The position numbers and the translations under genes were made by a program. Positions 1 through 42,422 of a stretch of 42,422 bases of DNA are shown piece after piece. Source of the stretch: Comamonas sp. lk (GTDB lineage: Bacteria; Bacteroidota; Bacteroidia; Chitinophagales; Chitinophagaceae); the NCBI GenBank assembly GCA_943327245.2, contig CALPWK020000002.1, positions 1 through 42,422 of the forward strand, read 5' to 3'. The notes below the pieces were generated by a model, which saw only the letters and a program-made list of their open reading frames with translations, searched no databases and had not been told where the DNA came from. Numbering within the stretch: position 1 is the first letter of the stretch; each line of letters begins with the position of its first letter.

Positions 1-474
1 ATTAAAGCTTATCAATTAAAGGTGGTAAAGAGTATAGAAGTATTCGGTGAAATGCATCGCTATATTCCTATTCTAGCAAAATGGGCCGGATTTAAAAAGA
101 TTGGTGAAAAAGTAGTAGTGCACCAAGCTAGAAAATACGGAACTACTAAGTTTGGTTGGGAACGTTTTGTAAATGGTTTCTTAGATTTAATGACGATACA
201 ATTTTTATCTAAGTTTGGTAAAAAACCAATGCAATTTTTTGGATTGCTTGGTACCCTATTCTTTTTAATAGGAGTTGGTTCTGTAGGGTATATTATTTTT
301 TCAAAATTTGTTGATCCATTAACAAGTATAACTAATAAACCAGCATTTTTTATAGCATTAACTTCTATGTTAATAGGGATACAGTTGTTTCTAGCAGGAT
401 TTATTGCTGAATTAGTAAATAGAAATGCGGCCGATAGAAATCATTATTTAATATCGGAAAAACTAGGATGGTAA
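1..474 (+). CDS. Glycosyltransferase family 2 (polyprenyl-phosphate sugar transferase-like), C-terminal part, truncated by window start
   Basis: Open reading continues to base 1 (IKAYQLKVVKSIEVFGEMHRYIPILAKWAGFKKIGE...). C-terminus has two hydrophobic helices typical of GT2/Dpm1-like membrane transferases. Confidence 0.8.
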   Translation: MKAYQLKVVKSIEVFGEMHRYIPILAKWAGFKKIGEKVVVHQARKYGTTKFGWERFVNGFLDLMTIQFLSKFGKKPMQFFGLLGTLFFLIGVGSVGYIIFSKFVDPLTSITNKPAFFIALTSMLIGIQLFLAGFIAELVNRNAADRNHYLISEKLGW

Positions 475-1598
475 ATAAACTAGTTATAATAGGGCCAGCT
501 TGGCCATTAAGAGGGGGTCTTTCTGCTTTTGATGAAAAGTTAGCAGTCACTTTTTCTAAAATGGGTATTGATAGCAGTATTGAAACATTTTCACTTCAAT
601 ATCCAAGTTTTCTATTTCCTGGCAAAACTCAATATTCTAATCAACCTGCACCATTAAACGTAAAAATAAATAGCAGTATCAATTCAATCAATCCATTCAA
701 TTGGATTAAAATAGGAATAGCAATAAGAAGATCAAAACCTGATTTAATAATTGTAAGATATTGGATTCCATTTTTAGCACCTTGTTTAGGGACTATTTGT
801 CGTATGGCAACTGGTAATAAAAAGACAAAAGTGATTGCTATAGTGGACAATATGATTCCGCATGAAAAAAGAATCGGAGATACGTTATTTACTAAATATT
901 TTGCTGGATCTGTGGATGGTTTTTTAACTATGAGTGAAAAAGTAAAAATGGATGTTAAAGTCTTTTCACATAAACCCATTTTAGTATCCCCTCATCCAAT
1001 CTTCGATCATTTTGGGTTACCAATACTAAAGTTGACAGCTAGAAATATTCTAGGAATAGCAGCTACTGAAAAAGTGATTCTATTTTTTGGATTTATTAGA
1101 AAATATAAAGGACTAGATCTTTTATTAGAAGCGATGGCTGACCCAATGGTTAAAAAATTAGGTATTAAATTATTAATAGTTGGGGAATTTTATGAAGAGT
1201 CAACACCCTATCTTAATTTAATAGCACAATTGGGCATTCAAGATAATGTCATTTTACATACTCAATTTATTCCTGACGCAGAAGTTAAAAACTTTGTTTG
1301 TAGTGCGGACTTTATTATACAACCATACCGAAATGCTACACAAAGTGGCGTAACACCCCTTGCCTATCATTTTGAAATACCAATGTTAGTTACCAATGTT
1401 GGAGGCCTAGCGGATACGGTTCCACATGGTAAAGTTGGACTAGTCGTGGAGCCTACGGTAACTGCTATTACAAAAGGAATTGTACAACTATATGAATTAG
1501 GGGAAAATCATTTTATTCAAAATATTATAGAAGAGAAGAAAAAATATAGTTGGAACCAAATGGCTGAAAATTTTTTAACTTTGCATCAACAATTATAA
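468..1598 (+). CDS. Glycosyltransferase family 4/1 (GT-B fold)
   Basis: 376 aa; N-terminal GPAWPLRGGLSAFDE and C-terminal ILFFGFIRKYKGLDLLLEAM ... QPYRNATQSGVTPLAYHFEIPMLVTNVGGLAD typical of GT4. Overlaps the upstream stop by 7 nt. Confidence 0.88.
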   Translation: MVNKLVIIGPAWPLRGGLSAFDEKLAVTFSKMGIDSSIETFSLQYPSFLFPGKTQYSNQPAPLNVKINSSINSINPFNWIKIGIAIRRSKPDLIIVRYWIPFLAPCLGTICRMATGNKKTKVIAIVDNMIPHEKRIGDTLFTKYFAGSVDGFLTMSEKVKMDVKVFSHKPILVSPHPIFDHFGLPILKLTARNILGIAATEKVILFFGFIRKYKGLDLLLEAMADPMVKKLGIKLLIVGEFYEESTPYLNLIAQLGIQDNVILHTQFIPDAEVKNFVCSADFIIQPYRNATQSGVTPLAYHFEIPMLVTNVGGLADTVPHGKVGLVVEPTVTAITKGIVQLYELGENHFIQNIIEEKKKYSWNQMAENFLTLHQQL

Positions 1599-1602
1599 AA
1601 AC

Positions 1603-2184
1603 ATGTCACTAGCTATTATTAAAAATTTGATACAATCCTCCATTGAGGTTAAACAAACTTTATTGAATGATGAAGTACTTTTAAAGCAGTTGGAAGTAGT
1701 AGTTGAAGTAGTTACCAATGCATTTAAAAATGGCAATGCCGTTTATTTTGCTGGAAATGGAGGAAGTGCAGCCGATGCGCAACATTTAGCTGCAGAATTT
1801 TCTGGTCGCTTTTATAAAGACCGTAAAGCTTTACCTTCTGATGCTTTACATTGTAATTCATCATACTTGACAGCGGTTGCCAATGATTATAGTTATGATG
1901 TAATTTATGCGAGATTATTGGAAGGTCTTGCCAAACCAGGAGATGTGTTAATTGGAATTAGTACCTCTGGTAATTCTGCTAATATTGTTAAGGCCTTTGA
2001 AATGGCTCAAACTATTGGGGTAATTACCATTGGTTTTACAGGAGCTAAAGGTGGACAAATGAGAGACTTAGGAGATTACTTAATAAATATCCCATCTAAT
2101 ACCACTCCACGTATTCAAGAATCACATATACTTGTAGGTCATATTATATGTGAATTAGTAGAGGAAAATATTTTTGGTAAATAA
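1603..2184 (+). CDS. gmhA: Phosphoheptose isomerase (SIS domain)
   Basis: 193 aa; AGNGGSAADAQHLAAEFSGRF and GISTSGNSANIVKAFE motifs of GmhA. Confidence 0.92.
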   Translation: MSLAIIKNLIQSSIEVKQTLLNDEVLLKQLEVVVEVVTNAFKNGNAVYFAGNGGSAADAQHLAAEFSGRFYKDRKALPSDALHCNSSYLTAVANDYSYDVIYARLLEGLAKPGDVLIGISTSGNSANIVKAFEMAQTIGVITIGFTGAKGGQMRDLGDYLINIPSNTTPRIQESHILVGHIICELVEENIFGK

Positions 2185-2735
2185 TGGCATTGAATTTAGC
2201 AGATATCAATTCAAACTGGACTTTGTTCTTGGATAGAGACGGAGTGATTAATATTGAGAAAAATGAGGATTATGTCAAGAACTGGGATGAATTTGAGTTC
2301 TATTCAAATAGTCTAATAGCTCTACCCTTTTTAGCAAAAAAATTTAATAGAATTGTTATTACAACCAATCAAAAAGGGGTTGGCAAAGGTATAATGACTG
2401 AATTAGATTTAACTACAATTCATTTCAACATGGTACAAAATATTGCTGCTACTGGAGGTAGAATTGATCATATTTTTTATTGTACTGACTTAGATAATAA
2501 TTCTATAAACAGAAAGCCACAACCTGGCATGGCTTTTCAAGCAAAGGGACTTTTCCCAGAGATTGATTTTGAAAAATCAATAATAGTGGGTAATCGTATG
2601 TCAGATATGGAATTTGGTCGACATGCAGGCTTACACACTGTTTTTTTAGCTACCACACATCCCGAAACCCCCTTTCCAAATACTAATATCGACTATCGTT
2701 TTGAGGATTTATTAGCATTTGCACAAGCTTTATAA
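2184..2735 (+). CDS. gmhB: D-glycero-D-manno-heptose 1,7-bisphosphate phosphatase (HAD family)
   Basis: 183 aa; FLDRDGVIN (HAD motif I), TNQKGVGKG, RKPQPGM, VGNRMSDMEFGRHAG. 1-nt TAATG overlap with gmhA. Confidence 0.9.
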   Translation: MALNLADINSNWTLFLDRDGVINIEKNEDYVKNWDEFEFYSNSLIALPFLAKKFNRIVITTNQKGVGKGIMTELDLTTIHFNMVQNIAATGGRIDHIFYCTDLDNNSINRKPQPGMAFQAKGLFPEIDFEKSIIVGNRMSDMEFGRHAGLHTVFLATTHPETPFPNTNIDYRFEDLLAFAQAL

Positions 2736-2761
2736 TCAATACATATTCGTAAATTCGTAGT

Positions 2762-3580
2762 ATGTCAAAGTACCTATCCATTTTTATTTTATTTGTATCT
2801 TTTTCAGTTTGCAGTACTGCTCAAAATTATATTGATATACAGGGAACTAGATTAGAACAATTAGCCATCCAAATTCAAGAAGACACCATCATTCAGGATA
2901 GGTTCAAAGCAGATAGCTTATTTACAAAGGCATTAGTAAATACCTTAAAAAATAATAACTCTTTTAATTTCAGCTTTGATTCTCTACACTCCATAAAACA
3001 TATTATTTCACCAGATAGGAAGTTTAAAATATTCAGCTGGCAAATTGATATAGGAGACGGTACTTACAGACAAAGGGCAGCAATTCAATTACCCACTGTT
3101 AATGGTCAACTCAAACTATTGCCATTGTTTGATCAATCAGATTTTATATTAAATATTGCGGTAGGAATATATGATCGTCAACATTGGATAGGTGCTATTT
3201 ATTATGATATAATTCCAATACAATTTCAAGGGGAAACTTTATATACCTTATTAGGTTATGATGAATATACAAATGGTATATCCAGAAAGATTATGGAAGT
3301 GATTAAATTTAATAATGATGAACCGGTTTTTGGTGGGGACTACTTTAGTTATCCAAAGGACCCCTGCTTCCCTTTAGCACCAGCAGATAGATTTGTATAT
3401 CAATATAAGAAAGGAAGCAATGCGATAATTAAATACGACACTACTACTAAATCAATTGTGGTATCGGAACTTACAAGTACCGAGAAAGATTTAAAAAATC
3501 TCAGTACATTAGTTCCAAGTGGAAATGAGTTACATTTTAATTGGATGAACGGGAAATGGACATTGGTACAAAAAAAATAA
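2762..3580 (+). CDS. Secreted hypothetical protein
   Basis: 272 aa with N-terminal signal peptide (MSKYLSIFILFVSFSVCSTAQ). No family confidently recognised. Confidence 0.7.
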   Translation: MSKYLSIFILFVSFSVCSTAQNYIDIQGTRLEQLAIQIQEDTIIQDRFKADSLFTKALVNTLKNNNSFNFSFDSLHSIKHIISPDRKFKIFSWQIDIGDGTYRQRAAIQLPTVNGQLKLLPLFDQSDFILNIAVGIYDRQHWIGAIYYDIIPIQFQGETLYTLLGYDEYTNGISRKIMEVIKFNNDEPVFGGDYFSYPKDPCFPLAPADRFVYQYKKGSNAIIKYDTTTKSIVVSELTSTEKDLKNLSTLVPSGNELHFNWMNGKWTLVQKK

Positions 3581-3601
3581 GCCTACAAATTGCAGGCTTA
3601 T
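3570..3601 (-). terminator. Rho-independent terminator of the lepA-side (minus) transcript
   Basis: Perfect 8-bp stem ATAAGCCT (3577-3584) / AGGCTTAT (3594-3601). An 8-A run (3570-3577) reads as a U-tract on the minus strand. It lies at the end of the convergent plus-strand CDS. Confidence 0.8.
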
Positions 3602-3616
3602 CAAATAATAGTTAGA

Positions 3617-5401
3617 TTAATCTAATTTAAGTACTGCTAAGAATGCTTCTTGAGGAATTTCTACATTACCTATTTGTCTCATTCTCTTTTTACCTTCTTT
3701 TTGCTTTTCTAATAATTTACGCTTACGACTAATGTCACCACCATAACATTTTGCAGTAACGTCTTTGCGCATTGCAGAGATATTTTCTCTCGCAATTACT
3801 TTTGCGCCAATAGCTGCCTGAATGGCAATTTGGAATTGTTGCTTTGTTAATAAATCTTTTAATTTCTCACAAAGTTTACGTCCAAATTCAGCTGACTTAC
3901 CTCTGTGAATTAAAGCACTTAAGGCATCCACTTTTTCATTATTCAACATAATGTCCATCTTCACTATATCTGCATCTCTAAAGCCAATTTGAGTATAATC
4001 AAAAGAAGCATAACCTCTAGTTTGACTTTTTAATTTATCATAAAAATCAAATACAATTTCTGTTAAAGGCATTTCGAAAATCAATTCAACTCTTGTAGGA
4101 GTTAAATAACTTTGATTAATCAACATCCCTCTTTTACCTAAACATAAAGTAATAATGTTACCAATATAGTCGGGAGTTGTAATAATTTGAGCTCTAATAA
4201 AGGGCTCTTCAATACGCTTGATCTTTACAGGGTCAGGCATTTCTGTTGGATTGTTTACAATGATTTTTTCATCTCTGGTGGTATAAGCAATGAAACTAAC
4301 ATTGGGAACTGTAGTGATAACAGTTTGATTAAACTCACGTTCTAATCTTTCTTGAACTATCTCCATATGCAAAAGTCCTAAGAATCCACAACGGAATCCA
4401 AAACCTAAAGCCTGTGATGTTTCTAATTCAAAAGTGAGTGAAGCGTCATTTAATTGTAGTTTGTCCATGCAATCTCGAAGCTCTTCAAACTCATCCGTAT
4501 TAACAGGATAAATTCCAGAGAATACCATTGGTTTAACTTCTTCAAATCCATGAATCATTGGGCCAGGATTATTTGCTAATGTTATTGTATCACCTACTTT
4601 AACTTCTTTAGCAATTTTTATTCCTGTTATAATATAGCCAACATCACCAGCACGCACTTCTGGTTTTGGTGTCATAGCTAATTTTAATACCCCTACTTCG
4701 TCTGCAATATATTCTCTACCCGATGCTACAAATTTAATTTTATCATTCTTTTTTAATACACCGTTCATTATTCTATAATAAACAATAATACCTCTAAAGC
4801 TATTGAATACACTATCAAAAATCAATGCTTGTAATGGGGCTTCCGTATCACCTGAAGGTGCAGGGATTCTTTCAATAATTCCTTGTAATATTTCTTCTAT
4901 ACCTATTCCTGAACGACCACTCGCTAATAGGATATCTTCTTGTTTACATCCAATTAAATCAATAATTTGATCTGTCACCTCTGGAATTTTAGCACCATCC
5001 ATGTCAATTTTATTAATGACAGGAATAATCTCTAAATTATTATCCAAGGCTAGATATAAATTAGAAATAGTTTGTGCTTGAATACCTTGAGACGCGTCTA
5101 CTAACAATAAAGCCCCTTCACAGGCAGCTAATGCTCGACTTACTTCATAACTAAAGTCAACGTGACCTGGAGTGTCTATTAAATTTAAGGTATAGGTTTC
5201 GCCTTTGTGAATATAATTAATTTGAATCGCATGACTCTTTATGGTAATCCCCTTTTCTCGCTCTAAATCCATGTCGTCTAATACCTGATTCATCATTTCA
5301 CGCTCTGTAATGGTCTTGGTATGTTCCAATAAACGATCTGCCAAGGTACTCTTACCGTGATCAATATGGGCGATGATACAAAAATTTCTGATATTCTTCA
5401 T
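3617..5401 (-). CDS. lepA: Elongation factor 4 (LepA)
   Basis: 594 aa; [44 protein letters not shown]-terminal [22 protein letters not shown]. Confidence 0.97.
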
Positions 5402-5425
5402 GTAGTGAAACTAGTCTTTTAAAAT

Positions 5426-6187
5426 CTATTTAAGTGCATTGATAATTGCTGCAAATTCCGTGGCTACTAAACTAGCACCACCCACTAAACCTCCGTCAAC
5501 ATCTGGTTGTGAAAAAATTTCTTTTGCATTAGCTGCTTTAACACTGCCTCCGTATAATATTGAAATTTGATCTGCAACAGGCTGACCATATTTTGTTGCA
5601 AATACAGATCTTATATAAGCGTGTATTTCTTGAGCTTGTTCACTACTTGCAGTTTTGCCAGTACCTATTGCCCAGATTGGTTCATATGCAATAACTACTT
5701 TAGTAATTTGGTCTTCTGCTAAATGAAATAAAGAATTCTTTATTTGCGTTTCAACAAATGCATTTTGAGTACCAGCTTCTCTTATTGCTAAAGGTTCTCC
5801 ACAACAAAATATTGGGGTACTGTTAATAGCTAATACCGCATTTACTTTTTCTACTAATAAGGCATCTGATTCTGCAAAGTATTCACGACGTTCTGAGTGT
5901 CCTAAAACTATATGCTTAACCCCTACAGAAGCAAACATGGGTGCAGCTATTTCACCTGTATAAGCTCCATTGTCTTTTTGGTGACAATTTTGAGCTGCAA
6001 CATACATATTTGTTTTTCCAGTTAATTTATGAGTTGCTAAAGGAATATAAATTGCGGGCACTGCGAATATGGCTTCTTGATGTGCTTGTAAACTAAGTGG
6101 TAAGCTTAATAATTCATTTAGTAAAGTTTCTGCCTCATTTTGGTTAAGGTTCATTTTCCAGTTTGCTGCTGCAATTTGCTTTCTCAT
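5426..6187 (-). CDS. tpiA: Triose-phosphate isomerase
   Basis: 253 aa; AANWKMN, LGHSERREYF, AYEPIWAIGTGKTAS, LYGGSVKAAN, GGLVGGASL. Confidence 0.97.
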   Translation of the reverse strand: MRKQIAAANWKMNLNQNEAETLLNELLSLPLSLQAHQEAIFAVPAIYIPLATHKLTGKTNMYVAAQNCHQKDNGAYTGEIAAPMFASVGVKHIVLGHSERREYFAESDALLVEKVNAVLAINSTPIFCCGEPLAIREAGTQNAFVETQIKNSLFHLAEDQITKVVIAYEPIWAIGTGKTASSEQAQEIHAYIRSVFATKYGQPVADQISILYGGSVKAANAKEIFSQPDVDGGLVGGASLVATEFAAIINALK

Positions 6188-6229
6188 AATATAAATTTTA
6201 ACGGGTCTTTCTAGTTGTTTTTAGCGCTG

Positions 6230-6237
6230 CAAAGGTA
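6230..6237 (-). promoter_or_regulatory. Putative Bacteroidota -7 element (TACCTTTG on the minus strand) for tpiA
   Basis: CAAAGGTA on the plus strand, 42 nt upstream of the tpiA ATG. Confidence 0.45.
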
Positions 6238-6273
6238 CTTAAAATTTGGGCTAAACCCTTATTTACTCTATCC

Positions 6274-7440
6274 TTACTGATTACTAATTTGATAAAGGTG
6301 TTTTAATACTGCTTTTTCTGCTTCATTAATAGTATTCCCTTTTAATATCATCCAATTATTGATATCATCAATGGCCTTTTCTATTCTATAACCGGGTAAA
6401 ACTCCCCAAGTGAAATTTGGTAAGTTTTTAGGCAACAATCCCATTCCAAACACATTAGCACTTACCCCAATGTACGAACCTGTGTTTATTCTAGATTGTA
6501 TGGCAAATCTGCTATAATCTCCTACTAGCATACCCATTTTTTGTCCAATAGTATCCCATATTTGTTCTGCTTCATTCCATAACTGGACTTTACCAGCTGT
6601 ATTCTTAATATTACTATTACAAGTTCCTGCACCAAGGTTACACCAATATCCAATAATACTATCCCCCAAATAACCTTCATGTCCCTTATTTGAATTGCCC
6701 ATTAAAATTGAATTCTTAATCTCACCGCCTGCCAAACTATAGGGGCCAATGGTGGTGGCTCCATAGATACTAGTATTCATTTTGACTACCCCTTTATGAC
6801 CTAATGCAAATGGGCCTCTAATGCTAACGCCTTCCATCACAATAGCATCTCTTCCAATATATATAGGCCCTTCAGTTGCATTTAAATTTGCGCAAGAAAT
6901 AGTAGCTCCTTCCTCAATAAAAATTTGATTTACGTTAATGGCTCTATTAGAATTATCTATTTTTTGTGAAACTCTATTTGATTTTACCCAATTAAAATCT
7001 CTTTGAATAAAATCCGTATTTAATTTAATTAAATGCACTGCATTTTCTACGAAAGAGGCGCTGTTGTTGGTCTTAGGAGCATAATTTGCTAATAATATTT
7101 TTGTTATTGACCTTTCTTCACTCTTTGTTGCAATCCATTTTCCCGAAGTACTAATTAATTTTTCACCTGTTTTTAATGACTTTATTTCTGCTACAATCTC
7201 TTCGGATGGAATACAAGTTATATTTATAAAATATACGGAATCTGAAGTAGTTAAGAAATCATTTCCATCATATAAATTTTGTAAATAAGGTACCGTATAA
7301 ATGCTGGTTTCTGATAATAAATATTGTTCCCATCTTTCTTGAAAAGTGAAAATTCCAGCCCTACATTCTGCTACTGATCTTGTTAAACTAAAAGGATAAA
7401 AATGAGCTCTGTCTACAGTATCAACCAGTATATATTGCAT
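6274..7440 (-). CDS. GlmU-like sugar nucleotidyltransferase / left-handed beta-helix protein
   Basis: 388 aa; N-terminal HFYPFSLTRSVAECRAGIFTFQERW and hexapeptide-rich C-terminal half (GPIYIGRDAIVMEGVSIRGPFALGHKGVVKMN...). Confidence 0.8.
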   Translation of the reverse strand: MQYILVDTVDRAHFYPFSLTRSVAECRAGIFTFQERWEQYLLSETSIYTVPYLQNLYDGNDFLTTSDSVYFINITCIPSEEIVAEIKSLKTGEKLISTSGKWIATKSEERSITKILLANYAPKTNNSASFVENAVHLIKLNTDFIQRDFNWVKSNRVSQKIDNSNRAINVNQIFIEEGATISCANLNATEGPIYIGRDAIVMEGVSIRGPFALGHKGVVKMNTSIYGATTIGPYSLAGGEIKNSILMGNSNKGHEGYLGDSIIGYWCNLGAGTCNSNIKNTAGKVQLWNEAEQIWDTIGQKMGMLVGDYSRFAIQSRINTGSYIGVSANVFGMGLLPKNLPNFTWGVLPGYRIEKAIDDINNWMILKGNTINEAEKAVLKHLYQISNQ

Positions 7441-7457
7441 GTGTATTATTTATTATT

Positions 7458-7465
7458 CAAATTTA
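7458..7465 (-). promoter_or_regulatory. Putative -7 element (TAAATTTG on the minus strand) for the GlmU-like gene
   Basis: CAAATTTA on the plus strand, 17 nt upstream of the start codon. Confidence 0.5.
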
Positions 7466-7520
7466 GCAAGAAACTGCTTATTCAGTAGCATCAATTCCTA
7501 ACAGATGTTTATTAAAACCC

Positions 7521-7528
7521 TATTTTTG
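7521..7528 (+). promoter_or_regulatory. Putative -7 element TATTTTTG for pruA
   Basis: Matches TAnnTTTG, 17 nt before the ATG at 7546. Confidence 0.55.
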
Positions 7529-7545
7529 TGTTCTAATTTTATATT

Positions 7546-9177
7546 ATGCAAATTGGATACTTCAACTACCCTGCTCCCGCTAATGAACCTGTTTTAACAT
7601 ATGCTCCAGGATCCCCTGAAAAAGTAGCTTTAAAACTGGCTTTAGCAAATGCAAAGAAAAAAACATTAGATATACCAATGTATATTAATGGTAAAGCAAT
7701 ACGTACCGGTAAAAAAATAGCAATTCATCCTCCACATGAAATAAAACATGTACTAGGACATTTTCATATGGGGACAAAGCAACATGTGGAACAAGCTATT
7801 AATGCTGGTTTAAAAGCAAGGGCAGCTTGGGCTGATATGCCTTGGGAATCTAGAGCACATATATTTTTAAAAGCGGCAGATTTATTAGCAACTAAATATC
7901 GTTTCGAAATGAACGCGGCTACTATGTTGGGACAAAGTAAAAATGCCTACCAAGCAGAGATAGACGCTGCATGTGAATTAATTGATTTCTTAAGATTCAA
8001 CGTTCATTTTTTATGTGACATTTATCAACAACAACCAGTGTCATCACCTGGCATACATAATAGAATGGAATGGCGCGGTTTAGAAGGGTTTGTACTTGCT
8101 ATCACTCCATTTAACTTTACAGCAATCGGTGGTAACTTACCTGCTTCTGCAGCAATGTGTGGTAATGTAGTAGTATGGAAACCAGCCAATACTCAAGTTT
8201 ATTCTGCACAATTATTTATGCGTATTTTGAAAGAAGCTGGCTTACCAGACGGTGTAATTAATTTAGTGTATGTTGACGGACCAACTATAGGAGCTACTTG
8301 CTTTACTCACCCTGACTTTGCGGGTGTTCACTTTACGGGCTCCACTGGCGTCTTTAACACTATGTGGAAACAAATTGGGGAGAACATTCCAAGATATAAA
8401 TCATATCCAAGAATTGTGGGAGAAACAGGCGGTAAGGATTTTGTGATGGTTCATGAAAGTGCAGACGTAGATACGGTAGCAACCGCTTTAGCAAGAGGTT
8501 CATTTGAATATCAAGGACAAAAATGTTCTGCTGCTTCTAGAGCTTATTTACCAAGTAACATTGCGCAAGCAGTAAAAGATAAATTAGTTAAAATGGTTCA
8601 ATCCATGAAAATGGGTAACGTAGAAGATTTCAGCAACTTTGTTAATGCGGTAATTGACGAAAAATCATATGACAACATCACAAAATATATTGCAAAAGCC
8701 AAAAAGGATAAGAAAGCTAAAATTTTAGTGGGGGGCAATTCGAGTAAAAAGATTGGATATTTTGTGGAACCTACAGTGATTGCTACTACAGATCCAAAAT
8801 ACTTAACAATGTGTGAAGAGATCTTTGGCCCAGTGTTAACTATCTATACCTATCCCGCAAAACAATTCGAAAAAACATTGAAAATATTAGATAGTACCTC
8901 TAAATATGCTTTGACTGGTTCTATAATAGCCCAAGACCGTTCAGCTATTGAATTGGCAACCAATATGTTAAGACATGCTGCTGGGAATTTCTATATTAAT
9001 GACAAGCCTACTGGAGCGGTGGTGGGTCAACAACCATTTGGTGGTGCGAGAGGTTCAGGTACAAATGATAAAGCAGGAAGTATGCTAAATTTATACCGTT
9101 GGTTGAGTGCTCGTACTATCAAGGAGACCTTTAACCCTCCTACTGACTATAAATACCCATTTTTAAACGAAGCATAA
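7546..9177 (+). CDS. pruA: L-glutamate gamma-semialdehyde (1-pyrroline-5-carboxylate) dehydrogenase
   Basis: 543 aa; ALDH family; ITPFNFTAIGGNLPASAAMCGN, VGETGGKDFVMVH, YQGQKCSAASRAY, QQPFGGARGSGTNDKAG. Confidence 0.95.
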   Translation: MQIGYFNYPAPANEPVLTYAPGSPEKVALKLALANAKKKTLDIPMYINGKAIRTGKKIAIHPPHEIKHVLGHFHMGTKQHVEQAINAGLKARAAWADMPWESRAHIFLKAADLLATKYRFEMNAATMLGQSKNAYQAEIDAACELIDFLRFNVHFLCDIYQQQPVSSPGIHNRMEWRGLEGFVLAITPFNFTAIGGNLPASAAMCGNVVVWKPANTQVYSAQLFMRILKEAGLPDGVINLVYVDGPTIGATCFTHPDFAGVHFTGSTGVFNTMWKQIGENIPRYKSYPRIVGETGGKDFVMVHESADVDTVATALARGSFEYQGQKCSAASRAYLPSNIAQAVKDKLVKMVQSMKMGNVEDFSNFVNAVIDEKSYDNITKYIAKAKKDKKAKILVGGNSSKKIGYFVEPTVIATTDPKYLTMCEEIFGPVLTIYTYPAKQFEKTLKILDSTSKYALTGSIIAQDRSAIELATNMLRHAAGNFYINDKPTGAVVGQQPFGGARGSGTNDKAGSMLNLYRWLSARTIKETFNPPTDYKYPFLNEA

Positions 9178-9201
9178 GCGCTGTTTTTACATCTAAAACA
9201 G

Positions 9202-9209
9202 TATATTTG
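9202..9209 (+). promoter_or_regulatory. Putative -7 element TATATTTG for pdhA, overlapped at its 5' edge by a small inverted repeat
   Basis: TATATTTG 20 nt before the start at 9230. Inverted repeat CTGTTTT (9181-9187) / AAAACAG (9195-9201) abuts it. Confidence 0.5.
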
Positions 9210-9229
9210 CCTCCAAAATTACAAGGACT

Positions 9230-10225
9230 GTGGCGCAAAAATTTTCTAAAGAAACATACCTGTATTGGTACGAATTGATGCAATTAATACGTCAATTTGA
9301 ATCAAAATCAGAAGAAATGTATAAAATGGCGGGTAAAATCAGAGGATTTTTCCACGTATATAATGGTCAAGAAGCAATTGCTGCTGGTTGTATGACTGCA
9401 ACAAATCAAGAAGACCCTTTTATCACTGGTTACCGTGATCACGGATTAGCACTTGCAAAAGGAATGACCCCTAATTCAGCCATGGCTGAGTTATATGGTA
9501 AAGCCACAGGTTGCTCTAAAGGTAAAGGTGGAAGCATGCACTTATTTAGTAAAGAACATTTCTTCTTTGGAGGTCATGGTATTGTGGGTGCTCAAATTGG
9601 CACTGGTGCCGGTTTAGCATTTGCTGAAAAATACAGAGACTCTAATAATGTTGTTTTATGTTTCTTTGGTGATGGTGCAGCTAGACAAGGTATGTTGCAT
9701 GAGGTTTTCAACTTAGCAATGCTTTGGAAATTACCAATCGTATTTATTTGTGAAAATAATAATTACGCAATGGGTACTTCTATTGAAAGAACTAGTAATG
9801 TAATTGATATCTATAAATTAGCAGACGCCTATGAAATGCCTGCCGATAAAATTGATGGAATGACACCTGAATTAGTGCATGAATCAGTAGCGAGAGCTGC
9901 TAAGCGTGCAAGAGATGGTGAAGGCCCTACTTTATTGGAAATGAAAACTTATAGATATAGAGGTCACTCTGTTTCAGATCCACAAAAATATAGAACTAAA
10001 GATGAAGTGGAAGAATACAAAGACCAAGACCCTATTACTAAAGTTAGAAAAACAATTTTAGAAAATAATTTTGCAACTGAAGCTGACTTATTAGCTATTG
10101 ACGAAAAAATCAATTTAATAGTAGAAGGTTCTGTGAAATTTGCTGAAGAAAGTCCTTGGCCAGATGATAGTGAAGTTTATAAAGATGTTTACATTGATCA
10201 AAACTATCCATTTATCGTTGACTAA
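9230..10225 (+). CDS. pdhA: Pyruvate dehydrogenase E1 component, alpha subunit (GTG start)
   Basis: 331 aa; YRDHGLALAKGM, GKGGSMHLFSKEHFFFGGHGIVGAQIG, FFGDGAARQGMLHE, CENNNYAMGTS, YRYRGHSVSDP. Confidence 0.95.
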   Translation: MAQKFSKETYLYWYELMQLIRQFESKSEEMYKMAGKIRGFFHVYNGQEAIAAGCMTATNQEDPFITGYRDHGLALAKGMTPNSAMAELYGKATGCSKGKGGSMHLFSKEHFFFGGHGIVGAQIGTGAGLAFAEKYRDSNNVVLCFFGDGAARQGMLHEVFNLAMLWKLPIVFICENNNYAMGTSIERTSNVIDIYKLADAYEMPADKIDGMTPELVHESVARAAKRARDGEGPTLLEMKTYRYRGHSVSDPQKYRTKDEVEEYKDQDPITKVRKTILENNFATEADLLAIDEKINLIVEGSVKFAEESPWPDDSEVYKDVYIDQNYPFIVD

Positions 10226-10270
10226 TACAATAACTTACTATAACTGAACATTACATTATAACCAAACAAT

Positions 10271-10924
10271 ATGAGTGATTTACAACAAGACCAACATCCA
10301 TTTTTAGACTTTGTTAAAAAGAATCAGAAAGCCCTTACCTATACTTTAGTTTTAGCTGTTGTATTAATAGGCGGTTTTTTTGGATATTCAGAGCTATATC
10401 AAAAACCACGTGAAGCAAAAGCGGCAGATGCTATTTTTATGGCAGAAAAATATTTTGCAAACGACTCCTCTAGCTTCGTGTTAAATGGGGACGGAACAAG
10501 TAAAGGTGTTTTATACATTATGAAAGAATATAGTGGAACTAAAGCAGCTAATCTTTCTAAGTATTATGCGGGTATTAGTTATTTTAGATTAAATGATTTT
10601 AATAAGTCAATTGAATATTTAAAGGACTTTACAACAAATGCTAAACAAGTTCAAGCAATTGCTTACGGCACTATGGGTGATGCATATGCTGAATTAAAAA
10701 AGAATGACGAAGCGGTTTCTTATTATAAAAAAGCAGGAGAATATTTCCCAGAAGACGAATCAATTTCTTCTGAATATTTATTCCGTGCTGCTTCCTTCTT
10801 AGAATTGAACGGAAAGTCTGACGAAGCAATTGAATTGTATAATACAATAAAAAATAAATACCCTAAATCTGAAAAAGGATTTATGGCAGACAAGTATATC
10901 AATCGATTAAAGATTCAACCATAA
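10271..10924 (+). CDS. Membrane-anchored tetratricopeptide repeat protein
   Basis: 217 aa; N-terminal TM (ALTYTLVLAVVLIGGFFGYSELY) followed by TPR-like repeats. Confidence 0.75.
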   Translation: MSDLQQDQHPFLDFVKKNQKALTYTLVLAVVLIGGFFGYSELYQKPREAKAADAIFMAEKYFANDSSSFVLNGDGTSKGVLYIMKEYSGTKAANLSKYYAGISYFRLNDFNKSIEYLKDFTTNAKQVQAIAYGTMGDAYAELKKNDEAVSYYKKAGEYFPEDESISSEYLFRAASFLELNGKSDEAIELYNTIKNKYPKSEKGFMADKYINRLKIQP

Positions 10925-10932
10925 ATATTTTA

Positions 10933-10963
10933 AAGAGTCTCTTCTAAAGAGGCTCTTTTTTTT
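10933..10963 (+). terminator. Rho-independent terminator after the TPR gene
   Basis: 10-bp stem AAGAGTCTCT (10933-10942) / AGAGGCTCTT (10948-10957) with one G-U pair, 5-nt loop, then an 8-T run. Confidence 0.88.
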
Positions 10964-10984
10964 AGTTAGTATTAATTTTTAAGT

Positions 10985-11704
10985 ATGACAGTTCAATTAT
11001 TCATCCCTTGTTTTATGGATCAGTTGTATCCACAAGTAGCTTTTAATACTATTAAGGTATTGGAAAAAGCTGGCTGTATTGTTAAATACAATCCTAGTCA
11101 AACATGTTGTGGACAGCCTGCTTTTAATGCTGGTTTTTGGGGTGAGGCAAAAGACGTTTGTACTAAGTTTGTACAGGATTTTGACGGAGTAGATTATATA
11201 GTGAGTCCAAGTGCAAGTTGTACTGGATTTGTTCGAAATAACTATGGTAAGCTTTTTGAAAATAACGCATTTCAAAGTTCAGCAAAAAAAGTCACCAATC
11301 AAATGTTTGAACTCTCTGAGTTCTTAGTTAAAATTTTGAAAGTAACTGATTTAGGTGCTAGCTTTGATGGCAAAGTCACCTATCATGACAGCTGTGCAGG
11401 ATTAAGAGAATGCGTAATTAAAGAAGAGCCAAGAACGTTGCTTTCATTAGTTAATGGACTAGAATTAGTGGAGATGAAAGACACTGACATTTGTTGTGGA
11501 TTCGGAGGAAGTTTTGCTGTAAAATATGATACTATTAGTGTTGCTATGGCAGACCAAAAAATTGACAATGCATTAGCTACACAAGCAGAATACATTGTTA
11601 GCACAGATACTAGTTGTTTAATGCATTTAGATGGTCGTATTAATTTTAATGGACAGGCAATTAAAGTCTTACATTTAGCGGACATATTGGCTAGTGGTTA
11701 TTAA
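10985..11704 (+). CDS. (Fe-S)-binding CCG-domain protein (LutA/YkgE-like)
   Basis: 239 aa; FIPCFMDQLYPQVA, QTCCGQPAFNAGF, YHDSCAGLRE, DICCGFGGSFAVK. Confidence 0.9.
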   Translation: MTVQLFIPCFMDQLYPQVAFNTIKVLEKAGCIVKYNPSQTCCGQPAFNAGFWGEAKDVCTKFVQDFDGVDYIVSPSASCTGFVRNNYGKLFENNAFQSSAKKVTNQMFELSEFLVKILKVTDLGASFDGKVTYHDSCAGLRECVIKEEPRTLLSLVNGLELVEMKDTDICCGFGGSFAVKYDTISVAMADQKIDNALATQAEYIVSTDTSCLMHLDGRINFNGQAIKVLHLADILASGY

Positions 11705-11755
11705 ACTAACGAACTAATTTATTTGGTTTATTTTATTCAATTTTATTTTATTACT

Positions 11756-12166
11756 ATGGCATATTGGTTAATTAAATCTGAACCATTTAAATATTCTTGG
11801 GATCAATTTATTAAGGATAAAAAAACATTTTGGGATGGTGTAAGAAATTATTCTGCAAGAAATAATTTAAGGTCTATGAAAAAAGGCGATCAAGCTTTTT
11901 GGTACCATAGCAATGAAGGGATGGAAATAGTTGGAATAGCTAAAGTGGTAAAAGAGTCTTACCAAGATCCTACTACCGAAGAAACGGCATGGTTAGCAGT
12001 TGATTTTGCACCAGTAAAAAAATTAAAAAATCCTGTTAAATTAGCGGATGTAAAAGCAAATACGAATTTAGCTAATATGGCTTTAGTACGCTTGGGACGA
12101 CTGTCTGTCCAGCCAGTTACCGATGGTGAATGGGAAGAAGTAATGAAGATGAGTGAAGGATTGTAA
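11756..12166 (+). CDS. EVE (PUA-like) domain protein
   Basis: MAYWLIKSEPFKYSWDQF...FWDGVRNYSARNNLRSMKKGDQAFWYHS is typical of EVE. The track's start at 11723 is TTG; the ATG at 11756 fits the family N-terminus better. Confidence 0.88.
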   Translation: MAYWLIKSEPFKYSWDQFIKDKKTFWDGVRNYSARNNLRSMKKGDQAFWYHSNEGMEIVGIAKVVKESYQDPTTEETAWLAVDFAPVKKLKNPVKLADVKANTNLANMALVRLGRLSVQPVTDGEWEEVMKMSEGL

Positions 12167-12182
12167 TTGTTAAGAGATATAA

Positions 12183-13415
12183 TTATTTAAAGAAGGTATA
12201 TCCAATTAATATAGCAATTATCACTCCAATAATATCTGCGAACAGTCCAGCCCAAACAGCATAACGAACTTTTTTAATACCCACACTTCCAAAGTATAAA
12301 GCTATTATGTAGAATGTGGTGTCTGCAGAACCTTGAAAAATAGAGGCTAATTTTCCTAAGAATGAATCTGGCCCATGAGTTTGGAACACATCCAACATTA
12401 AACCTCTTGCTCCACTCCCACTTAATGGTCTCATAATGGCAACTGGCAAAGCACCTACAAAGTCGGTATTCATACCAGTTAATTGAATAAGATAAGTAAG
12501 TCCATTTAATACATATTCCATAGCACCACTGTCTCTAAAAACTCGAATTGCGACAAGCATAGCAACTAAATAAGGAATGATTTTAATAATTACGTCAAAT
12601 CCGTTTTTAGCGCCTTCAATAAATGCATCAAATACAGCCACTTTTTTGTAAGCCCCACCCAGTATAATAGTAACGACAATGGTCAATAAAATACTTGACC
12701 CTGCAATTTTAGAAAATACTTCCTTATTTAAAGGACTTAAGCTATTAACACCTATTAACACCACGCACATGAATATGAATAACCCAACTAGCCAGCCAAT
12801 TAATACTTTATCCCACTTTATTTTCTGGTATAAGCCTACCATTATTATTGAAGCTAAAGTGGTGCCAATAGTGGCTAGAACGCAGGGAATAAATATACTT
12901 GCTGCGTCCTGTGAACCGGCAGCTAGCCGATAAGAGATGATACTAAGTGGTATTATGGTTAATCCACTAGTATGTAAAACCAGAAACATGATTTGAGCAT
13001 TCGTTGCTTTTTCTTTTTCAGGATTTAAACCTTGTAAGCTTTCCATAGCTTTTAATGCAAATGGTGTTGCCGCATTGTCTAAGCCCAACATATTGGCACT
13101 AAAATTCATTACCATATGCCCCATAGCCGGATGATTGTCTGGAACTTCAGGGAACAATCTGCTTAAAAATGGGTTCATCCATTTTGATAATTTATGTATG
13201 GCACCCGCTTTCTCAGCAATATTCATCAAACCTAGGAAGAATACCATTGTACCGGCTAAAGGGAAGGCAACGTCTATAATAGAGCTCTTAGCGGAGTCAA
13301 AAAGGCCGTCCGCAAGTAGTTTGAAAATTTCTGTATCTCCAAAAAAGACCAATTTAACAAGCGCAATTATAAAAGCGATCACAAAAAAGGCCATCCAGAT
13401 AATATTCATTGCCAT
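12183..13415 (-). CDS. Fused SpmA/SpmB-like nucleoside recognition (gate) domain membrane protein
   Basis: 410 aa; SpmA-like half (MVMNFSANMLGLDNAATPFALKAM) and SpmB-like half (ALPVAIMRPLSGSGARG ... FQGSADTTFYIIALYFGSVGIKKVRYAVWAG). Confidence 0.88.
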   Translation of the reverse strand: MAMNIIWMAFFVIAFIIALVKLVFFGDTEIFKLLADGLFDSAKSSIIDVAFPLAGTMVFFLGLMNIAEKAGAIHKLSKWMNPFLSRLFPEVPDNHPAMGHMVMNFSANMLGLDNAATPFALKAMESLQGLNPEKEKATNAQIMFLVLHTSGLTIIPLSIISYRLAAGSQDAASIFIPCVLATIGTTLASIIMVGLYQKIKWDKVLIGWLVGLFIFMCVVLIGVNSLSPLNKEVFSKIAGSSILLTIVVTIILGGAYKKVAVFDAFIEGAKNGFDVIIKIIPYLVAMLVAIRVFRDSGAMEYVLNGLTYLIQLTGMNTDFVGALPVAIMRPLSGSGARGLMLDVFQTHGPDSFLGKLASIFQGSADTTFYIIALYFGSVGIKKVRYAVWAGLFADIIGVIIAILIGYTFFK

Positions 13416-13465
13416 AGTAACAATTGTTTATGCTACTAATATAGCCCATTTTGAGATTAGAATTG

Positions 13466-13473
13466 TATTTTTG
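13466..13473 (+). promoter_or_regulatory. Putative -7 element TATTTTTG for ychF
   Basis: TAnnTTTG match, 23 nt before the ATG at 13497. Confidence 0.5.
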
Positions 13474-13496
13474 CGACACTTAAAAAGAATCAGATT

Positions 13497-14594
13497 ATGG
13501 CATTACAAGCAGGAATCGTGGGCTTACCCAATGTAGGAAAATCAACTTTGTTTAACGCAGTTAGTAATAGTGCCAAAGCACAAGCAAGTAACTATCGTTT
13601 TTGTACTATTGAACCCAATGTAGGTTTAGTGGACGTGCCAGATATTAGAATGCACCAATTAGCTGAGTTAATTAATCCGACACGTATAGTTCCTACACAA
13701 TTAGAAATTGTAGACATTGCTGGTTTAGTTAAAGGAGCAAGTAAAGGAGAAGGGCTGGGTAACAAATTTTTGGCAAATATTAGAGAAGTGAGCGCCATTA
13801 TTCATGTTATTCGTTGTTTTGAAGACGAAAACGTACTTAGAGAGGAAGGTGAAATTAATCCAATATCCGATAAGGAAATAATAGAAACAGAATTACAATT
13901 AAAAGACTTGGATAGTGTGGAGAAGAAAATTCAACGTACCGAAAAGTTAGCTAAAACTGACCCTAAAGCAAAAGTTGAATTGGCTGTGTTATTGCAATGT
14001 AAGGATCATTTAGAAAAAGGAAAAAGTGTTCGTTCTTTAGGATTATCTAAGGAAGAAAGTGCGTCTATTGCTGATATTTGTTTATTGACAGAGAAACCTG
14101 TGATGTATGTTGCCAATGTGGACGAAGCTTCCATGCATACTGGCAATAAATATTCAGACATGTTAAAGGACATGGCAGTTAAAGAAGGGGCAGAAGTAAT
14201 TGTTATGTGTAACAATATTGAAGCACAAATTACAGAAGTGGAAGACGCAGACGATAAGGCTTTATTTATGGAAGAGTATCAAATGAAAGAACCTGCTTTG
14301 AATAGATTAATTCAGTCAGCGTATAAACTTTTGAAATTAGAAACTTATTTTACTGCAGGTGTTCAAGAAGTAAGAGCATGGACAATTGGTAATGGCTGGA
14401 AAGCACCACAAGCGGCAAGTGTGATTCACACTGATTTTGAAAAAGGGTTTATTAAAGCGGAAGTTATAGCTTTTGAAGACTTTATCAAATATAAAAGTGA
14501 AGCGGCGTGTAGAGATAATGGTAAATTAAGAATTGAAGGAAAGGAGTATATAGTTAAAGACGGAGATGTAATGCATTTCAGATTTAACGTATAA
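13497..14594 (+). CDS. ychF: Redox-regulated Obg-family ATPase YchF
   Basis: 365 aa; AGIVGLPNVGKSTLFNAVSN, DIAGLVKGASKGEGLGNKFLANIREV, C-terminal TGS-type domain. Confidence 0.96.
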   Translation: MALQAGIVGLPNVGKSTLFNAVSNSAKAQASNYRFCTIEPNVGLVDVPDIRMHQLAELINPTRIVPTQLEIVDIAGLVKGASKGEGLGNKFLANIREVSAIIHVIRCFEDENVLREEGEINPISDKEIIETELQLKDLDSVEKKIQRTEKLAKTDPKAKVELAVLLQCKDHLEKGKSVRSLGLSKEESASIADICLLTEKPVMYVANVDEASMHTGNKYSDMLKDMAVKEGAEVIVMCNNIEAQITEVEDADDKALFMEEYQMKEPALNRLIQSAYKLLKLETYFTAGVQEVRAWTIGNGWKAPQAASVIHTDFEKGFIKAEVIAFEDFIKYKSEAACRDNGKLRIEGKEYIVKDGDVMHFRFNV

Positions 14595-14648
14595 ATTTAG
14601 ATTATTCGAATAGCTATAATATTCTAATACTATTACAATCAAATATTT

Positions 14649-15455
14649 ATGAAAAATTTTGTTTTAATAACAATGCTGATTTGCTTATTTGCTTGTAATA
14701 GTAATATAGAAAATACCGATTCAAAGACGGCGTCGGCTATTGCTAGTCCCACTTCATTACAATATGAGATAGTTAAAATTTATCCTCACGATACTAGTTC
14801 CTATACGCAAGGTTTAGAATGGGATGGAAATAATTTAATTGAGGGTACGGGAAATTATGGTAAAAGTATGCTTCATATAATGGATACGAATATGAACACC
14901 ATTAGCTCGAAAGTAAAATTGGAAAAAAACTATTTTGGAGAAGGTACTACCCTGTTTAATGGTAAAATTTATCAATTAACATGGAAAGAAAAAAAGGTTT
15001 TTGTATACGATGCTAAGTCATTGAAAAAAATTAAAGAATTATATTGGCCCTATGAAGGATGGGGTTTAACACATAATGATAGTTCTTTGATAGTTTCCAC
15101 TGGTGAAAGCAATATTTATATAGTTAACCCTGAAACATTTGCAATACAAAAAACAATAGGTGTATTTAATAATTACGGATATATAAGTAATATGAATGAG
15201 CTAGAATATGTGAATGGAAATATTGTTGCAAATATTTATGGTCAAAATGAAATTATATTTATTGATATTAATTCTGGTCAAGTTAAACACACAATCAATT
15301 TTTCAAACCTATTAGCACAAGCTAATGTTAAATATGATCCTTTGAGTGTAGATGCAGGATATGTTTTAAATGGAATAGCGTATCATTCTGGTAGAGGAAC
15401 TTACTTTATAACAGGTAAATGTTGGCCAATTATAGCAGAAGTAAAAATTAAATAG
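14649..15455 (+). CDS. Glutaminyl-peptide cyclotransferase-like lipoprotein (beta-propeller)
   Basis: 268 aa; lipobox LFAC; YTQGLEWDGNNLIEGTG, EGWGLTHNDSSLIVSTG, LNGIAYHSGRGTYFITGKCWPIIAEV. Confidence 0.86.
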   Translation: MKNFVLITMLICLFACNSNIENTDSKTASAIASPTSLQYEIVKIYPHDTSSYTQGLEWDGNNLIEGTGNYGKSMLHIMDTNMNTISSKVKLEKNYFGEGTTLFNGKIYQLTWKEKKVFVYDAKSLKKIKELYWPYEGWGLTHNDSSLIVSTGESNIYIVNPETFAIQKTIGVFNNYGYISNMNELEYVNGNIVANIYGQNEIIFIDINSGQVKHTINFSNLLAQANVKYDPLSVDAGYVLNGIAYHSGRGTYFITGKCWPIIAEVKIK

Positions 15456-16364
15456 CTAGAATTGCGTCCTTCTTTTTATTTCATAAATGATAGAACTTGC
15501 TTTTTTAGGATCACTCATTGCCTTCAAATTAGAAATACATCCAATAATAAAGGCTCTAATAATTCCCCAGTATCCTGTTTTTTTATATTTTTCACTTAAT
15601 AGGCTCACGTAAAAACTATCAAACCACATAGGTTTTGTTTGTACTATTTGCATATCATATTGATTTAACAATACTTCCATTGATGAAGGGGAGAAATGGT
15701 AAAGATGCCTTGGTACATCATAAGCTGCCCAATATTTATTATAGTACTGAGCGTCAAAACTAGTGTGGTTGGGAACTGCAATGATTAATCTACCATTTGG
15801 TTTTAATATGGATTTAAAAGCGGCTAAATAACCCTTTAAATCGTGAACATGCTCTAGCACATGCCATAATGTAATTACATCATGACTATTATTAGGCAGT
15901 GTGCTTAATTTTTCTATTGGCAACAATGTAATTTGATAATTATCTAAAGCCTTTAATCTACTTTCTGCATCAGGTTCTAATGCAGTGACTTGCCATCCTT
16001 TATTTATCATTGCATTAGCAAAAGCACCCGTTCCCGCCCCTACTTCTAATAACAAACCTTTATGTCCAGTAAATAAGGACTGAACCCAATTAGTTTTTTG
16101 TTTTAAAGTATAGTTACGAACTGAATGATATAATTTATTCATCCATCCTGTTTTCACGTCAGTATGTGAAATATATTCAGGAAAATTATAGTAAGGTGCG
16201 ATTTCATCAACACTAGGTATAGGAAAAGTATATTTTAAGGAACAATTTGCACATTGTATAATATCAAAGCTTTCTTGTGTTAAAGAATAATCTTTAGAAT
16301 GAATTAAATAGGATACGTCCACTCCAGTACAAATGGGACAAGGAGTAAATGGTGCTTTATTCAT
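15456..16364 (-). CDS. Class I SAM-dependent methyltransferase with N-terminal zinc-ribbon
   Basis: 302 aa; CPIC...CANC pair near the N-terminus; LLLEVGAGTGAFANAM SAM motif; VITLWHVLEHV. Confidence 0.88.
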   Translation of the reverse strand: MNKAPFTPCPICTGVDVSYLIHSKDYSLTQESFDIIQCANCSLKYTFPIPSVDEIAPYYNFPEYISHTDVKTGWMNKLYHSVRNYTLKQKTNWVQSLFTGHKGLLLEVGAGTGAFANAMINKGWQVTALEPDAESRLKALDNYQITLLPIEKLSTLPNNSHDVITLWHVLEHVHDLKGYLAAFKSILKPNGRLIIAVPNHTSFDAQYYNKYWAAYDVPRHLYHFSPSSMEVLLNQYDMQIVQTKPMWFDSFYVSLLSEKYKKTGYWGIIRAFIIGCISNLKAMSDPKKASSIIYEIKRRTQF

Positions 16365-16852
16365 TAAATATAATTTTTAATTAAAATAGCTATAGTTGCA
16401 GATATCGCAATTAGAATTGCCCATACATACCAAATATCTTTATTAGCATGTATATGATTGTTATTTCCATCAACATTCTTAACAGTCTCTATATAAATAG
16501 GTTCATAATAGTCAGTAGTATTATAATTTGATGTAAATAAAACTGTTTGATCATTAAATTGGAATAAACCTAAACTTCCTAATTGAAAATTACCTTGACT
16601 AATTAAATCATTTATTAATTGTTCGTATTTAAGTACCGCTTGATCAATAGAAATGGATAATGCATCAGCTAAATAGGCATAAAAATGTTTCGTCGGATGT
16701 TCGTTTAAATTTTCAAAAACTATTGTTTCTTTAGGTGCTTCCCAAATACCATTTTCAAGTATTGCCTCGGTTTTTACCAATTTTAACGTACCAATGGTAG
16801 GTAATGATAAATGACCAAAAGCTATAAAATATTTTTCTATTATTTTTTTCAT
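16364..16852 (-). CDS. HU/CCDC81-like domain protein with C-terminal transmembrane tail (tentative)
   Basis: 162 aa; N-terminal MKKIIEKYFIAFGHLSLPTIGTLKLVKTEA...FENLNEHPTKHFYAYLAD resembles Bacteroidota HU-CCDC81-type domains. C-terminal WYVWAILIAISATIAILIKNYI is a tail-anchor-like TM. Confidence 0.5.
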   Translation of the reverse strand: MKKIIEKYFIAFGHLSLPTIGTLKLVKTEAILENGIWEAPKETIVFENLNEHPTKHFYAYLADALSISIDQAVLKYEQLINDLISQGNFQLGSLGLFQFNDQTVLFTSNYNTTDYYEPIYIETVKNVDGNNNHIHANKDIWYVWAILIAISATIAILIKNYI

Positions 16853-16853
16853 C

Positions 16854-18686
16854 TTAATTTCTAAATGAATATACTACACCTGCAATAATTTGCAAGCCTA
16901 ATGATGGATAATCTGCCCAACGTTCATATGGTTTATCTAATAAATTCTCCCCTTTGCCCCAAATACTCCATTTTTGTGTTAGTTTATACGTAAACCCAGC
17001 ATTTATTACCATTGTATTTTTTAAATTATAAGCCTTATTGGGCTCTTTAAACTGAGCTGCTCCAGACCAGTAAACTAAGGAAGCATCTAGTATCCACTTT
17101 TCATTAGGTAACCAATTAAGAGTACTATTAAATTCGATTGGTAATATACCCCATGGTTTAGTGTTGTCTTTTATTAAATTAAATTGCTTGTAGCTTAATT
17201 TATTTACAAATAATAAACGATCACTAAACTGATACCTTAATTTAGCATCCATTTCGATAGTATTTGCTTTTGATTCAAATATTGCTTGATATTTAAGTCC
17301 AAAAGTATTTACGTCTGTACCTAAAATTCTATTGAAAAAAGGAAGATTCTTATAATCATTTAATGAAATTCCAAAACTATAGTCCAATCTTTTATTAGCA
17401 CTAACTTCTAATGAGATATATTTTTTATCAATTGTGGTCACTTTCATTTCACTCACTGGCATAATCCAAGGATTTTGAATTACTAAAGATGCATAATGAT
17501 TATTATTGAATGAATTTGACCAACCAATTTTCACTAAATAATTAGTATCTGTTAACTTTTTTTGAAAATGTACATTTGGTAAAAATTGATAATTTTCTTT
17601 ATTAATCCATACAGGACTTGCCCCTACTGTAATTTTACTTCCCCATTTTTCTAATGTTATAGATGGGTCAAACTTAATAATCGTATTTTTTTGATGTATC
17701 AACCCAGTAGGATTATATTGATTATAACTATATAGTAAGTCTAAATTTAATTTTGTATTATTTTTGAACATTAAATACATTGGGTTTTTAAATTCTACCC
17801 AGGTATCTGTTGCGTCAGTAATACCTTCGAATTGTTCAATTTTAGCAATTGGATTTAAATTTACTAATTTGAATTTAGAATTAAAATTTAACCACCCTAT
17901 TGATGCTCCATAATGCGAGAAGTTTTGCTCATAATTGGATTCTGCCACTGTAGTTGCATCAGGAACTAATCCATACCTAAATCGTTGGCTATGTTGATAA
18001 AAAAATTGCGATTGTATTGAATTAAATGAGTTTATGTATTGATCTCCAATATATCTTGCACCTATATCTCGAATTTTTTGTAAGTGATTATCTGTTCCAG
18101 TAGAAGACTCGTTATAAACAGCAATAGAATGCGCATTATTCCATTGGTCGGTAGTATTTATATTCAGATTTATATATTGATGCAAATAATTGCCATAGCC
18201 CACTTTCAAACTTGATACATTTTTATAGCTAAATAACGAATCCACTTTGAAAGATCTTGGAATTAATGCAATAGGCCTATATTGAAAAGTTAAGTTTTGA
18301 CTAGGTACTTGATAATTTAATATTACTGCATTAGTATCTGTAATTGCTGTAGCATTTACAAAACCAATTTTTGAAAGACTTTTAAGTTGTGGTTTAAATG
18401 CGGATAAAATTGTAATTACTTTTTCAGGTATACTATCTGCTTTAGTTGGTTCTACAGCAACTACTGTTTCTTTTAAAAGTGATGTTAGATTAGCTTTGTT
18501 GGTGGCTATTTTTTTACCCTTTTTAGAATATTTTTTTTGAGTATACTTTTTATTCTTTGATTGTTTTTTTATTTTTTTAACAGTAGTAGTTTTTGCTTTT
18601 TTACGTTGTGTTTTTTTTGCATAACTATTTGATGTAAGGAAACATAAGAAAATCAATAGAAATATATATTTAAATAAATGCTTCAT
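16854..18686 (-). CDS. Outer-membrane beta-barrel protein (TonB-receptor-like barrel, no obvious plug) with Lys-rich N-terminus
   Basis: 610 aa; signal peptide; Lys-rich stretch; alternating beta-strand pattern; C-terminus GENLLDKPYERWADYPSLGLQIIAGVVYSF, typical of TonB-family barrels. Confidence 0.78.
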   Translation of the reverse strand: MKHLFKYIFLLIFLCFLTSNSYAKKTQRKKAKTTTVKKIKKQSKNKKYTQKKYSKKGKKIATNKANLTSLLKETVVAVEPTKADSIPEKVITILSAFKPQLKSLSKIGFVNATAITDTNAVILNYQVPSQNLTFQYRPIALIPRSFKVDSLFSYKNVSSLKVGYGNYLHQYINLNINTTDQWNNAHSIAVYNESSTGTDNHLQKIRDIGARYIGDQYINSFNSIQSQFFYQHSQRFRYGLVPDATTVAESNYEQNFSHYGASIGWLNFNSKFKLVNLNPIAKIEQFEGITDATDTWVEFKNPMYLMFKNNTKLNLDLLYSYNQYNPTGLIHQKNTIIKFDPSITLEKWGSKITVGASPVWINKENYQFLPNVHFQKKLTDTNYLVKIGWSNSFNNNHYASLVIQNPWIMPVSEMKVTTIDKKYISLEVSANKRLDYSFGISLNDYKNLPFFNRILGTDVNTFGLKYQAIFESKANTIEMDAKLRYQFSDRLLFVNKLSYKQFNLIKDNTKPWGILPIEFNSTLNWLPNEKWILDASLVYWSGAAQFKEPNKAYNLKNTMVINAGFTYKLTQKWSIWGKGENLLDKPYERWADYPSLGLQIIAGVVYSFRN

Positions 18687-18688
18687 AA

Positions 18689-21600
18689 TTACTTAATTAA
18701 ATTTGAGTTTTCGGTAATTGCTTTTAACTTAACTAAAGCAATTTGTTTTAAATCTTCAGCATTTGCGTTTTCTGAAACACTTTTATAGGTAGCAATAGCA
18801 TTAAAATTATCCTTTTGAGCTACATAAATATCTCCTAAGAGTAAATAGGTTTTAGTTACCCAATAATCATACGCGGCTTGCTTTTTGATAACTTCAAAAG
18901 CTGTTTTCTCAGCTAGTGACAATTTATTTTGTAACAATTGTATTTGTGCAATTTGATAATGTGCTTCTGCTGTAATTAAGGAAGGATTTTCTTTAATTAC
19001 TTTCGATAATACAATTAATGCATTAACTGTATCCTTATTCAATAGATTATTATGGGATATGGCCATATTTGCCATTTGAATATCGTCTGTTGCAGCCGAT
19101 TTGTCTTGTAATAACTGCAGGGCTATTACGGAGGCTTCTGGCCATTTTTCAGCCTTGTATTCACATCTCAATAAACCCTTTATTGCTTCAATTTTATTCT
19201 CTTGTTGTGTTGCAATTTGATTTAAAATTAAAAAATACTTTTCAGCTATGTCATACTGCTTTAAATTGAAATAATGGAGTCTAGCTGACAGCAATGCTGC
19301 TCTTTCTGCAAATTTATTAGGCGATTGATTAGCCACTATAGCAAAATATTTAGCAGCAGAATCATATTGTTCTTTTGAATAAGCAATTTCAGCTATTAAA
19401 TAATTAGCATCTAATTGGTATTTGCCATTGGGAAATAATTGTAAATATTTACTAAATCCTATACCTGCTTCATTGTATTTCTTTTGCTCATATTTAATAA
19501 TTGCAGATCTATATACTAAAGAGTCTTGTTCATTATTTGATAATGATTTACCAAAATCATTCATAAATTGAACAAATAATTCGGGTGTTTGGTCTTCTAC
19601 AAATATATTTCTAACAAATTCAACTGAATTGTCGGTTTCTACCGCTTTTGGATAAGCTGTAAATAAATCTCTAAAGGTTTGTAGAGCAACTTCATTTTTA
19701 TTTAAATTAAAATAAACAATACCTAATTTATAATAGGCTTGAGGGTAAAATCCACTAGCTTTTTTATCTAATAATATTTTGGTAAGTGGTGCTATTGCAT
19801 CTTGAAAATTTTCACGATTAACATAAGTATCTGCTAATTCAATTCTAGCGTCATTTAGGTAATTTGAAGAAGGGAATAAAGTTTCAAATTCTTTTAAGTA
19901 TGTTATTTTTTCATTATTCTTACCCATTCCACCCAAGATTAATGCTTTCTGTAAAGTTGCATAATCAATATAGGTCCAACCTAGATCAATAACTTGTTGA
20001 TAGGATTGTAAAGCTTGTTTGTATTGTTTAAGCATCATTTGGCAATCCCCTATTCTAACAAATGCATCCTTTTGATAGTTTTCACTAATATAGGTTGGAT
20101 TATTCATAGTTGCACCTAATAAATTACTTAATGCAGCTTTATAATTTCCGTTTTTCAAATAAGCATAACCTAATGTATATTTTGCATGTCTTATATTAAC
20201 TTCACCCATTTCAATTGGTTCTGTAATATATTTTTCTAAATAAGAAATCGTTTCTGTGTTCAGCCCCATTTTATAAGACAATTCACCTAACCAAAATTGG
20301 GTTTGGGGTAATACTTTCGCATTATAGGGAGTATGTTGTAATTGGTTAAAAAGCGCATAAGCCTTTTCAATTTGCCCGTCATTTAGACTCAAACAAGCTT
20401 TACCATATAAAATATTAGGATAAATTTTCAATAATTCGACTCCTGGATTCTCTATAGACTCATAAGCCTCTAATGCTTGTGTATAATTATTGCTTAAAGC
20501 TAAAGCTGTAATCCATAAATCTTTAGCTTCTTGATAATAATCTGATTTTGGATAATTTATTAAGAACTTGTCTAGTGCATTTACGGAAGTACTATATTCT
20601 TTAAGTTCCAATGTTATTTTTGCATAATTAAATAAGGATATTTCTTTTTGAGAAAGATTTTGGCTTTTGGTTGCACACAATAAAAATGCATTTTTAGCGC
20701 CATTTTTGTCTTTTGTTTTCAAATAAGCAGTGGCTAGCAAATACATGCTATTTTGACCTAATGAATCTTCTATATCAGCTAATTGTTTGAAACCTACAAT
20801 TGCTTTCTCCCAATCTTGAGACTGGAAATAACAAAAAGATAATTGATATAAATCTTGTGTTTCTACCTTCTTTTGAATTGTAACATAATTTGCTAAATAA
20901 GGTAATGCTTTTTGATACTCTTTTTTCTCAAACAAAAGATGACCCATTAATTGCTGGAGCTGTACATTATAAAATTGGCCATTTTGTTTTAAAGCATTTT
21001 CACAGTTCAACATAGCCGCATCTACATCTCCTAAAAAATAATACAACTGACTTATATAAAACGGGGCTAACTTATTATAAGCAGGACTGGTGGATGCAAT
21101 TTGGAAACAGCTTAATGCCAATTTAAATTCCTTTTTTTCTAAAGCTATAAAACCAGCATAGTAATTTGCGTCTGTATAAAATTTACTTTCTTTGACTTGT
21201 CTGACATTATTAAGTAAAGAAGCTGCTTTTATCCAGTCTCCTAACTTAAAATACAAATAACCTTGCTGGAATTTCATCAAAATGATCTCTTCATTTTCTA
21301 AGTCATCAATTCCAACATTTTTATAAGCATTCAGTGCTAATTCATCTTTTTGTTTCTTGAAATAATATTTGCCTAATAAAAAACTTAATCTTGATTTGTA
21401 AATTTTATTATTAGAAGTGGCCATCCATTTATTAGCTAATGCATCTCCATATGGTTTTTCTAATAAAATAGACAATGACAAATAATAATAATCCACTTCA
21501 TCTTGTTTGTCAGAGAAGGTATAGGCAGATTGAATATACTGATAGGCGGTTAAAGTGTCTCCTTGTTTGAGTGCTTGTAAACCTTTTTGGAAAACATGCT

Positions 21601-21697
21601 GTAAGGGATTGTTGTATTGGGCATTTTGTGCATTCACAGCAAAAACTGAGAAAGTCATTAAAAAAGCCAAGTATATCGAATTTCTAGTCTGTAACAT
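18689..21697 (-). CDS. Large periplasmic tetratricopeptide repeat protein
   Basis: 1002 aa; signal peptide (MLQTRNSIYLAFLMTFSVFAVNAQ) and many TPR-like units (e.g. AYYKLGIVYFNLNKNEVALQTFRDLFTAYPKA). Confidence 0.9.
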   Translation of the reverse strand: MLQTRNSIYLAFLMTFSVFAVNAQNAQYNNPLQHVFQKGLQALKQGDTLTAYQYIQSAYTFSDKQDEVDYYYLSLSILLEKPYGDALANKWMATSNNKIYKSRLSFLLGKYYFKKQKDELALNAYKNVGIDDLENEEIILMKFQQGYLYFKLGDWIKAASLLNNVRQVKESKFYTDANYYAGFIALEKKEFKLALSCFQIASTSPAYNKLAPFYISQLYYFLGDVDAAMLNCENALKQNGQFYNVQLQQLMGHLLFEKKEYQKALPYLANYVTIQKKVETQDLYQLSFCYFQSQDWEKAIVGFKQLADIEDSLGQNSMYLLATAYLKTKDKNGAKNAFLLCATKSQNLSQKEISLFNYAKITLELKEYSTSVNALDKFLINYPKSDYYQEAKDLWITALALSNNYTQALEAYESIENPGVELLKIYPNILYGKACLSLNDGQIEKAYALFNQLQHTPYNAKVLPQTQFWLGELSYKMGLNTETISYLEKYITEPIEMGEVNIRHAKYTLGYAYLKNGNYKAALSNLLGATMNNPTYISENYQKDAFVRIGDCQMMLKQYKQALQSYQQVIDLGWTYIDYATLQKALILGGMGKNNEKITYLKEFETLFPSSNYLNDARIELADTYVNRENFQDAIAPLTKILLDKKASGFYPQAYYKLGIVYFNLNKNEVALQTFRDLFTAYPKAVETDNSVEFVRNIFVEDQTPELFVQFMNDFGKSLSNNEQDSLVYRSAIIKYEQKKYNEAGIGFSKYLQLFPNGKYQLDANYLIAEIAYSKEQYDSAAKYFAIVANQSPNKFAERAALLSARLHYFNLKQYDIAEKYFLILNQIATQQENKIEAIKGLLRCEYKAEKWPEASVIALQLLQDKSAATDDIQMANMAISHNNLLNKDTVNALIVLSKVIKENPSLITAEAHYQIAQIQLLQNKLSLAEKTAFEVIKKQAAYDYWVTKTYLLLGDIYVAQKDNFNAIATYKSVSENANAEDLKQIALVKLKAITENSNLIK

Positions 21698-21789
21698 AAA
21701 TACCTATGTTTTATAATATCGTAAAATTAAGCCCTGAAACTAAAACGTTTTGCTAAAAGAACTTATTGTGGAAAAACAGATTTCATTCG

Positions 21790-21797
21790 TAAATTTG
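21790..21797 (+). promoter_or_regulatory. Putative promoter (-7 TAAATTTG; TTG at 21766-21768 as -33)
   Basis: TAnnTTTG match 17 nt before the ATG at 21815, with a TTG 21 nt upstream. Confidence 0.55.
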
Positions 21798-21814
21798 TCA
21801 ACAATCACAATAAT

Positions 21815-22225
21815 ATGTACGAACATAGCACCACAATTAGAGTAAGGTATGCCGAAACGGATAGAATGGATGTAGTCTACTATGGCAATTATGCCCAATA
21901 TTTTGAAGTTGGACGAGTTGAAAGTCTCAGAGCACTTGGGATTAGCTATAAAGATATAGAGTCTATGGGGATCATATTACCGGTAGTGGAACTTCAAATC
22001 AAGTACCTAAGACCTGCTAAATATGATGATTTATTGACAGTAAAATCAATGATCAAAGCCTTACCGCATGATCATAAAATTGAATTTAATCAGGAAGTGT
22101 ATAATGAAGAAGGTAAACTGCTTACCGTTGGCACGGTGAAACTTTATTTTATGGACGATCAATTACAAAATAAGGTTGAAATGCCTGCTTTAATGAAGGA
22201 AAAACTAAGCCCCTATTTTAGTTAA
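21815..22225 (+). CDS. Acyl-CoA thioesterase, YbgC/4-hydroxybenzoyl-CoA thioesterase family
   Basis: 136 aa hotdog fold; IRVRYAETDRMDVVYYGNYAQYFEVGRVE. Confidence 0.9.
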   Translation: MYEHSTTIRVRYAETDRMDVVYYGNYAQYFEVGRVESLRALGISYKDIESMGIILPVVELQIKYLRPAKYDDLLTVKSMIKALPHDHKIEFNQEVYNEEGKLLTVGTVKLYFMDDQLQNKVEMPALMKEKLSPYFS

Positions 22226-22268
22226 ACCGCTTTTTTTTGGCTTACTTTGCAACCTAATTCAATCAAGC

Positions 22269-23525
22269 ATGCAGTCTATTCAAGCTACTATAATAACTAT
22301 TGGGGATGAGCTTTTAATTGGTCAAGTTATTGATACTAATAGCGCTTTTATTGCACAATCATTAAATGCAATTGGGATTTTAGTTAAAAGTAGAACTGCG
22401 GTTGGTGATAATAAAAAAGATATAATGGAGGCAATGGATTTAGCCATTGCACAAAATAAAATTGTTATTTTGACTGGAGGTTTAGGCCCTACTGCAGATG
22501 ACATTACAAAGCCTTTATTGAATGACTATTTTGGTGGAAAAATGATAGTTCACGAACCTACATTAGCGCATATTACGCATATTTTTGAAAATATACATAA
22601 GCGCCCAATGATAGAAAGAAATCGTAAACAGGCAGAAGTGCCAGATGTTTGCGAGGTTTTATTCAACGAGACAGGAACTGCTCCTGGTATGGCTTTTACG
22701 AAAAACGGCACACTTATTTTTTCTTTGCCGGGTGTTCCTCATGAAATGAAATGGTTAATGACCAATCAGGTAATTGACAGGATTAAACAAAATTTCAAAC
22801 CAAATTACGTAGCACATAGGACCTTACTAACTTCGGGTATTGGGGAGTCTTTTTTAGCTGATTTAATTGCCGATTTTGAAGCAACAATACCTGATACCAT
22901 TAAATTAGCCTATTTACCTAATTACGGTATGGTTAGATTAAGATTAACTGGAACAAGTAGTGAGGAGGATTCATTAAATAACGAATTAGATAAATTATTT
23001 GGTTCATTAAAAACTTATGTGGCTGAATATTTAGTTACTGACTTGGATGAAACACTTGAAGTGGTAGTAGGAAAGTTATTAAAAGCGAATAATCATACAG
23101 TTTCCACTGCAGAAAGTTGCACTGGAGGCTATATTGGTCATTTGTTATCAAAACATGCAGGCTCCTCTCAGTTTTATACTGGAGGTATTATTAGTTATGA
23201 CAATCGCATTAAAACAGAGTTTTTAGACGTTCCAGTTCCCATTTTACAAACTGTTGGCGCTGTGAGTAAAGAAGCGGTAGAACAAATGGCTATGGCGGTA
23301 AGGTCTAAAATGAATACAGATTATGCAGTGTCGGTAAGTGGAATCATGGGCCCGTCTGGTCAAACAGACGAAAAACCGCTTGGAATGGTCTGGATTGGGG
23401 TGGCGAATAGAGAAAAAGTGGTTTCTAAGGTCTTATATCTTAGATTCGACCGACATAAGAATATAGAAGTCACTGCTAATCAAGCGATAAATTTACTTAG
23501 GTTGTTAATAATCAACAAGATTTAG
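22269..23525 (+). CDS. cinA: CinA family protein (competence/damage-inducible; NMN deamidase-type C-terminus)
   Basis: 418 aa; ATIITIGDELLIGQVIDTNSAFIAQ, LTGGLGPTADDITK, STAESCTGGYIGHLLSK, VSGIMGPSGQTDEKPLGMVWIG. Confidence 0.94.
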   Translation: MQSIQATIITIGDELLIGQVIDTNSAFIAQSLNAIGILVKSRTAVGDNKKDIMEAMDLAIAQNKIVILTGGLGPTADDITKPLLNDYFGGKMIVHEPTLAHITHIFENIHKRPMIERNRKQAEVPDVCEVLFNETGTAPGMAFTKNGTLIFSLPGVPHEMKWLMTNQVIDRIKQNFKPNYVAHRTLLTSGIGESFLADLIADFEATIPDTIKLAYLPNYGMVRLRLTGTSSEEDSLNNELDKLFGSLKTYVAEYLVTDLDETLEVVVGKLLKANNHTVSTAESCTGGYIGHLLSKHAGSSQFYTGGIISYDNRIKTEFLDVPVPILQTVGAVSKEAVEQMAMAVRSKMNTDYAVSVSGIMGPSGQTDEKPLGMVWIGVANREKVVSKVLYLRFDRHKNIEVTANQAINLLRLLIINKI

Positions 23526-23553
23526 TCTTATAAACAACAAGATTTAGTCTTAT
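23513..23553 (+). repeat. Tandem duplication, 19-nt identical unit (caacaagatttagtcttat) at 22-nt period
   Basis: Copies at 23513-23531 and 23535-23553. The first contains the cinA stop codon. Confidence 0.95.
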
Positions 23554-23558
23554 TTTTG
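23551..23558 (+). promoter_or_regulatory. Putative -7 element TATTTTTG for the E2 gene
   Basis: TAnnTTTG match 16 nt before the ATG at 23575, starting inside the second repeat copy. Confidence 0.5.
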
Positions 23559-23574
23559 CTTAAAATAAACCCGT

Positions 23575-25011
23575 ATGGCAATAGTTGAATTAGTGCTACC
23601 AAAGCTGGGGGAAAGTATCATGGAAGCGACCATTTTAAAATGGCATAAAAAAGTAGGTGATACTATTAAGCTAGACGAAACTTTGCTAGATATTGCTACT
23701 GATAAAGTGGACAGTGAGATTCCGTCAACTGCAGAAGGGATTATTGTAGAAATTTTATTTGAGGTTAATAGTGTAGTTCCAATAGGGACTGTTATTGCAA
23801 GAATTGAATCAAATAAAGTAGCAACTGCTCCAATAAAAGCAGCTAGCCCAATAGCGGAGAAAATTACTCCAATTATAGAGCATCAAAAACCTGATACCCA
23901 AAATATTCCAACTGAAATTGTTCCTTTTACTCCCAATAGCACAGTGGACATTATTTCAAATCAACATTCAGCTAGTAAATTTTATTCCCCTTTAGTGATT
24001 AGTATAGCTCAAAGTGAAGGAGTTAGTATGCAGGAATTACAAGACCTACAAGGAACTGGGAATCAAGGCCGAGTTTCTAAAAAAGATATCTTAGCTTTTG
24101 TAGAAGCCAAAAAATCAAATGCGACCCTTCCAATATCTCCTATTCAAAATACACCGGCTACACCATCTATTCCAACTTCAAGTCCGATAGTTAGTAAGCC
24201 AAGTCATGTGTATGATTTAGTTACCCCAGATTTTATGCAATCTAATGGCGCTTCTAAATTTGCAAGTCCAGAGGAAGTGATTATTACAGGTAATACTGAA
24301 ATAGTTGAAATGGATAGAATGAGAAAATTGATTGCTAAGCATATGTTGGATAGCGTTCAAACTAGCCCTCATGTAACTTCTTTTGTTGAAGTAGATGTTA
24401 CTAATATGGTTGTTTGGAGAGAAAAAGTAAAAGCATTATTTGAAAAAAGAGAAGGTACTAAGTTGACTTTTACCCCAATGTTTATAGAAGGGATTGCTGC
24501 TTCATTAGAAAAGTTCCCAATTGTTAATAGCAGTTTACAGGGTGATAATATTATACTTAAAAAAGACATTAATATTGGTATGGCTACTGCTTTGCCAAAT
24601 GGCAATTTAATAGTTCCTGTTATTAAGGGAGCAAACCAATTAAGTATTGTAGGATTAAGTAAAGCGGTAAATGGCTTGGCCAACGCTGCTAGAAATAATC
24701 AACTAAAACCTCAGGACACACAAGGAGCTACTTTCACAGTAACCAATGTGGGTACTTTTGGTAGTATAATGGGTACCCCAATTATTAGTCAACCACAGGT
24801 TGCAATACTAGCATTAGGTGCTATAAAGAAGCGACCTGTTGTTGTTGAAACACCAGCGGGTGATGCTATTGTTATTAGACATATGATGTTTATATCCATG
24901 AGCTATGATCATAGAATAGTTGACGGTGCAATGGGTACTCAATTTATGGCTGCAGTAGCAAAAGCATATGAAGCCTGGGATCCTAATAGACAATGGTTTC
25001 AATACGTTTAA
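23575..25011 (+). CDS. 2-oxo acid dehydrogenase complex E2 (dihydrolipoyl acyltransferase)
   Basis: 478 aa; lipoyl domain (LDIATDKVDSEIPSTAEG), peripheral-subunit-binding domain (FYSPLVISIAQSEGVSMQELQDLQGTGNQGRVSKKDI), catalytic MSYDHRIVDGAMG. Confidence 0.94.
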   Translation: MAIVELVLPKLGESIMEATILKWHKKVGDTIKLDETLLDIATDKVDSEIPSTAEGIIVEILFEVNSVVPIGTVIARIESNKVATAPIKAASPIAEKITPIIEHQKPDTQNIPTEIVPFTPNSTVDIISNQHSASKFYSPLVISIAQSEGVSMQELQDLQGTGNQGRVSKKDILAFVEAKKSNATLPISPIQNTPATPSIPTSSPIVSKPSHVYDLVTPDFMQSNGASKFASPEEVIITGNTEIVEMDRMRKLIAKHMLDSVQTSPHVTSFVEVDVTNMVVWREKVKALFEKREGTKLTFTPMFIEGIAASLEKFPIVNSSLQGDNIILKKDINIGMATALPNGNLIVPVIKGANQLSIVGLSKAVNGLANAARNNQLKPQDTQGATFTVTNVGTFGSIMGTPIISQPQVAILALGAIKKRPVVVETPAGDAIVIRHMMFISMSYDHRIVDGAMGTQFMAAVAKAYEAWDPNRQWFQYV

Positions 25012-25015
25012 AATT

Positions 25016-27760
25016 CTAATAGCCTAATCCCATAGTTCTACCTTTCATAATTGCAGGAACCCCTTCACTCATCCATTTTGGCATAGGTTCATTCTTTAGA
25101 TAATGATCAAAGAATTGTTGCTGTCTAATTTGAATGTCTTTTTTGTTACGTCGTTCCGATAAATTATGAAGTTCATTATTATATACTAGTAACCAGATCT
25201 TCTTATTTAATCTTTTCATAGCAGTAAACATTTCTATTCCTTGGTACCATGGCACGGCATCGTCGGCATCATTATTCATTATAACAATTGGGGTAGTTAC
25301 GCTAGGCAATGAAAATAAGGGTGAATTTTTAATATATAAATCTGGACGTTCCCATAATGTTGCACCAATTCTACTCTGCGTTTTCTCATATTGAAATTGT
25401 CTATTCATTCCTGTACCCCATCTAATTCCACCATAGGCGCTTGTCATATTAACTACCGGAGCACCTGCCCATGCAGCAGCAAACATATTTGTTTTGGTGA
25501 TTAAATATGCTATTTGATACCCACCCCAACTTTGGCCTTGTAATCCAATTTTAGTACTATCTATAAATCCTTTTTGAATTAAAGCTTTTGTCCCGCTTAC
25601 AATATAATCGTAAGCACCCTGTCCAGGATATCCTTTTTTATACCAGATATCCGGCACAAATACTAAATAGCCTCTACTAACAAAATAAGGAATATTTATT
25701 CTAGAACGGGCAGGTGAAGGAGGTAAATAGTTATGTAAAGTTTGATTGTTTCTTTCATAAAAATATACAATCATCGGATATTTTATTGTAGGATCGAAAT
25801 TCTCAGGCTTATATAAAATTCCTTCCGCTATTTTACCTGTATAGGATTTCCATTTTACCAATTCACTAGTCATCCAATTATAATTAGCTTGTTGTGGATT
25901 TATTAGTGTTAATGATTTAGGATTTTGTGACTTTTTCTCAAAAGTGTAATTATATAAATTGGCAGCCGATTTCTCGTCTTCTTGCATGACTAATAGTTCC
26001 TTAGATTTCTTTGACTTAATAATAGTTGTCAAATGCATAGGAAAAGTATTAAGTATGGTTATTTCATTGTTATTAGTAAATAAAATTTCTAAAGATTCAG
26101 ACTTGTTTTTTTCATTGAAAGTTTGTAGCAACAAAGTGTCAGCAACTTCGTTGATAAATTTCTTATCCATATCTATATCCACCTGTCTATACACTTTACT
26201 TAATTGTCTCCCATTTGTTAATCTTTTAGATGGCTTAACGCCATTGACATCCACTAGCCATAAATCATATCTATCATAAATTATAATAGAATTATCACCT
26301 ACCCATTTTGTAACTCCATAGGCATTTGGATCGTCTGGCATGTCATTGTCTTCGTCGTATAAAGGGAATGAAATATCTTTTGCAATAATTTGTTTTCTGT
26401 CGGATATTAAATCATAAGTATAATATTTTTTCTCTGACTCCTCATAAAAAATCAATTTATTGCCGTTTGAAGAAATGCTTAATAAACTACCCTTCCAATC
26501 CTTCTGAATTAATTTTCGAGAAGCAGTTGTAGTACTTATTGCAATAATATCTTTTTTCACAAACCCCTGCCATTGGAAACTTGCAGTATTTAAAGAATCG
26601 TTTGTGGCTATTGCCCAATCCCCATCACCTTGACTGGCTAATTTAATATTTTGTTCACTTAATTTTCCAAAATAGACGGTCGACTTATTTTTAGGTCGAA
26701 ACAAAATGGTTTCTGTACTTTTTAAAGAAGCGTCTAAATTCTTTAATTGTATAGACTGGATATTATCATCATTATAGTTCCATATATCTATACTTACTCT
26801 TTCAAATTCAGGTAAACTAGTATCTTTTATAGGGAGTAAAGGTTGTATACCTAACTCTAAAATTTGACCTGATTTACTAAAATGTAATTTTCTATCTGCT
26901 CCAAATACATAATTCTTTGGCAAATTAACATCATTACTTTCAAGCACTCTATTGGCAGTGTCCATTCCTTGTTTAAAATAAGCTAATGTATAATTCTTCT
27001 GTAATGACTTGCTAGTGCTATCTGGCTCAATTAAATAGGCGGCTTGATTTCCATTTTCGTCCCATGACAAATTAGTTGCCGAAAATAAATGACTACTCAA
27101 TATTAGGGAGGAACTGTCCTTGGTACTTGCTAGCAGGACTTGAGCAGGTATTGTTTTAGTATTAGCTTGAGACATTAAAACCTGTGAACCATTTGGGTTC
27201 ATAGCATACTGTGTAATAAAATTATATGATTGCTTTACAGTATCATTTAAGGCTTGAATAAATAGTATTGATCCCTCTTTATTGATATCCCCTTTTTTGT
27301 CTTGCAAATAAGCAATAAATTCACTACCTAATTCAGGTATTTGGAATGATTTTACAGAAGCGATTTTTTGAATGCTTTTAGTAGCTAAATTCAAAATTAA
27401 AAGACTGTCTTTGGGTAATTCATCTGATTTCTTCTTATCTATCTTGGCTTTCCTAGTATCAACAAAAAAAGGCTTAATTTTTGTAATTAAAAATGCTCCG
27501 TTTTCAGTAAAACTGGGTTGTGTACCTCTGGGAATTGTCATTTCCCAGCTGCCATTTAATTCTTTTATTTTTAGCATAGCATCCCCTTCTTGTGGGTTAA
27601 TACTATATACAACATACTTACCTTGAGATTGAACCACAGTTTCATTAATGGACTGCCAACCGTCGTATACTGAATGGTCAAGTGCTGGTTTTTGTGCAAT
27701 TCCTTTGAAATTACAAAGAATAAAAACAAGGGTTAATCCTAATAAAATACCTTTATTCAT
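25016..27760 (-). CDS. S9 family peptidase (prolyl oligopeptidase-like, secreted)
   Basis: C-terminal hydrolase domain with GLQGQSWGGYQIAYL (Ser), NNDADDAVPW (Asp), NNELHNLS (His). The track's start at 27769 is TTG; the ATG at 27760 gives MNKGILLGLTLVFILCNFKGIAQ, a signal peptide. Confidence 0.9.
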   Translation of the reverse strand: MNKGILLGLTLVFILCNFKGIAQKPALDHSVYDGWQSINETVVQSQGKYVVYSINPQEGDAMLKIKELNGSWEMTIPRGTQPSFTENGAFLITKIKPFFVDTRKAKIDKKKSDELPKDSLLILNLATKSIQKIASVKSFQIPELGSEFIAYLQDKKGDINKEGSILFIQALNDTVKQSYNFITQYAMNPNGSQVLMSQANTKTIPAQVLLASTKDSSSLILSSHLFSATNLSWDENGNQAAYLIEPDSTSKSLQKNYTLAYFKQGMDTANRVLESNDVNLPKNYVFGADRKLHFSKSGQILELGIQPLLPIKDTSLPEFERVSIDIWNYNDDNIQSIQLKNLDASLKSTETILFRPKNKSTVYFGKLSEQNIKLASQGDGDWAIATNDSLNTASFQWQGFVKKDIIAISTTTASRKLIQKDWKGSLLSISSNGNKLIFYEESEKKYYTYDLISDRKQIIAKDISFPLYDEDNDMPDDPNAYGVTKWVGDNSIIIYDRYDLWLVDVNGVKPSKRLTNGRQLSKVYRQVDIDMDKKFINEVADTLLLQTFNEKNKSESLEILFTNNNEITILNTFPMHLTTIIKSKKSKELLVMQEDEKSAANLYNYTFEKKSQNPKSLTLINPQQANYNWMTSELVKWKSYTGKIAEGILYKPENFDPTIKYPMIVYFYERNNQTLHNYLPPSPARSRINIPYFVSRGYLVFVPDIWYKKGYPGQGAYDYIVSGTKALIQKGFIDSTKIGLQGQSWGGYQIAYLITKTNMFAAAWAGAPVVNMTSAYGGIRWGTGMNRQFQYEKTQSRIGATLWERPDLYIKNSPLFSLPSVTTPIVIMNNDADDAVPWYQGIEMFTAMKRLNKKIWLLVYNNELHNLSERRNKKDIQIRQQQFFDHYLKNEPMPKWMSEGVPAIMKGRTMGLGY

Positions 27761-27799
27761 ATTTATCAATTGAAATTGTAAGATACATCAACTATTTAG

Positions 27800-27807
27800 C
27801 AAATATA
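27800..27807 (-). promoter_or_regulatory. Putative -7 element (TATATTTG on the minus strand) for the S9 peptidase
   Basis: CAAATATA on the plus strand, 39 nt upstream of the proposed ATG. Confidence 0.4.
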
Positions 27808-27839
27808 TTGTTATAAATTGCAGTAATATATTTTATAAT

Positions 27840-30302
27840 ATGAAGGTATTAATAATTGCATTTGCCTCTTTCTTTTTAGCTATTATATCCATAGGTCAAT
27901 CATCTGCGCAAGCCCTTGGTACTATTTCTGGCTGGGTAGTTAATAAAAATACACAGAATCCTATTCCAGGTGTTTCTATCAAAATAGTAAATACCAAGTT
28001 TTCAGCTACTTCAGATAGTTTGGGGAGGTATAGCATTAAAGGTATTCCAACTGGTCAATATCAAATTATATTTAACTCAATGGGTAGTTTACCCTATAGT
28101 CAATACAATGTGGTTGTAAGTTCAGGAAATGAAACTAGTAATACTATTGAGTTAGTTCCTCAAGATATTATCCTTAAAGAAGTGACTGTTGGTAATATTA
28201 AGAAGACAGTTAGAGCAGCAAGTTTAGAAACCCCTTTAAGTGTTCAAAGACTTACAGCAGAAGAAATTAAATCAAGTCCAGGCAGTAATTTTGATATATC
28301 CAAAGTGGTACAGTCTTTACCTGGAGTAACAGGATCGGCAAGTACCTCTGCAGGATTTAGAAATGATATTATTGTTAGAGGAGGTGCCCCAAATGAAAAT
28401 GTATTTTATTTAGATGGAATCGAAATTCCAGTTATCAATCACTTTTCGACACAAGGAAGCGCGGGTGGCCCGCAAGGCATTTTAAATGTTTCTTTTATTG
28501 ACGAAGTTAAATTATCAACTTCCGCATTCGACGCTAAATTTGACAATGCCCTATCCTCTGTATTTGAGTTTAAACAAAAGAGAGGTAATCCGAATAAATT
28601 AGAATCAAATATACGAATGGGTGCCACAGAATTTGCGAGTACATTCAATGGCCCATTATCTAAATCAGGGAAAACAACTTTTCTAGTATCTGCTAGAAGA
28701 AGTTATTTACAATATTTATTTTATGCTTTAGATTTACCTATCCGGCCCAATTTCTGGGATTTTCAATATAAAATAACACATCAAATTGATCCAAAAACAA
28801 CATTGACCTTCTTAGGTGTTGGTGCTATTGATAAATTTTATTTTGTTGCACCTCGTAATGCTACGCCAGAAAAATTATTTGCACTAAATTCTAGTCCATC
28901 TATAAATCAATGGAGCTATACCATGGGCCTTTCATTAAAGAAATTGATTAATAAAGGATATTGGAATATTAGTATAAGCAGGAACCATTTAAATAATATT
29001 AATGAGAAGTATGAAAATAATTTATCTCAAGATAAGGGAGAACTAACCCTTAACTATAAATCTAATGAAATTGAGAATAAATTAAGATTCGAACTTACAA
29101 AAAGTTTATTAGGATTAAAATGGACAACTGGTGCAAATATTCAGACCATTGAATATGATAATTACACCTATCAAATATTAAGCAATTTTCAACCTTCGTC
29201 TATTGTTGGAGCAACTAGTAAACCTATACAATCTAAATATGAATACAAATCTGATTTAGCATTTAAAAAGTATGGAGCATTTTTCCAATTAGGAAAAAAA
29301 GCTTTTAATAACAGACTTGGTATTAGTGCAGGTATTAGAACCGATGGTAATGGATTTAATAATTCTGGTAAGCAATTTATGAGTAGACTTTCTCCAAGAT
29401 TTGGATTAAGTTATGTACTTTCTGATAAAATCACATTAAACGCCTCTATTGGTAGATACTTTAAAGTGGCTCCTTTGACTTCATTAGGATTCAAGGATTT
29501 AAATGGCATTTATGTAAATAAGAATGTAGATTATATTGGAAGCAATCATTACGTAACAGGAATTGAATTTATCCCAACGGAAGCAACAAGATTTACTGCG
29601 GAGGTCTTTTATAAGAAATATTTCAATGTTCCATTAAGCATACAAAAAGGTATTAGTTTGTCTAATTTGGGGGCTGACTTTAATATACTAGGGAATGAAC
29701 CAATTGCGACTTCGGGGAAAGGTAGAAGTTATGGTTTTGAATTATTTGCTCAACAGAAATTGACAAAAAGATTCTTTGGGGTAGCTAGTTACAGTTTCTT
29801 TAGAAGTGCCTATACAGATAGGCAAAGTAATTTCATTAATAGTTCTTGGGAGAATATTAATTTAGTGAGTTTGACGGCTGGTTATAAATTTAATAAGAAT
29901 TGGGAATTAGGAATAAAGTTTAGGTTCCAAGGAGGAACTCCTTATTCTCCTTATGATAGTGCAAGTAGTAGACTTAACTTCATAACATTAGGGTCTGGTA
30001 TTTTAGACTATAGTAAATTGAATACATTAAGAGTAAATCCATTTCATTCAAGTGACTTTAGATTAGATAAAAAGTATAATTATAAAAAAGCAACGCTCGA
30101 CTTTTTCTTAGATATCACAAATTGGTATGGGTCAAGTTCTGTAGCGCCTAGAACATATATTTTAGAATCTAATGCTGATGGTAGTTTTAAAACAACAGAC
30201 GGTAAACCAATTAAAAAAGATGGCTCCAATGGGATACCTTCTCTAGCAGATGGAAATCAAGTTTTCATAACGCCCACTATTGGATTTATTTTGGAATTCT
30301 AG
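27840..30302 (+). CDS. TonB-dependent receptor with N-terminal carboxypeptidase-regulatory-like domain
   Basis: 820 aa; signal peptide, GTISGWVVNKNTQNPIPGVSIKI...DSLGRYSIKGIP, plug (VVQSLPGVTGSA...NDIIVRGGAPNENVFYLDGIEIPVINHF), barrel. Confidence 0.93.
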   Translation: MKVLIIAFASFFLAIISIGQSSAQALGTISGWVVNKNTQNPIPGVSIKIVNTKFSATSDSLGRYSIKGIPTGQYQIIFNSMGSLPYSQYNVVVSSGNETSNTIELVPQDIILKEVTVGNIKKTVRAASLETPLSVQRLTAEEIKSSPGSNFDISKVVQSLPGVTGSASTSAGFRNDIIVRGGAPNENVFYLDGIEIPVINHFSTQGSAGGPQGILNVSFIDEVKLSTSAFDAKFDNALSSVFEFKQKRGNPNKLESNIRMGATEFASTFNGPLSKSGKTTFLVSARRSYLQYLFYALDLPIRPNFWDFQYKITHQIDPKTTLTFLGVGAIDKFYFVAPRNATPEKLFALNSSPSINQWSYTMGLSLKKLINKGYWNISISRNHLNNINEKYENNLSQDKGELTLNYKSNEIENKLRFELTKSLLGLKWTTGANIQTIEYDNYTYQILSNFQPSSIVGATSKPIQSKYEYKSDLAFKKYGAFFQLGKKAFNNRLGISAGIRTDGNGFNNSGKQFMSRLSPRFGLSYVLSDKITLNASIGRYFKVAPLTSLGFKDLNGIYVNKNVDYIGSNHYVTGIEFIPTEATRFTAEVFYKKYFNVPLSIQKGISLSNLGADFNILGNEPIATSGKGRSYGFELFAQQKLTKRFFGVASYSFFRSAYTDRQSNFINSSWENINLVSLTAGYKFNKNWELGIKFRFQGGTPYSPYDSASSRLNFITLGSGILDYSKLNTLRVNPFHSSDFRLDKKYNYKKATLDFFLDITNWYGSSSVAPRTYILESNADGSFKTTDGKPIKKDGSNGIPSLADGNQVFITPTIGFILEF

Positions 30303-30328
30303 AGGAGCTTTAAGGAGTTCCTAAATAG

Positions 30329-31234
30329 CTATTTTAACTTATTTTGAAGTTTAGTTTTCTGTTGTTGTCTAATAACACTAAACATCTGAAATAATACAGA
30401 TACAGTAATTAGTGAGATACCAACATAAAAACTAGTTCCTAAATATTTTTGCTCTTTAAATAAAATAAAGGCTAATATAATACCATAAACTGGCTCTAAG
30501 TTCAAAGTTACATTCAATGTAAATGCACTAATATGTTTCAGAGAAGATAACATTAAATAATTTGCCCATACTGTACATACTAAAGCTAATAGGATCAACC
30601 ATGCCCAGTCTGAATTAGATGGTAACACAAATGAGGTTTGTTGATAGGAATTAAATAACGCAACCATAATTCCTAAAAATAAAAATCCACCCAACATCTC
30701 AAAAGTTTGAATAGTTTGTGGGGCAATATTGCTAGTTAATTTTTTATTGAAAATCGTAAATAAGGCGGCTAAAAAAGACGATACTATTCCTACTAAAATT
30801 CCTTCTCTATATTGAATATCAAATTGAAAAATACATAGTATTCCCACTAAACTTAATAAACTAATTAGTAGCTCGTTTAATACCAGTTTTGATTTTGTAA
30901 ATAAGGGTTCTAGTAGTACAGTAAATAAACCAACGCTCGAAAAGCATACTAAAGCGATAGAAACATTTGCCAATTTAATACTACTATAAAAGCAAACCCA
31001 ATGCATCGCAATTAATACCCCCACCCCCATGAGTCTAATTTTAACTCGTAAATCAGTCTTAGTTTTATGCTTAGTTAATACATAAAGTAATACTGCTGCA
31101 ACTGTTGTAATACCCATCCTATAAAACACTAACACTAGACCATTCAATTGGATATAATTACCAATTGGGGCAGTTAAACCAGCTAGAAAAACAAATATAT
31201 GTAATTGTAAAAGCGCTTTTTTAAAAGTAGACAC
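30329..31234 (-). CDS. DMT superfamily (EamA) transporter
   Basis: 301 aa, about 10 hydrophobic segments; LNLEPVYGIILAFILFKEQKYLGTSFYVGISLITVSV. Confidence 0.88.
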   Translation of the reverse strand: MSTFKKALLQLHIFVFLAGLTAPIGNYIQLNGLVLVFYRMGITTVAAVLLYVLTKHKTKTDLRVKIRLMGVGVLIAMHWVCFYSSIKLANVSIALVCFSSVGLFTVLLEPLFTKSKLVLNELLISLLSLVGILCIFQFDIQYREGILVGIVSSFLAALFTIFNKKLTSNIAPQTIQTFEMLGGFLFLGIMVALFNSYQQTSFVLPSNSDWAWLILLALVCTVWANYLMLSSLKHISAFTLNVTLNLEPVYGIILAFILFKEQKYLGTSFYVGISLITVSVLFQMFSVIRQQQKTKLQNKLK

Positions 31235-31970
31235 GCTTAATATGTTTAATAAAACTTCCTGTAATATGTTGCCATTGCATATTTAATACACCCAAAATGG
31301 CCTCTTTAATAATTCCCTTTGACATTTTACTTGTTCCAATCTTTCTATCGATAAATGTAATAGGTACTTCTTTAATTTTGAATCCTAATTTCCATGATGC
31401 AAATTTCATTTCAATTTGAAATGCATATCCGATAAATTTGATAGTATCTAAATTAATTGCAGCTAAAACTTTATTTTTATAACACACAAATCCTGCTGTA
31501 GGGTCTTTTACTGGCATTCCAGTTATGATTCTTGTGTAAGCGGATCCCCCTTTAGAATAAATAAGTCTATCCAATGGCCAGTTTTCAGTTTTTCCACCTT
31601 TTACATATCTACTTCCAACAGCAACGTCTGCACCGCCTTGCTCACATGCTTCTAATAATCTATCTAAGTCATTGGGATTATGGGAAAAATCGGCATCCAT
31701 TTCTATGATATAATCATAATTGTTTTTTAATGCCCATTTAAATCCGTGAATGTAGGCAGTACCTAAACCTAATTTACCTTGACGTTGTTCTATAAATAAT
31801 CTATCAGGGTAAACATTCATTAATTCAAAAACAAGGTTTGCCGTACCATCAGGAGAACCATCATCAATCACCAAAACATGGTACCCTGACTTGAGTTCCA
31901 AGACGGCAGTAATGATGGATTTTATATTTTCCCGTTCATTATAGGTTGGTATGAGGACAATGTTTTTCAC
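31221..31970 (-). CDS. Polyprenol monophosphomannose synthase-like GT2 (Dpm1-like)
   Basis: 249 aa; VLIPTYNERENI, VIDDGSPDGTA, EMDADFSHNP, VGSRYVKGG. 14-nt overlap with the downstream transporter. Confidence 0.92.
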   Translation of the reverse strand: MKNIVLIPTYNERENIKSIITAVLELKSGYHVLVIDDGSPDGTANLVFELMNVYPDRLFIEQRQGKLGLGTAYIHGFKWALKNNYDYIIEMDADFSHNPNDLDRLLEACEQGGADVAVGSRYVKGGKTENWPLDRLIYSKGGSAYTRIITGMPVKDPTAGFVCYKNKVLAAINLDTIKFIGYAFQIEMKFASWKLGFKIKEVPITFIDRKIGTSKMSKGIIKEAILGVLNMQWQHITGSFIKHIKRVYF

Positions 31971-32025
31971 TTTATATGGGGGGTATCGTGATTTGAGTTA
32001 TAATATTTTATAAAGTAAATATAAG

Positions 32026-32793
32026 CTATTTTTTTAATATAGTTCTATTTAAAATTTCAGTTAACTTTTGCTTTGTATGTAAGGCGAAATCTCCTTTCAT
32101 CATCCAGTCATAGTATTGGGGTTCTTCCTTAAGTACTTGAGTGACAGGTTTCCCCTTATGTTTACCAAAGTTGAAGACTTCTACCCCATTTTCCATAATG
32201 AAACGTCGAGCAAAATCCACTATTTGGTCTTCTCCTGTAAATTTCACTATTGCTTCCACTGTATTTCCTAAATTAGGATATCTTGCTACCTGAGCTTCTA
32301 GCACCTCATAAGTTGCCATTGCGTCGGCTTCTGCAGTATGTGCATCCTCTAAAGTTTTATTACAATAGAATTTATAAGCTGCGGACAAGGTTCTTTGTTC
32401 CATCATATGAAACACTTTCTGAACATCTAATAATTTTCTACTTTCCATGTCAATTGCAATTCCTGCTCTCAAAAATTCTTCATTTAACATGGGAATATCA
32501 AAACGATTACTATTATAACCACCTATATCGGAACCTTCCATAAATTGCTTAACCTCGTTCGCAATTATTTTAAATGTGGGTGCATCTTTTACCATTTCGT
32601 CAGTGATGCCATGAATTTCTGTCGATGATGGTGGAATGGGCATTTCTGGATTGACTAATTTCCTTTTGATTTGTTTAGTACCATCCGGCAAAATTTTAAT
32701 TATCGCAATTTCTACGATTTTGTCAATACTAACATTAATACCTGTCGTTTCTAAATCGATAAAACAAATGGGTTTGGATAATTGTAAAAGCAT
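32026..32793 (-). CDS. DnaQ-like 3'-5' exonuclease
   Basis: 255 aa; CFIDLETTGINVSIDKIVEIAI (ExoI DxE), GYNSNRFDIPML (ExoII), DAHTAEADAMATYEVL (ExoIII). Confidence 0.92.
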   Translation of the reverse strand: MLLQLSKPICFIDLETTGINVSIDKIVEIAIIKILPDGTKQIKRKLVNPEMPIPPSSTEIHGITDEMVKDAPTFKIIANEVKQFMEGSDIGGYNSNRFDIPMLNEEFLRAGIAIDMESRKLLDVQKVFHMMEQRTLSAAYKFYCNKTLEDAHTAEADAMATYEVLEAQVARYPNLGNTVEAIVKFTGEDQIVDFARRFIMENGVEVFNFGKHKGKPVTQVLKEEPQYYDWMMKGDFALHTKQKLTEILNRTILKK

Positions 32794-32874
32794 AGTAAAA
32801 ATTATGTTGCTAAGTTAGACATTATTGGGCTTTAAATCATTGTATTGGTGCAAAAATGCTCGATAGAATTCATT

Positions 32875-32894
32875 AAATTGCAATAAAATTGCAA
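32875..32894 (+). repeat. Direct repeat AAATTGCAA x2 at 11-bp period immediately upstream of ytxJ
   Basis: AAATTGCAA at 32875-32883 and 32886-32894. Each contains the palindrome TTGCAA. Confidence 0.9.
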
Positions 32895-32896
32895 AT

Positions 32897-33229
32897 ATGA
32901 ATTGGATAATTTTAAATAGTATTGATCAATTAGACCAAATAGCCAAAGCTTCTATCGTTAGACCTCAGTTAATATTCAAACATAGTACCACTTGCAGTAT
33001 AAGCAAAATGGCATTTTCAAGATTTGAAAGATCAGCGGCTCCTGATACTATTGATTTTTATTATTTAGATTTATTGAATTTTAGAAATATTTCAAGTGCA
33101 ATAGCAGAAAAATTTCAGGTACATCATGAATCACCTCAAGTCATTTTGATTAAAAATGAAGCTTGTGTGTATGATGAAAGCCATTATGGAATTATGATGG
33201 ACGAAGTAATTGAGCAAGCAGGCGTTTAA
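32897..33229 (+). CDS. ytxJ: YtxJ-type bacillithiol-system redox protein (DUF2847)
   Basis: 110 aa thioredoxin-like; LIFKHSTTCSISKMAFSRFER with single-Cys CxxS-type motif, HESPQVILI. Confidence 0.85.
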   Translation: MNWIILNSIDQLDQIAKASIVRPQLIFKHSTTCSISKMAFSRFERSAAPDTIDFYYLDLLNFRNISSAIAEKFQVHHESPQVILIKNEACVYDESHYGIMMDEVIEQAGV

Positions 33230-33240
33230 TTACAACCATT

Positions 33241-33260
33241 TTAATGGAAGTTAATGGAAG
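33241..33260 (+). repeat. Tandem 10-mer TTAATGGAAG x2
   Basis: Exact back-to-back copies in the 40-nt convergent intergenic region between ytxJ and the thiolase gene. Confidence 0.9.
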
Positions 33261-33269
33261 AAGGTTAAA

Positions 33270-34451
33270 TTAACATTTTTCTATAATCATTGCACTTGCA
33301 CCTCCGCCTCCATTGCAAATTGCAGCTGCTCCATATTTACCCTTTTGTTGTTCCAATACATGAATTAAAGTTACAATTATTCTTGCACCACTGCAACCTA
33401 ATGGATGACCCAAGGAAACGGCACCACCATTAATATTAACCTTATTGGGGTCAAGTTGAAGTATATTGGCATTTACTATTCCAACAACAGAAAATGCTTC
33501 ATTAAATTCAAAGCAATCGATTTCTGAGGTTTTTAAGTTAGCTTTTTTTAATGCTTTAGGAATAGCTAATGAAGGGGTTGTAGTAAACCATTTTGGGTCT
33601 TGTTCCGCATCTGCAAAACTGATAATTTTCGCTATTGGAGTTAATCCTAATTCTTTCATTTTTTCTCCACTCATTAAAACTAGCGCAGCAGCACCGTCAT
33701 TCATGGTACTTGCATTAGCTGCTGTTACAGTTCCTTCTTTACTAAAAGCAGGATTTAATTGTTCTATTTTATCGAATTTTACATTGAAAGGTTCTTCGTC
33801 TTTAGAAACAATAATTGGATCACCCTTTCTTTGCGGGATACTTACTGGAATAATCTCCGAAATAAAAAGACCTTTCTCAATTGCCGCTTGGGACTTTTTA
33901 TAACTACTAATAGCAAATGCATCTTGCTCGGCTCTAGTTATTTTATATTCATTTGCACACAAGTCTGCGAAATTGCCCATGGCAACTTTATCATATGCAT
34001 CAACCAAACCATCCTTAGCAAGACCGTCTTGCATAGTAATATCACCGTATTTATTACCCCAACGTTGTGTAGTATTATAGAATGGTACATTACTCATGCT
34101 CTCCATTCCTCCAGCAATAATAATGTCAGCATCTCCTAATAAAATGTTTTGTGCTGCAAGTGCAATAGACTTCATACCACTAGCGCATACTTTGTTTATG
34201 GTAGTGCATATGACTTTATCAGGAAGACCTCCTAATTTTGCTGCTTGTCTTGCGGGTGCTTGTCCTAATCCTGCTTGAATTACAGAACCAAATATTACTT
34301 CGTCAACTAATTCAGCGTTAAGTTTAATTTTTTCTAAAGCCCCTTTAATAGCAATAGCCCCTAATTGGGTTGCAGACAAAGTGCTTAATACACCACCAAA
34401 AGAACCTATCGGAGTTCTTACTGCTGCTACGATATAAACTTCTTTAGACAT
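33270..34451 (-). CDS. Thiolase / acetyl-CoA C-acetyltransferase
   Basis: 393 aa; NKVCASGMKSIALAAQ, NEAFSVV, GGAVSLGHPLGCSGARI, CNGGGGAS. Confidence 0.95.
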   Translation of the reverse strand: MSKEVYIVAAVRTPIGSFGGVLSTLSATQLGAIAIKGALEKIKLNAELVDEVIFGSVIQAGLGQAPARQAAKLGGLPDKVICTTINKVCASGMKSIALAAQNILLGDADIIIAGGMESMSNVPFYNTTQRWGNKYGDITMQDGLAKDGLVDAYDKVAMGNFADLCANEYKITRAEQDAFAISSYKKSQAAIEKGLFISEIIPVSIPQRKGDPIIVSKDEEPFNVKFDKIEQLNPAFSKEGTVTAANASTMNDGAAALVLMSGEKMKELGLTPIAKIISFADAEQDPKWFTTTPSLAIPKALKKANLKTSEIDCFEFNEAFSVVGIVNANILQLDPNKVNINGGAVSLGHPLGCSGARIIVTLIHVLEQQKGKYGAAAICNGGGGASAMIIEKC

Positions 34452-34475
34452 ATTATAAGACTTTAATAATTAAAA

Positions 34476-35435
34476 TTAATCTTGAACATCATCGTCTTCA
34501 TTTACAGAAGAAGTATTAAGTGAACCGGGTTGTATAAAATGTTTTGGCTTCTCAATAGTCTCCGTTTTTTCTGCTGACTCGGGTTTAATTAAATCTTCTG
34601 GTGCTAATCTTATTCCACCGTCTTCTAAAGAGATTAATTTAGACTTATATAAAATACCAACATTCATTTTGAATGCCTTCTTACTCATTCCAAAGAAAGC
34701 ATAAATATCGTCTGGACTTGACTTATCATGATACGGCAAAAAACCATGGTGTAATTTTAATAAACGTATAATATTAGATTTATCATCATCTAATTTCTCT
34801 AATCCTTGTTTGCCAATACCAATATCTAATTTATTATCTTCTCTTATTTTCTTGATATAGGCTTCTTCAATAAATTGACCTATATGTAAATGTGTGAATA
34901 CTTCGTTCTTATACACTAAACCTTGGTGAACTTGATTTACAATAACTACATAACCAATTTCAGATTCACGGTAAACTTGTACTTTAACTTTTTCACCTTC
35001 CTTAACAGTTAATACATCATTGCTTACTGTGTTATCAATTTTTTCTGTAGCGGCAACCCTTCCTGTTTGTTTATCAATGTATAATTTAACCAAGTATTTA
35101 CCGCCTAAACGCATGGTAGACAATTGTTGAGAAACAGGAACAAATAAGTCCTTCATTAAACCCCAATCCATAAAAGCACCTTGTCTTGTAACGTCAACTA
35201 CTTTTAATGCAGCAATATCTCCTAGTACCGCCAAAGGTTCTTGTGTTGTGGCAATTAATCTGTTATCTGAATCATGATATACAAATACACTAATAGTATC
35301 TCCTACCATTAAGCCGTCTGGAACAAAACGTTTAGGTAACAATACACCTTCGGCTTCATCGTCCATATAAAATCCAAAGTCAACCTTACGATCTACTCTC
35401 ATCAAATTAAATTCACCTACTTTAGCTGTTGACAT
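34476..35435 (-). CDS. CvfB/YitL-like S1-domain RNA-binding protein
   Basis: 319 aa; S1-like repeats (VVDVTRQGAFMDWGLMKDLFVPVSQQ) and winged-helix tail (FFGMSKKAFKMNVGILYKSKLISLEDGGIRL). Confidence 0.88.
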   Translation of the reverse strand: MSTAKVGEFNLMRVDRKVDFGFYMDDEAEGVLLPKRFVPDGLMVGDTISVFVYHDSDNRLIATTQEPLAVLGDIAALKVVDVTRQGAFMDWGLMKDLFVPVSQQLSTMRLGGKYLVKLYIDKQTGRVAATEKIDNTVSNDVLTVKEGEKVKVQVYRESEIGYVVIVNQVHQGLVYKNEVFTHLHIGQFIEEAYIKKIREDNKLDIGIGKQGLEKLDDDKSNIIRLLKLHHGFLPYHDKSSPDDIYAFFGMSKKAFKMNVGILYKSKLISLEDGGIRLAPEDLIKPESAEKTETIEKPKHFIQPGSLNTSSVNEDDDVQD

Positions 35436-35456
35436 CTTTTCTTTATTTATGTAAAA

Positions 35457-37979
35457 TTAGAACAATTCTGGTTGTTCGTCGTTAGGATCTTTAATTACTA
35501 CTTTGGTCTCCCATTCCATTTCGGTGGTTTTGTTATAGTCAGCAAGCTTAGTTCCTACCGCTTTCCAACCCATAATGTCTACCATTTTACTCACTTTGAA
35601 CTTAGATTTTCTAATCTGAGTACCTCTTCCTGTATTTACTACTAGAATTGGTTCAACAGCAGTTGAAACGGCAGCCAAGTAATTGCCTTCACCTTCTTTG
35701 ATACAACAGAATGGAGTTCTTAAAGTACTAGTTTCTATTTTGAAACGCTTAATATTAAACTGTAATTTGTCTTTATCAAGGTAAACAGCAGTGATTATTT
35801 TGTTAGGATTGAATTTCTCTATTGATAGTACTTTTTCTGGATCAAACCTTTGAGACTGATCTGTATCAATTACCTCATAATATCCGTCTTTAGTGAAAAC
35901 TAATAATTTCTCGTCTTCAAAAGTACCTAGGTAAATACCCTTTTCTTCACTATTTAAACGGCCGAATTTATCGTCAAACCAAAGTTTTCGTCCTACCAAT
36001 GTGCTTTTGCCAGCTTCTTTTAATTTAACTGCTTTTATTGGATATTTAGTAACCTGATTTCCTACACTACTTCTTCCCTTTACTTCTAATGTTTCAAAAT
36101 AGAAATCAAATTCTTTAATTCGCGCAGTACAATTAGGACTTAAAACAATCTTAACAGATTCTGCTTCTCCATTTGCATTGATTGACAAATAATGCACTTT
36201 AGATTTTTCTGAGCTCTTAGCTAATGGATATTCTTTGTCACGAGTAACTCCTGTAACATTAAATCGTTTTGCATAACTTATGCCTGAACCTCCATCAACG
36301 TAAACCATATTATAAGTAGTACGTTCATCATTTTTTTGGAAAACGGCAGCATGTATAATATCCTTCCCAATAAATACTTTATCAGAAACTTTAACCACTT
36401 TCATGTTACCTGCTTTCGTAAAAGCAATTATATCATCATAGTCTGTACAGTCACATAGGAATTCATCTTTCTTTAAACTCGTCCCAATAAATCCTTCAGC
36501 TCTATTGATGTACAATTTAGTATTTGCTATAGCTACTTGTTTCACTTGAATTGTATCAAACTCTTTCAATTCAGTTTTACGCTCTCTGCCTTTACCATAT
36601 TTTTTTTGCAAGTTTTCATAATAACTCACAGCATAATCAATTAAGTTTTCTAAATCGTGTTTCACTTGTTTGATTTCTGCTTCAATGGATTTAATTTGTG
36701 CAATTAAATCTTCTATATCAAGTTTATAAATTCTTCTAACTGGCTTGTCCGTTAACTTTAATAAATCTGTACGTTCAATTTGTTTTTTGAATTTCTTTTT
36801 GAATGGTTCAAAAGCTTTGTCAATAGCGTCAATTACTTTATCCCAATTCAAATGTTTCTTCTCTAATTCCTGATATATTTTTTCTTCAAAGAATATTTTT
36901 TCTAAACTAGTGAAATGCCATTTGTCTTCTAATTCCTTTAAATGAATTTCTAATTCTGCTTTTAATAAGTCTTTAGTATGCTCAACTGAATAACGTAATA
37001 AATCACTAGCTGTAATGAATTGTGGTCGTTGACTTACAATGACGCAAACATTAGGGGATAAACTTATTTCACAGTCCGTGAATGCATATAATGCGTCAAT
37101 AGTAATGTCTGGTGAAATCCCTGTTGCTAAATCAATTTGAATTTCAACTTCGGCAGCAGTAACATCCGTTACTTTTTTAATTTTAATTTTTCCCTGATCA
37201 TTTGCCTTTGTGATACTCTCCATTAATTGAGTAGTGGTAACACTATATGGAACGTCTTTAATTAATAAAGTTTTCTTGTCAAACTCTTCAATATGTGCCC
37301 TCACTCTTACTTTACCTCCACGTTTGCCGTCGTTATAATTGGAAGCGTCAATCATGCCTCCTGTTTGGAAATCAGGTAATAATTCAAATTTACGGCCTCT
37401 TAAATGCTTAATACAAGCATCAATCAACTCATTGAAATTATGAGGTAATATTTTAGTGGATAAACCAACTGCAATACCGTCAGCGCCTTGGGCTAACAAT
37501 AAAGGAAATTTCATAGGAAGCGTAACGGGCTCTTGCTTACGACCATCATAACTTAAAGACCATTCAGTTGTTTTTGCATTAAATGCAACATCTAAAGCAA
37601 ATTTACTTAAACGAGCTTCAATATATCTTGGTGCTGCAGCATAGTCTCCTGTTCTAACGTCACCCCAGTTACCTTGCGTCTCAACTAATAAATCTTTTTG
37701 TCCAATATTCACCAAAGCATCACCAATACTAGCGTCTCCGTGAGGATGGTATTGCATACTTTGACCAATAATATTTGCAACTTTATTAAATCTTCCATCA
37801 TCCATTTCCTTCATGGCGTGTAAGATTCTACGTTGTACCGGTTTCATGCCATCTTCCATTGCAGGAACCGCTCTTTCTAAAATTACATAAGAAGCATAAT
37901 CCAAGAACCAATTTTTATATTGACCTTGAACGCCTGATTCATTTTCTGTTACTCTACTTAAATTTTTCTCTTTTGCCAT
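35457..37979 (-). CDS. parC: DNA topoisomerase IV subunit A
   Basis: 840 aa; PVQRRILHAMKEM, GQSMQYHPHGDASIGDAL, catalytic-Tyr motif AAAPRYIEARLS. Lies in a cluster with parE. Confidence 0.9.
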   Translation of the reverse strand: MAKEKNLSRVTENESGVQGQYKNWFLDYASYVILERAVPAMEDGMKPVQRRILHAMKEMDDGRFNKVANIIGQSMQYHPHGDASIGDALVNIGQKDLLVETQGNWGDVRTGDYAAAPRYIEARLSKFALDVAFNAKTTEWSLSYDGRKQEPVTLPMKFPLLLAQGADGIAVGLSTKILPHNFNELIDACIKHLRGRKFELLPDFQTGGMIDASNYNDGKRGGKVRVRAHIEEFDKKTLLIKDVPYSVTTTQLMESITKANDQGKIKIKKVTDVTAAEVEIQIDLATGISPDITIDALYAFTDCEISLSPNVCVIVSQRPQFITASDLLRYSVEHTKDLLKAELEIHLKELEDKWHFTSLEKIFFEEKIYQELEKKHLNWDKVIDAIDKAFEPFKKKFKKQIERTDLLKLTDKPVRRIYKLDIEDLIAQIKSIEAEIKQVKHDLENLIDYAVSYYENLQKKYGKGRERKTELKEFDTIQVKQVAIANTKLYINRAEGFIGTSLKKDEFLCDCTDYDDIIAFTKAGNMKVVKVSDKVFIGKDIIHAAVFQKNDERTTYNMVYVDGGSGISYAKRFNVTGVTRDKEYPLAKSSEKSKVHYLSINANGEAESVKIVLSPNCTARIKEFDFYFETLEVKGRSSVGNQVTKYPIKAVKLKEAGKSTLVGRKLWFDDKFGRLNSEEKGIYLGTFEDEKLLVFTKDGYYEVIDTDQSQRFDPEKVLSIEKFNPNKIITAVYLDKDKLQFNIKRFKIETSTLRTPFCCIKEGEGNYLAAVSTAVEPILVVNTGRGTQIRKSKFKVSKMVDIMGWKAVGTKLADYNKTTEMEWETKVVIKDPNDEQPELF

Positions 37980-38011
37980 AACTATTCTTAATTAGAACCC
38001 TTTAGTATACA

Positions 38012-38380
38012 TTAAATTCGATAAGTGTCTTCACTACCGTCTTTTAAGCTATTTAATTCAATAAAAACAATATCAGTAATTGCAGTTACTTCATGCCAAA
38101 TACCTGCTGGTATTTTAACCCTACTAGGTGCTTCCACTTTTATTGTTTCTTCATGGTTTATTTTTAAATCCTTCCAATGCAAGTTGATTGAACCCTGCAC
38201 TAGAAGCATGTCTTCTGGATTTTTACCAGCTGAAATACCTTTATGATAATGTTGACCACTAACTGTTCCAGCATTTCTATAGACCAACAAGAATTCTCCT
38301 GTTCTATCCGTTTTAAAAAAATGGAGTGCTCCACGCTCGTCTACTGCTTTAACCTCAATTGAACTAATAGTAACACTCAT
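38012..38380 (-). CDS. Cupin-fold protein
   Basis: 122 aa; GQHYHKGISAGKNPEDMLLVQGSINLHW...APSRVKIPAGIWHEVTAITDIVFIE, cupin-like metal-site motifs. Confidence 0.7.
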   Translation of the reverse strand: MSVTISSIEVKAVDERGALHFFKTDRTGEFLLVYRNAGTVSGQHYHKGISAGKNPEDMLLVQGSINLHWKDLKINHEETIKVEAPSRVKIPAGIWHEVTAITDIVFIELNSLKDGSEDTYRI

Positions 38381-38418
38381 TTATTTTAATTTATGACGGA
38401 AACATGCTTCCTGTTAAT

Positions 38419-39258
38419 TTAAACTGTTTCTGCTTCTGCTAGGGTGCTTGAACCACCTGGCATTTGAACCACCATATCCTTCCAACCTTTATTCCAATCT
38501 CCTACAAAAACAATTTTACCTTCTTGTTCCAATGCTTTAAGACGGAAAACAATAAATGCATCGCCCGTTTTAACTTTCATTTTGCCCATTATGCTGGAAA
38601 TAGCACTAGGAAGCTTTTGCGCATTTTTAGTTAGTAACGATAATATTTCTTTATCGTAAAATTCAATACCCATACTAACTATCTTTTTCCCCCCTTCTAA
38701 AAAGCGAACGCCTTCATTCTCTTCACAAACTTTTTTCCATTCATCTGGATCTAACTCAAACTCACTTAATGTAATTGGACGCGCTAATTTTTTAGCTTTT
38801 AAGAATTCTCTAGGTTGGATCTGACTTAAATGTGTTGGATAAAATAATTGACCCTTCTCGTTTAGAAAAGGTAGATTATTCAAATATAACACATGAATAC
38901 GGCCTTGTAATTCTTTACACTGACTCATAAACCAATAGTAGCCGCATACATCATGAACATTCTGACCCATCCAAATCCAAATCTCTTCGTTTTCGTCGTG
39001 CGCTAATGCATTTTGTATATGACGAACTGTTAATTTATCATCAACAATATCTAATTGGTCTACATAAGGTGAATGTTCTAGAATGGAAGTCCACCAATCA
39101 CGTCTAATTTGATATCCTTCTGTTTCGTATATATCTTTTAATGGGCCTACTGCATAATCGTCTTTAATTTCGACAACTTTTCCAGCTAAGCTATCATCTA
39201 ATTCAATGGCAGCTTCTAAGGCAGTAATGTCTGCTGTATTAAATACTAAGTGTATCAT
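38419..39258 (-). CDS. DUF1835 (plus DUF3658-like C-terminal) domain protein
   Basis: 279 aa; [38 protein letters not shown]...[21 protein letters not shown]-terminal [23 protein letters not shown]. 20-nt overlap with parE. Confidence 0.75.
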
Positions 39259-41134
39259 TCGCTTTGTCTAATTCGACTTTTAAGTTATTGATAATAAAGT
39301 CCTGTCTTTCTGGAGTATTTTTCCCCATATAATATTCCAACAAATGTTGAATATGATCTCCTTGTTCTAAAATAACGGGTGCCAATTTTATGTCAGCATT
39401 AATAAACTTACCAAACTCATCAGGACTAATCTCCCCCAACCCTTTGAATCGTGTTATTTCAGGTTTTACTCCTAATTCCTTTATTGCTTTCTGTTTTTCA
39501 GTTTCGTCATAACAGTAAATTGTTTTTTGTTTATTACGAACACGGAATAATGGAGTCTCTAAAACAAATACATGACCTCTTTTAACTAGGTCTGGGAAGA
39601 ATTGCAAAAAGAAAGTAAGCATCAATAAACGAATATGCATACCGTCCACATCGGCATCGGTTGCAATAACAACATTGTTGTAACGTAAACCTTCTAAACC
39701 GTCTTCAATATTTAATGCATGTTGTAATAAATTAAATTCTTCATTTTCATAAACTACTTTCTTAGTTAAACCAAAGGAGTTTAAAGGCTTACCTCTTAAA
39801 CTAAATACCGCCTGGGTATCTACATTACGCGACTTGGTTATACTACCACTTGCAGAGTCCCCTTCGGTAATAAATAAGGTTGACCCTTTTTGCAAGGAGA
39901 TAAAAATTTCCTTGTTTTTTGTTGGTAAATCGTCGTTGAAATGTACTCTACAATCTCTCAATTTCTTATTATGTAAATTAGCTTTCTTAGCACGCTCATT
40001 TGCTAATTTTTTTATCCCTGCTAATTCTTTACGTTCTCTTTCATTTTGCTCAATACGCTTTTTTAAAGCATCAGACACAGCTGGGTTTCTGTGTAAAAAA
40101 TTATCTAATTGTTTAGATAAAAATTCAGTAATAAAATTTTTCATACTAGGTCCACCCTCTGCCACATTCTGAGATCCTAATTTAGTCTTAGTCTGACTTT
40201 CAAAAACAGGCTCTTGTACCCGAACAGAAACAGCAGCAACTATACTAGTTCTTATGTCAGATGCTTCATAATCTTTCTTATAAAAATCACGTATTACTTT
40301 AACATAAGCTTCTCTGAATGCTTGTTGGTGAGTTCCTCCTTGAGTGGTATACTGACCATTAACAAAGGAGAAGATGTCTTCTCCATAATCATTGTTATGC
40401 GAAATAGCCACTTCAATATCTTCTCCAGTTAAATGTATAATTGGATATCTTAACTCATCTGGATTTGTTTTACGCTCTAATAAATCCAATAGTCCATTTT
40501 TACTTATAAATTTCTTATTATTAAAATGGATAGTTAAGCCTGCATTTAAATAACAATAATTCCACAACTGACTTTCAATATATTCATATATAAAATGATA
40601 GTTCTTGAAAATACTAGCGTCAGGTGTAAAAACAACTAAAGTACCATTACCTTCTGCAGTTTTAGACTCTTTAGTTTCTTCTATTAAAAGTCCTCTTTTA
40701 AAACTAGCTGATTTTTGTTTTCCTTCGCGATATGCAGTTACTTCAAAATCTTCACTTAGGGCATTTACTGCTTTAGTACCAACCCCATTCAGACCTACCG
40801 ATTTTTGAAATGCTTTACTGTCATATTTCGCACCTGTGTTAATCTTACTTACCACATCCACGATTTTCCCTAATGGAATACCACGACCATAATCTCGGAT
40901 AGTAACCGTCTTGTCATCAATAGAAATCTCCACTGACTTACCATACCCCATGGTGTGTTCATCAATACAGTTATCTATTACTTCTTTTATTAAAACATAT
41001 ATGCCATCGTCTGGAGCAGACCCGTCTCCTAGTTTACCAATGTACATACCTGGTCTTAATCTAATATGTTCTTTCCAGTCTAATGACCGAATAGAGTCTT
41101 CGTTATATTCAGATGGTATTTTTGCTTCTGCCAT
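39239..41134 (-). CDS. parE: DNA topoisomerase IV subunit B
   Basis: GHKL ATPase motifs ([39 protein letters not shown]) and [34 protein letters not shown]. The track's start at 41143 is TTG; the ATG at 41134 gives [10 protein letters not shown]. Confidence 0.95.
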
Positions 41135-41232
41135 AATTATCAATGCTTTAGGGGCGAAAAATGCCCTTTTCTAGCTGCAAATCTAATTCTCAAACCTACT
41201 TATACAATCTAAATTTTTGCAAAAATGGGCAA

Positions 41233-41796
41233 ATGTGGATAAAAGGATTAAAGTCTTATCTTTATTCCATCAAAAACGAAGCACCCTATCCGATTGTAGA
41301 CCTTGAATTTATCAAAATCAAGGCAATTGAACTTGAAGCAGAAAACCTCAAATTTCAAGATTTTCTACGAAATTTGGACAGTTTAAGCTTAGATAAGGCC
41401 GTTTTTAAGCTATCCGAAGCCATTTCTCCTAAAATTCAATGTACCGAATGTGGTAACTGTTGTAAGAGTTTAATGGTTAACATAGATGAAGTCGAAGCAA
41501 ACAACTTATCTGCACATTTAGGTCAAAGTAGATCCGAGTTTGATGAAAAGTACTTAGATAAGGGTGAATCTGGAAGAATGGTGGTAAATGCCATCCCTTG
41601 TCATTTTCTTGTTGGTAATAGCTGCTCGGTTTATGAACACCGATTTGCTGGGTGTAAAGAATTCCCCGCATTCCATGTCCCTCATTTTAATAAAAGACTA
41701 TTTACCACTTACATGCATTACGATAGATGTCCTATAATATTTAATGTTTTAGAGACTTTAAAAAATGATTTAGCATGGCAATCAGATTCGGAATAG
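41233..41796 (+). CDS. YkgJ family cysteine-cluster protein
   Basis: IQCTECGNCCKSLMVNIDEVE...NSCSVYEHRFAGCKEFP, Cys cluster. The first 24 residues of the track ORF look non-coding; the ATG at 41233 (MWIKGLKSYLYSIKNE) is preferred. Confidence 0.85.
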   Translation: MWIKGLKSYLYSIKNEAPYPIVDLEFIKIKAIELEAENLKFQDFLRNLDSLSLDKAVFKLSEAISPKIQCTECGNCCKSLMVNIDEVEANNLSAHLGQSRSEFDEKYLDKGESGRMVVNAIPCHFLVGNSCSVYEHRFAGCKEFPAFHVPHFNKRLFTTYMHYDRCPIIFNVLETLKNDLAWQSDSE

Positions 41797-42422
41797 ATCA
41801 AGTTATCAGTCAAAATCCAATTTGGAAAAAGCAACGTATTGGATTTTTAACCAATGATGCTGCTAAAACCCATTTGGGAATTACTAGTCGACAGGCTTTA
41901 ATTGAAGCTGGATTTAACATTGCAATCTTATTTTCACCCGAACATGGTATTGACACTAATGGAGCAGATGGTGTAAAAATAGAGAACGGCAAAGATCCAA
42001 TTACGGGCATCCCAATTATTAGTTTATATGGAGTTAAGTTTATGCCCTCCGAAACTGACTTAACAAATATTGACCTTTTATTATTTGATGTTCCCGATGC
42101 AGGAACTCGTTTTTATACCTATTTATGGTCACTTACTTATTTTATTGAAGCTGCAGCAAAATATAATAAGAAAATCATTGTACTTGACAGGCCAAATCCT
42201 TTAGGTGGTGATTTTGCTTTAGCAGAAGGCCCTTATCTTGATGCGTCTGAAGCTAGTTTTATTGGTCGATTTAATATTCCTGTGAAACATCAAACTACGT
42301 TGGGAGAATTAGCAAAATATTTTAATACAACGCAAGGTTGGAATGCTAATTTAGAAGTTATTAAATGCGAAAATTGGAAAAGGGCTCAATTGTTTTATGA
42401 CTGGAATTTACCATGGGTGAAA
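41775..42422 (+). CDS. namZ: DUF1343 / exo-beta-N-acetylmuramidase NamZ-like protein, N-terminal part truncated by window end (absent from ORF track)
   Basis: Manual translation from the ATG at 41775: MAIRFGIDQVISQNPIWKKQRIGFLTNDAAKTHLGITSRQALIEAGFNIAILFSPEHGIDTNGADG...LLLFDVPDAGTRFYTYLWSLTYFIEAAAKYNKKIIVLDRPNPLGG... stays open for 216 codons to the window end. Confidence 0.88.
   Translation, partial: MAIRFGIDQVISQNPIWKKQRIGFLTNDAAKTHLGITSRQALIEAGFNIAILFSPEHGIDTNGADGVKIENGKDPITGIPIISLYGVKFMPSETDLTNIDLLLFDVPDAGTRFYTYLWSLTYFIEAAAKYNKKIIVLDRPNPLGGDFALAEGPYLDASEASFIGRFNIPVKHQTTLGELAKYFNTTQGWNANLEVIKCENWKRAQLFYDWNLPWVK

Follow-up and report, generated by a model that had tools for sequence, protein, structure and literature searches.

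The window (the whole stretch of DNA analysed, 42,422 nucleotides) carries a block of four open reading frames on the minus strand at 15456-21697. Read from the TPR gene onwards, the genes are separated by 2 nt and 1 nt and then overlap by 1 nt, and this close spacing is also kept across the genus of the window. The earlier note had described four nearly fused genes encoding, in turn, an exported TPR protein, a barrel of the outer membrane, an HU-like protein with a transmembrane segment and a zinc-ribbon methyltransferase; the reading frames, both gaps and the overlap are as it gave them, and all four product types hold. The features of the locus are the following.

15456..16364, minus strand: 302-aa class I SAM methyltransferase with an N-terminal Cys4 zinc-ribbon-like segment of two Cys pairs (Pfam Methyltransf_23)
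16364..16852, minus strand: 162-aa HU-fold protein with a C-terminal membrane helix, SPOR-less (AlphaFold, Foldseek)
16370..16432, minus strand: membrane helix of the HU-fold protein, residues 141-161 (AlphaFold)
16523..16852, minus strand: tandem pair of HU-like halves (residues 1-48 and 54-110) of acidic composition (AlphaFold, Foldseek, profile search)
16854..18686, minus strand: 610-aa outer-membrane plug-less 22-strand barrel protein of the TonB-receptor type, beginning with a signal peptide (AlphaFold, Foldseek, Pfam)
16857..18215, minus strand: 22-strand barrel domain, residues 158-610 (AlphaFold, Foldseek)
18366..18425, minus strand: conserved motif in the N-terminal part of the barrel protein (residues 88-107: EKVITILSAFKPQLKSLSKI; alignments)
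18498..18617, minus strand: low-complexity linker, rich in Lys, of the barrel protein (about residues 24-63; sequence)
18689..21697, minus strand: 1002-aa exported TPR protein (signal peptide, TPRs along its length; Pfam TPRs)
21815..22225, plus strand: YbgC/FadM-type acyl-CoA thioesterase, divergent neighbour of the TPR gene, conserved in the genus (TIGR00051 above cut-off, TIGR02799 below cut-off)

The barrel profile matched all sampled genomes of the window's class (n=61 by count), the listed non-matching genomes starting outside the class. Among loci sampled with the barrel as sole query, the TPR gene was adjacent in 18 of 20 families across the phylum, a HU/SPOR gene lay next to the barrel in 12 of the 20, and TolQ/ExbB followed in 9, in 8 of them after the HU gene, usually accompanied by TolR/ExbD and a TonB/TolA-like gene. 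Sampling by TolR alone gave 29 named Cytophagales loci, including Algoriphagus, Echinicola, Cyclobacterium, Pontibacter, Fulvivirga and Ekhidna, with the order TPR-barrel-HU/SPOR-TolQ-(TolR)-TolA-like and mostly FolC next. In the barrel-sampled loci, most gaps ranged from a few nucleotides to some tens. Since the two samplings differ in their query, the linkage is not a query artefact, and chance gene order is ruled out because the order is conserved over many families. Overall, the succession of TPR protein, plug-less 22-strand barrel, HU-membrane helix-SPOR protein, TolQ/ExbB, TolR/ExbD and TonB/TolA-like protein (optionally with FolC) is repeated in many families and probably represents the ancestral order. 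The presence of the motor genes TolQ/ExbB, TolR/ExbD and TonB/TolA-like behind the set, in at least 8 families, is newly found here. The earlier note had looked for synteny reaching beyond close relatives; conservation is phylum-wide, far broader than that. Beyond FolC, no fixed further member recurs in the mapped neighbourhoods, and in these the methyltransferase gene adjoins the locus only in the window's family (f1). It is a family-level addition to the operon, outside the conserved core, and its inclusion in the proposed assembly is not upheld.

The genes of the window are a local remnant of this phylum-wide set, in a lineage where SPOR has been lost and the motor genes lie at other sites. 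The genome contains two motor loci, an ExbB-ExbD-ExbD-TonB cluster (contig 26) and a TolQ-TolR pair (contig 62). The contig-62 TolQ groups with the operon TolQs (support 0.99, clade of seven) and the Ton-type ExbB of contig 26 does not; judged by sequence grouping, the contig-62 pair is orthologous to the operon pair and unlinked from the triad. No transducer gene was found after TolR or beside TolQ-TolR in the window's genus, and one does follow TolR in other families of the order (loci L288, L290 and L291). A search of the window's own genome for an operon-type TonB/TolA-like protein (TolA ortholog) returned nothing, which is little proof as the assembly is incomplete. In most relatives scanned, the transducer belongs to the TonB_C family (over cut-off in 3 of 7 proteins), and hhalign put it slightly closer, on weak matches, to E. 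coli TolA (E 2e-4) than to the TonB of the window's genome (E 0.03). At locus L096, Pfam recognised HU-CCDC81_bac_1, HU-CCDC81_bac_2, SPOR, MotA_ExbB and ExbD/TolR. Triad and motor were also unlinked in Flavobacteriaceae and in the Bacteroidales sampled; in Flavobacteriales and Bacteroidales the motor was found elsewhere, either with FolC or by itself.

The AlphaFold model of the barrel protein shows 22 strands from residue 158, preceded by disorder over residues 19-154, and therefore no plug; Pfam detects no plug domain either. In contrast, Pfam does recognise a plug in the neighbouring true TonB-dependent receptor (27840-30302). The closest solved structures, found by Foldseek on the predicted model, are those of TonB-dependent receptors, e.g., PfeA and BtuB. 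Residues 21-80 contain 21 K/R versus 2 D/E, and the description of a Lys-rich, plug-less barrel proved correct on both counts; the Lys-rich stretch is mainly confined to the window's genus and a few close lineages. A likeness of the N-terminus to a TonB box is visible by eye. Scored against shuffles with a profile built on six E. coli receptors, 4 of 30 sequences reached p < 0.05 (combined p about 0.02), a resemblance that we do not find convincing and do not claim. On contig 62 of the same genome (L174 5329-6039), about 3.6 kb upstream of TolQ-TolR, lies the gene of an exported protein whose N-terminal stretch is rich in Lys and Ser and resembles the barrel linker.

A 22-strand barrel of the TonB-receptor type, a transducer of the TonB_C family and a motor linked in many families could together form a TonB-type transport or secretion channel, in which the TPR protein gates the pore in place of a plug and the ExbBD-TonB-like motor energises passage of a dedicated substrate. 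We consider this unlikely: the plug is absent, no binding-lipoprotein or substrate genes lie nearby, the barrel is present in every sampled genome of the class, and uptake would not account for the SPOR and HU modules.

FolC, HolA and OTCase genes also adjoin the locus, and thus housekeeping genes share the site. Together with the motor linkage missing in several lineages, this would suit a co-regulated cluster of envelope housekeeping genes, whose proteins act separately and are co-located for expression only. However, the TPR-barrel adjacency holds in nearly all families sampled (18/20) as the other neighbours change, and we regard simple co-location as rather improbable.

AlphaFold predicted the 162-aa protein with a pLDDT of 89.7 as two HU-like halves (about residues 2-47 and 55-108) followed by a helix at 141-161. 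Foldseek matched this model to HU proteins with a probability of up to 0.98, although none of the matches reached E 0.001; ranked first was a chain from the doublet microtubule of sea urchin sperm. HU and IHF were also recovered by the family profile search, and the Pfam model HU-CCDC81_bac_2 matched the protein weakly (E = 0.002, below cut-off) and exceeded its cut-off only in relatives. The HU-like fold suspected from the sequence is thus borne out by AlphaFold and Foldseek. The HU part of the window protein has a pI of 5.0 and a net charge of -5, and among the SPOR-less members tabulated its pI is 4.5-6.3 in all but one. With an acidic HU part in almost every member of the window's family, a link to DNA or the nucleoid is unlikely, and charge does not support a DNA-binding HU. 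The earlier note's nucleoid-to-envelope tether, in which the HU domain would bind DNA and tie the chromosome to an outer-membrane assembly, draws on the presence of an HU fold on a membrane-anchored protein and on the near neutral or slightly basic HU part of Hymenobacteraceae-type members; set against the negative charge of the window protein and nearly all its family relatives, and against whole families that kept the operon yet lost HU, it is very improbable.

The HU-HU-membrane helix-SPOR form was found in Pontibacter and at loci L096, L135-L138 and L095, and is probably the ancestral state of the middle protein. Every examined member of the window's lineage has HU and the membrane helix without SPOR, and Cyclobacteriaceae and several other Cytophagales have the membrane helix and SPOR without HU; therefore, separate lineages lost one end or the other independently. 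The SPOR-less form pointed out in the earlier note is real, and it is derived by loss from an ancestor carrying SPOR. Among PDB structures, the family's SPOR domain matches those of FtsN and of the CwlC type. No SPOR domain over cut-off was detected anywhere in the window's genome (assembly about 90% complete); the single SPOR-like match (contig 207, 1157-1270) is weak, at 14.3 bits and below cut-off, suggesting that the lineage may have lost SPOR domains altogether. With the HU-CCDC81-SPOR proteins of Bacteroidota, the family shares the tandem HU-like halves, one membrane helix and the same position in the gene order; it differs from them in the 162-aa window form without SPOR and in the Cyclobacteriaceae form with SPOR and without HU.

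Relatives of the TPR protein are full-length (about 1000-1090 aa) and lie beside the barrel gene across the phylum; a TPR alignment spanning the whole phylum was too divergent to scan contigs. Membership of CpoB/YbgF (TIGR02795) is not claimed, the score of 161.8 bits against a cut-off of 90.1 being inflated by the summing of 8 repeated generic-TPR stretches. The resemblance to PorW/SprE is weak and at the level of TPRs (52.9 against a 250-bit cut-off). An accessory to exopolysaccharide or type IX secretion, by analogy with TPR and barrel pairs like AlgK-AlgE, could be read from this pairing and from the PorW/SprE likeness, and is hardly probable with that score so far under the cut-off, a barrel of the TonB-receptor type and a conserved neighbourhood in which no gene for a synthase or for secretion was recognised. 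The genes upstream of the TPR gene differ among loci, e.g., holA (DNA polymerase III delta) in Algoriphagus (L175 2681-3703) and an OTCase-family gene in L096 (3687-4616), and the TPR-barrel pair is constant. Family f42 (L158-L161, L170) has no long TPR gene directly upstream of the barrel; genes of about 340, 236 and 850 aa replace it in most of these loci, and barrel-HU/SPOR-TolQRA is kept.

From the gene order, we infer with a probability of about one half that the TPR, barrel and HU proteins belong to a Tol-like, proton-driven trans-envelope system found throughout the Bacteroidota, and that they make up its portion outside the motor, in the outer membrane, in the periplasm and as inner-membrane anchor. 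The periplasmic TPR protein would act as a scaffold on the barrel, and the bitopic HU protein as an adaptor beside the TolQR stator, its HU fold serving as a protein-protein dimer module and not as a DNA binder. In relatives bearing SPOR, this domain would send the middle protein to denuded septal peptidoglycan. A TonB/TolA-like transducer might then pull on the barrel or TPR side, so that the outer membrane would be drawn in at division or held to the wall. Counting against this reading are the unlinked motor in Flavobacteriaceae and the Bacteroidales sampled, the transducer gene not found in the window's genus, the unconvincing TonB-box likeness, the housekeeping neighbours and a set in which no TolB or Pal gene was recognised. 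Of the trans-envelope assembly put forward in the earlier note, the assembly itself gains from the TolQ/TolR/TonB-type motor that follows the same genes in many families, and the nucleoid link falls away.

Because Bacteroidetes are without identifiable tol-pal loci according to a 2025 paper (PMC12204202), the gene set is a real and testable candidate for an envelope-stabilising machine, with a putative role in division or outer-membrane stability. More tentatively, and short of probable in our estimate, it might be a counterpart of Tol-Pal that is non-orthologous and has gone unrecognised. In it, the giant TPR protein and the plug-less barrel would replace TolB, Pal and CpoB, the membrane protein with the HU fold would connect the TolQR-TolA motor with the cytoplasm or the divisome, and HU and SPOR would be separable modules lost reciprocally. 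Neither TolB nor Pal came up in the general Pfam scans or as a recurring gene of the mapped neighbourhoods; five OmpA-type domains are encoded elsewhere in the window's genome. PorE has been proposed as a Bacteroidetes outer-membrane tether substituting for tol-pal, and likewise would fill this gap with TPR and other Tol-like parts; unlike the present operon, it is a single fused lipoprotein linked to T9SS (PMC12204202). BAM subunits were considered and rejected, the Bacteroidota BamG barrel being FadL-like and the other new subunits not fitting the description (PMC12611786); in the accessible text of two Bacteroidota BAM papers from the open-licence literature, the proteins of the locus are not described.

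The near-universal TPR-barrel pair, accompanied in many families by a proton-driven motor and a SPOR protein, bears on how the outer membrane is attached or constricted in Bacteroidota. The conserved set offers a short list of genes for functional study of the envelope in this phylum, and the lineages that lost HU or, reciprocally, SPOR show which of its ends the middle protein can do without.

With the Ton system (ExbB-ExbD-TonB and TonB-dependent receptors), the set shares motor families and a TonB-receptor-type barrel; it differs in the lack of a plug and in a motor subfamily distinct from the contig-26 cluster. With Tol-Pal (TolQ-TolR-TolA-TolB-Pal-CpoB, with YbgC), the relatives share a TolQ/TolR-type pair and a TonB/TolA-like transducer, a periplasmic TPR protein and outer-membrane components in one operon; the differences are the giant TPR protein and the plug-less barrel, the added HU-membrane helix-SPOR protein and, in the window, the unlinked motor. 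A YbgC-type thioesterase is also common to both, here as a divergent neighbour in the window's genus. The thioesterase gene diverges from the TPR gene and E. coli ybgC precedes tolQ, which is possibly a coincidence.
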